Positions 1 through 64,000 of a DNA stretch of 64,000 nucleotides are shown here, piece after piece. Source of the DNA: Methanosarcina barkeri 3. GTDB lineage: Archaea; Halobacteriota; Methanosarcinia; Methanosarcinales; Methanosarcinaceae. Where the stretch lies: contig NZ_CP009517.1 in assembly GCF_000970305.1 (NCBI RefSeq), positions 434,001 to 498,000 of the forward strand, read 5' to 3'. Made by a program: the position numbers and the translations under genes. Under the pieces are notes generated by a model. The model saw only the letters and a list, made by a program, of their open reading frames with translations, ran no database searches and had not been told where the DNA came from. The stretch's first letter is position 1. The number at the start of each line of letters is the position of its first letter.

Positions 1-116
1 CTGTAAGCCAGAAAGCGAAGACGATGTTTCACGTAATCGTAACCTGGCCTGTCAAGCCTATACAAATTTTGAAGGTTTTTACGGACTGAGGGATGAAGGG
101 CTACTTTATATGTCAT
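1..116 (-). CDS. RelE/ParE-type toxin, C-terminus cut by window edge
   Basis: On the minus strand the 38 visible residues begin MTYKVALHPSVRKNLQNLYR and continue through LDRPGYDYVKHRLRFLAY. The pattern of a short beta strand, then a helix with H-P-x-x-x-K-x-L-x-x-L, is that of RelE/ParE-superfamily mRNA interferases or gyrase toxins. The start overlaps the stop of the upstream 62-codon gene by four bases (ATGA), the usual coupling of an antitoxin-toxin operon. The rest lies outside the window, so catalytic residues cannot be judged. Family assignment rests on a short N-terminal stretch and on gene order. Confidence 0.6.
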   Translation of the reverse strand, partial: MTYKVALHPSVRKNLQNLYRLDRPGYDYVKHRLRFLAY

Positions 117-301
117 TCCTCTACCTTCTCGAAAAGTTCGTCAAGCTCATAAGCAGGTATCTGATGGATCAAACTATCCTGTTCCGCTTTACGGATTTTA
201 GAAGAGAAAGATGGCTGAAAAGCAGCTTCAGGCGGATACTTGATCTCATTATATTTATTCTCAAGCTCTTTTAGCTGGTTGAAAATTTCTGCAAGTGTCA
301 T
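113..301 (-). CDS. Small antitoxin-like protein paired with RelE-type toxin
   Basis: A 62-residue, highly charged, probably helical protein (MTLAEIFNQLKELENKYNEI and on), rich in Glu and Lys, with a C-terminus DELFEKVEE. A GTG two codons upstream (position 307) is an alternative start; the ATG at 301 is preferred. No DNA-binding motif is clear. It is called an antitoxin because it is small, acidic at its end, and translationally coupled (ATGA overlap) to a RelE-like gene directly downstream on the same strand. Family not recognised by sequence alone. Confidence 0.5.
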   Translation of the reverse strand: MTLAEIFNQLKELENKYNEIKYPPEAAFQPSFSSKIRKAEQDSLIHQIPAYELDELFEKVEE

Positions 302-307
302 ACCCAC

Positions 308-679
308 CAGCCCAATCGGTTTATAAATATAAAGATTTCAGAAATTTTCTTTTAATTCTAAGGTACTTAAGGTGTTCTTAGAACTATGTTTAAAGACATA
401 CTTTAATATAACGGTTTATATAAATTATCTAACTTTAAATTTGAAGATTGAACTCAGAAACGAAATTAAAATTAGTTCTCAGAATGTTTTTAAATTCCAG
501 AATTTTACTTCATAATCTGAAATTAGTGCTATTTTTCGCAGCTTAGGGTTAGTGTTAATTTCCCATGAGCTGTAGCATTTTTAATTGTAATAGGTTTTGA
601 AAAGGTATTGTTCCTTTCCATAAACCACGTCAATTCTTTTCTTAATCATCCTGAACTTAACCGACTTTCCCTTGATAAA
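308..679. other. AT-rich intergenic region, no gene seen
   Basis: An AT-rich gap between two minus-strand genes. I see no open frame with coding character and no stable hairpin. It contains TATA-like stretches (for example around 409-425) that could serve the small gene at 113-301 only if its leader is long. Confidence 0.4.
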
Positions 680-1063
680 TCAAAGCTGATCGTTAATTCT
701 TTTTTCATAGCTCTTTGATGGCTTCCATCCCTCAGTTACTAATGCTTCCAGTACTGTATAAACTCTGCGATCTGTGGTTCCGCTTTGTTCTGCTATCTCA
801 TCTATGGCTGCTTTAGGGATCATTCCGTCATTCCTTGCTTTACACTGGACCAGCAATGAAGCTATTTCATTGAATGTCTTTTTTGCCCCATTAAATTTTT
901 TTGTCTCACTGTAGTCTTCTGTGCCTGATAAGTTCAGAAACTCTCTTGCAAACTGTTTTGATGTTTTACTAACATTCACTCCCTTCTCAGGTGTCCATTC
1001 TAAAAAGTCCAGTTTGCATGCTTGCAACTCTGCAAGATACATTTCGTCATTTTGATCTCCCAT
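680..1063 (-). CDS. Hypothetical protein, 127 aa
   Basis: Not recognised. The protein begins MGDQNDEMYLAELQACKLDF; the second half (about residues 75-120) contains DEIAEQSGTTDRRVYTVLEA, which looks like a helix-turn-helix or short winged-helix segment. The ATG at 1063 is chosen over the GTG at 1075 because a GGTGA lies five bases before it, while the upstream AGGAG is only three bases from the GTG. It stands alone, with long AT-rich gaps on both sides. A DNA-binding role is only inferred from the HTH-like stretch. Confidence 0.5.
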   Translation of the reverse strand: MGDQNDEMYLAELQACKLDFLEWTPEKGVNVSKTSKQFAREFLNLSGTEDYSETKKFNGAKKTFNEIASLLVQCKARNDGMIPKAAIDEIAEQSGTTDRRVYTVLEALVTEGWKPSKSYEKRINDQL

Positions 1064-1075
1064 AAAGTTCACCAA

Positions 1076-1733
1076 CTCCTAAAATTACGATTTCTGTTCA
1101 ACTCTGTTCTTCTATTAGATTCAATTCTTCTATTGCTTATTGGATGTCGAATGATAAAGTACTTTTTAATTCAAGATTTAATCAGAAGTATGGCCTATTC
1201 CAAAACCAACTTTTTTCCAAACTCATAGATGTCTCACAATTACTTGCCTTCTTACCTTCCTTATTGTCATTTCAGAGTGCTGTTTCAGGATTGGCATTCA
1301 AAACTAATTTTGAGTTTCGGAATTAGGCTCAATAATTAATTATGAGCCCATCCTGAAGTCCACTTTATTCTTAGTTGGAATTTTCAGAATTGTTTTCATG
1401 ATCATGAGCTTGATTGATTGTTCGAAATACGAAGCCTAAGAGGTAAGTTTCAAGTTTTTGAATGAGCTTTATACACACATGCTCAGATGTTTTTACTAAT
1501 TTGCTTTGGTCTCACTATTTTTTTCGAATCCTAATCTTTAATAATCGATTATACTACTTGCATTAAAATCATTTTAGACTTTTTCCTTTCTATTCGTCAA
1601 AAATCACTAAATTTTCCCTAAACTTTTCCAATCGCATATTATGCACATGAATAAAATACTTTTAAATATAATATATGCCCGGCAATTTTAACTATCCAAA
1701 CTATATCATGAACCCCAATTCTAAAAAATAAGT
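1076..1733. other. Intergenic region upstream of the hydantoinase paralogues
   Basis: About 680 bases without a credible gene; two overlapping plus-strand open frames (1022-1326) have no coding character. Around 1325-1356 two sequences resembling the ends of the local inverted-repeat elements (TTAGGCTC, then GAGCCCATCCTGAAG) face away from each other. A TATA-like run at about 1664-1676 could be part of the promoter of the following gene. Confidence 0.35.
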
Positions 1734-1739
1734 AGGAGG
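1734..1739 (+). promoter_or_regulatory. Ribosome-binding site pointing to an AUA codon
   Basis: AGGAGG at 1734-1739 is a perfect Shine-Dalgarno match. The first in-frame ATG (1759) is 19 bases downstream, too far for normal use, whereas an ATA at 1747 is seven bases downstream. The in-frame stop TAG at 1744 rules out any start further upstream. The tandem paralogue has a methionine at the aligned position. Confidence 0.6.
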
Positions 1740-1758
1740 CATTTAGATACAGTACAGC

Positions 1759-3669
1759 ATGGGTATTGATGCAGGAGGCACCTACACTGATTCGGTCATC
1801 ATTCGGGACTCAGATGGCAAAGTGATGGACTCGAACAAGGCGCTTACCACTTATCCCGACCTGCTTGAAGGAATCAGGAATTCCATAGACGGCCTGGATG
1901 AAAAATATTTAAAAAATGTAAAAATGGTTTCGGTCTCAACAACACTTGCCACAAACACAATCCTTGAAAAAAATGGCTATCCTGTAGGTTTGATCCTCGT
2001 AGGAAATTATGAAATTCCGGAAAGAGCGGATGTTGAATTTTATACTGTAATAAAAGGAGGTCACGACCATCACGGAGCCGAACTTGTTTCACTTGATATG
2101 GAAGCTGTAGAAGCTTTTGTCAGTAAAATTAAAGATAAGGTTTCGGCTTTTGCAGTTTCTTCCTATTTCAGTATCCGAAACCCTGCCCATGAACTGGCAG
2201 TCAAATCCCGTATCCAGGAGCTTACCGGGATGCCTGTGGTCTGTGGACATGAACTTTCCCTTGACCTTGGGGCCTACGAGAGAGGGATTACAGCCTACCT
2301 GAATGCTCAGTTAATTCCTGTTGCAAACCGGTTTATTCTCTCAATCAGGGAAGAAATATCCAGGCGGGGAATGAGTTCCAGGCTGCTGATGCTCAAATGT
2401 GACGGTTCGGTCGTGGGCATTAACGAAGCCCTGGAAAAACCAATCGAGTCTATTTTTTCGGGCCCTGCAGCAAGCCTTATAGGAGCATCCCATCTTTCAG
2501 GGCTTGAAACCTGTGCGGTTATTGATGTAGGTGGGACGAGTACGGATGTTTCCATGCTCGAAAACGGGCTTCCTGAACTTTGTACTGACGGAGCTGTAGT
2601 CGGAGGCTGGCAGACAAAGGTTAAAGCTATTCGAATGGAAACCTCAGCAATGGGAGGAGACAGCCATGTCTGGGTCAGGAATATGAAACTAAATATCGGC
2701 CCAAGGAGAGTTATCCCACTCTGCGTTGCAGCGGTCAAATATCCTGGTTTTCTCGAAGTCCTGAGAAAAGGGAGAATCCCTGGCACTATGCATCTTGACG
2801 AAAATGTGCAACCTACTAAGTTTTTTGTAAGGACTGGTGTTGCGCCCTCGAATCTAGGAAAATTTGAAACAGAACTCTTTGATAGGATAGGAGATTTTCC
2901 TGTATCGCTTAATGATATTTTCTGGGAAACCCAAAAAACGATTTCTCCTGGTTTGCTTGATTCCCTAATAAGAAAGCGCCTGATCCAGGCAATAGGTTTT
3001 ACTCCAACCGATGCACTTCATGTTCTCGAAGAATATACAGCCTGGGATCAAGAAGCTTCAAGGATAGGAGCAAAACTTCTGGAACGCTATACCCAGACCG
3101 ATAATATCGAGCTCTGCAAACAGATAAAGCAGAACGTTGCAAGGAATATGGCCTTAAATTTAGTATCTTTCATCCAGAAGGATGTGCCTTCTCCCGAAAT
3201 CGAAAAAATCCTGCTTTCCAACAGGTTTACACAGTTCAGAATGAAAATCCCTGTTGTACTGATAGGAGGCCCTGTAGTCGCATACACCAGGGAGTTAAAG
3301 CAAATTCTCGATGCCGATATCATAATTCCCGATCATGCTGAAGTAGGCAACGCTGTCGGAGCCGTTGTGGGCAAGGGCATAAAAAGAATTGAAATCCTGA
3401 TTAAAAACGCCTATTCGAAAGACAAGAAAAGACTTGTTCTTTTATTTTCGCCTCAAGGCAGGGAAATTTTTGGAAGCTATCCTGAAGCTCTCGAATATGC
3501 AGAAACCCTGGGAAGAAAACTCATCATGGAGTACATGACCGAAGCCGGCCTTGATAAAGAACAGGTCCAGATCGAAGTAAATAAAAAAGATATTTCTTTG
3601 AGTGAAGCAGGACCCATACCCATAGAGACAAAACTTGTTTTTGTCGGGGTAGGGATGCCGAAAATCTGA
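1759..3669 (+). CDS. Hydantoinase/oxoprolinase-family (HyuA-like) protein 1
   Basis: An ASKHA-fold protein of the hydantoinase A/oxoprolinase family, whose members open cyclic amides with ATP. The N-terminal phosphate-binding loop GIDAGGTYTDSV (residues 2-13) and the second ATPase motif VIDVGGTSTDVS (about 254-265) are present, as is SVSTTLATNTILE. It is 636 residues from ATG 1759; the true start is probably the ATA at 1747, giving four more residues (Met-Gln-Tyr-Ser before the second Met). It is followed by a close paralogue at 4102, so it is a tandem duplication. No HyuB subunit is nearby, so the substrate cannot be named; some family members are acetone or acetophenone carboxylase subunits. 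Confidence 0.85.
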   Translation: MGIDAGGTYTDSVIIRDSDGKVMDSNKALTTYPDLLEGIRNSIDGLDEKYLKNVKMVSVSTTLATNTILEKNGYPVGLILVGNYEIPERADVEFYTVIKGGHDHHGAELVSLDMEAVEAFVSKIKDKVSAFAVSSYFSIRNPAHELAVKSRIQELTGMPVVCGHELSLDLGAYERGITAYLNAQLIPVANRFILSIREEISRRGMSSRLLMLKCDGSVVGINEALEKPIESIFSGPAASLIGASHLSGLETCAVIDVGGTSTDVSMLENGLPELCTDGAVVGGWQTKVKAIRMETSAMGGDSHVWVRNMKLNIGPRRVIPLCVAAVKYPGFLEVLRKGRIPGTMHLDENVQPTKFFVRTGVAPSNLGKFETELFDRIGDFPVSLNDIFWETQKTISPGLLDSLIRKRLIQAIGFTPTDALHVLEEYTAWDQEASRIGAKLLERYTQTDNIELCKQIKQNVARNMALNLVSFIQKDVPSPEIEKILLSNRFTQFRMKIPVVLIGGPVVAYTRELKQILDADIIIPDHAEVGNAVGAVVGKGIKRIEILIKNAYSKDKKRLVLLFSPQGREIFGSYPEALEYAETLGRKLIMEYMTEAGLDKEQVQIEVNKKDISLSEAGPIPIETKLVFVGVGMPKI

Positions 3670-3880
3670 GTTCCGGATAATCGCTCCCGGAACTTTTATA
3701 TATTTTTCCCCAATAGTGCAAATAATATAGTTGCTGAGTTCAATATTTGTTCTTGATCTCTCACCTGTTCTAGAATCTCTCATCTGTTCCTGAATAGCTG
3801 TTTGTTTCCAGAATTATATCCGAAACAACTTCTTATTCTGAAAAAAAGATTTCAGGTGGGCTGAACGGGACTTACCAAAT

Positions 3881-3965
3881 TCAATTGAACCGAGTATATT
3901 GAACTGAACTGGCTATATTGAACTGAACTGGCTATATTGAACTGAACTGTCCAGATTGAACTGAC
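3881..3965. repeat. 19-bp tandem repeat between hydantoinase paralogues
   Basis: The unit GAACTGAACTGGCTATATT occurs twice exactly at 3901-3938, with degenerate copies on both sides. It lies in the 432-base gap between the paralogues. The rest of the gap (3670-3880) has no gene; a minus-strand frame across it overlaps the end of the upstream gene and lacks coding character. Confidence 0.75.
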
Positions 3966-4101
3966 AAATGATTGGATTAATTTTCCTTATTTTATGGTAA
4001 GAAAATCAGAAAATAATTAAAAATGGCATAAAGGAACAGCATTACAAATGGTAAGGAAAGGGTAATGTAAAAACATAGAACGTGAAAGTGGAGGTATAAA
4101 A

Positions 4102-6171
4102 ATGGTACATAATTCGAAAATGGCATATGATCTGGGTATTGATGCAGGTGGAACTTATACTGATTCGGTTTTAATTCGGAAATCGGACGGAAGAGTTGTA
4201 TGCTCAAACAAGTCCCTCACAACCTATCCTGATCCTCTTGAAGGAATAAAGAAGTCAATTGACGGACTTGACCCTGAAAAGCTAAAATTCGTGACTGTAG
4301 TTTCGGTTTCAACTACTCTTGCCACCAATACTATCCTCGAGGGAACAGGATATCCTGTTGGGCTCATTCTTATCGGAAATTATGATATCCCTGAAGATTC
4401 GGGAATTGAAAACTGGATTATGGTAAAGGGAGGACACGACAGTAATGGTGAGGAAGTCACAGCTCTTGACCTGTCAGCAGTAGAGAAATTCGTACTTGAA
4501 ATAAAAAACAGGGTTTCGGCCTTTGCAGTCTCTTCTTACTTCAGTGTGCGAAATCCGGAGCACGAGCTGCAGGTAAAAACCCTGATCCAGGAACTTACAG
4601 GGCTGCCTGTTGTCTGCGGGCATGAACTGGCCCAGTCACTTGGGGCTTATGAAAGGGGAGTTACTGCCTACCTTAATGCCCAGCTCCTGCCTGTAGCAGA
4701 GGGGTTCTTAAAGACGGTAGTTAGTGAGATCGAAAGAAGAGATCTCAACCCGAGAATTGCCATGCTCCGTTGCGACGGCTCTGTAGTAAGTATGCTTGAG
4801 GCCATGAAAAAACCCATAGAATCGGTCTTTTCAGGCCCTGCAGCAAGTCTTCTTGGAGCTTCCTATCTGTCCGGACATGAAACCTGCATTGTAATTGACG
4901 TTGGAGGAACAAGCACAGATGTTTCCCTGGTCCATAAAGGACTTCCATACCTCAGTGAGGCAGGAGCAGTTGTAGGTGGCTGGCAAACAAAAGTCAGAGC
5001 ATTGCGTATGGAGACCTCGGCTATGGGTGGGGACAGTCATATCTGGGTCAAGAGTGGCGATATACACATAGGCCCCAGGCGGGTTATTCCTCTCTGCAGG
5101 GCAGCAGTCCTGTACCCCGATTTCATAAGCACTCTGAAAAAGCGCTGGATTCCCGACCGCCTCAAGCTAGATGAACATATCCAGGCAACAAAGTTCTTTG
5201 TCCGGACAGAGCAGAAACCTGTCAATTTGAATCGTGAAGAAAAAGAGCTACTTGCTCTTATACGGGACGAACCGCTTTCCCTCAAAGATGTTTACTGGGA
5301 CAAAAATATTCTTCCTTCAAAGAGAGTAATGGATTCTCTAATCCAGAAACGGCTTGTTCAGGTAATCGGTTTTACTCCAACAGATGCCCTGCATGTACTT
5401 GGGGAGTATACTGAATGGAATGTCGAAGCCTCGGAAATCGGAGCTACTCTACTTGCAAACTTCATAGGAATTGACAGACATGAGTTCTGTTTCAATGTGA
5501 AGCGGCTCTTTGCAAAGAACATGGCAAGAGACCTCATTGCTTTTCTGATGGAAGGAGTGGACAGGGTCGAAATTGAAAAAATGTTCGATGGCAATTTCTT
5601 CGCTCGCTTTAAAGTGGATATTCCTGTTGTCCTGCTAGGGGGTCCGGTAAAGGCGTATGTGGACGAACTGAAGAAGCTTGTAGATGCAGAAGTCTTTGTT
5701 CCCGAATACTCAGAGGTTGGAAATGCCGTCGGAGCTCTTGCAGGAAAAGGGACAAAACGTATTGAGATAACAGTGCGTACGCTTTATAGTGAGTCCAAGT
5801 ATGACCTTAAAACAAAAGGGATCTTTGTATACACTCCTGTAGGAAGGAGGCATTTCATAGTCCGGAGTGAAGCCCTGGAGTTTGCTGAGGCATTCGGGAG
5901 AAAGCTGATTCTTGATTATATGGCTGAGTCCGGGCTTCTCCCTGACCAGGTTACAGTTAGTGTACAGAAGAAGGATATAAAAGTCCATGCAGGTGAAATT
6001 CCGATAGAGACAAGATTTATCTTTGAAGGGGTTGCAAATTCTAATGTCTATGAAAAAGCTCTCACTGGACAGAGGAAAAAAGATGAAGGCTTTACAGAAC
6101 TAACCGAGCAGTTTCATTCGCTGGATTGTAATTCTCATAGAGATCTTTCTATCTCTGAGCATTATGAGTGA
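4102..6171 (+). CDS. Hydantoinase/oxoprolinase-family (HyuA-like) protein 2
   Basis: A 689-residue paralogue of the preceding gene, similar along its whole length. The ATP-site motifs are GIDAGGTYTDSVLIR (from about residue 12) and VIDVGGTSTDVSLV (about 265). GGAGGT at 4090-4095 sits six bases before ATG 4102, so this start is firm. The last 40 or so residues (NVYEKALTGQRKKDEGFTEL and on) have no counterpart in paralogue 1, whose C-terminus ends near VFVGVG. No subunit B gene is present. The reaction is unknown; ATP-dependent cyclic amide opening or carboxylation is the family expectation. Confidence 0.85.
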   Translation: MVHNSKMAYDLGIDAGGTYTDSVLIRKSDGRVVCSNKSLTTYPDPLEGIKKSIDGLDPEKLKFVTVVSVSTTLATNTILEGTGYPVGLILIGNYDIPEDSGIENWIMVKGGHDSNGEEVTALDLSAVEKFVLEIKNRVSAFAVSSYFSVRNPEHELQVKTLIQELTGLPVVCGHELAQSLGAYERGVTAYLNAQLLPVAEGFLKTVVSEIERRDLNPRIAMLRCDGSVVSMLEAMKKPIESVFSGPAASLLGASYLSGHETCIVIDVGGTSTDVSLVHKGLPYLSEAGAVVGGWQTKVRALRMETSAMGGDSHIWVKSGDIHIGPRRVIPLCRAAVLYPDFISTLKKRWIPDRLKLDEHIQATKFFVRTEQKPVNLNREEKELLALIRDEPLSLKDVYWDKNILPSKRVMDSLIQKRLVQVIGFTPTDALHVLGEYTEWNVEASEIGATLLANFIGIDRHEFCFNVKRLFAKNMARDLIAFLMEGVDRVEIEKMFDGNFFARFKVDIPVVLLGGPVKAYVDELKKLVDAEVFVPEYSEVGNAVGALAGKGTKRIEITVRTLYSESKYDLKTKGIFVYTPVGRRHFIVRSEALEFAEAFGRKLILDYMAESGLLPDQVTVSVQKKDIKVHAGEIPIETRFIFEGVANSNVYEKALTGQRKKDEGFTELTEQFHSLDCNSHRDLSISEHYE

Positions 6172-6287
6172 AAAGGATAAAGTTCATAACTCTGGTATAC
6201 GTTTCAGAAATGAGAGAGAGAATTATCATCCTAATAGTCCAGCTTGCTACAATTAAAAAACTTAAAATGACTCTAAAGTTATTATAT

Positions 6288-6371
6288 GAGTCTATCCCAA
6301 AACCAATATAATGCCAGAATAGGAGTTATAATATTGGCGGAGTAGATTAGATAACGTTTTGGGATAGGCTC
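6288..6371. repeat. 84-bp element with 16-bp terminal inverted repeats
   Basis: GAGTCTATCCCAAAAC at 6288-6303 pairs with GTTTTGGGATAGGCTC at 6356-6371 (15 of 16 positions). The 52-base interior has no coding capacity. This could be a miniature inverted-repeat element or a long-stem hairpin ending the hydantoinase transcript. Related ends occur near 49414/49635 and 56672. Confidence 0.6.
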
Positions 6372-6449
6372 TATGTGTATCATATGTGTATCGGTTACTC
6401 ATACAATGGAAACCGCACAGCAAATGCATAAATTCCTTAAGGAGTTAAC

Positions 6450-6995
6450 ATGATCCCGAGAAAAGCATTTTTGACAAAGGGTACCGGGGTACACAAAGAC
6501 CGATTAGCATCCTTTGAACTTGCACTACGAGCTGCAAGAATAGAGAAATACAATCTTGTAAGTGTTTCAAGTATTCTGCCTCCCAACTGCAAAATCGTAC
6601 CCAGAGAAGAAGGACTTTTAGAGTTAAAACCCGGTGCCATTGTCCATTGTGTACTTGCAAGAAATGATACTAACGAGCCTCATCGTTTAATGGCTTCAGC
6701 CATAGGAACTGCGGTCCCTGTGAATGAAGAAAACTACGGGTACATTTCCGAACATCACTCTTTTGGAGAAGAAGAAATTATCGCAGGAGAATATGCTGAA
6801 GACCTGGCAGCTACAATGCTTGCGACTACACTTGGTATAGAATTTGATGCGGAAATGGCCTGGCATGAGAGAGAGCAGGTCTACAAGGCAAGCGGGCATA
6901 TCTTTGATACTTTCCATATGTGCCAGACCGCAAACGGCGATAAGGATGGAAAATGGACTACGGTTGTAGCTGCAATGGTTTTCGTTACAAAATAA
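6450..6995 (+). CDS. pdaD: Pyruvoyl-dependent arginine decarboxylase
   Basis: Converts arginine to agmatine, the first step of archaeal polyamine synthesis. The 181-residue proenzyme self-cleaves between two serines to make alpha and beta chains with an N-terminal pyruvoyl group; the site is VSVSSILPP, with cleavage expected between Ser40 and Ser41. The family motif GxxxxVLARN and the acidic stretch GYISEHHSFGEEE (about residues 95-107) are present. AAGGAG precedes ATG 6450 at good spacing. It stands alone downstream of the hydantoinase paralogues with a repeat element between, so co-transcription is doubtful. Confidence 0.93.
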   Translation: MIPRKAFLTKGTGVHKDRLASFELALRAARIEKYNLVSVSSILPPNCKIVPREEGLLELKPGAIVHCVLARNDTNEPHRLMASAIGTAVPVNEENYGYISEHHSFGEEEIIAGEYAEDLAATMLATTLGIEFDAEMAWHEREQVYKASGHIFDTFHMCQTANGDKDGKWTTVVAAMVFVTK

Positions 6996-7251
6996 GCTAC
7001 AAAATAAAAGATAATCACGCAAGATATTAATTAAAAAAATATTAATTAAAAAACAAGACATTAATTAAAAATAAATGAAGTGATTAAAAGAGAAAAAGTC
7101 GGTTAAAAAATAAGGTAAATAAATAAACTTGTTAAAAACTATGTTAAACACCTTTAATTGAGTTAAGGGGAAGAAGTCCCTGCTTTCCTGATTTCATAGA
7201 AGTGCAGGGTTAAAAAAGTTGCCCCGATTTCTCTAATATTTTTTGGTTTCT

Positions 7252-9495
7252 CTACACTGGGATTCTGTCCGATAGTTGCGCTCTTGATGATATATTCTCA
7301 GACGAGTCAATTAACTGAACTTTTTGAATTGCTATACTTAATCCTCTTGTATCATTATTTTTTAGCTCCGGAAAGTCACATGGTCTTTCAGCGCCTTCAG
7401 GTATATTCAAAACAATTGTATTCTTCCCCTTGTTTAAGGTAATCGGGATATTTACTGTGCTTAAATTAGCGTTGATAATTTGTTTACTCTGGAGAGTTTT
7501 GCCGTTATACACCTCGAGTGTTTTTGGTGAATGAAAACAGCATGTGCTAAGTTTTAATACTGCATTTTCAGCAACACCTGAATAAACCGATAAGGTAGCC
7601 TTGTTTGACATCCATCTGGTTATTGTGCCTCCCCAATTCTCCGGGTTATTCCATCCATCACCTAAAAGCATAAAGGGCCGGATTGTTTCATCTGGAACAC
7701 TGTAAACAATAAGTTCGTCTTCGGCATATACATCAGGTTCGGTTTTAAGGGTCTTATTCAGTAAATCGCTTACAAAATCGAGCTGCTCACTGGACAATTG
7801 ATCTTTGTGGACAATGACATACCTTATATTATAGGCATTCAAGACCGAAGCGCCTATCTCATTAACATCTTCCTGTAAAATGTCTTTGGTCCCAAGGGAA
7901 TAATACTTCAATTCTTTAATAAGCGGGGTCTCTCTTTGAAATTTATTGACATTAGGTGGGTACCTTGCTGCATATCCACCGACAAGAGCTTTATTGTGAA
8001 TTGTCTGATAGTACAGGTACTGAAAATCCATATATCCTGCGTTAGAGTTTTGCGGAACTTCCAGTACTGCGTAGTTATCCTTATCGTTACTAATTTTATG
8101 GTAAAAGTCAGGAACATTTACCTGCGTGGTCGGATACGGAATAGACAGGTATTCAAAAACTAGCAGGAAACCTACTATTGCAAAGATAAGTTTTTTTCTT
8201 TTGGGTTTATACTTCAATAATTCCGAAAAACCGTACCCTGCTAGGACGGAATACCCAAGGGTTGCAATAACAAAAAACCTGCCAACTGTCCTGCAGTTTT
8301 TCAGGAAAGGAATCGTATTGTATAGTATCTGATATGGAAGCTGAATTTTCAGGTTTGAGTCCGTGAAGGTAACTGCTCCGTTAAAGTGTAATATGGGTCC
8401 TAAGCTAATTATTGTAAAGAAAAATGTAGATATTAACCAGAACTTTATGTCAGGCTTTCTCTTTGATTTCAGGAGTGCAAGAGCTGAAAGCCCGAGAACA
8501 ATATATCCTATAAAGTTCACTTTTTCAGCAAACCAGCTTGGTATACTGGAATATAAGTCTAAGGTAAACTGACCGAAAAACGAATGTAAATGCGAAGGCA
8601 GGAAAAAGCTCATCAAATCATTTGATAAGTTCGGAATCTCAGAGGCACTTGGCTTTAAGTAGTTCTGGTCCGAAAGAGCAATAAGTATCTCGTTAATGGT
8701 CAAAGGCAATACTCCGATAAAAGCGACCCCGCCAAAAAAGAAGTATTTTTCAATTATTTGTTTCATAGAATAAGTAAAATTTTTTCTGGCTTTTAGAGTC
8801 AGGTAAAAATCATAGAAAAATACCAATCCTGCAAAGATCCCCATAAAGACCAGATACTGCAGGTCGCTCATTGCTACCAGAACAAAAAAGATTCCTGCAA
8901 CGATTGGGTTCTTGACCCCTTCTTCTTTAACTGTTTTCATGAGATACAGCGCACAGAAGGGTATCCACTCAACCGTCGCTGCTCCAAAAAAGTATAGTCC
9001 TCTGGAAAAATGGTATGGAGAAAATGCGAATACAATTCCTGCAATAAAGGCAGCATATTTATTGTCCGTAAGATATTTTACCAGGAAATACGAACCGATA
9101 GCTCCTATTATAAAAGTTAAGAGCCATAATATCGTGTATATGACGTGAAGTTCCAAAAAGGGTGACATCAATACGTAGAGAATTTGATTGAAGGCTGATG
9201 AAAAGGGCATTGATTCTATCCCATTCGGATAAAAAAGAAGATTGTCGTGCGTCAAAGCCGCTAAATCAGTTTCCTTTATTGCTATTTTTGTGTACCATAA
9301 GATTCTCATCCACTGAAACGAATCCGCTCCCGTTCCAGGAATATCGGTTTTTATCTTAAAAAAGACAGGATAAGTAAGAATAATTGTCAAAAGAGTATAT
9401 GAGATTCCTACTAGAGAAAACTCCCTTAAGTTGTTAAAGTATTTATTCTTAAAATTTCGATTTTTTTCCGGGTTAGATGTTATTCTTATTTCCAT
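7252..9495 (-). CDS. Large polytopic membrane protein, GT-C-like
   Basis: A 747-residue protein with about 10-12 membrane segments in the first 430 residues and a soluble C-terminal part of about 300 residues. Its layout (TM1, then a loop GTGADSFQWMRILWYTK, then repeated hydrophobic segments) is that of GT-C type glycosyltransferases and YfhO-like proteins, which transfer sugars from lipid carriers outside the membrane. ATG 9495 is preferred over 9522 because GGGAGAT lies six bases upstream. It is last in a minus-strand series with a methyltransferase, a flippase-like protein and a GT2 enzyme, which supports a role in surface glycan assembly. The substrate is unknown. Confidence 0.6.
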   Translation of the reverse strand: MEIRITSNPEKNRNFKNKYFNNLREFSLVGISYTLLTIILTYPVFFKIKTDIPGTGADSFQWMRILWYTKIAIKETDLAALTHDNLLFYPNGIESMPFSSAFNQILYVLMSPFLELHVIYTILWLLTFIIGAIGSYFLVKYLTDNKYAAFIAGIVFAFSPYHFSRGLYFFGAATVEWIPFCALYLMKTVKEEGVKNPIVAGIFFVLVAMSDLQYLVFMGIFAGLVFFYDFYLTLKARKNFTYSMKQIIEKYFFFGGVAFIGVLPLTINEILIALSDQNYLKPSASEIPNLSNDLMSFFLPSHLHSFFGQFTLDLYSSIPSWFAEKVNFIGYIVLGLSALALLKSKRKPDIKFWLISTFFFTIISLGPILHFNGAVTFTDSNLKIQLPYQILYNTIPFLKNCRTVGRFFVIATLGYSVLAGYGFSELLKYKPKRKKLIFAIVGFLLVFEYLSIPYPTTQVNVPDFYHKISNDKDNYAVLEVPQNSNAGYMDFQYLYYQTIHNKALVGGYAARYPPNVNKFQRETPLIKELKYYSLGTKDILQEDVNEIGASVLNAYNIRYVIVHKDQLSSEQLDFVSDLLNKTLKTEPDVYAEDELIVYSVPDETIRPFMLLGDGWNNPENWGGTITRWMSNKATLSVYSGVAENAVLKLSTCCFHSPKTLEVYNGKTLQSKQIINANLSTVNIPITLNKGKNTIVLNIPEGAERPCDFPELKNNDTRGLSIAIQKVQLIDSSENISSRAQLSDRIPV

Positions 9496-9590
9496 GAAAT
9501 TATCTCCCGTCTTTCTGAACATTTATCATTTATTTTTTAAAGTAAATCTAAAATAATAAGTGAATATTAATAAAAAGTAAATGTTAATAC

Positions 9591-10175
9591 TTATTTTTTG
9601 CACAGAGCCATAGTCCAGGGAAATGGTCTTCGAACTTCCAGCACATCGAAATAGGTATCTATTAAACTCACGAACTTTCCTGAACTCCAATTCTGGACAT
9701 GTTCAGGGTCATTCCCCAGACGTGCTAAGTTTTTACCCCTAAAAAAGTTCATTGCACGGAAATAAGGTTCATTGGGAACACTAAGAATACAGTAATTTTT
9801 AGTTATTCGTCTTATTTCCCGAAGAGCTAAATCAGGTCTTTCAAGATGTTCCAGTACTTCGGTTGCTATAACAAGATCAAAACTATTTTCTTTAAACGAA
9901 ATTTCATATATGCTGCCTGAACAAAATTCACACTCTGGATTTTTCTCCTTTGCAATTCTCAAAGCATTTCTGGAGATATCAACGCCTGTTATTTTCGGGT
10001 AATCAAGGCAATTAATAACAAATCCTTCCCCACAGCCTATATCAATAACACTGTTTATATTTTTCAAAGTAGCGGAAGTTTCCTTTAAGTTATTCATAAA
10101 ATTGGATATCACTATACCCATCAGCGGATTTTTAGAGTTGTATTTTTTGTAATTTCTACTCTGGTTCTGGTCCAT
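9591..10175 (-). CDS. Class I SAM-dependent methyltransferase
   Basis: A 194-residue Rossmann-fold methyltransferase. Motif I is VIDIGCGEGFV (about residues 43-53), the acidic ribose-binding residue is in ITGVDISRNAL, and the post-I/motif II region is FDLVIATEVLEHLE (about 105-118). The family includes many small-molecule and glycan methylases. It sits between two membrane or glycan-related genes on the same strand, with 95 bases to the next gene, so a role in modifying a lipid-linked sugar is likely but unproven. Confidence 0.8.
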   Translation of the reverse strand: MDQNQSRNYKKYNSKNPLMGIVISNFMNNLKETSATLKNINSVIDIGCGEGFVINCLDYPKITGVDISRNALRIAKEKNPECEFCSGSIYEISFKENSFDLVIATEVLEHLERPDLALREIRRITKNYCILSVPNEPYFRAMNFFRGKNLARLGNDPEHVQNWSSGKFVSLIDTYFDVLEVRRPFPWTMALCKK

Positions 10176-10593
10176 CTAGCCACACCTATATTAAAATGCG
10201 TTTTTAGTTTTATTTCTTCTTAATATTCAGTTTTAATTTTTTATTCTTAATAGCCCGGTTATTTTGAATTTTTGTCAGTTACTTTGACTTAATTCTTAAT
10301 ATTCGTATTCAACCTATCCATCCTCAACGTCTGTCTTTAATTCGTCAATTCCGTCTTTAATTCCCTAACTCTATCCTTAATATCTATTCTTAGTATCTGT
10401 CTTTAATTTCTCAATATTTGTCTTTAATTCCTCAATATTTGTCTTTAATTCCTCATATCCACTCTTAATATCTGTTCTCAATATTCTTTCTTAATATCCT
10501 TTTTCGATATTCTTATTCAATTCCCTTTTTCAGTATTTTTCCTTAACACGTTCTCGATACCCTTTTTATAACAGTTCAATCTGTCTTGAAATT
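10176..10593. repeat. Intergenic region with degenerate CTTTAATTC repeats
   Basis: About 420 bases with no gene. From about 10320 to 10540 it is made of imperfect copies of a unit of about 19 bases, TCTTTAATTCCTCAATATT, decaying towards its ends. It separates the flippase-like gene from the methyltransferase, so the two may be separately transcribed. Confidence 0.6.
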
Positions 10594-11487
10594 TTAGGGC
10601 TTTTTTCTTAAAGTGAGCATGAACCCAAATACTGCTGGTAATAGTGTAGTTAAGAGATATAGAACTATAGAGCAGGAAAATCCATATGCAGAACTTTCAT
10701 TCAACAACTTGAATATAGTGACGCTTACAAATTCTCTAACTCCAAATCCTGATATTGAAATTGGAAAATTTCCCAAAACTACTACTATTGGAAGGGAAAA
10801 TGTCAACAAACCGTTTAATTCGGGATTTAAGGATTTTATAACTATCCAGTATACAAGTAGATTCAGTAAATAATATACAAGAGTTAATGCAGAAACAGAA
10901 AAAATAGCTTTTTTATTTCGAGTAATCTCTTTTATCGTTTTAATATAATTTTCTTTGAATTCGCTTTTTTTAGAAAATAACCCGAAAATAAGAGTTACGA
11001 CCTTTTCATTTGTGATAACGAACATGCCAGTGATAAAAATCATTATCATCGGCGTCATTATATAGATTAAATTTCTATCTTTGAAAAAGAAAACTATGGA
11101 TAGTACACTTAAAACCAGAAGACAGATCATATCTATAACTCTGTCCATTACTACGGTTGGTATGCTTCTGGAGCTCTCAGCATCTAAGTAAAAAGCTCTT
11201 GAAACTTCTCCTGCCCTGCCTGGAGTAAGAGCTCCGTAAAAATTACCTATCAATATTATTTCAAGTGATCGTTTTACCGGGATTTGAACATTTATACAAC
11301 TGAGCAGAACCTGCCATTTTATACCTTTCATCAGGTACATCAGAACAATAAAAGGTAATGAGAGAGAAAGCAATGCCAGATTCATCTGGGTAAAAGTCTC
11401 GTAAATTGTCCGCAGGTCAAGTTTGGCTATAAGGTAAAGCATTAAACCCGAAGTGACAACGATTTTACATGCTGTTTTCCAGTTCAT
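10594..11487 (-). CDS. UPF0104/LPG-synthase-TM-like membrane protein (flippase-like)
   Basis: A 297-residue integral membrane protein with about 7-8 membrane segments. The family signature is GNFYGALTPGRAGEVSRAFYL (about residues 80-101, two overlapping pieces), with later VMDRVIDMICLLVL and the C-terminal SISGFGVREFVS. Members of this superfamily (the membrane part of lysylphosphatidylglycerol synthase, AglD/AglR C-terminal domains) are proposed to move or anchor lipid-linked sugars. The gene overlaps the end of the GT2 gene by 23 bases, so the two are translationally coupled and likely act together. Confidence 0.8.
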   Translation of the reverse strand: MNWKTACKIVVTSGLMLYLIAKLDLRTIYETFTQMNLALLSLSLPFIVLMYLMKGIKWQVLLSCINVQIPVKRSLEIILIGNFYGALTPGRAGEVSRAFYLDAESSRSIPTVVMDRVIDMICLLVLSVLSIVFFFKDRNLIYIMTPMIMIFITGMFVITNEKVVTLIFGLFSKKSEFKENYIKTIKEITRNKKAIFSVSALTLVYYLLNLLVYWIVIKSLNPELNGLLTFSLPIVVVLGNFPISISGFGVREFVSVTIFKLLNESSAYGFSCSIVLYLLTTLLPAVFGFMLTLRKKP

Positions 11488-12406
11488 AACTATCGTACTT
11501 TATAATATAGTCATCATTGTTTCTCGAATTTGTGATCAGTTCTCCTATAAGGCCAAGGGATATAAATTGAGCTCCAAGAACCGTGATTAATATGCTCAAC
11601 ATCAACAGAGGTCTGTCTCCTATCCTGATGCCTCTGAGCCATAAAGAGACAAGATGCAGGTTTATGATTACTGCTGAGAATATTAATAAGAGTCCTATAC
11701 CTCCAAAGATATGAAGGGGTCTTTTCTTGTATAGGTTCAAGAACGTGACTGTAATCAGATCCAGAAAGCCTTTAAAAAGCCTTTCAACTCCGTATTTTGA
11801 TTTTCCATGGACTCTGGGATGGTGTTCGACTTCGATTTCTCCAACAGTGTATCCTCTCCAGTGAGCTAGAGCTGGAATATAGCGATGAAATTCTCCATAT
11901 AGTCTTACATTTTTTACGACATAGTTTCTATAACCTTTGAATCCACAGTTGAAGTCATGAATTTTGACTCCTGTAATACATCGAGTCAATGCATTGAAGA
12001 ACTTTGAAGGAATAGTCTTTGAAATAGGGTCCTGTCGTTTACTCTTCCAGCCTGAAACCATATCATATTCTTCTAATTTTTCAAAAAATCTCGGGATTTC
12101 TTTAGGGTCGTCCTGTAGATCTCCGTCCATAGTAATAACAAAATCTCCCTGTGATTTCTTGAACCCGCAGGAGAGAGCCGCAGCTTTTCCATAATTCCTC
12201 TGAAATCCTACAATCTTAACTCTATTATCCTTAATTGCCTTTAACTTCTTTAAAGTATCATCTATAGACCCATCATCTACGAAAATGATCTCAGATGTCT
12301 TTCCAAGTCTGGAAAGAACTACATTCAATTGATTATATAATTCCCCTACGTTTTCTCCTTCATTGAAAACCGGGATTACAATTGAGAGATCCAGTTTATC
12401 GGACAT
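11465..12406 (-). CDS. Family 2 glycosyltransferase, DPM1/GtrB-like
   Basis: A 313-residue polyprenyl-phosphate glycosyltransferase. The GT2 domain shows the nucleotide-binding FVDDGSIDDT (residues 42-51), the metal-binding TMDGDLQDDP (92-101) and the acceptor-side FNCGFKGYR. Two C-terminal membrane helices follow (about 230-290), as in GtrB and dolichol-phosphate mannose synthases. It would charge dolichol phosphate with a sugar on the inner face of the membrane. The next gene, overlapping by 23 bases, is a flippase-like protein, a natural partner. Confidence 0.88.
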   Translation of the reverse strand: MSDKLDLSIVIPVFNEGENVGELYNQLNVVLSRLGKTSEIIFVDDGSIDDTLKKLKAIKDNRVKIVGFQRNYGKAAALSCGFKKSQGDFVITMDGDLQDDPKEIPRFFEKLEEYDMVSGWKSKRQDPISKTIPSKFFNALTRCITGVKIHDFNCGFKGYRNYVVKNVRLYGEFHRYIPALAHWRGYTVGEIEVEHHPRVHGKSKYGVERLFKGFLDLITVTFLNLYKKRPLHIFGGIGLLLIFSAVIINLHLVSLWLRGIRIGDRPLLMLSILITVLGAQFISLGLIGELITNSRNNDDYIIKYDSYELENSM

Positions 12407-12638
12407 TTACCGTTTTCTCCTAAACAGTGTTTCACTTCATCAATAAAATTGCAACTTAAGGAATTCAGAAACTATGCGAATATCCATCAGATTTTAATTT
12501 AGAGCTAGTTTTAATATAGAGGAAAATTTGATTTAAGATTGGAAACGAATTGAAATAAAACCTTTCTTATAACTGTATTTTTAAGCTAAATGTATTTTTA
12601 AGCCGAGCCAAATTCTTTATAAAATTTATTACAGTAAT

Positions 12639-12712
12639 GGCACGGAGGCTCACGAATACCCAACCTTAAGGCCGAGGATGAGTGAACCCTTTCCTCTTTG
12701 TTTTTTTCTTTA
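12639..12712 (+). ncRNA. Candidate small non-coding RNA
   Basis: A GC-richer island in a very AT-rich gap. A TATA-like TTTATAAAAT at 12616-12625 is about 20-25 bases before GGCACGG at 12639. GGCTCAC (12647-12653) can pair with GTGAACC (12692-12698) with one mismatch, enclosing the palindrome CCTTAAGG. A T-rich run (about 12700-12712) follows, as in archaeal terminators. No similarity to a known RNA family was recognised. This is inference from base composition and signal spacing only. Confidence 0.3.
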
Positions 12713-12717
12713 AATAT

Positions 12718-12853
12718 CTAAACCATATCTTCCTTTATAGAGATCTAAGCCATATCTTCCTTTATAGAGATCTAAGCCATATCTTCCTTTATAGAGATCT
12801 AAGCCATATCTTCCTTTATAGAGATCTAAGCCATATCTTCCTTTTATAGAGAT
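12718..12853. repeat. 27-bp tandem repeat, five copies
   Basis: The unit CTAAGCCATATCTTCCTTTA with TAGAGAT is repeated head to tail at 12718, 12745, 12772, 12799 and 12826; the first copy has one change and the last an extra T. No spacers separate the units, so it is not a CRISPR array. It directly follows the candidate ncRNA. Confidence 0.9.
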
Positions 12854-13562
12854 AGTAAATCGGATAGAAAACCGAGGTCAAAATTTCAATCACTGATATT
12901 AAAGAAACTTTGTTAAAGGGTACTTATCATTTGTCTCCAAGTAATAGGGCGGGCATCCTGAAGCATACATCATCCTTAACGAGGGTGACCGCTTGCAATT
13001 TGATTTTTGCGTTTTCAAACTAATTTATCTATTATCTCCGAAGCTTCTTGTTCTATAAAATAAACCTAAATAAAGATTACTGGTGTAAAAACAATCTTTA
13101 ACTTTACTAAAAGTATCTCATTGAAATTATCTAAAAAGAAATAAAATTACTCTCATATAAAAGTTAAGATTTAATTATAATCTTATAAAATTATTTTTGC
13201 TAAAATAATATCTTCGGTTATTGAAACAAGGTTTTACATTCGATTATCGAGTCAAGTTTGATGTCGGAAAATTGTAAAGCATATAAAAAATAACAAAGTA
13301 GAGAAAAACGAAAAATTAGAAATATGAAAAAGAAATGAGAATATGAAAAAGAAATGAGAAATATAAACATTAAATCAAAATACATTAAGTTAAAACATTA
13401 AGTTAGAACATTAAGTTAAAACATTAAATCAAAACATTAAATCGAAACATTAAATCGAAACATTAAATCGAAGCATGGAAATAGGAATAGAAAATAGAAC
13501 GGAAAATGAAACGGCAATGAAATAGATAATAAGCTTTTTAAAAACAATAGGCTCTAGAAATT
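12854..13562. other. AT-rich intergenic region downstream of the giant helicase
   Basis: About 700 bases with no gene seen. A second GC-richer patch lies at about 12948-13010 (GGGCGGGCATCCTGAAG and following), unexplained. At about 13380-13480 there are seven or eight imperfect 14-base copies of ACATTAAATCGAAA. This is the 3' side of the minus-strand helicase gene. Confidence 0.5.
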
Positions 13563-16500
13563 TCAATTTTCTGAAAGACTTGCTTTATTCAAAAAATAAA
13601 TCATTTCATTAGGCATGAGAGTTAGTTCCTCATTTTTGATTCCTGTCTGTACAAGCTTTTCGATTCGTTCCTTTGTGTTTTTACGTGTGGTTTTTATCCC
13701 TAGCACTCTAGAAGTCTGGACAATAAGATCTTCAAGAGGAGTTGAGTACTGGTTATATAGCACAAAACGGATAGCTTCTTTTATTTCCTCGTCACAGATC
13801 CACTCGATTTTTGCAGATTCTTCTCCCTCACGCCTGCGCAGAAGGCAGGCAGGTTTTGAAACCGGCCAGTAGAACTCACCTTTGACCCTGATTTTTCCAG
13901 AACTTTCGGCAAGAGCTGCAACATCAACTATGCGCTGCTTGATTTTTCCGAGCATACGGGAAACTCCTGTATCCGATTTTATTCGCTGCTGCAGGAGTTG
14001 CGCGTGAATGGGACCTTCACACGCTACAATTCGCAGAATTGCCTCTTCAAGCTGCTTATCCGAAACCTCAGAAAGATCACTGGTTTTCGTAAGTCCTGAG
14101 GAAAGACAGGCCTGGTAAAGAGGTACGGAAGCTTCAAGTGAACTGATTTTCCCGGACAGCTTTTCATCCTCTTTTTTTGAATTATCCGGTTCAGACTTTT
14201 CTCCTGGAATTTCCAGGATTTCGACAATTCCAGGCCCTGTATTACAGGCTCTGAGTTCTAAGGAGCTTCCGATACCAGGTTTTTTAGAGAATTTTCCTGT
14301 TTTTTCAGTCGGGATTAAAGATAGGGGTGTCTTTGGAGTTCTGGCTTCGGTTTCAAACATATGTCCGAGAGCAGGCTCATTTAACCGGGTTTCAGTTCTC
14401 CTTTTTATGTCGCGCTCAATTGCAGGCTCGGCTTCATGCTCACTTTGAGTTTCTGAGTCCCATGTCCCTGGGTAACTGTTATCTCCATCTGCATAATCCT
14501 CTTCTTCGAATTCCGGCTCGGATTCAAAATAGTTTTCTGAGCCGTAAATGTACGCAAACTCATTAAGTCGCCTGCGTTTTTTCTTCTTTTCACGGACTGC
14601 ACTGAAGTCGATCTCAGGATAAGCCTGATAAAAACTCATTTTTTCAGGTTCTGGCTCAGGTATCAGTTTGGCTTTATTTCCCTTATAGCGGGAATCTACA
14701 CTGAACTTGAGGATCTTTGATTTTTTTAATCTTCTTACAGGCTTCTTGCAGGAGTTTTCATCGGCTACCAGAGCCATTGATCTGGCTCTTATATCCATTT
14801 CTGGCAGGAAATCTATATCTGAAGCTGTAAGTCCTTCCTCCAGTTTAAAAACTGGATAAGGCTCTTCAGCTTCGACTTCAAAGGAGGGCTCTGGAAGAAG
14901 TTCAGCATCAAAAGTTTCCGAAAAACAGGCTCTATTATAAAATTGATTTTCAAACTCATCCGCACCTTCGAATTCATCCCCATCTTCGAATTCATCCGCA
15001 CCTTCGAATTCATCTCCATCTTTACTCTCCACACTCATTGCAGGCAAAGCAGGAACCGGGGATAAACCCTGATTTGCAGGATAACTGGAAAATTTTCCGG
15101 AAGGTCTGCCTGCAGGACTTCGGTTCACACACTCAGCCCAGGCAGAAGGATCTTTAATCCTTGAAGTTCCGGATACGATATCGTTTTTTGCCTGCACTTT
15201 TGCCTGTTTTACGGTCATTTTCACAGCCTTAAGCAGCTTTTCCCTGCTCTCTTTCGGATGTAAGTACCAGTCCGTTGACCAGATCCGGTAAATCTTCCAG
15301 CCCAGCTCTTCAAGTACCTGCTGGCGCAGGCGGTCGCGGTCCCGTGCGACATGCAGGGAATAATAGCTTGCTCCATCGCACTCAATTCCAAGCAAGTACC
15401 TCCCTGGATGGGATGGGTCAGGGACTGCAAGGTCAAGTTTGTAACCCGCACAGCCGATATGCCTGTGGACTTCGCAGCCGTTTTCTGCCAGGAAATCGTA
15501 AACTGCCTCTTCAAAAGGTGAACCGAGTTTTTCTCTGAGGTATGCAGGTAAGGGAAGCCTGCCGCTCTCTGCAAACTCAAGGAAGGCTTTAAAGGCCCGA
15601 AGCCCGAAAGGTGAGTTTTCATCCAGTTTCAGGTCCCTTGATGTAAAATTTGCAAAAACAACGCATTTTTCCCTGGCCCTTGTAATAAGAACATTCAGAC
15701 GCCTTTCTCCTCCATCACGATTAAGAGGGCCGAAGTTAAGTGAAAGCTTTCGGTTGCCGTCAAAGCCAAAACCTACACTCAACAATATAATGTCCCTTTC
15801 ATCGCCCTGGATGGTCTCAAGATTCTTAACAAAGAAGTGTTCACCTTTTCCGTTTCCAGAATTAAGATCAAGTCCAGGATTTTCTTTAAGTAGAGCCTCA
15901 ATTTCTTTCTGAATAGCTTCCTGCTGCTTTATATTGAAAGTCCCGACACCAAGGCTTTTATCAGGATATCTGCTCAATTGTTCAAAAACTGCCCTTGCAA
16001 CAGCTCTTGCCTCTACCCGGTTTACCCCACTTTTGCCTCTATCATAAAACGCATCCGGAAGATGTATAAATTTCAGCCCGAGCTTTTCGTCTTTTTGCAT
16101 GGGAGAGGGATAAACATAGAGACGGTTATCATAAAACTCCTGGTTTGAGATTGCAATCAGGGACTCATGCCTGCTCCTGTAGTGCCAGCGCAGGGTCTTT
16201 ACCGGAAAACTGCGTTTGCACACATTCAGGATACTCTCCATATCCCCGGCTGTAACACAGTCATCAGGCTCACTTTCCGGAGAATCAAGTATGGTATCAA
16301 AAAATTCGGTTGGGGGAAGTTGTTTTGAATCCCCCATTACCACGACCTGCTTTCCGCGCAGGAGAGCTCCAACTGCATCTTCGGGTCTGACCTGGCTGGC
16401 TTCATCAAAAATAATCACATCAAAACGGGTGCTTCTGGGATCAAGGTACTGGGCAATGGAGAGTGGACTCATCAGGAAACATGGCTTGATTTTTTGGATC

Positions 16501-19301
16501 AGGTCGCCTGCCTTTTTCATAAGGGTACGGATAGGCATATGTCCCCTCTTCCTGTTGAACTCATTAAGCAAAATGCCCGCTTCCGAGGCTCTTGACGCGC
16601 CTGAGGCCAATTTTGGGGTTTCTTTATAAGCCGAACATGTTATCCTTTTTCTGTTTTCCAGAAGGACCTTTTTGTCAAGTTTTCTGAACTTGTCAAGTTT
16701 GCCTTCGTGGAGTTCCCGGATAAAAGTTGAAAGTGCAGGTCTCTCTCTGAAGGCGTGATTCAGCAGGCTCTCTGCGTAGTTGCCTTCAAAAGCAGGAATT
16801 GCATCACAAACTTCGAGTTTTTCGGATTCAAGGTCTTCAATTATCAGGGCTGCCTTTGTTTCCAGACAGGCCTGCCTGTAACCAAGATACTGGCTCCATA
16901 GCACCAGGGAAGATGTCTCGTTTTTCCAGCTGGTTACCTGGGTTTTTAACGAATTTAGATTTGCAGTTTCCAGGCCTTTTGGATACATTTTTCCAAAATC
17001 TGCACCTATGCGAGTTCCAACTCTTTTAAATGCTTCCAGAAACTCCTGCGTTGCGGTCAGTACATGATCGGCTGCAGACTCGATGGTCAGGCTGTCAATT
17101 CCGGTTTCTAAAAGTCTGAAACTCCTATCTGTGAGGGTGCCTTCTTTCAAGTACTGCCGGAAAAGAATTGTCCATTGGCTGTACTCGTCCAATAGGGCAG
17201 GATCGCTTTCAAAACCTTTCCAGTAATCTCCAAAGTACTTCTTCCCTTCTGTACCTGAACTTTCAAGTTCAAGCCTGAGAGTTTTATATTCGGAAAGGCT
17301 GTTCAGGTCAAGCAGGATTTTACTATCCCAGAAAGGCACTCTTGAGATATAACAGGCTGAAATCTCTTTTTTGAGCTTCCTATACTTCGGATTTAAAAGT
17401 TTGAGAAGACTACCGGAAAGCTCCTCGAACTCAGGGGTATCAAGGTTGTAGATCTCAGGGCGAAAAGTTTTGTCCACAAAAGTTTTGAGCTCAAGGTATT
17501 TTCTGAGTTTCGAAACCAGAGCTTCGGATTCGATTTTTGAGTTCTCGGGATCCCATCTCGAATTCTGAAGAATTTTCTCAGGCAAGGGTTTTGAGTTTCC
17601 GAGGAATTTTGCAGCATTAATTACATTTGCAATTCCCTCGAGAGTATTGGGCTTTGAGGTTGCGGAAAGGTCATTAAGGGTTTTCATAGCTGCTTCGAGG
17701 GCCTCAGAAGCTGTAGCGCATTCGTCTGTAAAAGTTTCGATTTCTCCCAGATCCGAGGGCAGTACAAGCCCTGGATTGCAGCCGTACCACAGGTTTTCCC
17801 GGATAGGCCCAAGAAAAGGAAGTATCTGGCTTAATTTTTCCAGAACAGCTTCTGCATTGGCCCAGGCTTCAGGATCCCAGTTTTCAGGTTCTTGAAATTT
17901 ATATAAGGGCATTTTCAGGCCTTTTGATTCAAAATAGGCCTTTGTCTTTTCCCTTATACCATAGAGAGTATAGACACTTGGGTAGATTTTTCCAGCAGGT
18001 TCTCCAAGGGACAGTGCATACTGGTTAAGCTCATGTTTTAGCTTTTCGAGTTCATTGATGTCCCTGTCAGGACGTACTGGGGCAGGAGCTTCGCGGTTCA
18101 GGGTCTTTTCCAGTTCTTCAAGTACGGCTTTTTTACGGGTCTGGTTGCTGTGAATCTCCAGGCAGAGTTCTCCAAGGCCGGCAGAGTCCAGCCTGCTTTT
18201 TACAACCTGAAGGGCAGCCATTTTTTCACTTACGAAAAGTACGCTTTTCCCCTGAGCTATAAGTTCTGCAATTGTATTTGCAATCGTCTGGGACTTGCCG
18301 GTTCCTGGAGGCCCTTCAACAACAAGGTTTTTTCCGGCTTTCACATCTTCAATGACTGCAATTTGGGAAGAATCGGCATCCATTATCTGGTAAGTGTCCT
18401 TTGCTGGAAGTTTCAGGTCAACTTCTTCTTCCAGGAAACCGGAAACCTCATATTTGGGATCTTCAGGATTGAAGACTTTTTGGATCAATGGATGGTCGGC
18501 AGGAGATATATCTTCAGGCCAGGTTGCAGGGTCCAGATCCTTATACATAACAAATTTCTTAAAATTAAAAAGATCAAGGCAGATCTCAGGCAGGAGCTTC
18601 CAGTCTCTCTTTCCATGGATTTCTCTGGATACAGCCCTGAAATATCCTTCGACTCCTGCAGCATCTTCAGGCATTTCAAATTCAGGAAGCTCGATTCCAA
18701 CCTCTTTAATTTTTGCCTGGAGAGTAATTGAAGTGAAAATTTCGTCTCCTGTCCACTGTATACTGAAAATTCGGCCTTTTCCTATGCGTTTGAGTTCAAC
18801 GGGAATAAGAAGCAGAGGGGCTTTCGTGACTTTTATAGCCGATCTGCTGTCGCTCCACTGCAAAAAGCCCAGCGCAAGATAGAGCACAGGATATCCCTGT
18901 TCTTCAAATATGGAGTTTGCCTGGTTAAAAACATAAAAAAGCTTTTTATCAAGGATCTCGCTATCATCTGGGGTTTCCAGAAAAGTTTCGGAGCGGGAAG
19001 TCTGAGGTTTATCTTCCGAGACAAGAATATTTCCTATTGTTTTCAAAAGCCGTTTTTCCTTTTCTGAGGCTTCATCTTCAACCTCATTTTCAGGTTTTCT
19101 GCCTTTTTTTAACTGGGCTGTTGCCCTGAACCTCATTGATTTTTCCTGAAGAACAAAGAGCGCGTAAATTTCCTCTGGCTTCCTACCTGTAATCGAGATG
19201 GTCCTCTTCTGGGAAGGGCGGTAATTGAGAAGATTATTTCGAAGGGACAGATCAAGCAAATTCTGCCTAAGGGTTTCCAATTCCTTAACTACGTCTACCA
19301 T
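13563..19301 (-). CDS. Giant superfamily 1 helicase with DUF4011, nuclease and DUF3320 domains
   Basis: About 1912 residues. An N-terminal DUF4011-like region (to about residue 300) is followed by an SF1 helicase of the COG1112 type: Walker A EGPPGTGKSQT at about 330, DEAD-like VIIFDEASQVRPEDA at about 965, MGDSKQLPPT just after, and RLNVLITRAREKC near 1220. A Vsr/MTES_1575-like PD-(D/E)XK domain follows (about 1270-1370; KLDLAVPD, GIECDG), then a long acidic linker with tandem DEFEGA/DEFEDG units (about 1445-1470), and a C-terminal DUF3320-like domain. ATG 19301 is preferred to GTG 19316. It is monocistronic. Similar proteins are common in defence islands, so a role in degrading foreign nucleic acid is plausible but not shown. 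Confidence 0.88.
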   Translation of the reverse strand: MVDVVKELETLRQNLLDLSLRNNLLNYRPSQKRTISITGRKPEEIYALFVLQEKSMRFRATAQLKKGRKPENEVEDEASEKEKRLLKTIGNILVSEDKPQTSRSETFLETPDDSEILDKKLFYVFNQANSIFEEQGYPVLYLALGFLQWSDSRSAIKVTKAPLLLIPVELKRIGKGRIFSIQWTGDEIFTSITLQAKIKEVGIELPEFEMPEDAAGVEGYFRAVSREIHGKRDWKLLPEICLDLFNFKKFVMYKDLDPATWPEDISPADHPLIQKVFNPEDPKYEVSGFLEEEVDLKLPAKDTYQIMDADSSQIAVIEDVKAGKNLVVEGPPGTGKSQTIANTIAELIAQGKSVLFVSEKMAALQVVKSRLDSAGLGELCLEIHSNQTRKKAVLEELEKTLNREAPAPVRPDRDINELEKLKHELNQYALSLGEPAGKIYPSVYTLYGIREKTKAYFESKGLKMPLYKFQEPENWDPEAWANAEAVLEKLSQILPFLGPIRENLWYGCNPGLVLPSDLGEIETFTDECATASEALEAAMKTLNDLSATSKPNTLEGIANVINAAKFLGNSKPLPEKILQNSRWDPENSKIESEALVSKLRKYLELKTFVDKTFRPEIYNLDTPEFEELSGSLLKLLNPKYRKLKKEISACYISRVPFWDSKILLDLNSLSEYKTLRLELESSGTEGKKYFGDYWKGFESDPALLDEYSQWTILFRQYLKEGTLTDRSFRLLETGIDSLTIESAADHVLTATQEFLEAFKRVGTRIGADFGKMYPKGLETANLNSLKTQVTSWKNETSSLVLWSQYLGYRQACLETKAALIIEDLESEKLEVCDAIPAFEGNYAESLLNHAFRERPALSTFIRELHEGKLDKFRKLDKKVLLENRKRITCSAYKETPKLASGASRASEAGILLNEFNRKRGHMPIRTLMKKAGDLIQKIKPCFLMSPLSIAQYLDPRSTRFDVIIFDEASQVRPEDAVGALLRGKQVVVMGDSKQLPPTEFFDTILDSPESEPDDCVTAGDMESILNVCKRSFPVKTLRWHYRSRHESLIAISNQEFYDNRLYVYPSPMQKDEKLGLKFIHLPDAFYDRGKSGVNRVEARAVARAVFEQLSRYPDKSLGVGTFNIKQQEAIQKEIEALLKENPGLDLNSGNGKGEHFFVKNLETIQGDERDIILLSVGFGFDGNRKLSLNFGPLNRDGGERRLNVLITRAREKCVVFANFTSRDLKLDENSPFGLRAFKAFLEFAESGRLPLPAYLREKLGSPFEEAVYDFLAENGCEVHRHIGCAGYKLDLAVPDPSHPGRYLLGIECDGASYYSLHVARDRDRLRQQVLEELGWKIYRIWSTDWYLHPKESREKLLKAVKMTVKQAKVQAKNDIVSGTSRIKDPSAWAECVNRSPAGRPSGKFSSYPANQGLSPVPALPAMSVESKDGDEFEGADEFEDGDEFEGADEFENQFYNRACFSETFDAELLPEPSFEVEAEEPYPVFKLEEGLTASDIDFLPEMDIRARSMALVADENSCKKPVRRLKKSKILKFSVDSRYKGNKAKLIPEPEPEKMSFYQAYPEIDFSAVREKKKKRRRLNEFAYIYGSENYFESEPEFEEEDYADGDNSYPGTWDSETQSEHEAEPAIERDIKRRTETRLNEPALGHMFETEARTPKTPLSLIPTEKTGKFSKKPGIGSSLELRACNTGPGIVEILEIPGEKSEPDNSKKEDEKLSGKISSLEASVPLYQACLSSGLTKTSDLSEVSDKQLEEAILRIVACEGPIHAQLLQQRIKSDTGVSRMLGKIKQRIVDVAALAESSGKIRVKGEFYWPVSKPACLLRRREGEESAKIEWICDEEIKEAIRFVLYNQYSTPLEDLIVQTSRVLGIKTTRKNTKERIEKLVQTGIKNEELTLMPNEMIYFLNKASLSEN

Positions 19302-19598
19302 AAGAATACCAGGCACTTTTGAAACAATTAGTGAAATATATGAAACATTTAAGACTAATAGAACAAAGATTACTTATTAATAAATTTTATTCTTTCCAGC
19401 CGGAAACAGAGCTATGAATAAAGAAAAAAATACAACCCGGATGGCAGAGAGATCTTTTAAGGATGACTTACTTAAGAATAACATCTTTAAGAATCTTTTT
19501 TTGTTATATTTGAAAACTATTTCTCTACTATTAGAGCCTTTCTAAAAATTACGATTATTCTTATTTTCGTTATATTTCAGCCTTCTTGGGTGAAACTG

Positions 19599-19659
19599 TC
19601 AACGCAACCGCTGGGCCGCAACCGTTGACCCGCAACCGTTGACCCGAAACCGTTGCGCC
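19599..19659. repeat. 14-bp tandem repeat CGCAACCGTTGACC
   Basis: Three to four copies of CGCAACCGTTGACC, more GC-rich than the surrounding sequence. It lies in the gap between the helicase promoter region and the DMT transporter. The rest of 19317-19598 is AT-rich without a gene. Confidence 0.7.
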
Positions 19660-19735
19660 GGTTTGTCACGCCTATAGGGTTTGGGGATAAGTTCCTCAAA
19701 TCCAAATGTTACTGGGTTTTCGCTCAAGCCTTTTT

Positions 19736-19839
19736 TGAAAAGGCTTGTTTTTGAAAAGGCTTGTTTTTGAAAAGGCTTGTTTTTGAAAAGGCTTGTTTTT
19801 GAAAAGACTTGTTTTTGAAAAGGCTTGTTTTGAAAAAGA
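19736..19839. repeat. 16-bp tandem repeat TGAAAAGGCTTGTTTT
   Basis: About six copies of TGAAAAGGCTTGTTTT, one with GACTTG in place of GGCTTG, at the 3' side of the minus-strand transporter gene. No function is evident. Confidence 0.85.
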
Positions 19840-19890
19840 CTGCTGTACTCAGACGTTTACTTTACTTTACTTTTCCCCGCTTCCGGTAAG

Positions 19891-20817
19891 CTAAGGGATT
19901 GCAGGCAGTTTTTCCTTAAAAACGGGTTCGTTTTCGGTTTTGTTTTCTTCCTCCAGGCTTGCCAGGAAAGAGCTGGAAAGGATAAGGACACAGCCAAATA
20001 GGGTTTCAATGGATATGGGATCTTTTAAGAGTAGGTATGCGAAAAAAATCGCACTTACGGGTTCAAGCAGGGAAAGTATGCTTGCATTCTGGGCTTTGAC
20101 GTGTAAAAGCCCTGTAAAGAAAAGAATAGAACCCACTGAAGTGATTGTTATTCCTAAAAAGAGGAGAATAGGCAGATTTTGAACAAGGGTTGTAATTGGT
20201 GCCTGTTTTGCAAAAGGAAGCAACAATAAAAGCATTACTATGGTTGAGATAAAAAGTTGTTCCAAACCTGAGTACTCGTTCCTGAGAGAACGTGAGGTGA
20301 TGGTAACGCAGGCATAAAAAAGGCCTGAAAAAAGGCCCATAAGTACCCCATAAAGATATGCTGGCTCAATTCCCGGTCCAGAAACAAGGTTTTCAGGACC
20401 GATTACCATTACTACACCCGCAAGAGAAAGAACAAGGGCAAGAAGGCTCTTTTTGTTATGCTTTTCCTTTAAAAAGACAGGGGCGAGAAGTAAAACGTAA
20501 AACGGAGCCGTATAGAGCAGAAGTACGGATATTGAGACATTAGTAAACCCTACAGCCATGTAATAAGAAATCATTGCGCCTGCGTTGAAGGCTCCAAGCA
20601 TTATCAAGGTTTTTCTTTTTCCCCGGAGCCTGATTCCTGACAGTTTTCCGGTAACTGCCAGATAACCTGCAAGTGCAAGAAGCCCGAAAAGAAGCTGATA
20701 AAATACAACAGTTCCTGCGGCCATGTTCTTTACATACATGAAAAAAATTCCTGAAAATCCGTAGATAACGGATGCGGCAATTATCTGGATATTTGCTTTT
20801 ATGTGCTGCGGCTCCAT
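19891..20817 (-). CDS. EamA/DMT-family transporter
   Basis: A 308-residue protein with ten predicted membrane helices in two EamA halves (about residues 8-140 and 152-288), the usual layout of drug/metabolite exporters. Typical markers are YKVxxG-like ends of TM1 (SVIYGFSGIFFMY), YYMAVGFTNVSISVLLLYTAPFYV in the middle of half one, and EPVSAIFFAYLLLKDPIS near the end of half two. It probably exports an amino acid or other metabolite; the substrate cannot be read. It is a single gene; the short charged tail is cytoplasmic. Confidence 0.85.
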   Translation of the reverse strand: MEPQHIKANIQIIAASVIYGFSGIFFMYVKNMAAGTVVFYQLLFGLLALAGYLAVTGKLSGIRLRGKRKTLIMLGAFNAGAMISYYMAVGFTNVSISVLLLYTAPFYVLLLAPVFLKEKHNKKSLLALVLSLAGVVMVIGPENLVSGPGIEPAYLYGVLMGLFSGLFYACVTITSRSLRNEYSGLEQLFISTIVMLLLLLPFAKQAPITTLVQNLPILLFLGITITSVGSILFFTGLLHVKAQNASILSLLEPVSAIFFAYLLLKDPISIETLFGCVLILSSSFLASLEEENKTENEPVFKEKLPAIP

Positions 20818-20946
20818 GACATCTTCAAATAAGGGTTTCTGTTAAATAAGATTATCTTGAGTATATTGAAAGTAATATCCAGATAATCGGACTATTAGCA
20901 GTCGGCATTCTGTGAATAGTAGTCCAGAAACAGTAAAAACGTTTAT

Positions 20947-21035
20947 AAAATTGATCTTGACAAAATTGATCTTGATAAAATTGATCTTGATAAATTGATC
21001 TTGATAAAATTGATCTTGATAAATTGATCTTGATA
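20947..21035. repeat. 15-bp tandem repeat AAAATTGATCTTGAT
   Basis: Six imperfect copies of (A)AAATTGATCTTGAT just upstream of the DMT transporter start. A short minus-strand open frame through it (QDQFYQDQF and so on) is an artefact of the repeat. Confidence 0.85.
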
Positions 21036-21098
21036 ATCTTAAGTGCTCTCAAAACAGAATAATAAACGGATAAGCAAGTGCGGAAAAGAATAATGAGA

Positions 21099-21147
21099 GG
21101 CGTGTTTGGGTTATTTTTTAACCTTCATCGCATCACTCAAACACGCC
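21099..21147. terminator. Inverted repeat downstream of tatC
   Basis: GGCGTGTTTGGGT at 21099-21111 pairs with ACTCAAACACGCC at 21135-21147, a 13-base stem with G-U pairs and a T-rich loop. It lies about 140 bases past the stop of the minus-strand tatC and could end that transcript. A purine/pyrimidine-biased repeat TTCTTCTTTTAGTTT (about seven copies, 21200-21297) lies between and runs into the tatC stop. Confidence 0.45.
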
Positions 21148-21287
21148 CGTGATTCTCATCCCGAATACGCATCATTCTAATTATCTTTTGCTATTCTATT
21201 ACTTTTTCTTCTTTCTTCTTTTTTAGTTTCTTCTTTTAGTTCCTTCTTTTAGTTTCTTCTTTTAGTTTCTTCTTTTAGTTTCTTCTT

Positions 21288-22073
21288 TTAGTTCCTTCTA
21301 GTAATTCCTACTGCAGTTACTGACGGGTCGGGCCTGGAAAGCTTGTTTTTTACTCCAATTAACCTTACAATTATCATACTTATCTCAAAGAAAATCACCA
21401 TGGGTACTGCAACCATCATCTGACTGAAGACATCTGCTCCAGGAGTAACTACGGCTGCGATAAATACGACAAGGACATAAATATGCTTGCGGTAAGTCAC
21501 AAGAGTACTATATTTTACAAACCCATTTCGAGTAAGGAAAGTAAGCACTATAGGAAGTTCAAAGACCAGACCAAAGACTGCTGTAGTTGTTGCGATAAAT
21601 GAAATAAATTTAAAAACCGAATAAGTCGCAGTCACCCCTGAGTCTGCTGCGTCCATGTAGAGGAACTTAAGAAAGAGAGGCAGCATGAGGAAATAAGAAT
21701 ACGAAGCCCCAAGGGCGAACATGATAATGACCGCTAAACTCAGGAAAATAAACTGACCTTTTCCAATGGATATCGGAACTTTGATTGAGTACCGTTTCGA
21801 GATTGCCCTATAAACATAGAATGCAACAATAGGCAGAGTGACGAGAATTCCTATTATAATAGAGAGCTTCAGCTCCAGCATCATTACCTCAAGGGGAGAT
21901 ACATACACCAGTTTTGCGCCCTCAGGGAGAAGATCAACCTTCATTCTCTCGATCAGAGGACCGGTAAACTGGAAAGAGAGAATAATGCCTGTGATAAGGA
22001 CCCCAGCAATCACAAGTAACTTATTTCGCAGGGTCAGCAGAATTGCACTGAGATTTTCAATCGCTTCAGACAT
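21288..22073 (-). CDS. tatC: Twin-arginine translocase subunit TatC (copy 1)
   Basis: TatC is the membrane receptor that recognises twin-arginine signal peptides and exports folded proteins. The 261-residue protein has six membrane helices. Expected features are the N-terminal amphipathic segment, the periplasmic loop followed by SPLEVMMLELKLSIIIGI (about residues 59-76), the GASYSYFLMLPLFLKFL region (about 122-138) and FGLVFELPIVLTFL (about 168-181), where the conserved Glu lies. It is transcribed away from a second tatC and two tatA genes, which makes a divergent Tat locus. Confidence 0.9.
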   Translation of the reverse strand: MSEAIENLSAILLTLRNKLLVIAGVLITGIILSFQFTGPLIERMKVDLLPEGAKLVYVSPLEVMMLELKLSIIIGILVTLPIVAFYVYRAISKRYSIKVPISIGKGQFIFLSLAVIIMFALGASYSYFLMLPLFLKFLYMDAADSGVTATYSVFKFISFIATTTAVFGLVFELPIVLTFLTRNGFVKYSTLVTYRKHIYVLVVFIAAVVTPGADVFSQMMVAVPMVIFFEISMIIVRLIGVKNKLSRPDPSVTAVGITRRN

Positions 22074-22901
22074 AATGAATACCTATCCGGAAAAGCAAAA
22101 GAAAGTTATTTTTCCTATTTAAAGGAATTCTTATTCACCGCACTGGGGTATATTCATGCAGAGATTTATTAATCAATCAACTTTCTTTTTACCTATTTTG
22201 TTTTTTCGATTCAGGTTTTTTTTCGGCTCTTTTCATGGAATCCTTCAAATTTTCCTCAGACTTCAAACGATTCAGGAGACTCAATTGATGAAAGTCACGA
22301 AATACGAGTACGGAACCAGTGGGTTCAGGTATCGAGAACCGGGAAATAGCAGTTGATTTTAATAGATTGTAGTATTTATTACGAGTATATTATATTAATT
22401 ATCTTAATTCGTTTAAGTAGTCATTAGTTAATTCTCTTAATTTATTCATATTCTCATAAATTAATTGCCTTAGTTTACTTATATAACCATTAATTAATTA
22501 TCTAAATTCGTTTAAGTACTTGTTACAACTAAATTTATATTAATTGAATAACTATTATATATAAATTATTTTAATTAAGCCATATTAATTAAAAGAATGT
22601 ATTAAACAGATTCTTCTAATCTGGTTTAATTTAATCATTTTAATTAACTATATAATCATTTTAAGTTATTGCGTTATTAATGACTCAGTGCCATAAATGC
22701 TCAGGTATGCAACTCTCAAATATGCAATTCTCAAGTATGCAAATATATAGTAGAAAGATATTCTGAAGAGGGATCATAAAATGGATTGTGAAGATCTCTT
22801 ACATCAGGAAATCAAAATACCTCCTAAGAGTTGCAGATTTACATTTTATATTATGTTCCGATATTAATATATTTACCTATATACATGTAAGAGCGGAAAA
22901 A
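22074..22901. other. Long AT-rich intergenic region between divergent tatC genes
   Basis: About 830 bases with very low GC (TTAATTAATT-rich, 22370-22680) and no gene. TATGCAACTCTCAA-like units are repeated three times at about 22705-22745. The regulatory signals of both Tat transcripts must lie here. A plus-strand frame reaching back to GTG 22788 is probably leader, not coding. Confidence 0.5.
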
Positions 22902-23684
22902 ATGAACTCACAGCACACAGGCAACGGAACAACAGCTTCTACCGGAAAAAACTCGGGGATTAACTCTTATACTTCCGGTGTCCCAGGAGATACCGAAGAA
23001 CCTCTCATGGTCCACCTGTTAGAGCTCAGAAACCGGCTGGCAATAGTTTTGATCTGGCTCTGTCTGGGAATAATTATCGCTTTCCCGTTTTCAGCAAAAG
23101 GGATGTTAATTGTCTGGAAGGAATTTATAAATACTGACCTTTACATGACAGCTTACTCACCTCTAGAATGGACCTTTGCTCGCCTCAAGCTCTGCTTCGT
23201 TTTTGCTCTGGGTACTTCAATCCCATTGCTCTTCTACCAGCTTTACAGGTTCACAGGCAAAGGACTTTATCCACATGAGAAGCGCTTTTTCCTCAAGGTC
23301 ATTCCTGCATCTTTCCTGCTTTTCATTTTTGGGGCCTCTATAGGTTACTTTATCGTCTTGCCTATTATGTTCAAATATATTCTATTTTATTCTGGGGACA
23401 TGGCTACAGCGCAGCTTTCCGTTCAGGATACTCTCTCAGCAGTAACCACAATCCTGTCAGGTTTCGGAATCGTGTTCCAGCTTCCCTTGCTTGTGGTTTT
23501 TGCTGTGAAGATGGGGCTTGTAGAATACCAGACTCTTAAAAGGCAGAGAGTACTGGTCTACAGTGTGATTATGGCAGTTTCACTATTCCTTTCACCTGAT
23601 CCTACATTTATTGCCCAGATCGTTGTGGCGTTTTTACTGGGAGTTCTTTTTGAGTTCAGCCTGTTACTTATCCGGCTATTTTGA
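22902..23684 (+). CDS. tatC: Twin-arginine translocase subunit TatC (copy 2)
   Basis: A second TatC of about 260 residues from ATG 22902 (MNSQHTGNGTTASTG), which begins with a Ser/Thr/Gly-rich tail of about 35 residues before the conserved EEPLMVHLLELRNRLAIVL. Helices and motifs match TatC: YSPLEWTFARLKLCFVFALG, FGASIGYFIVLPIMFKYILF and FGIVFQLPLLVVFAVKMG, where the usual Glu of the FELP motif is Gln. The frame remains open 38 codons upstream to a GTG at 22788, but that part is not conserved in character. Two tatA genes follow on the same strand. Confidence 0.88.
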   Translation: MNSQHTGNGTTASTGKNSGINSYTSGVPGDTEEPLMVHLLELRNRLAIVLIWLCLGIIIAFPFSAKGMLIVWKEFINTDLYMTAYSPLEWTFARLKLCFVFALGTSIPLLFYQLYRFTGKGLYPHEKRFFLKVIPASFLLFIFGASIGYFIVLPIMFKYILFYSGDMATAQLSVQDTLSAVTTILSGFGIVFQLPLLVVFAVKMGLVEYQTLKRQRVLVYSVIMAVSLFLSPDPTFIAQIVVAFLLGVLFEFSLLLIRLF

Positions 23685-23813
23685 GAGTCAATTTGCCTAT
23701 TTATGGGATTCTTTATTTTTAAAAACAGGCGTTTTTAAAAGAATCTCCGAATAGGTCATTTCACCGATCTTATTACAAGAACTTTTATATTTGATTGTTG
23801 ATAATAACCAACA

Positions 23814-24149
23814 ATGATAGGCACACAGGAATTAATAGTAATTCTTATTGTAGCTCTCTTCCTCTTTGGGCCCAAGAAGCTTCCTGAGCTTGCACGATCT
23901 TTAGGAAGTGCAATGGGAGAATTTAAAAAGGCACAGCGCGCTTCTGAGCTTGAGCTCGATCAATTCGATGCCTACACCAGAAAGGCTGCGAATATAGTTG
24001 CTTCTGAGGGAAAAGAGAAAGAGAAGGAACAAAAGGATATTCCAAGCAGCAACAACGAAATAAAAACCGATACGGAGCCGAAAACCGATACGGGATTGAA
24101 AATCGGTACAGAGTTAAAAAACGACACAGATCTGGAAAATAAGCCTTAA
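23814..24149 (+). CDS. tatA: Twin-arginine translocase subunit TatA (copy 1)
   Basis: TatA forms the pore or membrane-thinning component of the Tat system. The 111-residue protein starts MIGTQELIVILIVALFLFGP, one short N-terminal membrane helix, then the hinge and amphipathic helix KKLPELARSLGSAMGEFKKA. The tail is highly charged and ends with degenerate repeats of K-T/N-D-T-E/G-L-K (about residues 88-108). It follows tatC copy 2 by about 130 bases. No strong ribosome site is visible; ATG 23814 fits the family N-terminus. Confidence 0.9.
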   Translation: MIGTQELIVILIVALFLFGPKKLPELARSLGSAMGEFKKAQRASELELDQFDAYTRKAANIVASEGKEKEKEQKDIPSSNNEIKTDTEPKTDTGLKIGTELKNDTDLENKP

Positions 24150-24436
24150 ACCGGAAAATCTGTCCCTGAACAGGAAGAGCCCCGGAAAATCTGAAATCCA
24201 GGGTCAAGTCGGGATAAAGGAGATAAATCTTAGTAGAAGACTAAAACGGAAGAATTCAATAAAAAGAAGCAAAATAAAAACAATTATATATAAAATCTCC
24301 AAAATAGTAATCAAAAATAGAAACTTTATATAACATAAAAAATCTTAGCTTAATTTATAGATATTTACAATTTTCAGATCATTATCACCTGCTGGATTAT
24401 ATTTGTTTAAGAAAACGAAAAGCTTGAGGTTAAGCC

Positions 24437-24742
24437 ATGATAGGCACACAAGAACTTATAATGATTTTCGCAGTAGTTGTACTCCTTTTCGGGGCAACTA
24501 AACTTCCGGAGCTGGCCAGGTCCATGGGAAGTTCAGTGGGCGAGTTCAAGAAAGCTCAGAAGGAATCCGAACTAAACCTTAAGGAATTTGAAAAATCCAT
24601 AACAGAACCTATAGCTCCAAAGAGTAAGGTACAGGAAACTGCCCAGAAACTCGGGATTGACATAAGAGGCAAGACCGACGATCAGCTTCTGGATCTTATC
24701 CAGAAATCCGCAGAAAAGCCAAAAGAGGTTTCAGAGCCCTGA
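24437..24742 (+). CDS. tatA: Twin-arginine translocase subunit TatA (copy 2)
   Basis: A 101-residue TatA/E-type protein beginning MIGTQELIMIFAVVVLLFGA, then TKLPELARSMGSSVGEFKKA. The first 40 residues are nearly the same as in tatA copy 1, but the tail differs (DIRGKTDDQLLDLIQKSAEK). GAGGT lies about ten bases before ATG 24437. With copy 1 and tatC it makes a plus-strand Tat cluster; the 290-base gap before it suggests its own promoter. Confidence 0.9.
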   Translation: MIGTQELIMIFAVVVLLFGATKLPELARSMGSSVGEFKKAQKESELNLKEFEKSITEPIAPKSKVQETAQKLGIDIRGKTDDQLLDLIQKSAEKPKEVSEP

Positions 24743-24894
24743 AAATCCTGAAAAGTTAACTTCTTTTTTCTTTTCATGGCATTATTCCAGGTTTAACCTT
24801 TTTAGTGAAGCCTGTCATTTTTATTTCAACCGAAATTTTTATTTTTTGTCACATCCGAATAGGATAGTGAAACAACTTAAATAGGAGTGCTTTT

Positions 24895-25416
24895 GTGACA
24901 GAGCTAATCACTGAAGTTGACAAAAACGATAACTATCTTCGGCTGCGCGAACGAGAAGAGTTTTATTCGGGAATGCATATTCACAGGGCTGCCCAACTTA
25001 TCCTTCTCAACCCTGAAAATAAGATGCTTATCCAGAAAAGGTCGCCTCAAAAACGCTGGTTTCCGAGCCGCTATACATACTCGGTAAGCGGTACTGTGGC
25101 AAATGAATCTTACGAAGCCTGTATGGAGCGGGAAATGCTTGAAGAAATCGGAATCTCGGTTCCATTTCGAAAGTTATTTAAAATTTCTTGCATCGTCGAA
25201 AACAAAGGAGCCTTCCACACGGTATTTTCAGGCCTTTGTTCTGAAAAAACTGCAAGCTTAATTCGGCCTGACCCGGAAGAAGCCGTATCCGTAGAATGGA
25301 TCGAACTTGATGAACTGCATAAGGCCGTCAAAATTGAGCCTGAGAAATATACGCCTTCTCTGCGGGCTGGAATTCTAAAAATTTTCCAGGAAGGATACGA
25401 AAAATATATTTTTTGA
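24895..25416 (+). CDS. Nudix hydrolase, isopentenyl-diphosphate isomerase-like
   Basis: A 173-residue Nudix protein similar to type I IDI and to the YfcD group: HIHRAAQLILLNPENKMLIQ, then KRWFPSRYTYSVSGTVANES, then the Nudix box with REMLEEIGI (about residues 79-87). The first Gly of the box is shifted (SG at 62-63). The substrate could be isopentenyl diphosphate or another diphosphate; methanogens normally use type II IDI, so a hydrolase role is more likely. It starts at GTG 24895 with AGGAG about 10 bases upstream. Confidence 0.78.
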   Translation: MTELITEVDKNDNYLRLREREEFYSGMHIHRAAQLILLNPENKMLIQKRSPQKRWFPSRYTYSVSGTVANESYEACMEREMLEEIGISVPFRKLFKISCIVENKGAFHTVFSGLCSEKTASLIRPDPEEAVSVEWIELDELHKAVKIEPEKYTPSLRAGILKIFQEGYEKYIF

Positions 25417-25438
25417 GACTAATAGAAGTTCTCCTTAT

Positions 25439-25610
25439 AGAGAATCCTGTTAGTTCAGTAGAGAACCCTGTTAGTTCAGTAGAGAACCCTGTTAGTTCAG
25501 TAGAGAACCCTGTTAGTTCAGTAGAGAATCCTATTAGTTCAGTAGAGAATCTTTATTGGTTCAGTAGAGAATCCTATTATTCAGTAGAGAATCTTTATTG
25601 GTTCAGTAGC
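25439..25610. repeat. 21-bp tandem repeat TTCAGTAGAGAACCCTGTTAG
   Basis: Five close and several degenerate copies of GTTAGTTCAGTAGAGAACCCT follow the Nudix gene directly. Because the unit is a multiple of three, it makes a spurious open frame with SSVENPV repeats starting inside the Nudix stop; I do not regard that as a gene. Confidence 0.9.
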
Positions 25611-25678
25611 AAATACCTAACTTGTACATTTGCGATTTTTCCCTGAATTTCTTTTCTTACATGGCAAGTACTTCAGGC

Positions 25679-26743
25679 TTAATACTCGTGTTCATCCGTT
25701 ACCTGTTTTGAGCCTCCGTACTCACCTACAATTGGAATATGTTCTCCACACATCGGACAGGTTTTCTCAGGCGTGATCTCATATTTTTCAATATCGAAAT
25801 AGCCACGCCTGATCAGCATTTTTCCGCAGTTCGGGCAGAAAGTGTTGTTGCGGTCACTGCCAGGGACGTTGCCCATGTAAACATATTTTATCCCTTCTTC
25901 GGTTGCAATTTTACAGGCTTCCTGCATTGTTTTGACAGGCGTCGGTGAGAGGTTTTGCATTTTGTACTGGGGATGGAAACGGGTAAAATGTAGGGGGGTA
26001 TCAGGCCCCAGATTTTTATACATCCATTTTGAAAGTTCCCTTAACTCATCAAGGGAATCGTTTACATCTGGAATAATGAGGTTCGTAATCTCAACATGGA
26101 TTCCAAGTTGCTTTGCAAGGGTAGAAGCCTCGAGTACAGGAGCGAGTTTTGCACTGGCGACATCGTGATAAAACTTTTCGTTGAATGCCTTGATATCAAT
26201 ATTGGCAGCATCCAGATACGGCGCTATATTCCTGAGGGCTTCAGGTGTCATATATCCGTTTGTCACGTATACGGTCCCAAGCCCTGCCTCTTTTGCCAGT
26301 TTTGCACATTCGTAAGTATACTCATGCCAGATTGTGGGCTCATTATAGGTCCAGGCAATTGAGCTTGAGCGTGAGAGGAGTGCCCTTTGAATAAGTTCGT
26401 CAGATGGAATATCCATTGTATAAGCATCTTCCAGGCATGCCTGGGAAATAGACCAGTTCTGGCAGTGTTTGCAGCGGAAATTGCATCCTATTGATCCGAC
26501 TGAGTAAACATAAGAACCCGGGTAAAAGTGATAAAGAGGCTTTTTTTCTATTGGATCAACTGCTTCGCTTGAAACAGTCTCGTAGATAAGGGTATATAGT
26601 TCTCCGTCCCTGTTTTCGCGGACTCCGCAAAAGCCTCTTTTTCCCTGGGAAATTTTACAACTCTGGGCGCAGAGATTGCAGTGTACTTTATTGTCTCCTA
26701 TTTTCTCGTAAAACATAGCTTCTTTTATCACATCTATCCCCAT
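25679..26743 (-). CDS. amrS: AmmeMemoRadiSam-system radical SAM enzyme (AmrS)
   Basis: A 354-residue radical SAM protein with the cluster motif GCNFRCKHCQNW (Cys87, Cys91, Cys94). An N-terminal zinc-like CNLCAQSCKISQGKRGFCGV (residues 22-41) and a C-terminal four-Cys ribbon (FCPNCGKML ... CPMCGE) are typical of the pyruvate-formate-lyase-activating-like AmrS family. AmrS co-occurs with AmmeMemo proteins and is implicated in an unresolved modification. The ATG at 26743 has no clear ribosome site; GTG 26731 (after GGGGAT) or ATG 26716 are alternatives. No partner gene lies beside it. Confidence 0.88.
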   Translation of the reverse strand: MGIDVIKEAMFYEKIGDNKVHCNLCAQSCKISQGKRGFCGVRENRDGELYTLIYETVSSEAVDPIEKKPLYHFYPGSYVYSVGSIGCNFRCKHCQNWSISQACLEDAYTMDIPSDELIQRALLSRSSSIAWTYNEPTIWHEYTYECAKLAKEAGLGTVYVTNGYMTPEALRNIAPYLDAANIDIKAFNEKFYHDVASAKLAPVLEASTLAKQLGIHVEITNLIIPDVNDSLDELRELSKWMYKNLGPDTPLHFTRFHPQYKMQNLSPTPVKTMQEACKIATEEGIKYVYMGNVPGSDRNNTFCPNCGKMLIRRGYFDIEKYEITPEKTCPMCGEHIPIVGEYGGSKQVTDEHEY

Positions 26744-26837
26744 TAGAAATTGTTTTACAGCATAATAACGTTACTGTTTCATATTTTCCAATTCTGAAAG
26801 AGGATAATAAGTTTATCGATAATTTTGTTCTGCTTGT

Positions 26838-26940
26838 CTGATCTGAAATAATGCGATCTTAAACAGTCCGATTTGAAACCAATCTGATTTGAAATAATCC
26901 GATCTGAAACAATACGATCTAAAACAATGCAATCGAGTAA
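26838..26940. repeat. 17-bp degenerate repeat (CCGATCTGAAACAATA)
   Basis: Five or six degenerate copies of CCGATCTGAAACAATA upstream of the amrS start region. The surrounding gap 26744-27054 has no gene. Confidence 0.75.
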
Positions 26941-27054
26941 TATTATGCCTTGATTCCATTTTTTGCCCAGAAAAAACAGCATTTATAATTTATTTTCCAC
27001 TTTGAACCTTATGCTAAACTTGGTTTCGTTTTTTCGCTTCAATTCGATTTCGCC

Positions 27055-27760
27055 TTACAGTTGATTAACCAGAATGCTTACCAGCTGTAGGCCAAGGGTT
27101 TTGGGAGTTTCAAAGTTAATCCCATAGAAATTTTGTATAAGAGAGCGGTATTTCATTTCACTCGCTTCAACCTTTTCCAGTGTACATTTCCATTCTGTAA
27201 TGTCTTTCATCGCACCAATGGTCCGATAAACTTCTCCCTCGTCATTTGTTAGCCAGACGCCCCGAATTTCCATGTAGATATATCTTCCGTCTTTTCTTCT
27301 GAACCTGAACTCCATCTGAACTCTTGCTTTTCTCCTTAGGAATTTCTCCAGACTTTTTGTTGTTTTGTCCCTATCTTCAGGATGGAGGTGTTATATCCAG
27401 AGTAATTTATCAAAATTTTTGAGTTCTTCCGGAGAGTAACCTGTTACTTCCCATAGCTCCTGCCCATTCTACCTCATGCGTATCGAGCCTGATCAAATAC
27501 TAGCTGCCCTGTCTGCTCGGCTGCTGTGCGGTACCTTTCCTCACTTTTTTGCAGGTTTTTGCTTGCAAGCTTTTGTTCTGTTATATCTTTTACGACTCCG
27601 GTGATCCTGCTTATACTTCCTCTTGAGTCCAGTATATAGGTTCCGTTTTCTTCAAGATAGGCATAATCACCGCTCTTTTTTTTGACACTCAAATTCACAG
27701 ATAAACTCTGTATTTTATGGGCAAGATGCCTGGTTAAATAAGTACTTATAAAGTTAAAAC
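27055..27760 (-). pseudogene. Decayed multi-PAS sensor histidine kinase
   Basis: Reading down the minus strand from about 27760: the end of a PAS-containing module (KKKSGDYAYLEENGTYILD ... GVVKDITEQKLASKNLQKSE), a frameshift near 27474, then ELWEVTGYSPEELKNFDKLLWI, an in-frame TAA, then HLHPEDRDKTTKSLEKFLRR and a second PAS core ending AMKDITEWKCTLEKVEASE. A third PAS begins (MKYRSLIQNFYGINFE) but after about 10 residues it jumps to PKTLGLQLVSILVNQL, which is the ATP-binding (HATPase) start of Methanosarcina kinases, and then stops. So there is an internal deletion, a frameshift, a nonsense codon and loss of both ends. Confidence 0.75.
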
Positions 27761-28013
27761 AAGTTTTCTGATGTTTTCTAAATTCGGTTTACTGTAAGCC
27801 AATAAGTTAGATTATATTCATGATAGTTAATAGTTATCTCTATAGGAAATAAAGGCGAAGGTAATTTCTAAGATATATAATTAACAATTTTATATTTAAC
27901 AATATCTAGTTGATCACGTCATTAATTAATATATAACTAATATGGTAATGATAATCATAAAATGCCAATTAATGGAAAAAGATAACTGAAAAAAATAGTA
28001 ATTGAGGCAAAAT

Positions 28014-29354
28014 TCAGGTTATTTTCCGTGCAAACACAATCCTTGAGCCGTCTATCATGTCAAGAGCACGGAAGACTTCAAGCCCGTAATTGCCAAGCAG
28101 CCCTATATATTCATTAAAGGGAACGCTGTTTTCGAAACTGTAGCCTGATCTCCCTTTTTTCACACCTTCAAAAGTCCAGAGGTTCCAGTCAAGACTGAGA
28201 AGCGGGTTTGATTTCATTTTCTCGTCAGGCATCTGCCTGGTTACGAAAATGCCTCCTGGATTTAATGCTTCAGCTATCTTGGGGATAAGGGAAGGAACTT
28301 TTCCTCCGGGGTTAAAGGAAGAAAAGATAAGGTCATAGTTACTTCCTATTTCATCTTTAAAAAAATCCCCCTGGATTGTATCTACTCTTGAAGCTCCGTA
28401 TTTCTCTATGAAATATCTTGTTTCTGCAGTAACAGGAGGAAGGTCGAAAACAAAAGCCTGAAGGTCTTTGTTAAGCTTTGAAAAAGCGACTGCATAAAGC
28501 CCGTGCCCTCCCCCGATGTCAAGCAGCCTTTTGACGTTTGTAAAATCAATGTTTTCCGTGACAACCTTTATAGTTTCCTGAAGCAGGCCACAACGTGCGT
28601 TTTCAGCCATGCAGTGGACAATTTCTCCAAAAAAAGGTCCTTTTTCGACAATGTCAGGTCCCTGTTTTAGAATCTGAGGAAGGCGAGCCCAGCGTTCAAC
28701 ATTTCGGACCCTTTCGGCAAGGTAATGCTGCTGAGAAAACGGAGAACTTTCCAGGAGATAAGTCGCACTGAGTTCCGAGACAAGGTATACTGCTCCACCA
28801 TTATTTATTTCTTTATCAGTGTTCTCGGATCCGGTTTCGGATTTTCCTTTTTCTTGACCGGCTACTGGATCTGTTTTTACAACCTGAGCCTTTTCTTCTT
28901 CCTTATCCATCCCTTCCTCAAATCTATCAAGGAATCCGAGACTGTGAAGAGCTTCACAGAAATAAGGCATGAGCAGAGGATCACAGCCAAGCTTTTCAGC
29001 CAGGTTCCTTGCTGACAAAGGAGTATTAAGCGCTTCAAATACTCCGAGCTCAAGAGCCGAGGCAATCAGACTGTACTCTTTTAAACCCTGAATTGAAGAA
29101 TCGATAAACTTGAAAAAGCGATCAAAATCAATCTCAGGCTTTTGAAATAATTCCTCAGCTTTTTCAGCATTACTGCCGTCTTTAATTTCGATTCCGACAC
29201 TTAACTGGCTTTTTACTTCTTCCGTATCTTCATTTTGTTTATTGAATCTCGGATTTGTTTCTTTATTTTGTGTACTAGGTTCTGTTCCGGGTTCTGTTTG
29301 TTGCTTATGAACTTCCTTGTCAGATTCTGCTTTGTTTCCAATTTGAGTTTCCAT
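28014..29354 (-). CDS. O-methyltransferase-like protein with a charged insert
   Basis: About 446 residues. The C-terminal half is a SAM methyltransferase of the plant/hydroxyindole O-methyltransferase fold: LLDIGGGHGLYAVAFSKLN (motif I, about residue 280), FDLPPV, GDFFKDE and LNPGGIFVTRQ. Before it lies the winged-helix dimerisation domain (YSLIASALELGVFEALNTPL), interrupted by a polar insert (about 140-190, EEEKAQ ... SENTDKE). The first 80 residues are low-complexity. ATG 29354 has AGGAG ten bases upstream and is preferred over 29384. The substrate is unknown; these families methylate small hydroxyl or cofactor-like molecules. Monocistronic. Confidence 0.78.
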   Translation of the reverse strand: METQIGNKAESDKEVHKQQTEPGTEPSTQNKETNPRFNKQNEDTEEVKSQLSVGIEIKDGSNAEKAEELFQKPEIDFDRFFKFIDSSIQGLKEYSLIASALELGVFEALNTPLSARNLAEKLGCDPLLMPYFCEALHSLGFLDRFEEGMDKEEEKAQVVKTDPVAGQEKGKSETGSENTDKEINNGGAVYLVSELSATYLLESSPFSQQHYLAERVRNVERWARLPQILKQGPDIVEKGPFFGEIVHCMAENARCGLLQETIKVVTENIDFTNVKRLLDIGGGHGLYAVAFSKLNKDLQAFVFDLPPVTAETRYFIEKYGASRVDTIQGDFFKDEIGSNYDLIFSSFNPGGKVPSLIPKIAEALNPGGIFVTRQMPDEKMKSNPLLSLDWNLWTFEGVKKGRSGYSFENSVPFNEYIGLLGNYGLEVFRALDMIDGSRIVFARKIT

Positions 29355-29617
29355 TTCCTGGCTCCTGATTCTTACTTTCCGCATACTACTCTGATTCTTA
29401 TCAGTCTGACACTAATTTCTAAAATATAGTAATATTTTATATGGTTAAAGCTTTATCTTATAACAAAATTAGTAAACATTGTTAACTAAGTGTACTACTC
29501 ATGAAAAAAGACTTATTACTCAAAAATGAAGGATAGTTGTTTCACACTAAGATTAAAATAAAAATAAAAAAAATAAAGAAAATGAACATGATATTCTTTG
29601 AATAACATGCACAACCA

Positions 29618-29649
29618 ATGAAAGTGCTTGCAGATGGCAGCACTTTCAT
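29618..29649. terminator. Perfect 11-bp hairpin
   Basis: ATGAAAGTGCT (29618-29628) and AGCACTTTCAT (29639-29649) pair perfectly around a 10-base loop. It lies in the gap (29385-29884) between the methyltransferase promoter and the DUF4177-like gene. It could end the minus-strand transcript of the small gene at 29885 or be a regulatory hairpin. Confidence 0.45.
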
Positions 29650-29738
29650 GCTAAATAACTAAAAAACAAAAACAAAAAGTAAAAACAAAAAAAATAACTA
29701 AGAAAACAAAAATAAAAAGTAAAAATGAAAAATAAGCA

Positions 29739-29812
29739 GCCTGAGAAAAATAAATACCTGAGAAAAATAAATACCTGAGAAAAATAAACAACCTAAGAAA
29801 ATTAAACAATCT
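29739..29812. repeat. 19-bp tandem repeat CCTGAGAAAAATAAATA
   Basis: Four imperfect copies of CCTGAGAAAAATAAATA, preceded by an A-rich AAACAAAAA stretch (29660-29735). It is just past the stop of the DUF4177-like gene. Confidence 0.75.
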
Positions 29813-29884
29813 GTAAGCCAAACTCTTAAAGCAATGTTTTATGCAGAAAAAAGGGCAAAAAATTATAAAATTAAAAACAGAACT

Positions 29885-30070
29885 TTAAAGGGCTGCGTCA
29901 ACATAATCTACCGGTCTTTTAAAAACAGCTGTTATCATACCGTTTTCGTCTATTTCGTCTGCAAATTTGATGAGCTCCCAGCCATCAGTTCCAAGGCTGT
30001 TAAGATCTTCTTTTGTCTTTGACCACTCACTGAACCTTATCTCTTTAACATCATATTCCCAGATGGTCAC
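29885..30070 (-). CDS. DUF4177-like small protein
   Basis: A 61-residue protein: MTIWEYDVKEIRFSEWSKTK, then LNSLGTDGWELIKFADE and ending with AVFKRPVDY. The order WEY-x-V ... LN-x-LG-x-x-GWEL ... AVFKR is the pattern of DUF4177 proteins, small alpha/beta proteins of unknown function. It is a single gene; a T-rich ribosome region gives no strong start signal, but the start fits the family. Confidence 0.7.
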   Translation of the reverse strand: MTIWEYDVKEIRFSEWSKTKEDLNSLGTDGWELIKFADEIDENGMITAVFKRPVDYVDAAL

Positions 30071-30400
30071 TCTAATTCATCTCCAGTAAAGTTGGGTAAG
30101 ATTAATCTATATATTAAGTTGTAGTATCTGCTATATTTATCTTTTTAAAAAATAGATTTGCGGTTAAAGCAATTAAAGTTGATTTGTTAATTGATTAAGG
30201 ATTGACCTGAAAATTGACCTTAGTTAACCCTTACAACTAAGTATATAACTCAGAACTTTATGTTTAAGGAACAAGTAAAAAAGAAAAGCTGTTGAGAATT
30301 GACTTCTCTGATAGTTAATTCTTTAAATGAGGTCGAATTTCAACCGGTCTTTAAAAAACTCAGACTTCAGTCTGTCTTTATATTAGCTCAAATTACTAGC
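30071..30400. other. Intergenic region, nothing recognised
   Basis: AT-rich with GTTAACC/TTAGTT-type direct repeats near 30215-30240 and no coding frame of its own. It lies upstream of the DUF4177-like gene and downstream of the DUF362 protein gene. Confidence 0.35.
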
Positions 30401-31510
30401 TCAAATCTCAATCAATTTATACTCACGGCGACCCATGCCGATTTCTTCTCCGTACTTGAGCTGGTGGGTTCCATCGATCATTGGCCATGCCCCTTTGAAC
30501 TTATCGGCTCCAGCTTCGTGGTTGCACTGAAGGGAGGAGTTGACGAGCCCTTTCTGTCTATTTACGAGGTCGTAGCTTGCCTGGTCAAGAGCAACAGGGT
30601 CTTTTGAAGCGAGAATCCCTATATCAGGCACAATCGGAGCATCACTCCAGGGCACACAGTCGCAGTCAGGGGTAATTTTAAGCAGAAAATTTATGTAACC
30701 CACTTTTCCTTCCTTTCCTTTTACTGCTCCGTAAGCATACTCCGTAAGACTCTCCAGAAACTCAGGAATGTCATGTTCCCAATCTATAGTTATAGCCCCC
30801 ACAGGGCAAACTTCCATACACTGTCCGCAGCTTATACAGATATTGGGATCAATCATTGAAACCTCTCCAAGAAGAGAAGAAGCTCCTACAGGACAAATTT
30901 CAACACATTTCTCGCAGCCTATACACTTATCCTGATTTACATGCGGGCTTGTCCTGAAATGCTGTTCCTTCTTGCCGATTGCAGGAGCACAGCCCATAGC
31001 GAGGTTCTTTATAGCCCCTCCAAAACCGGCTACTATATGTCCCTTGAAATGAGACATCACAATCATAGAATCCGCAGCAGCAATATCCGCTCCTATTTTC
31101 ACGGACTCGAAATGTTTCTTTCCGATCTCTACATCTGCAGAGTTCTGGCTCTTCAAACCGTCAGATATGATAAGCGGAGCCCTGACAACGGAATAATCAA
31201 AACCGTGTTCAATCGCAGTCGTCAGGTGGTCAACTGCATTATGCCGGCTGCCTGAGTAAAGAGTATTCGTATCCGTGACAAACGGTTTTGCTCCGGCTTC
31301 CCTGATCTTTTCCACAACCTGCCGCACAAAAACGGGATTTATGTATCCATCGTTCCCATACTCTCCAAAATGAATCTTGATCGCAGTCAAATCACCTTCT
31401 CCAAGGAGTTCGGCAAAACCTGCTTCGTCGAAGAGCCTCTGAATTTTGCTGATCGTATTCTCCTGCGGATTTTTTGCCCTCAGGTCTGCGAAATAAACTT
31501 TACTTGCCAT
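30401..31510 (-). CDS. DUF362-domain iron-sulfur protein
   Basis: About 369 residues from ATG 31510, which follows AGGAGG with nine bases between; a longer frame to 31588 is not needed. The DUF362 region (about 1-170) has AIKIHFGEYGNDGYINP and DTNTLYSGSRHNAVDH. Then come two [4Fe-4S] ferredoxin motifs, CIGCEKCVEICPVGA and CISCGQCMEVCPVGA, and a second DUF362 part with DIGILASKDPVALDQASYDL. Such proteins are common in methanogens and anaerobes; an electron-transfer or metal-linked role is likely but the reaction is not known. Monocistronic. Confidence 0.85.
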   Translation of the reverse strand: MASKVYFADLRAKNPQENTISKIQRLFDEAGFAELLGEGDLTAIKIHFGEYGNDGYINPVFVRQVVEKIREAGAKPFVTDTNTLYSGSRHNAVDHLTTAIEHGFDYSVVRAPLIISDGLKSQNSADVEIGKKHFESVKIGADIAAADSMIVMSHFKGHIVAGFGGAIKNLAMGCAPAIGKKEQHFRTSPHVNQDKCIGCEKCVEICPVGASSLLGEVSMIDPNICISCGQCMEVCPVGAITIDWEHDIPEFLESLTEYAYGAVKGKEGKVGYINFLLKITPDCDCVPWSDAPIVPDIGILASKDPVALDQASYDLVNRQKGLVNSSLQCNHEAGADKFKGAWPMIDGTHQLKYGEEIGMGRREYKLIEI

Positions 31511-31790
31511 GTAAGCGCCTCCTAAATCCGGATTCGTGCTTTTCACGAAACCTATGCAATTAAAAAAGTGCTGTTTATTTTTAGGCATTGCGCTGCCAGG
31601 GGAGAATAAGAAAAAAAGAAAAATACTGCTTCAGTCGATTAATATCAGTCGATTATCTTCAGTCAATTGTTTTCATCAATTGTTTTCAGTTGATTAAACT
31701 CGCACAACATACCGAAGCAGCAAAATAACACAATATAGTGCTAAAAGACTGATAATTCCTGAGAAGTCCCGCCTAAAAATACACTTCATC

Positions 31791-32888
31791 TTACAGTTTC
31801 CCTGTAGATTTCTTATATTTTTTAATATCCAGCGCTATTTTCTTGCATTTCTCCTTTTCAAGTCGTTTTAGGCCAATTTCTGCTTTTTTTGACTGGAATA
31901 TGAGTTCTCCAGTTAATCTGTGATAACTGGCAAGCCGTTCCTCAGGAATTATCCCGTTTTCAACCGCCTTCAGCACAGCACAGCCCGGCTCGTCGCGGTG
32001 AGTGCAGTCTTTAAACTTACAATTGCGGGCTGCGTCAACGATCTCGGAAAAAGCTTTTTCAAGCCCTTCTGCAGAGTCTCCGAGCTGTATTTCCCTGATC
32101 CCAGGATTGTCTATAAGGACTGCTCCATTCGGAAGCAGGAAGAGCTGGCGAACTGTAGTTGTATGCCTTCCTTTTTCATCGTCTTTCCGGATATCTCCGG
32201 TTTTCTGGACGGTTTTACCGAGAAAAGCGTTGATAAGCGTGGATTTTCCGACACCGGAGGAGCCTATTAATGCAACTGTTTCCCCTTGGTTGAGGTAAGG
32301 GCTAAGTTCTTCAAGCCCGGTTTTTGAAAGGGCGCTTAACGGAATAACAGGTACGTTACCTGCAATCGACCGAACTTTTTCTACCAGCCGGGTTGGGTTA
32401 TCTTCAAGGTCGATTTTGTTAAGTAAAATTACAGGGCTTGCACCTGAAGAATACACAATGGCAAGATACCTCTCAAGCCTTCGAAGGTTGAGATCCTTAC
32501 CATAAGACGTCACGATAAAAATGGTATCAAGGTTTGCAGCAATTACCTGCTCTCCGCCCCCGTCTCCTGCTGCCCCTCTTGAAAGGCAGGTCCTCCTGGG
32601 CAGAATATTTACAACCATACGTGAGCCCAGTTCAGGCTGGTCAAGCAAAACCACAAAATCCCCTACAACCGGCTGCTTCCCAATTTTCAGAAGCGCACCT
32701 GAGATTCCAGCCTGTACGACAGCTCCAGAGACAAGGACCTCGCAGACCGTTTTATGCCTTGATGCGATTCTTCCGGGCGTGTAGGGGCCTTTATAGGCAG
32801 AAAAAGCCAGTTCAAGTTCTTTATTCCAGCCTGGAATTTTATCGGCGTCGCAGTGAATTGAACTTTCTGTTTCGCTATGATTGTTCAT
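31791..32888 (-). CDS. rsgA: Ribosome small subunit-dependent GTPase RsgA
   Basis: RsgA (YjeQ) is a circularly permuted GTPase that helps mature or check the small ribosomal subunit. The 365-residue protein has an OB-fold N-terminal part (about 45-115), then G motifs in permuted order: LLNKID (G4, 155-160), [12 protein letters not shown] (G1, 209-220), T-rich switch (RHTTTVRQL), DNPGIRE (G3, 260-266), and a C-terminal zinc knuckle with Cys290, Cys295, His297 and Cys303. RsgA is mainly bacterial; its presence here suggests old transfer into Methanosarcina. A 70-bp fragment of a second copy lies at 42081. Confidence 0.93.
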
Positions 32889-33097
32889 GAGATAGAAGTA
32901 TTTGATTAAATGGATAAATATTTTGATATTTCGTCCTGTAAAAGTTCAATTGTGCCTGAAAAATTCCTTCTTATTCAGGCTTGTGCGAAAGGGGGAAAAG
33001 TGACAAAATCGGAAAATTAATACGCATGTTCTATTTAGTAATTATTAATAACCTGTTCAATATTTGAAATACCTAAATAATATTATGAGTTGATATA

Positions 33098-33994
33098 ATG
33101 GATAGTAGCCATCCTTTTAAAATTATCTCGGAAACAGATGACTCTGATATCGATCGTTATCGAACACTATCCATCGTTAAGTATAAAACCGACTCTCCTT
33201 TTGATTTTGATGAGATTATATATAAATTTTCGAAGAACAAATTAAATATCACCAAAGAATTCGGTTGTGTTTACACTAAACCATACGGAGATCACGTTTC
33301 TGCACTGTTTGGCAAATTGGGCAACAAAACTTTAACTGGGTTACTCACAGATTATGAAGATAATCCAGTATTAAGACGGTATAACCTTTCAAATGTAATC
33401 TTGGCTACTATGTATGTGGATCACTTTCCTGAAGATAATAAACTCACTTTATTGGTCTTTAATGGGGGAAAGATAAGTAAGAATCTGTGGCATGCTCCGT
33501 ATAACAATTTGTTCAATGTACTCGATTTAACCCCTACTAAATTTAGTGAGAAAGAACTTCGGAAATTATGTATAAATAAATATGTAGACGGACTTTCTGA
33601 GATTCGATTTGATCCTGCGAGTGAAGAAGAATTTGGTAATGTTAAAACAGCAGAGTACACATCAATCCGTTCTAAGAAACTCAATCCAAAAGCAGAAAAA
33701 ATAAAAGAGATTATAGAAAACGATGAAATTAAAGTCAACATGTTCAAATCAGAAATCTGGGCTACATACGAAAATCTCGATAAAAGCTATCCGGTGGCTT
33801 TTACTATCGATATTGATGGAAAGGTCACATTAGAGTTCCCTCGAATTTCTTGGTCATCTTTAAATGATGATTATGATATCGAAGAGCACTATTATTCTTT
33901 TGCGAGAAAAATTTATGACGAAATCGTATCCAAAGAAATTTATATAAATGAAAAGGACGAAGACAAATCACAAAAATCGCTTTTTGATTTCTGA
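33098..33994 (+). CDS. Unknown protein A of a two-gene accessory operon
   Basis: Not recognised. 298 residues, soluble, acidic, with alternating beta-strand-like and helical segments. Visible stretches include GCVYTKPYGDHVSALFGKLG (about 52-71), ILATMYVDHFPEDNKLTLLV (about 101-120) and FTIDIDGKVTLEFPRISWSS (about 235-254). It ends in QKSLFDF (292-298), which matches the archaeal PCNA-interacting (PIP) pattern Q-x-x-L-x-x-F at the extreme C-terminus. The next gene starts eight bases after the stop and shares its low GC, so the two form an operon. A role in DNA-associated defence or maintenance is inference from position, base composition and the PIP-like tail. Confidence 0.65.
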   Translation: MDSSHPFKIISETDDSDIDRYRTLSIVKYKTDSPFDFDEIIYKFSKNKLNITKEFGCVYTKPYGDHVSALFGKLGNKTLTGLLTDYEDNPVLRRYNLSNVILATMYVDHFPEDNKLTLLVFNGGKISKNLWHAPYNNLFNVLDLTPTKFSEKELRKLCINKYVDGLSEIRFDPASEEEFGNVKTAEYTSIRSKKLNPKAEKIKEIIENDEIKVNMFKSEIWATYENLDKSYPVAFTIDIDGKVTLEFPRISWSSLNDDYDIEEHYYSFARKIYDEIVSKEIYINEKDEDKSQKSLFDF

Positions 33995-34002
33995 GGGTTG
34001 AA

Positions 34003-35382
34003 ATGATTGAATCAGATTTTAAGGATTTTTTTCAAAAGCTCGCAAACAAAGCTTACACAAGATCCGATCTGAGAACTGTATTAGTTACAGCTAATTCACT
34101 ATTAGCATCAAATTTTGGAGATAGTAATTTAAAAAATCAATTATTCATATCTTCTATTGATTTGGCCAAAAAAGATATCGAACTGTATGTTCGAATTATG
34201 AATTCTTGTATAGAGAATTCTTTATACTGTATGAATTACCTGTTCTTACATAGTTCTATCTTTTTAATTGACCAAAAGTATGCAGGCGATATTTCTTTAA
34301 TATATAAAAATCATCCACGAATATTTTACAATTTAATTTCAATTATATTAAAAAATGAAATTTTAGATGAAATAGACATTATTGACTCGTGTGATCCAGA
34401 GCTTGTATTTGGTAAAGATCCAAGAATCAATGTTCCTTATAAAATGCTTACTCAATTCGAAGATAAAATATTTGAAATTTTGAATAAAAAATATACTCAG
34501 AAATTAATTGATAGCGAATACGATCTAGAATCTGATGATTTAGATACTTATATAACGAAACTAGATATTGTATATACTACATTTGGAAAATGTATTTCTT
34601 TTACTTCTGAGAATTACTGTTATTCAAAAGATAATAGTCAAAAACACTTCCGAAACCTTTTTTCTCCTCTTGAGTATGATGAAAAAATGCGTGATCGCGG
34701 AGTTCTACTTTTTCCACGGATTTCTGAGATTAATATAATTGATAATAAAGTAATTATTAGTAATAACGGTTTTGGGAATCTATGCAACTGTACTTTTACA
34801 ATATTATATCAAGAAAATAAAGAAATTTTACATAACGAAAATTTTGGAATTTTATCTAGGAATAATTATCCTGCTTATATAGACACAATTAAAAAAAAAC
34901 TGCTCGAATTGCCTGGGCATCACCATTTAGAGTTTAGATTTGATTTTAAAAAGTTTAATCGCAAGTATTTCTTCTTATTTATTAAGAGAATTGGCCCAAT
35001 AGCTGATGAATTAAAAAATTCAGGAGATTTTTCTGTGAGTTATTATGACATGCGTAATTATGGGAAGATTGGGAATATGGCTATTGATTCTAAAGATGTG
35101 AAACAAAGTGTTGTAACTATGGATTTTCAAGAACTTCGAGATATTTTTAATGAGTTAGCTAATCTTATTGATGAATCTGATATTGAAATACAAAACAAAG
35201 ATGAAGTGAAAACTAACATTAATGAAGGAATTAAAGAAACTTATAATGAAAAAATGAGCTTTTCAAAAATTGCAAAGATATCTGAGAATTTAATAAAGTT
35301 GATAGATCCTGTTAGTAAAGCCTACCCCGTAGCTGTAAAAGTAAAGGATTTTGTATGGAATTACATTCAGAATAACATGTAA
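34003..35382 (+). CDS. Unknown protein B of a two-gene accessory operon
   Basis: Not recognised. 459 residues, very Asn/Ile/Lys-rich. The first 150 residues look all-helical (repeat-like ISSIDLAKKDIELYVRIM), a middle part is beta-rich (RISEINIIDNKVIISNNGFG, about 243-262, Ig-like in pattern), and the last 50 residues (SKIAKISENLIKLIDPVSKA ... VKDFVWNYIQNN) form an amphipathic helical tail like those closing many effector-associated proteins in bacterial conflict systems. GAGGG overlapping the previous stop serves ATG 34003. No catalytic motif is visible. It probably acts with protein A, perhaps as sensor or adaptor. Confidence 0.6.
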   Translation: MIESDFKDFFQKLANKAYTRSDLRTVLVTANSLLASNFGDSNLKNQLFISSIDLAKKDIELYVRIMNSCIENSLYCMNYLFLHSSIFLIDQKYAGDISLIYKNHPRIFYNLISIILKNEILDEIDIIDSCDPELVFGKDPRINVPYKMLTQFEDKIFEILNKKYTQKLIDSEYDLESDDLDTYITKLDIVYTTFGKCISFTSENYCYSKDNSQKHFRNLFSPLEYDEKMRDRGVLLFPRISEINIIDNKVIISNNGFGNLCNCTFTILYQENKEILHNENFGILSRNNYPAYIDTIKKKLLELPGHHHLEFRFDFKKFNRKYFFLFIKRIGPIADELKNSGDFSVSYYDMRNYGKIGNMAIDSKDVKQSVVTMDFQELRDIFNELANLIDESDIEIQNKDEVKTNINEGIKETYNEKMSFSKIAKISENLIKLIDPVSKAYPVAVKVKDFVWNYIQNNM

Positions 35383-35695
35383 TTGGGTAAAAACTACATT
35401 TTGAAAGTTAATTTATGCTCTGTCATCTTAGGTTGTACTTTTTTTGTATATTTTATATAATAAAGAATTCTTAAGGCTTATTTTTGTTTTTTTGGTTGTA
35501 AATGCCACCAATAACTTAAATAAGGTTGGGAACTATTATTATACAACATATTAAATATGCGTAGCGCTCTTTTATACATAGTAGAAAAATCAAAATATTG
35601 GGGGTACACTCGCAATATATCTCCAGTGAAGTATTATCTTTTAGAAAAAGATAGCTTTGACTGATAGTTAAATTTCTCTTTTTTTACTCATTGGT
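35383..35695. other. AT-rich gap after the unknown operon
   Basis: About 310 bases with no gene; T-rich runs (35440-35450, 35481-35493) could act as archaeal terminators for the unknown operon. TTTTTATACATAG-like TATA stretches are present. Confidence 0.35.
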
Positions 35696-35914
35696 TTAGC
35701 TTAGTTCTCTTTTTTTTAGAGGAAGTAAACCAATCACTACGGCAAGTAATGATTGTATGTAATAACTTGTTGCTTCTGAACTTGTTATTTTTACTCCTGG
35801 TATATATCCTGCTAAGCCTGAAATTATTGGTCCTATACATAGAGCTATCATTACTAAAGCTAAGGCAATTGTGACATACAATGCCATTTCTTTTGTTTCC
35901 GGACTTATTTTCAT
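35696..35914 (-). CDS. Small two-helix membrane protein
   Basis: A 72-residue protein with two clear membrane helices (about residues 12-36 and 50-66), a short N-terminal tail MKISPETKEMALYV and a basic end LKKRELS. It is transcribed towards the unknown operon. The ribosome site is weak. No family recognised; it may be a small holin-like or regulatory membrane peptide, but nothing in the sequence settles that. Confidence 0.5.
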   Translation of the reverse strand: MKISPETKEMALYVTIALALVMIALCIGPIISGLAGYIPGVKITSSEATSYYIQSLLAVVIGLLPLKKRELS

Positions 35915-36144
35915 AATTACTTTCTATGTATATCTTAATAAATAAACTTATTTAATTTTTTTATTAATTCGACTGTTTATAGGGATACATTGAAAAGCAG
36001 ATTTAACAACTCTCGTATTATCAGTTTAAATGCTTTAATAAATAGATATATCGTAACTGGTCATGTGTAATAAAACTCTTAAAATTAAAAGACCTTAATA
36101 AGAATTCAATTTTCTTTTTCAATCTCAGGAACCCTGCATAACAT

Positions 36145-37275
36145 ATGACAAACGTACTGACTCTAACACCAGGAACATTTCTTCAGAGTAGTTTTGATAA
36201 AGTCGGCGATGGCCGTGAATACGAAGAAATAGAGCTCAAAACAACAGGAACGAAGACAACATTTACGGCCAAAACTCCTATTCAGCTCCATCCTGGCACG
36301 ACCATAACCGGAGATGAAAAAGCAATCATCCAGCTAATACCATATGCTTCGATGTGCCTCTGGAAGCCACAGGTACCGGTTTTCAGCTTCTCGGGTGAAA
36401 ATTATCTGTTTGAAGGGTTCATGTTTGGTGGGCTGGCTGATAAGCAGAATGTGCTTCATGGGAAAGGTTACCATAATCTATTTGGAGGAAACAGGGCTTC
36501 AGAAGTCAAAATCCGGAATGTGAAAATTCAAAATTCAAAAGGTGATGGTGTCAGGATTCTGGACTCAAAAGACGTAACCGTCTCTGGAAACAAAATATAC
36601 GGCATCGGACATGATGGTTTCTATTGTGAAAGGTGTGTTGACGTAGAAGCTTCAGGAAATGAGATCTATACAAGGATCAATTCAGGCCTGCGCTCTAAAG
36701 GCTCCAGGAATGTGATTTTCCAGGACAATATAATAAAGAGCACTGCGAAGTATAAACCTCGTACAGGCCCAGGCATTCAGATTGAAAACTCCAGGGCAAA
36801 CGAAACTACATCGAATGTCTGGATACTCAACAATATTATTGATGGTTGCCAGGGGCCAGGGATCTGGGCAGCCGGTCATACTGCACCTGCTTTAGATGCA
36901 GCAACAGGACTTACAATTAAAGGAAATACCATAACAAACTGTGGGCAAATGCCTGTATTTGAAGACAAAGAAACTGCTGATAGACTTTCAGCCGTTGCTG
37001 GAATATGCCTGGATGGATGGACAGAAGTAGACATTCGGGAAAATGTCCTGGATGGTAACTGTAACGGTATCCGAATAGGAACCTACATAACTACTTCTGC
37101 AGGGTCCGGGTATGTTGTGCGTCTTACAAGCAATGAAATAAAGAATACTGTGGCTCCTTTTAATAGGGATGCGTACGCAGGTTATGCAATTGCTGTTACG
37201 GTGCCTTGTAAGTTCAATGTTATAAGTGAAGGAAACATGTTCAGCGGAAACTTGAAAGATGTCTTTGGGATTTAA
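36145..37275 (+). CDS. Right-handed beta-helix repeat protein
   Basis: A 376-residue parallel beta-helix (pectate-lyase/NosD-like) protein. Successive rungs are visible: VKIRNVKIQNSKGDGVRILD, SKDVTVSGNKIYGIGHDGFY, VDVEASGNEIYTRINSGLRS, SRNVIFQDNIIKS and GLTIKGNTITNCG. There is no signal peptide or membrane anchor. Beta-helix proteins bind or cleave polysaccharides or act as phage tailspikes and structural scaffolds. Without export signal the role is open; a cytoplasmic or phage-derived protein is possible. It stands alone with GC above that of its AT-rich flanks. Confidence 0.75.
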   Translation: MTNVLTLTPGTFLQSSFDKVGDGREYEEIELKTTGTKTTFTAKTPIQLHPGTTITGDEKAIIQLIPYASMCLWKPQVPVFSFSGENYLFEGFMFGGLADKQNVLHGKGYHNLFGGNRASEVKIRNVKIQNSKGDGVRILDSKDVTVSGNKIYGIGHDGFYCERCVDVEASGNEIYTRINSGLRSKGSRNVIFQDNIIKSTAKYKPRTGPGIQIENSRANETTSNVWILNNIIDGCQGPGIWAAGHTAPALDAATGLTIKGNTITNCGQMPVFEDKETADRLSAVAGICLDGWTEVDIRENVLDGNCNGIRIGTYITTSAGSGYVVRLTSNEIKNTVAPFNRDAYAGYAIAVTVPCKFNVISEGNMFSGNLKDVFGI

Positions 37276-37680
37276 TTAAAAAATAGGTACTGGGTTGTCC
37301 CCAGCTACATGGTTGATATTTTGGGGGTCAGACTTCCCAGCGCGGCTAATGATTTCATTTTTATCTACTGTACGCAGGTGGGTTCAAGCGGAGCGCGGTG
37401 CGTGAAAAGAAAGAATGTGAGATGCAATTTACGAGCATTCAGGAATAATAAAAACTAATTAACCAGGGAGCGCATGGAATTAAACCTAAAGGAAAATTGT
37501 CTTCACCACCGGCTGGAAACTCAAAACCTTATTTTATAATTCGGCGCGTTGACATCGTAGTGGCACGAACTGGCCGTCGTTCTTATTCTCGTGCCTGGGT
37601 TTTGCAGGAGCAGTCCATTGCTCCTGCCGATGCCAATCGGTCAATGGTTAGTTATAATGCAATGCACAGACGAAAGGTGT
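37276..37680. other. Intergenic region with a strong hairpin
   Basis: No credible gene: plus-strand frames here are antisense to the DEAD-box gene end or lack coding character. Two nested inverted repeats are present, GGCACGA/TCGTGCC (about 37562-37595) and GCAGGAGC/GCTCCTGC (37604-37611 with 37620-37627). They lie past the 3' end of both converging genes. Confidence 0.5.
37604..37627. terminator. 8-bp perfect hairpin between converging genes
   Basis: GCAGGAGC and GCTCCTGC pair perfectly around an 8-base loop. It is about 55 bases past the stop of the minus-strand DEAD-box helicase. Likely a transcript-end or stability hairpin. Confidence 0.45.
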
Positions 37681-38889
37681 TTAATAGTTTTTGTGCCTGG
37701 GTTTACGACCTTTTCTGGAGGGGTTGTTCATCCTATTTACCGGCTTTGGCAATCTTATTTCCGGTCTTTCAATTACAATCTTCTTCAGAGCGGGTAGGGC
37801 ATGTTCCTTAATATCTACATGATTGTCTTTCAGCACACTCATGAAATTAGCATGGTCATTTTTGGAAAGGATATTTATCGCTTTTCCTTCTGTTCCTGCT
37901 CGTGCAGTTCTTCCAATCCTGTGAATATACTGTTTACTCTCCCTGGGAATATCATAATTGTAAACATGGGAAACACCCTGTATATCAAGGCCTCTTCCGG
38001 CTACATCTGTGCATACAAGGACACATATGTTCCCGGAATGGAATTTTTCCATTATGCGAGTTCGTTCGTTCTGTGTCAATCCTCCATGAATTGCCACGGC
38101 ATTGATACTTGATTTTCTCAGGTTTTTTGCGACTTTTTCAGTGTTTCTTTTTGTGTTGCAGAAAACCATCCCGAGGTTTGACTTTTCATTTTGTAGAAGA
38201 TACACGAGCAGAGATAATTTCATGTCATCCTGTACTTTATAAACGATCTGATTCAATTTTTGCGGGTCGATATAAGACTCTGCTGATACTCGAACCGGGT
38301 TTTCCATGTGCTTGCGGGAAAGCTGGACAATATCTTTTGTAACGGTTGCAGAGAACAAAAGGGTCTGCCTGTTTTGAGGACATTCCTTGATAATTTTTTC
38401 TACATCCATTTTGAATCCCATATCAAACATCTGGTCTGCCTCATCAAGGACAAGGGTTTTCATCTTATTGAGTTTGATGGTATTTCTGCTGATATGATCG
38501 AGTAGCCTGCCGGGTGTTCCCACAACAACCTCGGCATTCTTTAATTCTTTAATTTGTGGATTGATCCCTACACCGCCATAGATAGATACGATATTTAACG
38601 GGTCGTATTTTGAGAATTTCCTGAAAGAATTTGCCACCTGCTCCGCCAGTTCTCTTGTAGGGGTCAGGATCAAAGCCTGAATTCCTTTTCCTTTTTCGGA
38701 ATTTTGTAATATGCCGGAAGCAAATGCGAGTGTTTTTCCGGAACCTGTTGCGGCTCCGGCTATAACATCTTCCCCAGCAAGAATTAGGGGAATTGATTTT
38801 TCCTGTACTGCTGTAGGGCTTTCAAAGCCATGTTCATCTATTGATTTCAAAACAGCATTACTGAGACCTAGTTTTTTAAAATTATTCAT
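37681..38889 (-). CDS. DEAD-box RNA helicase
   Basis: An ATP-dependent RNA helicase of about 402 residues from ATG 38889 (MNNFKKLGLSNAVLKSIDEH). All motifs are present: Q motif (GFESPTAVQEKSIPLI), Walker A AATGSGKT, PTRELAEQ, TPGRLLDH, VLDEADQMFDMG, LLFSATVT, and the C-terminal ARGLDI and HRIGRTARAG. The tail after the core is short and basic (RKGRKPRHKN). In cold-adapted relatives such genes are cold-induced and have long leaders; the AT-rich upstream region here would permit one. An upstream extension of 27 codons is unlikely to be translated. Confidence 0.93.
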   Translation of the reverse strand: MNNFKKLGLSNAVLKSIDEHGFESPTAVQEKSIPLILAGEDVIAGAATGSGKTLAFASGILQNSEKGKGIQALILTPTRELAEQVANSFRKFSKYDPLNIVSIYGGVGINPQIKELKNAEVVVGTPGRLLDHISRNTIKLNKMKTLVLDEADQMFDMGFKMDVEKIIKECPQNRQTLLFSATVTKDIVQLSRKHMENPVRVSAESYIDPQKLNQIVYKVQDDMKLSLLVYLLQNEKSNLGMVFCNTKRNTEKVAKNLRKSSINAVAIHGGLTQNERTRIMEKFHSGNICVLVCTDVAGRGLDIQGVSHVYNYDIPRESKQYIHRIGRTARAGTEGKAINILSKNDHANFMSVLKDNHVDIKEHALPALKKIVIERPEIRLPKPVNRMNNPSRKGRKPRHKNY

Positions 38890-39370
38890 AGTTAGACTTT
38901 CCGTGATTTTTCTGAAAAAGCTATTTAATTGCTTTTTCATATTCATATATTTAAGACATATTAAAAACAATTAAGAGCTATAAGCACAACTTTAAAAAAG
39001 TTAAGATTAATTTACGCTTAAAAGTTAGTAATCGCTTATAACGGTGAACTCTCCCTTTATACTTTTGCCTATTTTGATAATGTGATTACCCAGCATTCAT
39101 TGTTTTTCCAAAGGTTCCGTTTGTAATAGTGTGCCGCTTCATGCAAGAGCCGTTTCCGGTTTGTTTGCGCGTCACCACGTCCAATATACCGCATAACACT
39201 GCAAGGCTCACTCATCTATCATTAGATAATATCTATATCCTGTATCGCTTCTGGCTTATATGGAAGACTCTCATAATGCCAATGGACAAATATGAGATGG
39301 CACTCACAAAAAACAAATAAATAATTCTGTCAATAATCATTTAGAAACATCAGTCTATGGAGATGGAAGC
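38890..39370. other. Intergenic region between divergent genes
   Basis: Shared upstream region of the DEAD-box helicase (minus) and the pentapeptide-repeat gene (plus). A 63-codon plus-strand frame at 39129 has no ribosome site and weak coding character. No repeats were seen. Confidence 0.35.
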
Positions 39371-39976
39371 ATGCTGGAAAGCCAAATTATAGCTGCACAA
39401 TCTGATGACAAATATATAGAAAGGATGCGCTTTGAAGGCGAGATGCTTTCGGATGTCGACATCGCAAGGATAGAATTTGAATCGGTACAGTTTATACAAT
39501 GCCAGTTCATCAAATGTGATTTTTCAAAAGCCAGCTTTTACAATTCGGTGTTTGATAACTGCAATTTTGCAAACTGCAGTTTTATGGAAAGCTACTGGAA
39601 AGGCTCTAAAATATTAACGTGTAAAGGCGATGGTAGCAACTTCAGCAAGAGCCACATGAAAGAAACCTCTTTAGCGGACGGTTCCTTTCGATATGCAGAT
39701 TTTTCAAGTTCTGTGTTGGAGAGCTGCACCATTCGTGACTGCAATTTTACGGAAGCTTTCTTATCCGAGATTCGGTTAAAGAAGCCCACGCTGAAAGCGG
39801 TTAATTTCACAGGAGCGGATTTCTTTAAAGCCTTACTCAAAGGCATCGATTTATCGGATTGTATTATTGACGGGATCACAGTATCCGATACACGAAATGA
39901 ACTCAGAGGGGCTATAGTCAATGCCGGGCAAGCAATAGAACTTGCTGCGCGGATTCTGGGAGTCAAAATTGTGTAA
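39371..39976 (+). CDS. Pentapeptide-repeat protein
   Basis: A 201-residue protein made of A(D/N)LxX-type pentapeptides from about residue 35 to 170: VQFIQCQFIKCDFSKASFYN, CNFANCSFMESYW, ADFSSSVLESCTIRDCNF and AVNFTGADFFKALLKGIDLS. It would fold as a right-handed square beta-helix. Some relatives (Qnr, MfpA) mimic DNA and protect gyrase; others have unknown functions. GGAGATGGAAGC precedes ATG 39371. The neighbours are CAT fragments and toxin-antitoxin genes, so it is probably an acquired gene. A resistance role is inference. Confidence 0.82.
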   Translation: MLESQIIAAQSDDKYIERMRFEGEMLSDVDIARIEFESVQFIQCQFIKCDFSKASFYNSVFDNCNFANCSFMESYWKGSKILTCKGDGSNFSKSHMKETSLADGSFRYADFSSSVLESCTIRDCNFTEAFLSEIRLKKPTLKAVNFTGADFFKALLKGIDLSDCIIDGITVSDTRNELRGAIVNAGQAIELAARILGVKIV

Positions 39977-40099
39977 GGTATTGGCTCACTCACATATTTC
40001 TTACATGCAGATGTTTTTCTGTTAAACCTACGTATTCTGAAAACATAACTTCAAGAAAAGTAAAAATTAATGAACTGCCGGTCCTCCCATCATGCTTAT

Positions 40100-40590
40100 T
40101 TACACTTCATCCAGGTATCTCTGCAGCTTATCCGCAAGTTTGCCAATATGAATGCCATCAACAAATGCATGATGAACCTGGACTGCAAACGGCATCATAA
40201 ATTTATCTTCCCTTTCCTGATATTTTCCCCAGTCAAATATGGGCTGCGCTTTTTCCCTGTTTCCGAAATCCGTGTGCGAAATATGCGTAAATGTTATCCA
40301 CGGCAAGGCTGAGAATTGATATACATCGTTTTCTACAGGCCTTGTAAAACGCTCTTTTTGATTTTCTGCCGTTACGGTTGCCAGTTGTACAAACTTCTCA
40401 ATCGTATCCTGCATGGGAACATTTACAACCTTAAATAATTCCGTTTCTTTATCCAGATATGTAAATGAGGTATCAATGGACTCATATAACACAACTTCAC
40501 CATCAAGAAAACGATACCGAAATTCCTCGATTTCATTTGCGCATTTCGTAACGGTAAATATAAACGCCATCGTAAATGACCAGTTATTTT
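40100..40590 (-). pseudogene. 5'-truncated chloramphenicol acetyltransferase copy
   Basis: From 40570 down, 156 residues match the last 157 of the intact CAT at 48010-48639 almost exactly, including the active-site QVHHAFVDGIH. The similarity goes on upstream only to VKENNWSFT (about 40596), where the sequence switches to an unrelated frame (LVFLNWH) and soon meets a TAG. The N-terminal 50 or so residues are missing. About 80 bases of 3' flank (AAAGTAAAAATTA..GTGAACT-like) are also shared with the intact copy, so the duplicated unit was larger than the gene. Confidence 0.85.
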
Positions 40591-40943
40591 CTTTAACGTG
40601 CCAATTTAAAAAGACCAGTTCTTTAGGTCTGTAGCTTTTCTAGCTTTGCAAATACAGGAAAATGCTTTCCAATGGGTTTATAGGACTATGAAAACAAGAA
40701 GAAAACGTTTCATGTAAATAAAAGGTTTGGAGCCACTTTAATTCAGAATCTAGCTTGGTCACTCTTCTCTTGTATCATTTTGTTTATTTTTTGTATAAGA
40801 AATTTAAAAGGCTGAGTAATAATTTTATAACTAAATACGAAAATGTACCATGGTTATTGTGAGGGTAATACCAATACAAATCTATTTATGTAAATGTTGT
40901 ATATAACAGTAAATGTGCTGAATTTGCGAAGGGGGATTCTATA
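40591..40943. other. Junction and leader of the zeta-like module
   Basis: Next to the CAT remnant, the minus strand encodes YKPIGKHFPVFAKLEKLQT followed by a stop (about 40630-40690), which looks like the C-terminus of another decayed gene. The rest is AT-rich. GGGGGA at 40931-40936 is the ribosome site of the following gene. Confidence 0.4.
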
Positions 40944-41177
40944 ATGCCAATAATAAATAAAAGACAAAGAAATGAAATAAGACAATGTAAAGCTATTGCA
41001 AGGATCGCAAAAACAGCCTCAAGCAACGCGAGAAAAAATGCATTTAGTCACGGAAGGTCGGTAACTATACAGCAAGGCGAAGCCATTGTCAAGATGCATC
41101 CAGATGGAAGAACTGAAATTATTCGAAAAATCGAAAACAGTTCAGTAATTCCAGAAAAAAGACGATACTATCTATGA
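40944..41177 (+). CDS. Antitoxin-like protein of a zeta-type module
   Basis: A 77-residue basic protein (MPIINKRQRNEIRQCKAIAR ... FSHGRSVTIQQGEAIVKMHPDGRTEII). The C-terminal half resembles the small genes placed directly upstream of zeta-like ATPase toxins in many bacteria. Its stop overlaps the start of the kinase by four bases (ATGA). A strong GGGGGA ribosome site lies eight bases upstream. It is probably the antitoxin; direct family evidence is limited. Confidence 0.65.
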   Translation: MPIINKRQRNEIRQCKAIARIAKTASSNARKNAFSHGRSVTIQQGEAIVKMHPDGRTEIIRKIENSSVIPEKRRYYL

Positions 41178-41893
41178 AACGCATGAGAGTATTTGCAGGT
41201 CCAAACGGGTCTGGTAAAACAACGCTAGTTAATCAGTTTATCAAAGAAAGAAGTAAATTGATTAATCCTAATCGTCACATAAATCCTGATGATCTTAATT
41301 TAATCAATGTGCTTAATTTCAACGACTTTGGATTAAAAGTTGATGAAAACAATTTTCAAGATTTTATATCTCAGTCTCCATTTTACAACAAATGCAACAT
41401 TGACACCAAAAATATCAAAATTAATGATAATTGTTTTAATATAACAAACAGAAGTTCATATATGGGTGCAATGTTGGCTGATTATTTACGGCATTGTTAT
41501 ATTAACTCAAAAGAAACATTATTCTCATATGAGACTGTTCTTTCACATTCATCAAAAGTAGATTTTCTCAAAAACGCAAAAAACTGTGAATGGCAAGTAT
41601 ATTTATATTTTGTAAGCACGGTAGATTCTTACATCAATTACGGTCGTGTGGAAGAGAGAGTGTTAAATGGGGGACATGATGTTCCTACTGACAAAATCCA
41701 AGATCGGTATATACGATCACATGAGAATTTATTTACCGCTTTACAACATTGTAGAAGAGCATACATCTTTGATAATTCAACACAACAAATGCAATTAATC
41801 GCTGAAAAAAAGCCAGATAATTCATTGACGTTGTCAAATGAAAATTCTATCCCAGCATGGTTAGATGAATGTGTGTTATCAAAAATTAAATGA
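41174..41893 (+). CDS. Zeta-toxin-like P-loop kinase
   Basis: A 239-residue P-loop protein with Walker A GPNGSGKTT at residues 9-17, right after the N-terminal strand MRVFAG. Like zeta toxins and related AAA_33/COG4185 proteins it has an acidic substrate region, SKETLFSYETVLSH (about 113-126; the ETxxS pattern), and an Arg-rich lid (GRVEERVLNGGHDVPTDKI, about 156-175, with RYIRS). Zeta toxins phosphorylate UDP-N-acetylglucosamine or related sugars. With the 77-residue gene it forms a toxin-antitoxin operon; the target in an archaeon without murein is not obvious. Confidence 0.78.
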   Translation: MKRMRVFAGPNGSGKTTLVNQFIKERSKLINPNRHINPDDLNLINVLNFNDFGLKVDENNFQDFISQSPFYNKCNIDTKNIKINDNCFNITNRSSYMGAMLADYLRHCYINSKETLFSYETVLSHSSKVDFLKNAKNCEWQVYLYFVSTVDSYINYGRVEERVLNGGHDVPTDKIQDRYIRSHENLFTALQHCRRAYIFDNSTQQMQLIAEKKPDNSLTLSNENSIPAWLDECVLSKIK

Positions 41894-42282
41894 ACGATTA
41901 ACCATCAAATCCTTTAAGCCCCTTTACACACTCCCTAACACAAAAAGTTATCATCAGAAGCGCCACCTGGATTTTTCTCTATGACTTCTGGCAAGAGCTT
42001 CATATCAATTTACTGTTTTCCTCGATTAAGCTAGCTATGAAGTGGACCGCTTGCTTATACACCTTGTTTAGTTTTTCGATCTGGTCAAGCAAAACGGCAA
42101 AATCCCCTACAACTGGCTGCTTCCCAATTTTCAGAAGTGCACCTGAGATTTTTTGAGTCCGTTGCTTGTCTTTCCTTGGTGAGCTTTCAAAAAAACATTT
42201 TTAATTTCAAATATGGGATAACTTTTTATATTTTTTTAGTCAATTTATATATAGCCCTATGCTAGAATTTTAGGAGATATCG
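41894..42282. other. Gap containing an rsgA fragment
   Basis: No intact gene. It holds the 70-bp rsgA-like fragment (42081-42150). TTTTTATATTTTTTTAG near 42222 and AGGAGATAT at 42272-42280 belong to the promoter and ribosome site of the next gene. Confidence 0.5.
42081..42150 (-). pseudogene. 70-bp fragment of rsgA
   Basis: This stretch matches rsgA positions 32637-32706 at 66 of 70 bases, same strand. Ends are sharp: CTGGTCAAGC on one side and CACCTGAGATT on the other. It corresponds to roughly residues 61-84 ([19 protein letters not shown]). It is far too short to be functional; it shows that DNA from the rsgA region, 9.4 kb away, or from another rsgA copy, was inserted here. Confidence 0.9.
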
Positions 42283-43104
42283 ATGGTGACACGTAAATCA
42301 AATTATAGATACTATAATAAGCGGAGACCATACAGAGCTTCTAAACAAAGAATCTTGAACACAGATAAGCTTGTAATCGCGCTTATATGCTTATGTTTTA
42401 TTTTCCTGATTTTGAAAGAAATTATTCAGATGATTGTTACATATTATTATGTATTCATACCACTTGCTTTGATATCTTTAATTGTCTGTTATATAACGAA
42501 TAATAGGTTACAGTCATTTCAATGTAAAGGTCCTTTTAAAGATAAGGAAATTATGAGTATGGAATCTACTGATTCAGAAAAAAATCCCGAAAATTGTTAT
42601 CATTCAGAAGAACAGCTATCACCAGATGCTTATCAAAATGAGCTTAATGTCGAATCTGAGAATGTAGAAAAAGGAAATAAATTTGAAAGATATGTTGTTG
42701 ATAAATTTGATGACAAACTTTTTTCTATAGTAGAATGGACTACGGATATGTGCAGAAAGCATAATCGCTACGTAGAGTCAGATTGCAATCCGGATTTGGT
42801 GATCAGAGATAGAACAACAAATGAAACTTTTTGTGTTGAATGCAAATATAGATCTCGTCTGGTAAATGGATTTTTTAATTGGTCATATCCAGACCAGATA
42901 GACAGATACTTTTCTTATTCTCATGATAGGAAAATTCCGTTTTATGTAGTTTTGGGTTTAGGAGGAAATCCAGATTCTCCGATAGAAGTATTTTGTGTAC
43001 CCCTCGAAGAAGCTAAAAATTCACAAATTCACATAGATATGCTCAGGAAATATTATCACGATCTAGAGAAAGATTTCATCTGGAAAAATGGGGTTTTAAA
43101 GTAA
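42283..43104 (+). CDS. Membrane-anchored PD-(D/E)XK nuclease-like protein
   Basis: A 273-residue protein. A basic N-terminus (YYNKRRPYRASKQR) is followed by two membrane helices (about 29-47 and 51-72), an acidic linker (about 90-128) and a restriction-endonuclease-like domain (about 130-260). The catalytic pattern is visible: Glu135 (GNKFERYV), Asp171 (CNPDLVI) and Glu186-x-Lys188 (FCVECKYR). The closest described kinds are Mrr/NERD-like nucleases tethered to the membrane. AGGAGATATCG precedes ATG 42283. It has toxin-antitoxin modules on both sides. A role in clearing incoming DNA at the membrane is inferred. Confidence 0.75.
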   Translation: MVTRKSNYRYYNKRRPYRASKQRILNTDKLVIALICLCFIFLILKEIIQMIVTYYYVFIPLALISLIVCYITNNRLQSFQCKGPFKDKEIMSMESTDSEKNPENCYHSEEQLSPDAYQNELNVESENVEKGNKFERYVVDKFDDKLFSIVEWTTDMCRKHNRYVESDCNPDLVIRDRTTNETFCVECKYRSRLVNGFFNWSYPDQIDRYFSYSHDRKIPFYVVLGLGGNPDSPIEVFCVPLEEAKNSQIHIDMLRKYYHDLEKDFIWKNGVLK

Positions 43105-43163
43105 TATATTATCTCAATTATTATTGAAATCTTGAAATTTACCTAATCTTACATTGGAGATTC

Positions 43164-43181
43164 ACCGATGGTTTCATCGGT
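43164..43181 (+). terminator. Hairpin with T-rich tail after the nuclease gene
   Basis: ACCGATG and CATCGGT form a 7-bp perfect stem with loop GTTT, followed by TTCTTTAG. It is about 60 bases past the nuclease stop. Likely the transcript end. Confidence 0.55.
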
Positions 43182-43328
43182 TTCTTTAGTATGCATTTAT
43201 CCATTTTTAGTTTCATGACTTAATAAACACCATACTTTGCCGCCGCCTTAGGAATATACTTGTTTTCAATATTTGGTAACATTGATTGCCTAAATTAGTA
43301 TAAAGAGGAAGTTAAGCCGGAGCTTGAG

Positions 43329-43344
43329 GGAAGGCTTGCCTTCC
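43329..43344 (+). terminator. Second hairpin with T-rich tail
   Basis: GGAAGGC and GCCTTCC form a tight stem with loop TT, followed by TTTCTTTC. It lies in the same gap and could back up the previous terminator. Confidence 0.45.
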
Positions 43345-43653
43345 TTTCTTTCAAAAATTAGTTTGTTTGTGTCTTTCTAGTGAGAAAAAGAGTTCTGTTG
43401 ATTTATTTCCCAAATCTTTTCTATGACATATATTCAAATCTTGATATGGTTATGAAAAGGAAATAATTAAGTACATTAATAAAGAGACCAACAACTTATT
43501 AGTATCAAAATTTATTGTAAAACTTATAGTATATAAATTAATTAGATATCGGAAAAACAGATTGTATATTCTCCTAAATGTTATAAGTTATTTATTCTTG
43601 AAAGTATTTTACCTTCAATAATTTGCACAATAACAGACACGACATTGATTTTT

Positions 43654-43989
43654 ATGTCAAATGGCGATTCTTATACGGTTAAAGACGCTCTTGATTATCT
43701 GTCAAAGATTGAGATAAATAATCTCCATACGACTTATCACTTTAATATAAGGACAGATGAACGTAAGAGTGATATACCAGATGCAAATGGAGTAGTAAAT
43801 ATTATTCTCAATGATACTCCATGTGGTATATTCAAACTATCAGAAGGTAAATTTAAATTAATCTATAATCTCAACCATGATGATGATTTTGTGGTTATTA
43901 TAAGCATAAAGAATTCGGATCCAGTTAGAATTAATTTAGTAAGTTGCTTCCCTGATGAAGCCAAAAAGCGGAGGAGAGAAGATGTCTAG
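43654..43989 (+). CDS. DUF4258-like protein, probable toxin
   Basis: A 111-residue protein from ATG 43654 (MSNGDSYTVKDALDYLSKIE). The pattern YHFNIRTDERKSDIPD, then beta strands KFKLIYNLNHDDDFVVIISI and a final strand INLVSCFPDE, recalls DUF4258/RelE-fold proteins. Its stop overlaps the following DUF2283-like gene by eight bases, in the order expected for a toxin-antitoxin operon with the toxin first. The family call is from pattern and context, not a database search. Confidence 0.55.
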   Translation: MSNGDSYTVKDALDYLSKIEINNLHTTYHFNIRTDERKSDIPDANGVVNIILNDTPCGIFKLSEGKFKLIYNLNHDDDFVVIISIKNSDPVRINLVSCFPDEAKKRRREDV

Positions 43990-44353
43990 GGGGATTGAAC
44001 TTAGTAAATATGACTATGACTTGGAAAACGATAGTGCTTTCTTTTATGGTACTGGTAAAAAGTACAAGAAATCTATGGATTTAGATGGTATAATACTTGA
44101 TATGAGCGAAGACGGTTGCGTAATGGCTATTGAGATACTGGATGCATCAAAGAAATTTAACGTTTTAAAAGCAGATTTACAAAGTTTAAAAAGTTTTGAT
44201 GCCAATATTGAAGTTCATAAAGAAACTATCAAAATAGCTATGAAAATTACTATAGTTAAAAGAAACAACTCAATTAGTAAATGTATGGAAGCAGTTGGAT
44301 TAAATAGTATGAACCTTCCGATCAGCAATCAAGAAATTGCATTATGTTGCTAA
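43982..44353 (+). CDS. DUF2283-like protein, probable antitoxin
   Basis: A 123-residue protein whose first half follows DUF2283: YDYDLENDSAFFYGTGKKYK, then DLDGIILDMSEDG and MAIEILDASKKF, where the usual text is D-x-x-G-x-x-x-GIEILDAS. The second half (NIEVHKETIKIAMKITIVKR) is an extension. GGAGGAGAGAAG directly before ATG 43982 is a strong ribosome site inside the end of the upstream gene, giving translational coupling. DUF2283 proteins commonly accompany DUF4258 partners. Confidence 0.7.
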   Translation: MSRGIELSKYDYDLENDSAFFYGTGKKYKKSMDLDGIILDMSEDGCVMAIEILDASKKFNVLKADLQSLKSFDANIEVHKETIKIAMKITIVKRNNSISKCMEAVGLNSMNLPISNQEIALCC

Positions 44354-44395
44354 TTTTATTTTTTTAACCCAAAGTAGTGGGCATGAGCTCTTGAA

Positions 44396-44660
44396 AAACG
44401 TATGTACAAGATTCTCTCTACAGGTCCTTTAAAATGTTCTTTTTGATTTTCTGCCGTTACGGTTGCCAGTTATATAAACTTCTCAATCGTGTCCTGCATG
44501 GGAACATTTACTACCTTAAATAATTCCGTTTCTTTATCCAGATATGTAAATGAAGTATCAATGGACTCGTATAACACAACTTCACCATCAAGAAAACGAT
44601 ACCGAAATTCCTCGATCTCATTTGCACATTTCGTAACGGCAAATATAAACGCCATCCTCC
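44396..44660 (-). pseudogene. Internal fragment of chloramphenicol acetyltransferase
   Basis: Residues from MAFIFAVTKCANEIEEFRYR to about QKEHFKGPVE of CAT, nearly identical to the intact copy at 48010. A CAA-to-TAA change near 44470 truncates the frame after DTIEKFI. The upstream frame (GRKKSVSKFSGTTRDLDW) and the sequence past 44396 are unrelated, so both ends of the gene are missing. Confidence 0.85.
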
Positions 44661-44846
44661 AGTCGAGATCTCTGGTAGTACCTGAGAATTTTGAAACACT
44701 TTTTTTCCTTCCCATCTATTTTTTATGATGAAAAAAGATTGTCTCTGCACATGTGACCAGAAACCATAAGTATCCATAGATATTAATAAGTTATTAACTA
44801 ATATCTGATTCTTACATAATCATTACAGATTTACGGAAGTGAATAA
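44661..44846. other. Short gap, promoter of winged-helix/RelE pair
   Basis: AT-rich gap with TATTAATAAGTTATTAACTAATA (44783-44805, an imperfect palindrome in two overlapping halves) about 45 bases before the next start. It may be promoter or operator. Confidence 0.3.
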
Positions 44847-45125
44847 ATGGCAGAGACATTAAATTCTGATAAGGTAAAACCTTCTCCAACTCTCAATACT
44901 ATTATAATGGTAGAAGATACTCTACAAAACTCTCCAGATAGTGTTATAACGATTCCGGAACTCAAAAAAGCACTTCCACGCCAGGTAAACCATAATACTT
45001 TAATGATTATTTTAGAATATCTTGAAAAAAGTAATAAAATAGTTGTAGGGTTAAGAGGGATAACGTGGATTCACAACACAAACAAGAATTTAAGAAATGT
45101 TGCGGTTTACGGACGTGAGCTCTAA
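44847..45125 (+). CDS. Winged-helix antitoxin-like protein
   Basis: A 92-residue protein with a winged-helix DNA-binding pattern: SVITIPELKKALPRQVNHNT (helix 2 to recognition helix), LMIILEYLEKSNKIVVGLRG and ITWIHN (wing). It lies 14 bases upstream of a RelE-like toxin and would act as antitoxin and autoregulator. GGAAGTGA precedes ATG 44847. Confidence 0.7.
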   Translation: MAETLNSDKVKPSPTLNTIIMVEDTLQNSPDSVITIPELKKALPRQVNHNTLMIILEYLEKSNKIVVGLRGITWIHNTNKNLRNVAVYGREL

Positions 45126-45139
45126 AGTGTGAATAAGCT

Positions 45140-45490
45140 ATGAAGCGTGTAAGTGTAAGATTAACTCCTGAAGCTGAGAAAATATATGAATCTCTTATAA
45201 GTAAGGCTTCGCACTCAAAGCAGGAGGAGACAATTCTTAATGCTTTTCATCAAAAAATAGAGTTAATAAAAAACGATGTTCATTATGGAAATCCAGTTGC
45301 TAAAAGATTAATTCCTTCTGAATATAAAACTAAATATGAAGTAAAGAACCTGTTTAGAGTAGAACTTCCCGGTTTCTGGAGAATGCTTTACACACTTACA
45401 ACTGGTAATCCGGATATTGACACTCTCGTAATAGTGATTGATATAATTGATCATAAAAAATACGATAAAGTATTTGGTTACAAGAGGTGA
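45140..45490 (+). CDS. RelE/ParE-superfamily toxin
   Basis: A 116-residue protein. After an N-terminal helical part (RLTPEAEKIYESLISKASHS) come the RelE-fold strands: NPVAKRLIPSEYKTKYEVKN, LFRVELPGFWRMLYTLTTGN and TLVIVIDIIDHKKYDKVFGY. The string LFRVELPGFWRMLY is the R-x-x-x-PGFWRLLY pattern of archaeal RelE-like toxins, with the HKxYDKxFGY end. Paired with the winged-helix protein upstream. Probably an mRNA interferase. Confidence 0.8.
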   Translation: MKRVSVRLTPEAEKIYESLISKASHSKQEETILNAFHQKIELIKNDVHYGNPVAKRLIPSEYKTKYEVKNLFRVELPGFWRMLYTLTTGNPDIDTLVIVIDIIDHKKYDKVFGYKR

Positions 45491-45536
45491 ATTTTTCCTT
45501 CACTTTTCCTTTGTCTTTACTTTTCCTTGAATCTAA

Positions 45537-45590
45537 CATCCGTGTACTAAATATGCGTAAACGTTATCCACGGCAGGGTACAGAATTTGT
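45537..45590 (-). pseudogene. Short fragment of chloramphenicol acetyltransferase
   Basis: ATCCGTGTACTAAATATGCG and GTTATCCACGGCAGGG match the CAT segment at 48178-48230 (encoding the region SALPWITFTHISHTD) with several changes. It is more diverged than the other fragments, and no flanking CAT sequence is left. Confidence 0.65.
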
Positions 45591-45914
45591 ATTATCCGTG
45601 GTATCGTGAAAATGGGAATCAAATGTAAAAATTCTTAAAAGCCACAGACTCTTTCCTTGATATCTACTGATGCCGTTTTTAAGCATGAAAAAGTATTGAA
45701 ATTTAAAAAATATAATTGTCTGTTATAAAAAACAGATTAAGAGTCAAAGCATTAACATACTCCAAAACATTAAAAAAGGTATTATCAAGTCTATGAGGTC
45801 TCTGAACCATTTCAGCTACAGTCGAGTCTATAATTTTTTATATCCCTCTATAATTTTTTATATCCTTCTTAAGACCTGATATTACCGCTAATGCCAAATT
45901 TCATTATTCAATAG
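45591..45914. other. Intergenic region past catalase
   Basis: AT-rich; contains a direct repeat of about 21 bases, TATAATTTTTTATATCCxTCT (45830-45870). No gene. It lies at the 3' side of both the RelE pair (plus) and the catalase (minus). Confidence 0.4.
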
Positions 45915-47612
45915 TTACAAAAGCCACGGATCATTTTCGGGTTCAATGCATGGATCACCATTAGTATCAATCTCCCTGCACGAATCTTTTTTCATTGTAG
46001 GTTGATTTAATTCAGGATGTTTATTGTTTGCTTCATAATTGGCTTTTCTTGAAGTACGCGCTGGCAAATTTAAATCAACGGTTGATATCTCTATTTCCAA
46101 TGCTTTTGCAACACCTTTACCATATTCGGGATCTGCCTGATAGCAATTGTAAATATGCCTGTGCTTGATTTGGAGAGTAGAATCTCCCAGATTTCTGGCA
46201 GTATTTTCAAACAAAACCTGTTGCTGATCAGAAGTCATAGCTCTGAATAACTCCCCTGGTTGGGTGTAATAATCACTGTCATCTTCTCTGAAATCATACC
46301 TCCAGATGTCTGTCGAACCCGTTTTTTCAACTGGAAGTGCGTATTGAGGTTGATCGTTCCAATTTCCATAGCTATTGGGTTCATAATGCAGTTGACTTCC
46401 TCTATTACCATCAACTCTCATCTGTCCATCTCTATGGAAGCTATGATAGTTTTTAACACCCTGAGGAGAATTCACAGGTATTTGATGGTGATTTACACCC
46501 AATCTATACCTCTGTGCATCTCCATAAGAGAACAAACGTCCCTGTAACATACGGTCCGGGGAAAAACTTATTCCAGGGACTACGTTAGCTGGTGAAAAAG
46601 CAGCCTGTTCCACGTCTGCAAAATAGTTTTCAGGATTCTTGTTTAATTCAAATTCACCCACCGGTATCAGTGGATAATCCTTTTTATGCCACATTTTAGT
46701 TAGGTCAAAGGGATTATTCTTCATAGAATTGGCCTGTTCCTCTGTCATAACCTGTATATACATTTTCCATTTTGGAAACTTGCCTTTTTCAATGGCTTCG
46801 TAAAGGTCTCTTTGATGACTTTCACGGTCCATTCCGACAACTTTTGCAGCTTCCTGGTCGGTGAGGGTTCTTATACCCTGTTGTGACCTGAAATGGAACT
46901 TTACCCATACACGTTCATTATTCTTGTTTATTAAACTGTAGGCATGGCTACTAAATCCATGCATGTGCCTGTAAGAAGAAGGTATTCCACGATCACCCAT
47001 AATAATAGTTACCTGTAGCAGAGCTTCTGGTAAAGATGTCCAGAAATCCCAGTTGGTGTTTGAGCTACGCATATTGGTACGTGGATCACGTTTAATAGCG
47101 TGGTTTAGATCAGGAAACTTTAAAGGGTCTCTAAAAAAGAACACAGGCGTATTATTCCCTACCATGTCCCAGTTTCCTTCTTCAGTGTAAAACTTCAAAG
47201 CAAAACCACGAATATCACGCTCTGCATCAGCCGCTCCACGCTCACCAGCTACAGTAGAAAAGCGTGCAAACATTTTGGTTTGTTTTCCTATTTCAGAAAA
47301 TATGGCTGCTTTAGTGTAATTGGTTATATCATGAGTTACAGTAAATGTACCAAATGCTCCTGAGCCTTTTGCATGCATTCTGCGCTCTGGAATTACTTCT
47401 CTGTTAAAATGTGCTAATTTTTCCAAAAACCAGATTTCCTGAAGCATAAGGGGCCCGCGTCTACCGCTTGTCATGCTATCCTGATTGCTTTCCACAGGAG
47501 CTCCTGCTACTGTAGTTAATTCTGTAGTATCCCCCACTGTTTGATTTCTGCTCGGAAGCGGCTCACCTAATTGATTTTTATCCATAGGATTCTTACAGTT
47601 GTCGCTTTTCAT
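45915..47612 (-). CDS. kat: Monofunctional haem catalase
   Basis: Breaks hydrogen peroxide into water and oxygen. The 565-residue protein carries the catalytic [12 protein letters not shown] (His80), [12 protein letters not shown] (Asn153) and the proximal haem ligand in [14 protein letters not shown] (Tyr363). It is longer than the usual small-subunit clade (about 485), owing to an N-terminal polar lead of about 40 residues and a C-terminal tail rich in Asn/Glu/Pro. GAGGAT precedes ATG 47612. Catalases are scattered in methanogens and of bacterial origin; its place in this island fits acquisition. Confidence 0.95.
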
Positions 47613-48009
47613 AAAATATCCTCAACTATGTGCTATCATGTAGCTTTTTATGTCTCACATTAAGACCTCATCAGTCCATAAGGAAAAAACCATTTCAAGC
47701 AGATTTAAACATATAAATTATTTCTTCCCCGCAGACCTGACAAGACATCAAAACCTTTTCCCCAAAGGCAAATATTTTTAGTGTTTTACTTTTTTAAGGA
47801 TATAATTTAAACCTTATATTAGTTCTGGTTAACATTTACTACTATATCTTTTTCCAGCACTAAAACTATTATTTTTCAAGGACCTTCATCCTGTAATTTT
47901 AATGTTTTATGCACAGGAGTTACTGTGAAACCCAATTTTTGAGGACATAACTTTAAAAAAAGTAAAAATTAGTGAACTACTTACTGATCCTTTCCATTTT
48001 GCTTATAGT
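47613..48009. other. Intergenic region with CAT 3' flank
   Basis: No gene. The last 80 or so bases (from about 47925) are similar to the 3' flank of the truncated CAT copy near 40030-40100. The part nearest catalase should hold its promoter. Confidence 0.4.
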
Positions 48010-48639
48010 CTACACTTCATCCAGGTATCTCTGCAGCTTATCCGCAAGTTTACCAATATGAATGCCATCAACAAATGCATGATGAACCTGGACTGCAAAC
48101 GGCATCATAAATTTATCTTCCCTTTCCTGATATTTTCCCCAGTCAAATATGGGCTGCGCTTTTTCCCTGTTTCCGAAATCCGTGTGCGAAATATGCGTAA
48201 ATGTTATCCACGGCAAGGCTGAGAATTGATATACATCATTTTCTACAGGTCCTGTAAAATGTTCTTTTTGATTTTCTGCCGTTACGGTTGCCAGTTGTAT
48301 AAACTTCTCAATCGTGTCCTGCATGGGAACATTTACTACCTTAAATAATTCCGTTTCTTTATCCAGATATGTAAATGAGGTATCAATGGACTCATATAAC
48401 ACAACTTCACCATCAAGAAAACGATACCGAAATTCCTCGATTTCATTTGCGCATTTCGTAACGGCAAATATAAACGCCATCGTAAATGACCAGTTGTTTT
48501 CTTTAACACGCTTCTTAAAGTTCGTCACATCAAGTTCAAAACTTACGCAATATTGAGGTTGTACTGCATTCCTGTATATTTGACAATAATCTTTTCTTTT
48601 CCATGTTTCAAAATCTATTGTTTGGTATCTGTTTCCCAT
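48010..48639 (-). CDS. cat: Chloramphenicol acetyltransferase (intact copy)
   Basis: A type A CAT of 209 residues from ATG 48639 (MGNRYQTIDFETWKRKDYCQ), with GAAGG eight bases upstream; the frame extends six codons to a TTG that is not needed. It acetylates the 3-hydroxyl of chloramphenicol in family members. The active-site motif QVHHAFVDGIH has the catalytic His187 and Asp191. Other markers are YCVSFELDVTNFKKRVKENN and LPWITFTHISH. CATs are bacterial, so this is a probable transfer, perhaps from Firmicutes. Three fragments of the same gene lie upstream at 40100, 44396 and 45537. Confidence 0.92.
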   Translation of the reverse strand: MGNRYQTIDFETWKRKDYCQIYRNAVQPQYCVSFELDVTNFKKRVKENNWSFTMAFIFAVTKCANEIEEFRYRFLDGEVVLYESIDTSFTYLDKETELFKVVNVPMQDTIEKFIQLATVTAENQKEHFTGPVENDVYQFSALPWITFTHISHTDFGNREKAQPIFDWGKYQEREDKFMMPFAVQVHHAFVDGIHIGKLADKLQRYLDEV

Positions 48640-48738
48640 GTTTATGCCTTCGTTCAATACAATCTACTTTACGGTATATTTTCTTTTTTAGTTTCAAGAC
48701 CCAGGCAGGGATCTGTTAATAGAATACATAATGACACT

Positions 48739-48767
48739 AACTCGATAGTTGAGTTATATAAATAAGG
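48739..48767 (+). promoter_or_regulatory. Palindrome and TATA-like box before small gene
   Basis: TAACTC and GAGTTA arms around GATAGTT (about 48738-48756) are followed by TATATAAATAAG just before the start of the gene at 48777. It lies between that gene and the divergent cat gene and could be an operator for either. Confidence 0.35.
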
Positions 48768-48776
48768 GATTCACAA

Positions 48777-49034
48777 ATGGCAAAATCTATTGAAATTGGG
48801 CTTGTTCTTGAAGAAGGAGGCGCAGAGAGGTTTTTTGAATATGATAAGAATTCCGAGGTTTCAGATGAATTAATAGCAATGTTATTGAAGGCAAGGAAAT
48901 ATATGAGCAAAACAGACGAAAAGTTCCTTGCAATAGCTTCTCGTGCAGTTCCCTTTCACATCTTCCGAAGGAGTTTCACATCATCCGAGGAGTATGCGAA
49001 CGGTCTTCTCAAAAAAATTGTGAAAAAATTGTGA
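48777..49034 (+). CDS. Hypothetical protein, 85 aa
   Basis: Not recognised. MAKSIEIGLVLEEGGAERFF, then EVSDELIAMLLKARKYMSKT and a basic end LLKKIVKKL. It could be a small regulatory protein. AAGGGA is about 10 bases upstream of the ATG. It is divergent from cat. Confidence 0.5.
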   Translation: MAKSIEIGLVLEEGGAERFFEYDKNSEVSDELIAMLLKARKYMSKTDEKFLAIASRAVPFHIFRRSFTSSEEYANGLLKKIVKKL

Positions 49035-49092
49035 AAAATAATTATTTAAAGTTAGCATAAAGATAGAGATTGTGTGAAAACATGTCTGAAAG

Positions 49093-49181
49093 GGCTCTGT
49101 GTAGTTGACGGTTTTTTCCCCCCTGAACAACTTTAGAGCTTACCGAAAATTTATCCCGGATCCTGTAGACTACACAGTACC
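49093..49181. repeat. Imperfect inverted repeat, about 89 bp
   Basis: GGCTCTGTGTAGTTGACGG (49093-49111) pairs with CCTGTAGACTACACAGTACC (49162-49181) with about four mismatches or gaps. It could be the ends of a miniature element or an insertion-sequence remnant. Confidence 0.5.
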
Positions 49182-49186
49182 TGATT

Positions 49187-49333
49187 TTACTCTCCCTTTA
49201 CTTCTATTCCTCCGCCCTTTGCTTCTCTTAATCTTTGATTTGATGCTCTCAGTTCATCCCTGATTTCCATGAGAATTTTTTCTATATTATCAAGCCTTTT
49301 GTTTATGTCTTCCTGTGTCGTAGTGTCTACCAT
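49187..49333 (-). CDS. Small coiled-coil protein, 48 aa
   Basis: A minus-strand frame encodes MVDTTTQEDINKRLDNIEKI, then LMEIRDELRASNQRLREAKG and a short GGIEVKGE end before TAA. The regular heptad spacing of Ile/Leu and the Glu/Lys/Arg content are those of a short coiled coil, and codon use is Methanosarcina-like. There is no ribosome site; the TATA-rich start may mean a leaderless transcript. No function can be named. Confidence 0.45.
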   Translation of the reverse strand: MVDTTTQEDINKRLDNIEKILMEIRDELRASNQRLREAKGGGIEVKGE

Positions 49334-49383
49334 ATTATATAGATAGATCAATAATAATTAAATGCCTATGCATCGTGAAGTTT

Positions 49384-49410
49384 CTGAGTATATCAATAGG
49401 ATATACTCAG
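49384..49410. terminator. Perfect 11-bp hairpin
   Basis: CTGAGTATATC and GATATACTCAG pair perfectly around AATAG. It lies just upstream of the 222-bp inverted-repeat element. It may be a transcript end or part of a protein-binding site. Confidence 0.45.
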
Positions 49411-49413
49411 TAA

Positions 49414-49635
49414 GAGTCTGTCTTGAAATTAAATCATTTTTAGCAGGAATTTTTTGGCAATTCGGGAAGATACAAATTAACGACTTTATAGGTTGCAACC
49501 GAATGTGCAAATTGCAATGCATTTTTTAAGCTCCCGAAGGTTCTTCTTTTTTGTCAGCAACCGCCCGATATCTGCTGCTCCGCAGTATGCGGGCGTTGAG
49601 GGGAGTTTCAGAGATCCAATTTCCAAGATAGGCTC
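49414..49635. repeat. 222-bp element with imperfect terminal inverted repeats
   Basis: GAGTCTGTCTTGAAATT at the left end pairs with AATTTCCAAGATAGGCTC at the right end. The interior has no gene; it holds TCTGCTGCTCCGCAG-like palindromes. The ends resemble those of the 84-bp element at 6288, so the two may belong to one family of non-coding elements. Confidence 0.5.
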
Positions 49636-49950
49636 AATTAAGAATTAGTTAAAATAAAGAGGGTTACGTAGAAATCTTCGAGTTTTGATTTTAAACGAGA
49701 AGCTTTACTACAAATTTTAATACTATTCTATTCGATTTCTGATTCAAGTAAAATTAGTACCAAAGCCTTGTCGGTATCTAATATTTTTCTCCTATGCAAT
49801 ATGTAACCAACTGATAGTTTTGAGTAACCAAAAGTTATAATACAACCGATAGTTATAATACAACCGATAGTTATAATATAACCATTAGTTACAATATTCT
49901 AGTGAGATTACCTCCGGGCAGAATCCTACAAAATTGATGGAGTAAATGAA
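49636..49950. other. Upstream region of the EFR1-TetR operon
   Basis: AT-rich; includes the 18-bp direct repeats at 49833-49886 and a GTAACCAACTGATAG / GTAACCAAAAGTTAT pair just before them (49803-49840). No gene. Confidence 0.5.
49833..49886 (+). promoter_or_regulatory. Three 18-bp direct repeats, possible TetR operator
   Basis: AGTTATAATACAACCGAT at 49833-49850 and 49851-49868 is exact; a third copy at 49869-49886 has three changes. They end 64 bases before the start of the EFR1 gene, whose operon also encodes a TetR regulator. Operator function is inference; equally it may be one more intergenic tandem repeat. Confidence 0.4.
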
Positions 49951-50751
49951 ATGAAAATAAAATCTGTGAAATTAGTTTATTTTTCACCTACCGGAACAAC
50001 AAAAGCAGTTGTTCAGGGCATTGCGCATGGCATTAATCCAGGCACCGTGGAATTAATCGATATTATCAGACCGGATGCAAGAAAACAATCATTGCAGACA
50101 TCGGAAAATGAATTGCTTGTAGTTGGAGTTCCTGTTTATATGGGAAGAGTGCCGGCATTATTAGATGAATGGCTGCATACAATTCAAGCTCATAATACAC
50201 CAACGGTCTGTGTTGTTGTCTATGGCAATCGGGCATACGAAGATGCATTACTCGAACTAAAAAATCTTTTAACTAAATGTGGGTGTATTCCCATTGCCTG
50301 TGCAGCATATCTTGGAGAACACTCATTCTCAAATTCCGAGACGCCAACGGCACAGGGACGTCCAGATAAAGATGATTTACACCATGCAGAAGTATTTGGA
50401 CAGAAAATACGTGAGAAGCTGCAATCTGTTTCCTCAATCTCTCAGTTTTCTGATGTGCATGTTCCTGGCACTTATCCTTATGGAGGAGTTACGAAATTGT
50501 GGACTGTTGATTTTATCGCAGTCAGTGATGAGTGTTCACAGTGCGGAACCTGTGCAGAGGTGTGTCCTGTAGGTGCTGTTGATGCGGAAAATTCCCTTTT
50601 GATTGATATAGAAAAATGCATTACTTGCTGTGCGTGTATCAAAAACTGCCCGCAAAGTGCCAGATCGATGAAACCCGGGCTGGTTAAAGACGCATCAGTG
50701 CGTCTCCATACGCTCTATAGCCAACGAAAGGAGCCTGAATGTTTTATCTAA
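49951..50751 (+). CDS. EFR1-type flavodoxin-ferredoxin protein
   Basis: A 266-residue fusion. The N-terminal flavodoxin-like part (about 1-165) has the FMN loop YFSPTGTTKAVVQGIA and the VGVPVYMGRVPALLDEWL and YGNRAYEDALLEL segments. The C-terminal part has two [4Fe-4S] motifs, CSQCGTCAEVCPVGA and CITCCACIKNCPQ. Proteins of this kind (EFR1 family) are found in clostridia and methanogens and carry electrons to unknown acceptors. A TetR gene follows 46 bases later, so expression is probably substrate-controlled. Confidence 0.85.
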   Translation: MKIKSVKLVYFSPTGTTKAVVQGIAHGINPGTVELIDIIRPDARKQSLQTSENELLVVGVPVYMGRVPALLDEWLHTIQAHNTPTVCVVVYGNRAYEDALLELKNLLTKCGCIPIACAAYLGEHSFSNSETPTAQGRPDKDDLHHAEVFGQKIREKLQSVSSISQFSDVHVPGTYPYGGVTKLWTVDFIAVSDECSQCGTCAEVCPVGAVDAENSLLIDIEKCITCCACIKNCPQSARSMKPGLVKDASVRLHTLYSQRKEPECFI

Positions 50752-50797
50752 TGAATAAAACATAAGTTTATAAATATGAGTCAAGTGGAGTAAAACT

Positions 50798-51523
50798 ATG
50801 GGAATCGCCGATAGAAGGCAAAGAGAAAAGGAACAGCGAAAAACAGAGATTATCGATGCAGCCGAACGTCTCTTTTTTTCTCGAAGTTATGAAGATGTTT
50901 CTATGGAAGACATCGCCCGCGAGGTCGAACTGAATAAGGCTACTATTTATCTATATTTTAAAAATAAGGAGACGCTTTTTGCAACCATTGTACTCCGTGG
51001 TATCCAGATCCTTAAAGAAAAATACACGGAATGCATGGAGAAACAGGTGCCTGGCATTGTCAAGGTAGCTCTGATGGGCCAGGCTTATTACCAGTATGCA
51101 CAGGAATATCCCGATTATCTTCGCATGATTCATTTTTACGGTTCTGAGCGTTTTTCCAAAGAAAACCCGTGTACCGCAGAGATCGGAAAAGGATACGGTA
51201 CTTGCCGTCTGCTCCTGCGGGATGCGATCCGGCAGGGTATCGATGACGGTACAATCCGTGCCGATATCGATCCGTTCCTGACCTCGATGTACCTTATGAT
51301 CTCCTTCATGGGTACCTTGTCAATGGAAAATAAATGGAAACTGGTGATCGAATCGGAGGGTTTCAGCTACGAGCAGTTTGCCAGTGAGTTTTTCCGTTTC
51401 ATCACTCCTGCTATCTCTTCAGGTGAGAACTCTCACAAAATGGATGTCAAAGATTTCGCATCGTTTGGATTTTTTTTAACCGAGCCTTTGGCACCTGAGG
51501 GAAAAAAGAAAGAAAAATCTTAA
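50798..51523 (+). CDS. TetR-family transcriptional regulator
   Basis: A 241-residue regulator with the TetR HTH at the N-terminus: RKTEIIDAAERLFFSRSYED, VSMEDIAREVELNKATIYLY, then YFKNKETLFATIV. The C-terminal part (about 65-200) is a ligand-binding helical domain. GTGGAG precedes ATG 50798. Base composition rises in its middle (51060-51420) compared with its AT-rich surroundings, a hint of transfer. It probably regulates its own operon, including the EFR1 gene. Confidence 0.9.
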   Translation: MGIADRRQREKEQRKTEIIDAAERLFFSRSYEDVSMEDIAREVELNKATIYLYFKNKETLFATIVLRGIQILKEKYTECMEKQVPGIVKVALMGQAYYQYAQEYPDYLRMIHFYGSERFSKENPCTAEIGKGYGTCRLLLRDAIRQGIDDGTIRADIDPFLTSMYLMISFMGTLSMENKWKLVIESEGFSYEQFASEFFRFITPAISSGENSHKMDVKDFASFGFFLTEPLAPEGKKKEKS

Positions 51524-51797
51524 ACTTTTAATTTTTTTTGAATCCAAGGTTGAGTTTTTTGTCTCTATTGAATTTTATAATTTTGATTATCGCCTACTCC
51601 ATATCAAACAGGCGAGTTCAGCCCGATATCATAAGATCGGTTTTGTTCATATATCAATCATATATCAATCATATATCAATCATATATCAATCAGTTACAA
51701 ATTGATCATCAAACAATTGATAGCATGGTTTTTTTCTTTATAATGGCCTGTCTCAAAGTTAATACGGTTAAATCAAATTTTGGGGCAAGCTCATTCG
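51524..51797. repeat. Gap with CATATATCAAT tandem repeat
   Basis: Four copies of the 11-base unit CATATATCAAT at about 51648-51693. The end of the gap (51741 on, GGCCTGTCTCAAAG) resembles an end of the GAGCCTATC element family. Confidence 0.6.
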
Positions 51798-52226
51798 TTA
51801 ATTACACAATTTCCCACCCTGTAGCGTTTCCGAGAAGAAAAGACCTTGAACTAAGTTTTCAAAAAACCGACATGACTCATTAACACCAACATACTGCCTG
51901 TCATTCTTAAAAATTGTGTCATTATTTGTTCCTATCTTTATTTTGGAACCATCTCTCTGATAAAATGTGCACATCGTATCTGCAGGTCCACCATTAGCTT
52001 CTCCAAAATGAAAACTTAATACTTTCACAACATTGACAGCTTTCTCAATATCTTCATTATTAGTAAGAGTAATGGTTTTGTTTTCCTGCATAATTTGCAC
52101 AGATACGATATTCGTTTTTTCCAGTTCTTGAGCAACAGGCAAACCATGTACAAGATAAAAATATGCCAGTAAAATAATAGTTGTAATAACAAATGGAATT
52201 ATAAAATTTGTAACCTTTTTGGTCAT
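51798..52226 (-). CDS. Membrane-anchored hypothetical protein, 142 aa
   Basis: A single N-terminal membrane helix (about 9-27, FIIPFVITTIILLAYFYLVH) and an external domain of about 110 residues: NIVSVQIMQENKTITLTNNE, DIEKAVNVVKVLSFHFGEAN and MCTFYQRDGSKIKIGTNNDT. This resembles small DUF5301-type secreted proteins of Firmicutes, but I cannot confirm that. Cys110-region and Cys141 may form a disulfide. No partner gene. Confidence 0.55.
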   Translation of the reverse strand: MTKKVTNFIIPFVITTIILLAYFYLVHGLPVAQELEKTNIVSVQIMQENKTITLTNNEDIEKAVNVVKVLSFHFGEANGGPADTMCTFYQRDGSKIKIGTNNDTIFKNDRQYVGVNESCRFFENLVQGLFFSETLQGGKLCN

Positions 52227-52455
52227 GTTATTTTAACTCCGTTATATTTTGTAAAGATTTCACTGGCATTTAACACCATTGATACAGTATCTCTGAACTC
52301 AAGTTATAGGATAAAAAAGGCCTGGCACACAGCAAGTCCGATGAACATCCTGAAAATGATACTGAAAATGATACTGAAAATGATAAAAATAATTAAAAAA
52401 GGTTACAGCAGAAAGAATAAAACTCTGAGTTGAAAATTGACTTCTCAATCTTGCT
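52227..52455. other. Short gap with GATACTGAAAAT repeat
   Basis: GATACTGAAAAT is repeated three times at about 52357-52384. No gene. Confidence 0.45.
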
Positions 52456-53334
52456 TTAAACTTCCAGCCCTTCTTCTTTAAGGAAATGGTCAATCAGTTT
52501 TCTCGCAATGCTTATTTTTCCAGGCAGATCAGGCAGGTTTTCGACCGAAAACCATCTTGCATCCTCGATTTCGAACCCATCTGGCTGGATATCACCGGAA
52601 TCGTACTCTGCAGTAAACCCGATCATAAGAGAATTAGGAAACGGCCAGGCCTGTGTTTCGAAATAATTGATATTTTTGACCTTAATTCCAACTTCTTCTC
52701 TGATTTCCCTCACTACCGCATCTTCGGCTGATTCTCCAGGTTCAACAAAACCGGCTATCAAACCGTACCTTCCTGTCGGAAAATTCGGGGACCTTGCAAG
52801 TAAAATCTCATGCTCTTTTCGGATAAGTACGATCACGGCAGGAGAGATTCTAGGATAGAAAAGCTCACCGCAGTCAGGGCACTCCTTACCTCTCTCTCCG
52901 GGTTTTTGCACAGTCTTTGTCCCGCAGCGGCTGCAATACTGGTTAGTTCTATCCCATTCCATAATCTGGACGGCTTTATTCACCAGCGCAAAACACTTCT
53001 CATTCAATTCCGAATAAGCTTGCCTGAGATCTGCAAATTTCATTCCCTCAGGTGCCTGTGCGTCTTCAGGAAGTTCCACGGAATAACAATGGGTTCCATC
53101 AAGAGTTCCAAGATATTGTTCCCGATTTCCCGAAAGCCCGATTTCTCCAAGGTTTAGCAGTTTTGGAATTGCTCCTGGATTTTTATTAAGCTTGATTAGA
53201 ATCTCTCGGCCCCGAAAAATGAACCAGAGTGCTTTTTCCGTCCTGTTGGCTGGCGGCTCGATGCCTATGATAAATTCCGGGAAGAATTCCGGGCAAGTGT
53301 GACTTTCCCTGTCTACTGGGGTCATAATGTTCAT
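52456..53334 (-). CDS. nudC: NADH pyrophosphatase NudC
   Basis: A 292-residue Nudix enzyme that splits NADH into NMNH and AMP (and removes NAD caps from RNA in bacteria). The zinc ribbon has Cys134, Cys137, Cys152 and Cys155. The Nudix box runs from GFVEPGESAEDAVVREI to REEVGI (195-217), and the NADH-specific motif follows as TQAWPFPNSLM (about 226-236; usual SQPWPFPxS). The start MNIMTPVDRESHTCPEFF is uncertain by a few residues. Monocistronic. Confidence 0.93.
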   Translation of the reverse strand: MNIMTPVDRESHTCPEFFPEFIIGIEPPANRTEKALWFIFRGREILIKLNKNPGAIPKLLNLGEIGLSGNREQYLGTLDGTHCYSVELPEDAQAPEGMKFADLRQAYSELNEKCFALVNKAVQIMEWDRTNQYCSRCGTKTVQKPGERGKECPDCGELFYPRISPAVIVLIRKEHEILLARSPNFPTGRYGLIAGFVEPGESAEDAVVREIREEVGIKVKNINYFETQAWPFPNSLMIGFTAEYDSGDIQPDGFEIEDARWFSVENLPDLPGKISIARKLIDHFLKEEGLEV

Positions 53335-53578
53335 AATTATTGTTTTTTGTTCTATATATGATTACAGGAAAATTTTTGTTTAGGAGCATTTTATTTCAGG
53401 AGTATTTATACTCAAAAGCTTTGAGATCTGCCATAACCCTTTTTCATTTTTTGAGATAAGCTTCCTGCCGGAACATACAAAATTTTAATGAAAATAGTAA
53501 AGTAGTAAAATTAACAGCTGTATTAAGTAAATAAGTTATACACATTCTATTAAGTGAGTAAAGTCATATACAATTCTA

Positions 53579-53989
53579 TTAAGTGAGTAAAGCTATATAT
53601 GACCCTAATATAAAATTTACCAGCCATAAAACTAAAAGAGTTTGCATATTAGCTTTAGTTTTCCATCTCCTTTTAATTTTCCAGCTTCTTCTGTTAATCA
53701 CAACAACAAATCCCAGAAGTAAAATTACAATTCCTATTAAAGAGTGGATTAAAATTACAGAAGAAACTGTTTGTGAAACTATAATATCATATGTAAAATT
53801 AATCATATATGGGACGGATAAGACAACTAACAAATATCCGAATGTAGATATAATATCATGTCTGTTTAATTTTTCTTTATTCAATTTTCCTATCCTTAAT
53901 ATGATGAACCCAGTTACGATAAGTATCAAGGCTATTTTTTGTAGATTAAAAGAAATTAACATGGACTCATAAGTGTTTATTCCTGACAT
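53579..53989 (-). CDS. Four-helix membrane protein
   Basis: A 136-residue protein with four membrane helices (about 15-32, 47-64, 72-97, 115-135) and a basic loop RRSWKIKRRWKTKAN before the last. The arrangement, with single His in helices 2-3 (NRHDIIST, LIHSLIGI), is like small haem-binding or DUF420-type proteins, but no clear match. A plus-strand frame over the same span is antisense without coding character. Function unknown. Confidence 0.55.
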   Translation of the reverse strand: MSGINTYESMLISFNLQKIALILIVTGFIILRIGKLNKEKLNRHDIISTFGYLLVVLSVPYMINFTYDIIVSQTVSSVILIHSLIGIVILLLGFVVVINRRSWKIKRRWKTKANMQTLLVLWLVNFILGSYIALLT

Positions 53990-54311
53990 TTTTTTCTCCC
54001 CATAGTGACTATACTATAGGAGATATAAAAAACAATCTTAATGTGGCATATTTAACAACAGACAATATTTTCTTAGTCAAACTTTTTAAGAAATGGTGCG
54101 AATATAGCTCGTTGCCGCACTATTTGCAGTTGAGTACACCAGTGCAAATTTGATTTCTAACTGTGAATCAGGCTGACGGTTTTTATTCCCGGAGGATCTC
54201 AAATTAGCTTTGAAGTAATTCTGTGTTGACAAAAGATATATATGATAAATATAATTCCTGTTTTTCATTTTCAAAAGGGAATTACGTCACGGGCAGCAGA
54301 AGATAGATAAC
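53990..54311. other. Intergenic region, possible decayed minus-strand frame
   Basis: Divergent upstream region of the membrane protein and azlC. A minus-strand frame (54086-54274) encodes QPDSQLEIKFALVYSTANSA, which may be a gene remnant, but nothing supports it as a gene. CCCGGAGGATCTC at 54189-54201 is unexplained. Confidence 0.3.
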
Positions 54312-55172
54312 ATGGCCAGAAACGGAGAGAAGAAAAAAGGGGCAGGCGACCAGAACAAAGATCTTTTTACCATCGCCTTCAAAACTACAATTCCTGTGCT
54401 TCTTGGGTACATACCTCTCGGAATGGCTTTTGGATTTCTGCTTGACGGTGCAGGATATCACTGGATCTATGCTTTTATTATGAGCCTTTTTGTCTATGCA
54501 GGCTCAGGGCAGTTTCTGGCAGTAGCTCTACTTTCTGCAGGTGCAGGATTAACCGAGTTTGCCATAGCCACATTGCTTCTGAACTTCAGGCACGCTTTTT
54601 ACGGGCTGTCTCTGCTTGAAAAGTTCTCCGGGATCGGCAGAGTTAAACCTTACCTGATCTTTGCGCTGACCGACGAAACATATGCTCTCCTGACCACAAC
54701 TGATGTCCCGCAGAGCAGCTCGAAATCAAAGTTTTACTTTTATATTGCAGCCCTTGACCACCTGTACTGGATCGCAGGTTCGGTTCTGGGAGCTGCACTT
54801 GGCTCTGTCCTGGATCTTAATCTTGATGGCATGAGTTTCGTGCTGACTGCGCTTTTTGTGGTGCTGACCATAGAGCAGTACTTTAGTTCAGAGGCCCGCT
54901 TTCCGTTCATAGCTGCAGTCGGTGCAGGAGCGCTTTCTCTTATTCTGTTTAGTTCTGACAATATGTTGCTTGCCTCAATCATTCTCGGAACGCTGATCCT
55001 GATTGGCAGGGAAAAGTCAATACAGAGAACACAAAAAAAGCAGGAAATGCAGAAAATACAGATAACGGAGAAGAGCCAGAAAATACAGGGAGTTTTAGAA
55101 ATACAGAATGGAATTCGGTCGATTGACACATCTATACAGCCTGTTGAGGACAAAATCAAGGAGGAAAACTGA
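54312..55172 (+). CDS. azlC: AzlC-family branched-chain amino acid exporter, large subunit
   Basis: A 286-residue membrane protein of the AzlC family, which with AzlD exports branched-chain amino acids and analogues. Core motifs are PVLLGYIPLGMAFGFLLDGA (about 25-44), YAGSGQFLAVALLSAGAG, NFRHAFYGLSLLEKF and FALTDETYALLT. After about residue 236 there is an unusual polar tail with QKKQEMQKIQITEKSQKIQG repeats, probably cytoplasmic. It overlaps azlD by one base (TGATG). The start ATG 54312 has only a weak ribosome site. Confidence 0.9.
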   Translation: MARNGEKKKGAGDQNKDLFTIAFKTTIPVLLGYIPLGMAFGFLLDGAGYHWIYAFIMSLFVYAGSGQFLAVALLSAGAGLTEFAIATLLLNFRHAFYGLSLLEKFSGIGRVKPYLIFALTDETYALLTTTDVPQSSSKSKFYFYIAALDHLYWIAGSVLGAALGSVLDLNLDGMSFVLTALFVVLTIEQYFSSEARFPFIAAVGAGALSLILFSSDNMLLASIILGTLILIGREKSIQRTQKKQEMQKIQITEKSQKIQGVLEIQNGIRSIDTSIQPVEDKIKEEN

Positions 55173-55510
55173 TGCTGGACACTCTTCAAATGCTCATAAC
55201 CGTTGCAGTCATAGCGCTTGCAACCTTTACAACAAGAGCTCTTCCTTTTCTGTTTTTTGGCTCAAGAGAACCACCTGCAATGCTTGCGGTTATCGAGAAA
55301 AATTTGCCTCCTATGATTCTCCTGCTGCTTGTTATCTACTGCCTCAAAGACGTTCAATGGCTTACAGCTCCTTACGGAATCCCGGAACTGTTCACCATAG
55401 GTGTCGTTGCCGGGCTGCACTTCTGGAAAAGAAATGCCATGCTCAGCATCTTTACAGGGACAGTGCTTTATATGGTACTCGTGCAGTTTAACTTTTTTTC
55501 GTTTCTCTGA
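55172..55510 (+). CDS. azlD: AzlD-family small subunit
   Basis: A 112-residue membrane protein with four helices, the partner of AzlC. The motifs FTTRALPFLFFGSREPPAML (about 18-37) and LPPMILLLLVIYCLKDV (about 44-60) are typical. GGAGGAAAACTG before ATG 55172 is a strong ribosome site inside the end of azlC, so the two are translated together. Confidence 0.9.
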   Translation: MLDTLQMLITVAVIALATFTTRALPFLFFGSREPPAMLAVIEKNLPPMILLLLVIYCLKDVQWLTAPYGIPELFTIGVVAGLHFWKRNAMLSIFTGTVLYMVLVQFNFFSFL

Positions 55511-55731
55511 CTTTTTCTCTTGCCTTCATAATCCGATTTCTTTGTCTTCCCTCTGACAAAAATCTCCTGTTTTTCTCTGATATAGGGGTATGTTTCCAAA
55601 TTCTTCATATATCGGGATTCGGTTAAAGCTGCATTCTGTTAAAAGCCGAAAATCTATTAAAAAAGCCAACTGAAAAAAACAAAAATATTTATACACATTA
55701 ATAATAATGCTTCTACAACAAGTGACCTTAT

Positions 55732-56589
55732 ATGAATGAGAAAAAAATTGATGTGTCTTTACTTAAAAGTAAAGGATTCCTGCCTCAGAAGCAGGAAAAT
55801 ATGTTTTCTATGCGGCTGAAGGTTGTGAGTGGGAATCTGGATGCCGAAGAACTGCGGGCAATTGCGGACGCGGCCGAAAAATATGGCTCCGGTTACATTC
55901 ACATAACCTCAAGACAGCAGATCGAGGTTCCTTTTGTTAAACTTGAAGATGCGGAAGCAGCAAACGAAGAACTTGAAAAGCAGGGTATTTTTGGAGGTTC
56001 TGCCGGAAAAAGGGTAAGAGCTGTGGTTGCCTGCCAGGGAGACAGGGTTTGCAGGAACGGGTTAATTAACTGCGAGAGCATAGCATGCAGGATCGATGAA
56101 AAATATTTCGGGGAATCTGTCCCCAAAAAGCTCAAAATTGCAGTAACAGGTTGCCCTTCAGCCTGCGTAAGGCCTCAGGAAAATGATTTTGGAGTCATGG
56201 GTACTGTAAGGCCCAAAACCATCGGGGAAAATTGTGTCGGCTGCAAGCGCTGTGAAAAGGCTTGTAAGGTGGGAGCAGTAAAAGTTCTGGAAGATAAAGC
56301 CTTTATAAATACCGAAAAATGCATCCTCTGCGGAGCATGTATTGCAGCCTGTCGGAAAGATGCCCTGAGGGCAGAAAAAACCGGATGCACAATCTTTGTA
56401 GGGGGCAAGGCAGGACGTCAGCCCATGCAAGGGATAAAGCTCCTTGAGCTTGCAGACGAGGAACAGTTGTTCTCAGTTCTTGAAAAAACCTTTAAGTATT
56501 ACAGGAGAGAAGGCCTTGATGGGGAAAGGTTAGGAGAACTCATTGACAGGCTTGGTATTGACAAATACAGGGAAGAAGTCCTTTCCTGA
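55732..56589 (+). CDS. Dsr-like sulfite/nitrite reductase-family protein with two [4Fe-4S] clusters
   Basis: A 285-residue member of the short Dsr-LP group of methanogens. Residues 25-75 form the ferredoxin-like half (SGYIHITSRQQIEVPFV). The sirohaem-cluster ligands are Cys101, Cys107, Cys141 and Cys145 (CQGDRVC ... CPSAC). A ferredoxin insert follows with Cys168-171-174-178 and Cys197-200-203-207. The larger Fsr enzyme reduces sulfite with F420; the role of these short proteins is unresolved, possibly sulfite or nitrite reduction or sirohaem handling. Monocistronic with a TATA-like ATTTATACACATTAA about 40 bases upstream. Confidence 0.85.
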   Translation: MNEKKIDVSLLKSKGFLPQKQENMFSMRLKVVSGNLDAEELRAIADAAEKYGSGYIHITSRQQIEVPFVKLEDAEAANEELEKQGIFGGSAGKRVRAVVACQGDRVCRNGLINCESIACRIDEKYFGESVPKKLKIAVTGCPSACVRPQENDFGVMGTVRPKTIGENCVGCKRCEKACKVGAVKVLEDKAFINTEKCILCGACIAACRKDALRAEKTGCTIFVGGKAGRQPMQGIKLLELADEEQLFSVLEKTFKYYRREGLDGERLGELIDRLGIDKYREEVLS

Positions 56590-57123
56590 GTCTTGTGGAA
56601 CTCCTTAATTTCAACCTAAATGGCTTACAGTTTCTTTGTTTATGTTAGCACTTTTAATTTATTTTTTTTATTTGAGAACCTATCCTGAAACTCCTGTAAC
56701 CTCATTATTACTTACTGCTAACATTACAATTTCAAAGTGTATTTCTTTTATTCATATTTTGTAAGTATTTTCTTACAAGATTTTGGTTTCCTTTTAACGG
56801 AAGCTATATTTATAAGTTTAATATCAGTATGTTTGATATTTTCAGATTTAATATTTGTAAGCTTAATACAGTATATTTAATATTTGTAGGTTTAATATTT
56901 CATTTAACATAGATTTAATTATAATTTAACTCAGATTTAGTTATCATTTAAGATGCACTCAGCTTTAACCGCATATAACTATAATCGCACTTAACTATAA
57001 TCATACTTAACTGCACTTTACTTTAGTTGCAATTCAGCAACAGCACTTTACTTCACGAGTGATTGATTGAAGTTTTACCTAAACGTAATTGACATATTAA
57101 ATCATACTCAGGAGCAGTAACTA
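56590..57123. other. AT-rich region before htpX with two repeat tracts
   Basis: No gene. TTTAATATTTGTA(A/G)G-type units occur four times at about 56815-56905, and AACTATAATC(G/A)CACTT-type units three times at about 56965-57020. A GAACCTATCCTGAAACTCC at 56674-56692 resembles the ends of the inverted-repeat element family. Confidence 0.55.
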
Positions 57124-58008
57124 ATGAAACGAAAGTGGGAACGGGATTTAGGACTTCAGGGACGGATGATTTTCACGATGTTTCTTCTGGCAGCAGTTTA
57201 CCTTTTTTTCCTGGCGTTTCTTTCGTACAACGGGACTCCACCGGTATTTATGATGCTTTTTGTAGGCTCTTTCATGGCCATCCAGTACTTTTATTCGGAC
57301 AGGCTGGTACTGTGGTCAACCGGCGCACAGATCGTTTCTGAAAACGAAGCCCCACAACTGCATGGGATAATTACACGGCTCTGCGCAATAGCTGATCTCC
57401 CAAAACCTAAGGTGGCAATTGTCAGGACTCAGGTTCCGAATGCTTTTGCAACGGGCAGGAACCAGAACAACGCTGTTGTTGCAGTTACGACAGGAATTTT
57501 GGATAAACTCTCTCCAGCCGAACTCGAGGCCGTGCTTGCTCACGAACTTACTCATGTAAAAAATAGGGATATGGCTGTCATGACAATTGCCAGTTTCATC
57601 TCAACCCTGGCTTTTTACTTTGTCCGTAATATTATCTACTTTGGAGGTATGGGAGGAGACCGGAGAAAAGATGGCGGAGGCATTTTGCTTGTCTGGTTAG
57701 TTTCACTTGCGGTCTGGGTTGTCAGTTTTCTACTTACTCGGGCCCTTTCCCGCTACAGGGAATATGCTGCAGACAGGGGTGCAGCCGTTATTACCGGACA
57801 GCCGTCGAACCTTGCATCAGCTCTAATGAAGATAAGCGGAGTCATGTCCAGAGTCCCGAGCGAAGACCTCAGGTCAGTAGAAGGAATGAATGCCTTTTTC
57901 ATCATCCCCGCAATCTCGGGTTCGTCCATTATGGATGTTTTTTCCACTCACCCCTCTGTGGAAAAAAGAATAGCCAAGCTTGAAAAAATGCAGCAGGATC
58001 TGGGCTAA
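57124..58008 (+). CDS. htpX: Membrane zinc metalloprotease HtpX
   Basis: A 294-residue M48 protease that degrades damaged membrane proteins. Two N-terminal helices (about 17-34, 38-54), the zinc motif HELTH (140-144) within AVLAHELTHVKNRDM, two more helices (about 151-168, 182-200) and the third ligand region YREYAADRGAA (Glu in EYAAD) are present. AGGAGCAG is upstream of ATG 57124. It is followed 128 bases later by the PspAB-like gene, an association known in archaea and actinobacteria and linked to membrane stress. Confidence 0.93.
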   Translation: MKRKWERDLGLQGRMIFTMFLLAAVYLFFLAFLSYNGTPPVFMMLFVGSFMAIQYFYSDRLVLWSTGAQIVSENEAPQLHGIITRLCAIADLPKPKVAIVRTQVPNAFATGRNQNNAVVAVTTGILDKLSPAELEAVLAHELTHVKNRDMAVMTIASFISTLAFYFVRNIIYFGGMGGDRRKDGGGILLVWLVSLAVWVVSFLLTRALSRYREYAADRGAAVITGQPSNLASALMKISGVMSRVPSEDLRSVEGMNAFFIIPAISGSSIMDVFSTHPSVEKRIAKLEKMQQDLG

Positions 58009-58136
58009 CCTGATGTACTGGCAAAATTCCGGTCACAGGAAGAATTCTGGTCATGATATCTCATTTAACAGGACACTAATTAAGAAAACGGATTAACAAT
58101 ACGAATTAAGGACACGAATTAAAAAGGAGAGACTAA

Positions 58137-58736
58137 ATGGGTCTTCGCGATTTTGTGGACGCAATTCTCGGTAAGAGTACACTTCCAAAAGCAAAAAGTG
58201 AGAAACTATTTGCAATGTCTACAGCCAGTATCACTCTGGAAAGCAATCTTGGCCTGAAGCCCTCAGGATCGGCAGGGATATGTTTTAAGCCAATAGGGGC
58301 TTCAGCATACGAATCTGCACGAAAGGAAATTCAGGAGCTTCTGGAGTACAGTTCAAAGGAAACGGAAACCGAGTTCAGGCTGGAAAAAGACGAATTCAAT
58401 TTTCTGTGGGCTATTTTTAAAGACCCGGACTTTGAAGACCTTGTTGCAAATATTCACCTTGTAAGTGAAACCCTTGAAGAACATGGCTTTGGCGGGCAAC
58501 TTCTCTGCGCTATTTACAGGTTTGACAGCGAACCCGAAGCTGGAAACTCTAGCCGTGGAAAAGCTGTTTACTGGATCTACAATTTTAAACAGGGAACTTA
58601 TTACCCCTTTGTCCCACTTTCCGGCAAGCAGAGAGACAATCCTTTTGAGTTTAAGTTAAGGGCGGAAATGGAAAGAGAAATGCCTATCGAAGAAAATGTT
58701 GAAAAGTGGTATCCCCTTTGGGGAATTCCATTCTAA
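58137..58736 (+). CDS. pspAB: PspA-associated protein PspAB
   Basis: A 199-residue soluble protein, MGLRDFVDAILGKSTLPKAK, SAGICFKPIGASAYESARKE, FLWAIFKDPDFEDLVANIHL and a C-terminal WIYNFKQGTYYPFVPL ... RDNPFEFKLR. This is the pattern of PspAB, found beside HtpX and phage-shock proteins. AAGGAG is eight bases upstream of ATG 58137. No PspA gene is in the window. A role in sensing or repairing membrane damage is known only from co-occurrence. Confidence 0.85.
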   Translation: MGLRDFVDAILGKSTLPKAKSEKLFAMSTASITLESNLGLKPSGSAGICFKPIGASAYESARKEIQELLEYSSKETETEFRLEKDEFNFLWAIFKDPDFEDLVANIHLVSETLEEHGFGGQLLCAIYRFDSEPEAGNSSRGKAVYWIYNFKQGTYYPFVPLSGKQRDNPFEFKLRAEMEREMPIEENVEKWYPLWGIPF

Positions 58737-58831
58737 AAAACTGCAACGCCGAGAAGTTCAATTTATTTTATAAATTATTTTTTCTTTGATTTTTAATCAA
58801 GTTTACTCAACTTAATCCTTCATAACCAATC

Positions 58832-58964
58832 AGGTTTTGATCAATTTCAAGTTTTGGTCAGTTTCAGTTTTTGGTCAGTTTCAGTTTTTGGTCAGTTTCA
58901 GTTTTTGGTCAGTTTCAGTTTTTGATTAGTTCTAGGTTTTGATCAGTTTCAGATTTTGATCAAG
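58832..58964. repeat. 17-bp tandem repeat TTTTGGTCAGTTTCAG
   Basis: About seven copies of TTTTGGTCAGTTTCAG(T), the last ones running into the 3' end of the pfkB-like gene, where they encode part of its LNLSLIKI tail. This shows how these repeats can intrude into coding sequence. Confidence 0.85.
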
Positions 58965-59956
58965 CTAAGGTTTAATCCTTGAGCTTTGAGTTCTTCCATT
59001 AGCTCTTTTGAATATTCGGGCACCGCACCTGATTTTGATGCAACATATGTTCCAAGAATGCAGGCAATTGAAGCGGCTTTTGAAACTCCGTATCCTGAGA
59101 GATATGTGTAAAGAAAACCTGCGGAAAAGGCATCTCCGGCTCCGACGGTGTCTGCAACTTCGACAGGAGTGGTTCCTACTTCCTCATAAACTCCTTTATG
59201 GTAAACCGCAGCTCCTCTGGGCCCTCTTGAGATACAGATAACGGAAATTTCAGGATAATTTTCGGTAATTAGGTGGCAGAAAGCTTTGTAAGAAGTAAAA
59301 GGTTTGCAGGTGCCGGCAGTGCTGGAAAGGAAGCTGGAAATAATTGAGGCTTCTTCCTCATTCAGCTTCAAAATCGTTGTGTGTTTGAGCGAAGACAGTA
59401 TCCATTCTTTTTTGTAATTTTCTGTCCTCAGGTTTACATCATAGAAGAAATATTTTGCTTTTATTTCCGAAAACAGCCTTTGAAGGGTTTTTCGGTTTTC
59501 TTCCGATCTCTGGGCAAGGGTCCCGAAACAAAAAACCTCCCATTCTTCCTTTGAAAGAGCCTCAAACTCTTTTTCGTCCGGCGTAATCTCATCCCAGGCA
59601 ACACCTTTGTTAATCTTGAAAACCGGGATTCCTTCAGCCTGAAGTTCGACAGTAACCGTTCCTGTGGGCCTCTTTTTATCAATTAAGATGTAAGAAATGT
59701 CAATTCCCATTGCTTCAGCCTGGGAAAGTAGTTTTTTTCCGAGTTGATCCCTTCCGACCGCCGTGATTACAGCCGGTTTTGCTCCCAATTTTGCAAGGTG
59801 GGCTGCAAGGTTCAACGGAGCTCCTCCAAGGTGGGCTGAACCTTTGATAATATCAAAAAGGGCTTCCCCGAAAGTAAGGGCTTTAATTGGCTTAATGTGG
59901 AGGGGGTGAGAATTTTCATTCATCAATACGGTATATTGACTCATGAGTGATAACAC
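58949..59956 (-). CDS. PfkB-family sugar kinase (fructokinase-like)
   Basis: A ribokinase-fold kinase of about 335 residues that phosphorylates a sugar or nucleoside with ATP. N-terminal signature GSAHLGGAPLNLAAHLAKLG (about 35-54), the lid and AVGRDQLGKKL, DVNLR (about 174-178), and the C-terminal anion-hole motif DTVGAGDAFSAGFLY (about 268-282, catalytic Asp in AGD). The group with GGAPxN is mostly fructokinases. GTG 59956 (after AGGT) is the longest plausible start; ATG 59944 is the alternative. Substrate not settled. Confidence 0.88.
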   Translation of the reverse strand: MLSLMSQYTVLMNENSHPLHIKPIKALTFGEALFDIIKGSAHLGGAPLNLAAHLAKLGAKPAVITAVGRDQLGKKLLSQAEAMGIDISYILIDKKRPTGTVTVELQAEGIPVFKINKGVAWDEITPDEKEFEALSKEEWEVFCFGTLAQRSEENRKTLQRLFSEIKAKYFFYDVNLRTENYKKEWILSSLKHTTILKLNEEEASIISSFLSSTAGTCKPFTSYKAFCHLITENYPEISVICISRGPRGAAVYHKGVYEEVGTTPVEVADTVGAGDAFSAGFLYTYLSGYGVSKAASIACILGTYVASKSGAVPEYSKELMEELKAQGLNLSLIKI

Positions 59957-60084
59957 TTTGACCTGTGAATACCATGCAGAGCTTGAGTGATCTAAAAAAG
60001 AATGTTGGTCATTGAAGATTCCACCTGAGTTTTATTAATATTTTATATTCTTGAGGTTACACCAGTGTCGAGTCAACCGTAAAA

Positions 60085-60432
60085 TATCATATACATGGAA
60101 AGTCTGTACATATTCACCTTTCCTTTGTCTTACGTTCTTGTTTTCGATTTCTGAGACTTGGTTTTTATCTCAAGTTTTGTGAACTTATACAATTCATTCT
60201 CTTTCAGCCATGTTCAGCCGCTATCCTTGCATCGGCTTCACAGGCAAATTCACAATTAGAAAACTTTCAAGGGGTTTTTCTGTTGCTTCAAATTCCTTAA
60301 TTCTTTTCCCTTAAAGTAAAAGAAGGGGAAAAAAAATCCCTTGCTCCAAGTTTCTCCTCAAAGCCGATGAAAAGCAGCTCAAACATCATCTCATTCTTAA
60401 TCGCTTTTTTGTCAGCTTCCAGCGGACACAGT
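60085..60432 (-). pseudogene. Remnant of an IS1634/IS4-type transposase
   Basis: Reading the minus strand from 60425: EADKKAIKNEMMFELLFIGF, then after a frame change KEFEATEKPLESFLIV, then REFACEADARIAAEH-like text (FACEADARIAAEHG), LKENELYKF and finally EIKTKSQKSKTRT with KGKVNMYRLSM. These follow the order of a DDE transposase of the IS1634 type found in Methanosarcina. At least three frameshifts and several stops break it. The terminal repeats were not found. Confidence 0.6.
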
Positions 60433-60438
60433 TATGAC

Positions 60439-60705
60439 TCAAACAAACTCCTTATATAAATCACATCTCATGCAGTCAGCACAATGATTCCCCTCTCTAT
60501 CTTTACTTCTACGAAGCTCTGCTGCAGCTTGCACCATCTCTGCGCGAGTTTTATCGTGAAGGTCTTCCAGTACTTTAAATCGTCTCGATTTAAGCTCATA
60601 GCAGTTTGGATTTTTAGCAATTTCAAGATCGAGATTTCGCAGCTTCAATGCGACATCAACAATATACTTACTCTGGTCAACAATATGCTCATCTATAACA
60701 GTCAT
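60439..60705 (-). CDS. Small protein with CxxCxxC motif, 88 aa
   Basis: MTVIDEHIVDQSKYIVDVAL, a helical middle (LEDLHDKTRAEMVQAAAELR) and a C-terminal CADCMRCDLY that could bind zinc or iron. GTGGAG eight or nine bases upstream of ATG 60705 gives a firm start. No family recognised. It directly follows (is upstream of) the transposase remnant but is intact. Confidence 0.6.
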   Translation of the reverse strand: MTVIDEHIVDQSKYIVDVALKLRNLDLEIAKNPNCYELKSRRFKVLEDLHDKTRAEMVQAAAELRRSKDREGNHCADCMRCDLYKEFV

Positions 60706-61028
60706 ATAATTTTCTCCACTCTATGAAATAACTCTTTAAATTTAAGGTTCGATGGGCAGCCAGTTATATCTATTTTCTGTCAGCGCTCTCATAATGCTCT
60801 CATAAGAGTCTTCGAGTTCGTTCTATCTTTTTCACCGTGCTACTTTTTCCGTAAATTAGTAATTGTTCAATATATAAAATATATAAGAGTTTCTGGTCAG
60901 AGTATCAGGCATCCTAACGACTTTTGATTAAGAGAAAGAACACACAAGTAACCACCATCTTCATACACGATCAGATAAGACCTGCCAAGCCCCAGTAGAT
61001 ATTCTCTTTTATCCTTCCATTTCCGGGC
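60706..61028. other. Gap with a short minus-strand coding-like stretch
   Basis: A minus-strand frame at about 60905-61020 reads KWKDKREYLLGLGRSYLIVY then EDGGYLCVLSLNQKSLG, which has coding character but no start. It may be the tail of a decayed gene, perhaps related to the DUF4157-type remnant next to it. Confidence 0.35.
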
Positions 61029-61415
61029 TTAATATATTATTTGGAACTTATTGGAGGAAGTAGCCACACGCACTTCTTGCCTCTGCACGCAGGATGGACA
61101 TGTTTCTTCTTTCGTTGGAGTTTCTTGACGCTGGACTGTTGATTGTTGAACTGTGGAAGAATTTCCGATACTTAAAAGTAACCTGCCAACTTCCCTGTTT
61201 CCAATAGTACGCTGAAGCTGCACAATGTCAGCATGAGTGAGGGATTTCGGGTTGGTTTTGGCACGCTGGATGATAGAATAAGGATTAGAGAAGGGAGTCT
61301 GGCTTATGGGAGTTGTTCGCTTTTGAAAACAGTATTCATTTTTTTGAACTTCTGGATTTACTGGTGCTCGGGCATGGGTACATCCCTGTAGGGTTGACGG
61401 AATAATATTAAAAAT
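61029..61415 (-). pseudogene. Remnant of a DUF4157 (eCIS-associated) protein
   Basis: From about 61415 the frame is open for 128 codons but has no ATG. It reads THARAPVNPEVQKNEYCFQK, NPYSIIQRAKTNPKSLTHAD, then IVQLQRTIGNREVGRLLLSI and a Gln/Thr-rich end (VQQSTVQRQETPTKEETCPS). The LQRTIGNxxVGRLL block is the hallmark of the N-terminal region of DUF4157 proteins that accompany extracellular contractile injection systems. The start codon and the downstream DUF4157 core (HExxH-like region) are missing. Confidence 0.65.
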
Positions 61416-61549
61416 TCAATAATATTGACATGTGGCACAGCATAAAATACTAACTACTTGGTTATTTTTAGAAATCTGTGATTATCCGAATTCTCTGTGA
61501 CTCTCCCGGGACTGCTCGGGAAGTAGTAAGCCTAACTGTAAACGTAACC

Positions 61550-61637
61550 GGGATCTGGACGGGATTTGGACGGGATTTGGACGGGATTTGGACGGGATCT
61601 GGACGGGATCTGGACGGGATCTGGACGGGATTGAGGT
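61550..61637. repeat. 11-bp tandem repeat GGGATTTGGAC
   Basis: Seven copies of GGGATTTGGAC or GGGATCTGGAC at the 3' side of the PAS-GAF gene. C/T at position 6 is the only variation. Confidence 0.9.
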
Positions 61638-61659
61638 GAAGGGTAAAAAGAAAGCTTAT

Positions 61660-62649
61660 TTAAAACTTTCTCTTGTTTCTACATTCTTTTAGTTTTTCTT
61701 CCAGGCGGATACAGGAAATGAAGACTCCGAAATGCGTCGCAATGGTTTCGAGGGCAGTACGTACACTATCTGGAAACTCGAGTTCAAGGCTCGAGGCAAG
61801 ATAAAAAGCTGCAATGACTTTTCTTCCTGATTTTATGGGGATAATTGCGGTAGCCCTGAGGTTTTCACGCCTGAGTGCATCATCTCTCGAAGTGAGAAGC
61901 AGGTCTATATGTTGTTTATAAACCGGTTGTCCTATCATAACAAGTTTAGTATTAGGGGAATTCACACTGTAACGAGAGGCATGCTCGACAAAAATGGGGG
62001 AAAAACCAAGGTGAATTGCAAGCGTCATATCTCCTGTTTCTTCATCTATGAGATAAATACCTCCGGCATTAATTTCATCAATTTGGAGGCAGGAATCCAG
62101 TAGTTTCTCAAGAGTCTCGTTAAGGGAACTCGAAGTGCTTAATGCGATGCCCAGATCCCTCTGGATGTAGAGCAATTTTTCTTTTCTTTTCCGCTCAGTA
62201 ACATCCATGACTATTCCCATAAGGTACTTTACAGTCCCATTTTCATCGGCTTCAATGAAAGTCCTTTCATCAACCCAGCGTATTTCGCCTGACTTAGTCA
62301 GGATACGATACTCTTGAGAATAGTCCACGTAATTTTCTTCTATTCTTCTTGAGAGTTCTCTTTCAACCATTCCCAGGTCATCAGGGTGTATGATATTGCC
62401 ATAAAGAAGTTTTCCGGATGTAAATTCTTCGGCAGTATACTCGAATTTCTTTATGTTTTCTGATACAAACTCAGCAGGCCAGTATTTCTCTGGTCTCCAG
62501 AGGAAAACCGTGACAGGAACCTTATTTATCACCGAGATCAGCTCCTTTGCCATCTCCAGAGCATTGCATAAAGCCGTCTCACTTAAATATTTATATGATT
62601 TTTGTCTACTGTCCCCGTTCTTAGCTGAATTCGAAACTGTTTTAGGCAT
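61660..62649 (-). CDS. PAS-GAF sensor protein without kinase domain
   Basis: A 329-residue cytoplasmic sensor. A PAS domain of PAS_3 type (about 45-155) carries EYRILTKSGEIRWVDERTFI and ends IVMDVTERKRKEKLL; a GAF domain follows (about 165-318; INAGGIYLIDEETGDMTLAI, AIIPIKSGRKVIAAFYL). There is no histidine, HATPase or receiver domain, so it may act through a partner or is a kinase that lost its end. GGGAGAACCAA directly before ATG 62649 is a good ribosome site. Ligand unknown. Confidence 0.85.
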   Translation of the reverse strand: MPKTVSNSAKNGDSRQKSYKYLSETALCNALEMAKELISVINKVPVTVFLWRPEKYWPAEFVSENIKKFEYTAEEFTSGKLLYGNIIHPDDLGMVERELSRRIEENYVDYSQEYRILTKSGEIRWVDERTFIEADENGTVKYLMGIVMDVTERKRKEKLLYIQRDLGIALSTSSSLNETLEKLLDSCLQIDEINAGGIYLIDEETGDMTLAIHLGFSPIFVEHASRYSVNSPNTKLVMIGQPVYKQHIDLLLTSRDDALRRENLRATAIIPIKSGRKVIAAFYLASSLELEFPDSVRTALETIATHFGVFISCIRLEEKLKECRNKRKF

Positions 62650-63305
62650 TTGGTTCTCCCGTGATCAAAATATCTTGCAGGAATTTCTGCAAAAATTTTG
62701 AATATTTACATTTTTTGCTTCGCAAACATAAAAGTATACAATAAATAAAAAAGCTTGTGATTTTGTTTTCGGAGGGCATCAGAAGGTAGAGACTTGAAAA
62801 TTAAAATTAATTTAAAGATCTGATTAGAAGAAGTGAATTAATAAAAGGAAATGTAAGAGAAAAGTATATATACTAAATTTAATTTAAGGGTTTTAAAGTA
62901 TAACATTTAAATTCCAAGCCTCTCTATCTAACTGCCTGAAGCTCTTTGCATGTCTGTTTTCTTCAGGTATCTTTTCTTGATTTCCAGATCCGTGGATGAT
63001 AATTTGATAGCCACCTTACGGGTTTTTCAAAGCTGGTATCCTATTTTTTGGACTGCTGAACTTGCTGATGTTCGGGCATGGGGTAACATCCATGTGGAAG
63101 TTGAGAAGCGGACTATGAAATACTTCAAAAAAATGATATATGACTTCGTTACAGTGCAAAAACGTTCCATATTTGTTGAATATTTTTAATTGAGGAAATA
63201 CAGTAATCAAATTTGTATACACGTGGTAAAATGAAGTGAAAAACAAAACACGAGAATAAAGTACGGGGAACTAGGACCAGTGTCAAAAATATGATAAAAA
63301 AGAGC
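62650..63305. other. AT-rich intergenic region, no gene supported
   Basis: Two short open frames (62950 plus, 63016 minus) overlap each other and lack ribosome sites and coding character. TATATACTAAATTTAATTTA near 62863-62885 is TATA-like. Confidence 0.4.
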
Positions 63306-63695
63306 TTACCTAACACTTGCGTCCGGCTGCATTACCCCAAATATGTTTTTTTCGGTGTCGAGGCAATAAGCGTACCAGCCGACCCCACGTATTGGTTTTT
63401 TTTCCATAGTGATTTTGCCACCATGTTTCTGTATCCTGTTCAGGTATTCATCGAGATTCGGGACACCTATTGTGCAGATATAGGTACTTATTGGCGTATC
63501 CGCTTTTGGTTCTTTTCCCTGCCTTTTCATAATGCCGCCGTCGATTCCCGGCTCGTCTCCCTTGCCGGTGATTACACTCCAGTATTCTACCGAACCTTCC
63601 GACCTCTCTATTTTCCAGCCGAACACATCCTGATAGAACTTCTTAGCTCGTGCAATATCTTCTGCATATATCTCAAAATGAATTACTCTTGGCGT
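63306..63695 (-). CDS. VOC/glyoxalase-family protein with ACG start
   Basis: A protein of 129 residues of the vicinal-oxygen-chelate fold: TPRVIHFEIYAEDIARAKKF, YQDVFGWKIERSEGSVEYWS, then GTPISTYI-like strands (ADTPISTYICTIGVPNLDEY) and GWYAYCLDTEKNIFGVMQPD. The family N-terminus is M-x-P-R-V-I-H-F-E-I, but here the codon is ACG (63695-63693), preceded by GGGGGT six to seven bases upstream. No ATG, GTG or TTG lies in frame before GTG 63626, which would delete the first beta strand. Either ACG initiates or the start was lost. Substrate unknown. Confidence 0.75.
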   Translation of the reverse strand, partial: TPRVIHFEIYAEDIARAKKFYQDVFGWKIERSEGSVEYWSVITGKGDEPGIDGGIMKRQGKEPKADTPISTYICTIGVPNLDEYLNRIQKHGGKITMEKKPIRGVGWYAYCLDTEKNIFGVMQPDASVR

Positions 63696-64000
63696 GAGAA
63701 TTACCCCCTGCTTTAATTAGATAGTTTGGATGATGTTCATATATTAATTTAGGCTTTACTTTTTTAAACACTTGGTTTTCTGATCCGTAATGGTGTATAG
63801 AAGTCAGAAAACTATTAGGGGATTTTGAGGAGATTCTAAATTCTGAGAAGATCCCAGATTCTGAGAAAATTCTAGATTCTGAGAAAATTCTGGGGGGATT
63901 CTGGATTCTGAGAAGATTCTGATGAAACTCGAAGACTCAGACCGGTTTTTCTTGTTGTCGATTTTTCGTTTTTAACATTCAAGTTATCTATCAAACCGAT
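63696..64000. repeat. Window end with GATTCTGAGAAAATTCT repeats
   Basis: Seven imperfect copies of (A)GATTCTGAGAAAATTC at about 63831-63922 upstream of the VOC gene. The last 80 bases have no gene. Confidence 0.7.

Follow-up and report, generated by a model that had tools for sequence, protein, structure and literature searches.

What would a nuclease tied to the membrane of an archaeon cut there? The question is raised by a single intact gene, an open reading frame (ORF) of 273 aa with an ATG start at 42283-43104 (+) of the window, by which we mean the whole 64,000-nucleotide stretch of Methanosarcina barkeri 3 DNA that was analysed. The gene is the sole copy in its 4.56-Mb Methanosarcina genome, and the closest named relative of its product, from Methanosarcina sp. 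UBA289, shows 79% identity in the best segment. A literature search, conducted mostly without subscription papers, found no paper on this nuclease family. It is near certain that the product is a membrane-anchored protein with a PD-(D/E)XK domain. For its biological role we tentatively propose, by analogy with SNIPE, an accessory DNase of entry-stage defence or superinfection exclusion.

Gene layout, membrane segments and nuclease domain

The features of the gene and its protein are:

42244..42253, +, TATA-like stretch read by eye, putative promoter of the gene's own
42273..42276, +, GGAG ribosome-binding site just 5' of the ATG, read by eye
42283..43104, +, whole coding sequence of the membrane-anchored PD-(D/E)XK nuclease, 273 aa
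42283..42366, +, basic N-terminus, residues 1-28, expected to be cytoplasmic (positive-inside)
42370..42426, +, hydrophobic segment 1, residues 30-48 (Kyte-Doolittle)
42433..42489, +, hydrophobic segment 2, residues 51-69, with conserved TYYY at 53-56 (Kyte-Doolittle)
42514..42654, +, drifting linker, residues 78-124 (dN/dS about 1 against the sister copy)
42655..43101, +, PD-(D/E)XK nuclease domain, residues 125-273 (alignment, domain model and fold searches)
42685..42687, +, catalytic Glu135, motif I (63/64 aligned members, one gap)
42793..42795, +, catalytic Asp171, motif II, after Pro170 (each 64/64)
42838..42846, +, catalytic Glu186-Cys-Lys188, motif III (E 61/64, K 61/64)
42895..42909, +, Gln205-x3-Tyr209 motif (Q 57/64, Y 64/64), presumably the RecB/YqaJ-like QxxxY

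The gene had been described as a single one, and this agrees with the wide gaps on its two sides, where the nearest ORFs are about 390 bp (upstream) and 540 bp (downstream) away. Given the ribosome-binding site and the TATA-like stretch, it can, as far as such signals indicate, form its own transcription unit.

Two membrane helices had also been proposed. Two hydrophobic segments are indeed present, with a mean hydropathy of 2.91 for residues 30-48 and of 2.22 for residues 51-69 (Kyte-Doolittle, 19-residue window). We infer that residues 30-69 form a two-helix hairpin, given how long the hydrophobic stretch is and that the Q49/T53-Y56 turn is conserved; hydropathy and the basic N-terminus together predict an N-terminal anchor with a cytoplasmic nuclease. 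The full-length single-sequence AlphaFold model draws residues 21-77 as one continuous helix, but it is poor outside the helices (mean pLDDT 51.4) and was therefore left out of the fold search. When the hairpin was sought on other effector domains, weak matches only were found beyond five Methanosarcina genomes, at E 0.002 or worse.

We also considered an amphipathic N-terminal helix in the soluble members as a hint of weak membrane contact. The median hydrophobic moment was 0.42 for 20 members (2 of 22 were dropped, the chosen start lying inside the domain) against 0.22 for 225 control ORF starts. The members are related, however, and just 6/22 beat their own shuffles at 0.05, so that this was not counted as evidence.

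The collection of homologues covered 185 genomes of the order, of which 63 had a match, 392 genomes of the phylum, of which 56 matched the profile, and viral contigs. The alignment of 64 rows draws on 60 retrieved regions, two viral contigs and the window itself; it comprises 43/50 ORFs of a first set, from which 7 short, broken or duplicate pieces were excluded, and 21/21 of a second. The preliminary description had named Glu135, Asp171 and Glu186-x-Lys188 as the active site. These residues stand at those positions and are kept in 63, 64, 61 and 61 of the 64 members. Selection on the gene is uneven. Measured against the open piece of the sister copy in G160, the domain (81 codons) has a dN/dS of 0.036, the linker one of 1.06 and residues 1-77 one of 0.60; against a second copy (L033) the values in this order are 0.15, 0.40 and 0.44. 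The nuclease domain is thus under strong purifying selection while the hairpin anchor and the linker drift, and since the domain stands at 0.036 against 0.60 and 1.06 we judge the observed residue conservation to be well beyond chance.

An AlphaFold model of the domain, built with five aligned rows, has the restriction-endonuclease core fold (pLDDT 76, pTM 0.75). Counted from residue 121 of the protein, the first helix of the model carries E15 and the third strand both E66 and K68, while D51 immediately precedes the second strand and the helix after the third strand contains Q85 and Y89. This is the arrangement to be expected of the fold. Foldseek returned Archaeoglobus Hjc at E 8.5e-06. With VIA-align, the best solved match listed was archaeal Hjc (2eo0_A, Z 12.7, rmsd 2.3 over 116 aligned residues), and the matches listed also include SPARDA (9qcc_Y, Z 11.2), a RecU-type enzyme (10.6) and I-Ssp6803I (10.1). 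RecU-like and Hjc-like phage proteins were among the matches when the domain model was compared with viral models. Absence of the restriction-endonuclease fold was the result that should have counted against the first assignment; both searches instead group the model with PD-(D/E)XK enzymes, and the assignment stands on the modelled fold as well as on the conserved active site.

Sequence searches place the protein less sharply. Pfam matched the window protein to YqaJ (PF09588) at 24.1 bits, narrowly over the gathering cut-off of 22, and across 30 members the matches are spread over many PD-(D/E)XK families. Solved structures searched by sequence gave 0 matches with the single window protein and best E-values of 0.48 and 0.27 with profiles A1 and A5, 2eo0 appearing in both (0.48 and 0.91). 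Kinship with Mrr, NERD or Card1 was considered and dropped, as sequence support lies under cut-off (Mrr_cat_2 14.5 bits against 22; NERD in 1/30 members at E 0.038) and no such structure is among the 50 matches listed. PDDEXK_11 and PDDEXK_15 are also under their cut-offs. No CARF sensor domain was matched in the window protein by PADLOC or Pfam, and a CARF_PDDEXK model was touched by 3/30 members at E 0.003 or weaker. PADLOC assigned the window protein to 0 families; the best of the 30 members reached E 0.0014.

In three divergent members (L101 6039-6518, L104 6043-6579 and L105 6008-6598), the catalytic E and K are both replaced by V. By this substitution they are probably inactive relatives kept as genes, so that not every family member would cut.

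Spread of the family and its carriers

The hairpin form is found with strong matches in 5/185 genomes of the order, all of the window's genus (G000, G160, G167, G169 and G170). Two of these five copies are broken. The G160 copy is frameshifted, and the G170 copy is apparently interrupted by a transposase-like gene, presumably IS256, the link across contigs being inferred. With so few genomes and two broken copies, the hairpin-form nuclease is dispensable. Any match to the window protein is absent from 122/185 genomes of the order.

The tree puts the window protein into a 10-row clade (support 89/87), whose neighbour is a clade made up of 25 soluble rows. A membrane segment is predicted in 7/10 rows of the former and in 0/25 of the latter. 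The three without a called segment are the interrupted copy (L034), a row under the transmembrane (TM) threshold (L064) and a row with another N-terminus (L041), which looks PH-like by eye and for which Pfam gave nothing. A TM segment predicted in L063 was judged an artefact of an upstream start and discarded. Most members of the family are soluble and chromosomal, and N-termini differ among relatives.

Several relatives lie on viruses and other mobile elements. One (L070) follows an integrase at a distance of 106 bp and has a Zot-like ATPase in its vicinity (phrog_197, 1.6e-16). Another (L066) is flanked by two integrases and a P-loop gene and is accompanied by a small virion-protein-like gene (phrog_2186, E 0.0024), and a third (L047) adjoins homologues of the replication-type and virion-like genes of L066. 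Outside the membrane clade, an integrase adjoins the relative in L058. In L087, a 422-aa protein combining a signal-like segment, a TM segment and the nuclease domain (35% identity) is encoded between a tailed-phage portal (phrog_21, 1.2e-113) and a head maturation protease (phrog_53, 5.9e-107). The same protein layout occurs in L072 on an integrase-bearing contig, where the gene adjoins a large ORF that by eye resembles a restriction-methylation enzyme. Moreover, the Riemerella temperate phage RAP44 encodes a soluble relative (gp10; 28% identity to L066, E 7e-9), separated from the integrase by one small gene, and a Methanomethylovorans plasmid carries a relative near transposases. A relative of gp10 in Riemerella phage PT03 (L111 3989-4441) is annotated as a tyrosine recombinase; this name looks wrong, because gp10 carries PD-(D/E)XK-type motifs.

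Provirus markers accompany 3/10 rows of the membrane clade and 0/25 soluble rows (Fisher p 0.018), a comparison that is partly circular since the markers were drawn from the same loci. None was found at the five hairpin-type loci (the window and L032-L035). The window protein as query gave no match in viral contigs or in phages; L087 and L072 each found only itself in viral contigs, L087 had no match in phages and L072 none in plasmids.

These data bear on what the enzyme does. It could be a membrane-tethered, structure-specific nuclease of repair or chromosome maintenance that cuts branched DNA as Hjc does, in a family that replaces an apparently missing Hjc. The closest solved folds listed are archaeal Hjc, and PF01870 finds no Hjc in the window's own genome and weak partial matches in 16/185 genomes of the order (best E 4.8e-5). 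Across the phylum, strong Hjc matches (E < 1e-15) occur in 138/392 genomes and the nuclease family in 56/392, the overlap being one genome, G458, which is 9% contaminated. This anticorrelation may nevertheless reflect one old, deep clade split, and 199/392 genomes of the phylum have neither enzyme. Together with the 122 genomes of the order that lack a match, this makes the family too patchy to be a general resolvase, and general replacement of Hjc was rejected. A membrane anchor, furthermore, would hardly suit an enzyme of chromosomal junctions, and among the five hairpin copies two are broken. We therefore regard this explanation as unlikely, although the family does point to methanogens that have no clear Hjc resolvase by PF01870 search.

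A second explanation, which we hold to be just as improbable, is that the gene is cargo that viruses and mobile elements use for superinfection exclusion or for processing their own DNA, the chromosomal hairpin copies being leftovers with no role for the host. The relatives in inovirus-like proviruses, in a tailed-phage head module, in a Riemerella phage and near plasmid transposases all fit, as do the two broken hairpin copies. The low dN/dS of the domain (0.036 and 0.15) shows instead that chromosomal copies have been kept functional, and the window copy has no adjoining provirus marker.

The soluble relatives suggest a third explanation, namely a housekeeping role on RNA or another membrane-linked nucleic acid. 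The soluble Methanosarcina-type genes lie divergently beside a gene that we take to be PHP phosphoesterase-like in 18/18 loci having it, sometimes in tandem copies, and these 18 loci represent one fixed chromosomal place (an example is L036 5718-7428). The closest folds listed are, however, those of DNA enzymes, and the patchy spread and broken copies do not suit such a role, which we consider highly improbable.

The variable region around the gene

The elements found on the two sides of the nuclease gene are:

40944..41177, +, ORF of 77 aa that overlaps the one after it, possibly an antitoxin-like partner (no Pfam family)
41174..41893, +, P-loop protein, zeta-toxin-like under cut-off (Pfam)
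42081..42150, 70-bp stretch, 94% identical to the inside of the G160 rsgA and adjoining the nuclease block, probable rearrangement scar
42153..43187, +, block of about 1 kb common to the sister genome G160 (86% identity), in a different place among its neighbours
43645..43989, +, 114-aa ORF upstream of the DUF2283 gene (ORF list, Pfam)
43955..44353, +, DUF2283 protein (Pfam 41.3 bits, cut-off 23)
44847..45125, +, 92-aa ORF before the ParE-like gene (ORF list, Pfam)
45140..45490, +, ParE-like protein under cut-off (Pfam)

The preliminary description had the gene flanked by toxin-antitoxin modules. Pairs resembling such modules do lie on both sides, but their assignment is weaker than this implied, Zeta_toxin upstream (E 7e-4, 19.5 bits against 22.3) and ParE downstream (E 1.4e-3, 19.6 bits against 23) both falling under the Pfam cut-offs, and the arrangement was seen in this genome only; in the ORF lists (ORFs of at least 75 aa) neither flanking genes of this kind nor a small partner was seen at L032, L033, L034 or L035. 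That the nuclease is itself the toxin of such a system, with the membrane or a neighbour holding it in check, is accordingly the least probable explanation and was set aside, for although the flanking pairs and the possible toxicity of an anchorless form (as for SNIPE, in the accessible part of PMC13190303) speak for it, no adjacent antitoxin gene was seen beside the other hairpin-type copies in the ORF lists and the gene stands well apart from the genes on either side.

The region has been rearranged. In G160 the nuclease block stands on the opposite side of a DEAD-helicase gene, with rsgA and a retron-type reverse transcriptase as its neighbours, and in the window the 70-bp rsgA fragment and rsgA itself are about 9 kb apart (we assume the names DEAD helicase and rsgA from the sequences of these neighbours). 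Judging from the differing position in G160 and the piece of rsgA left behind in the window, the block has changed its place inside a variable region. The reverse transcriptase gene (L032 7591-9309, +; PADLOC RT_III-A 7e-105) stands beside the broken G160 copy.

Other features of the region were also noted. A gene that we take to be chloramphenicol-acetyltransferase-like occurs around the nuclease and the toxin-antitoxin-like genes in one complete copy and three partial ones (40101-40597, 44417-44656, 45521-45587 and 48010-48657), which are probable recombination scars. A 1917-aa helicase-nuclease-like protein at 13563-19316 (-) matches PADLOC PDC-S37 at 1765 bits and Hhe at 1.9e-204, and these matches make it a candidate defence system of a single gene, some 23 kb from the nuclease. 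Finally, two adjacent ORFs of 298 and 459 aa (33098-35382), with no Pfam or PADLOC match at E 0.01, lie close to rsgA, at the place that the reverse transcriptase occupies in the sister genome.

Proposed role and comparison with known systems

We tentatively return to entry-stage defence or superinfection exclusion. The basic N-terminus and the hairpin would anchor the enzyme in the cytoplasmic membrane so that, as predicted, its two ends face the cell interior, and the flexible linker would present the Hjc-like domain, as modelled, to the cytoplasm. There metal binding and DNA cutting would fall to E135, D171, E186 and K188, as in the superfamily. The membrane hold would keep the enzyme off the chromosome and place it where the DNA of viruses or plasmids enters, so that it could act on incoming DNA on the SNIPE principle.

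Several lines of evidence are consistent with this role. The layout is SNIPE-like, with a conserved domain behind a drifting hairpin and linker; the spread is patchy, membrane segments mark one clade (7/10 against 0/25), and relatives ride on genetic parasites. In addition, the catalytic residues are kept, the fold is, among the matches listed, nearest to those of Hjc and SPARDA, and a retron-type reverse transcriptase lies beside the G160 copy. Inoviruses of Methanosarcinaceae have been described, with an excised circular form for Methanolobus profundi, and inovirus genes confer superinfection exclusion in Pseudomonas, according to the accessible part of the report (Roux et al., PMC6813254). 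Against defence, no member has a strong match to a PADLOC defence model, most relatives are soluble, one subclade has lost catalytic residues, the 18 loci beside the PHP-like gene look like those of an ordinary resident gene, and the five hairpin-type loci, a small sample of 5 genomes, carry no provirus marker. An antiviral role of the window nuclease would thus be plausible rather than certain.

A bolder form of this reading, which we find doubtful, is that the family represents an independent second invention of the SNIPE principle, in which an Hjc-fold nuclease with interchangeable anchors cuts DNA entering the archaeal cell and is carried by inovirus-like proviruses and phages against their competitors. 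If so, entry-stage cutting would be a convergent principle that reaches archaea, and the anchor-swapping family would offer natural variants for testing what steers such enzymes.

Among known enzymes, the archaeal Hjc (PF01870; 2eo0, 2wcw, 1gef) has the closest solved fold listed and shares the E ... D ... ExK order, the active site of 1gef being E9, D33, E46 and K48 in the accessible text of PMC1913061. The window protein differs in its low identity (about 16-19%), in having no PF01870 match at E up to 1, in its membrane anchor and linker, and in being encoded by a non-core gene. The nuclease subunit of SPARDA (a short Argonaute system; 9qcc, 9vx6) forms the second-best fold group (Z 11.2), with chain residues 3-148 aligned, which we take to be the DREN domain. 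The SPARDA nuclease is a defence nuclease; the window gene differs in that no Argonaute partner was seen beside it and a membrane anchor is present. With the YqaJ-like viral recombinases (PF09588) the protein shares a score of 24.1 bits against 22 and the Q-x3-Y motif, but just 8/30 members match at E 0.1 or better and no YqaJ or lambda exonuclease structure is among the matches listed. RAP44 encodes a separate YqaJ exonuclease besides gp10. A likeness by description also exists to the 'HJR family' and the virus- and plasmid-associated PD-(D/E)XK arCOGs of archaeal dark-matter islands, which the accessible part of PMC4158269 presents as lineage-specific nucleases linked to mobile elements.

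The comparison with SNIPE is the most instructive for function. SNIPE, a GIY-YIG nuclease bound to the membrane, cuts phage DNA while it is being injected (PMC13190303, accessible part); that a membrane-bound nuclease can cut viral DNA at entry was demonstrated only recently, in E. coli and with another nuclease fold. As far as that text and a review (PMC12904381) describe it, the anchorless form is toxic, and the homologues keep a conserved nuclease behind a variable N-terminus, 59% having one TM segment and 7% two. The window nuclease is PD-(D/E)XK rather than GIY-YIG, has no DUF4041 and is archaeal. Neither GIY-YIG nor DUF4041 appears among its Pfam matches at E up to 1, and because both are absent the gene is, by these matches, not SNIPE. 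What the two have in common is a single gene and a conserved nuclease behind highly variable N-termini with none, one or two TM segments; the N-terminal membrane anchor and cytoplasmic C-terminal nuclease of SNIPE are, for the window protein, a prediction. The window protein may be regarded as a candidate second, archaeal, membrane-bound entry nuclease.
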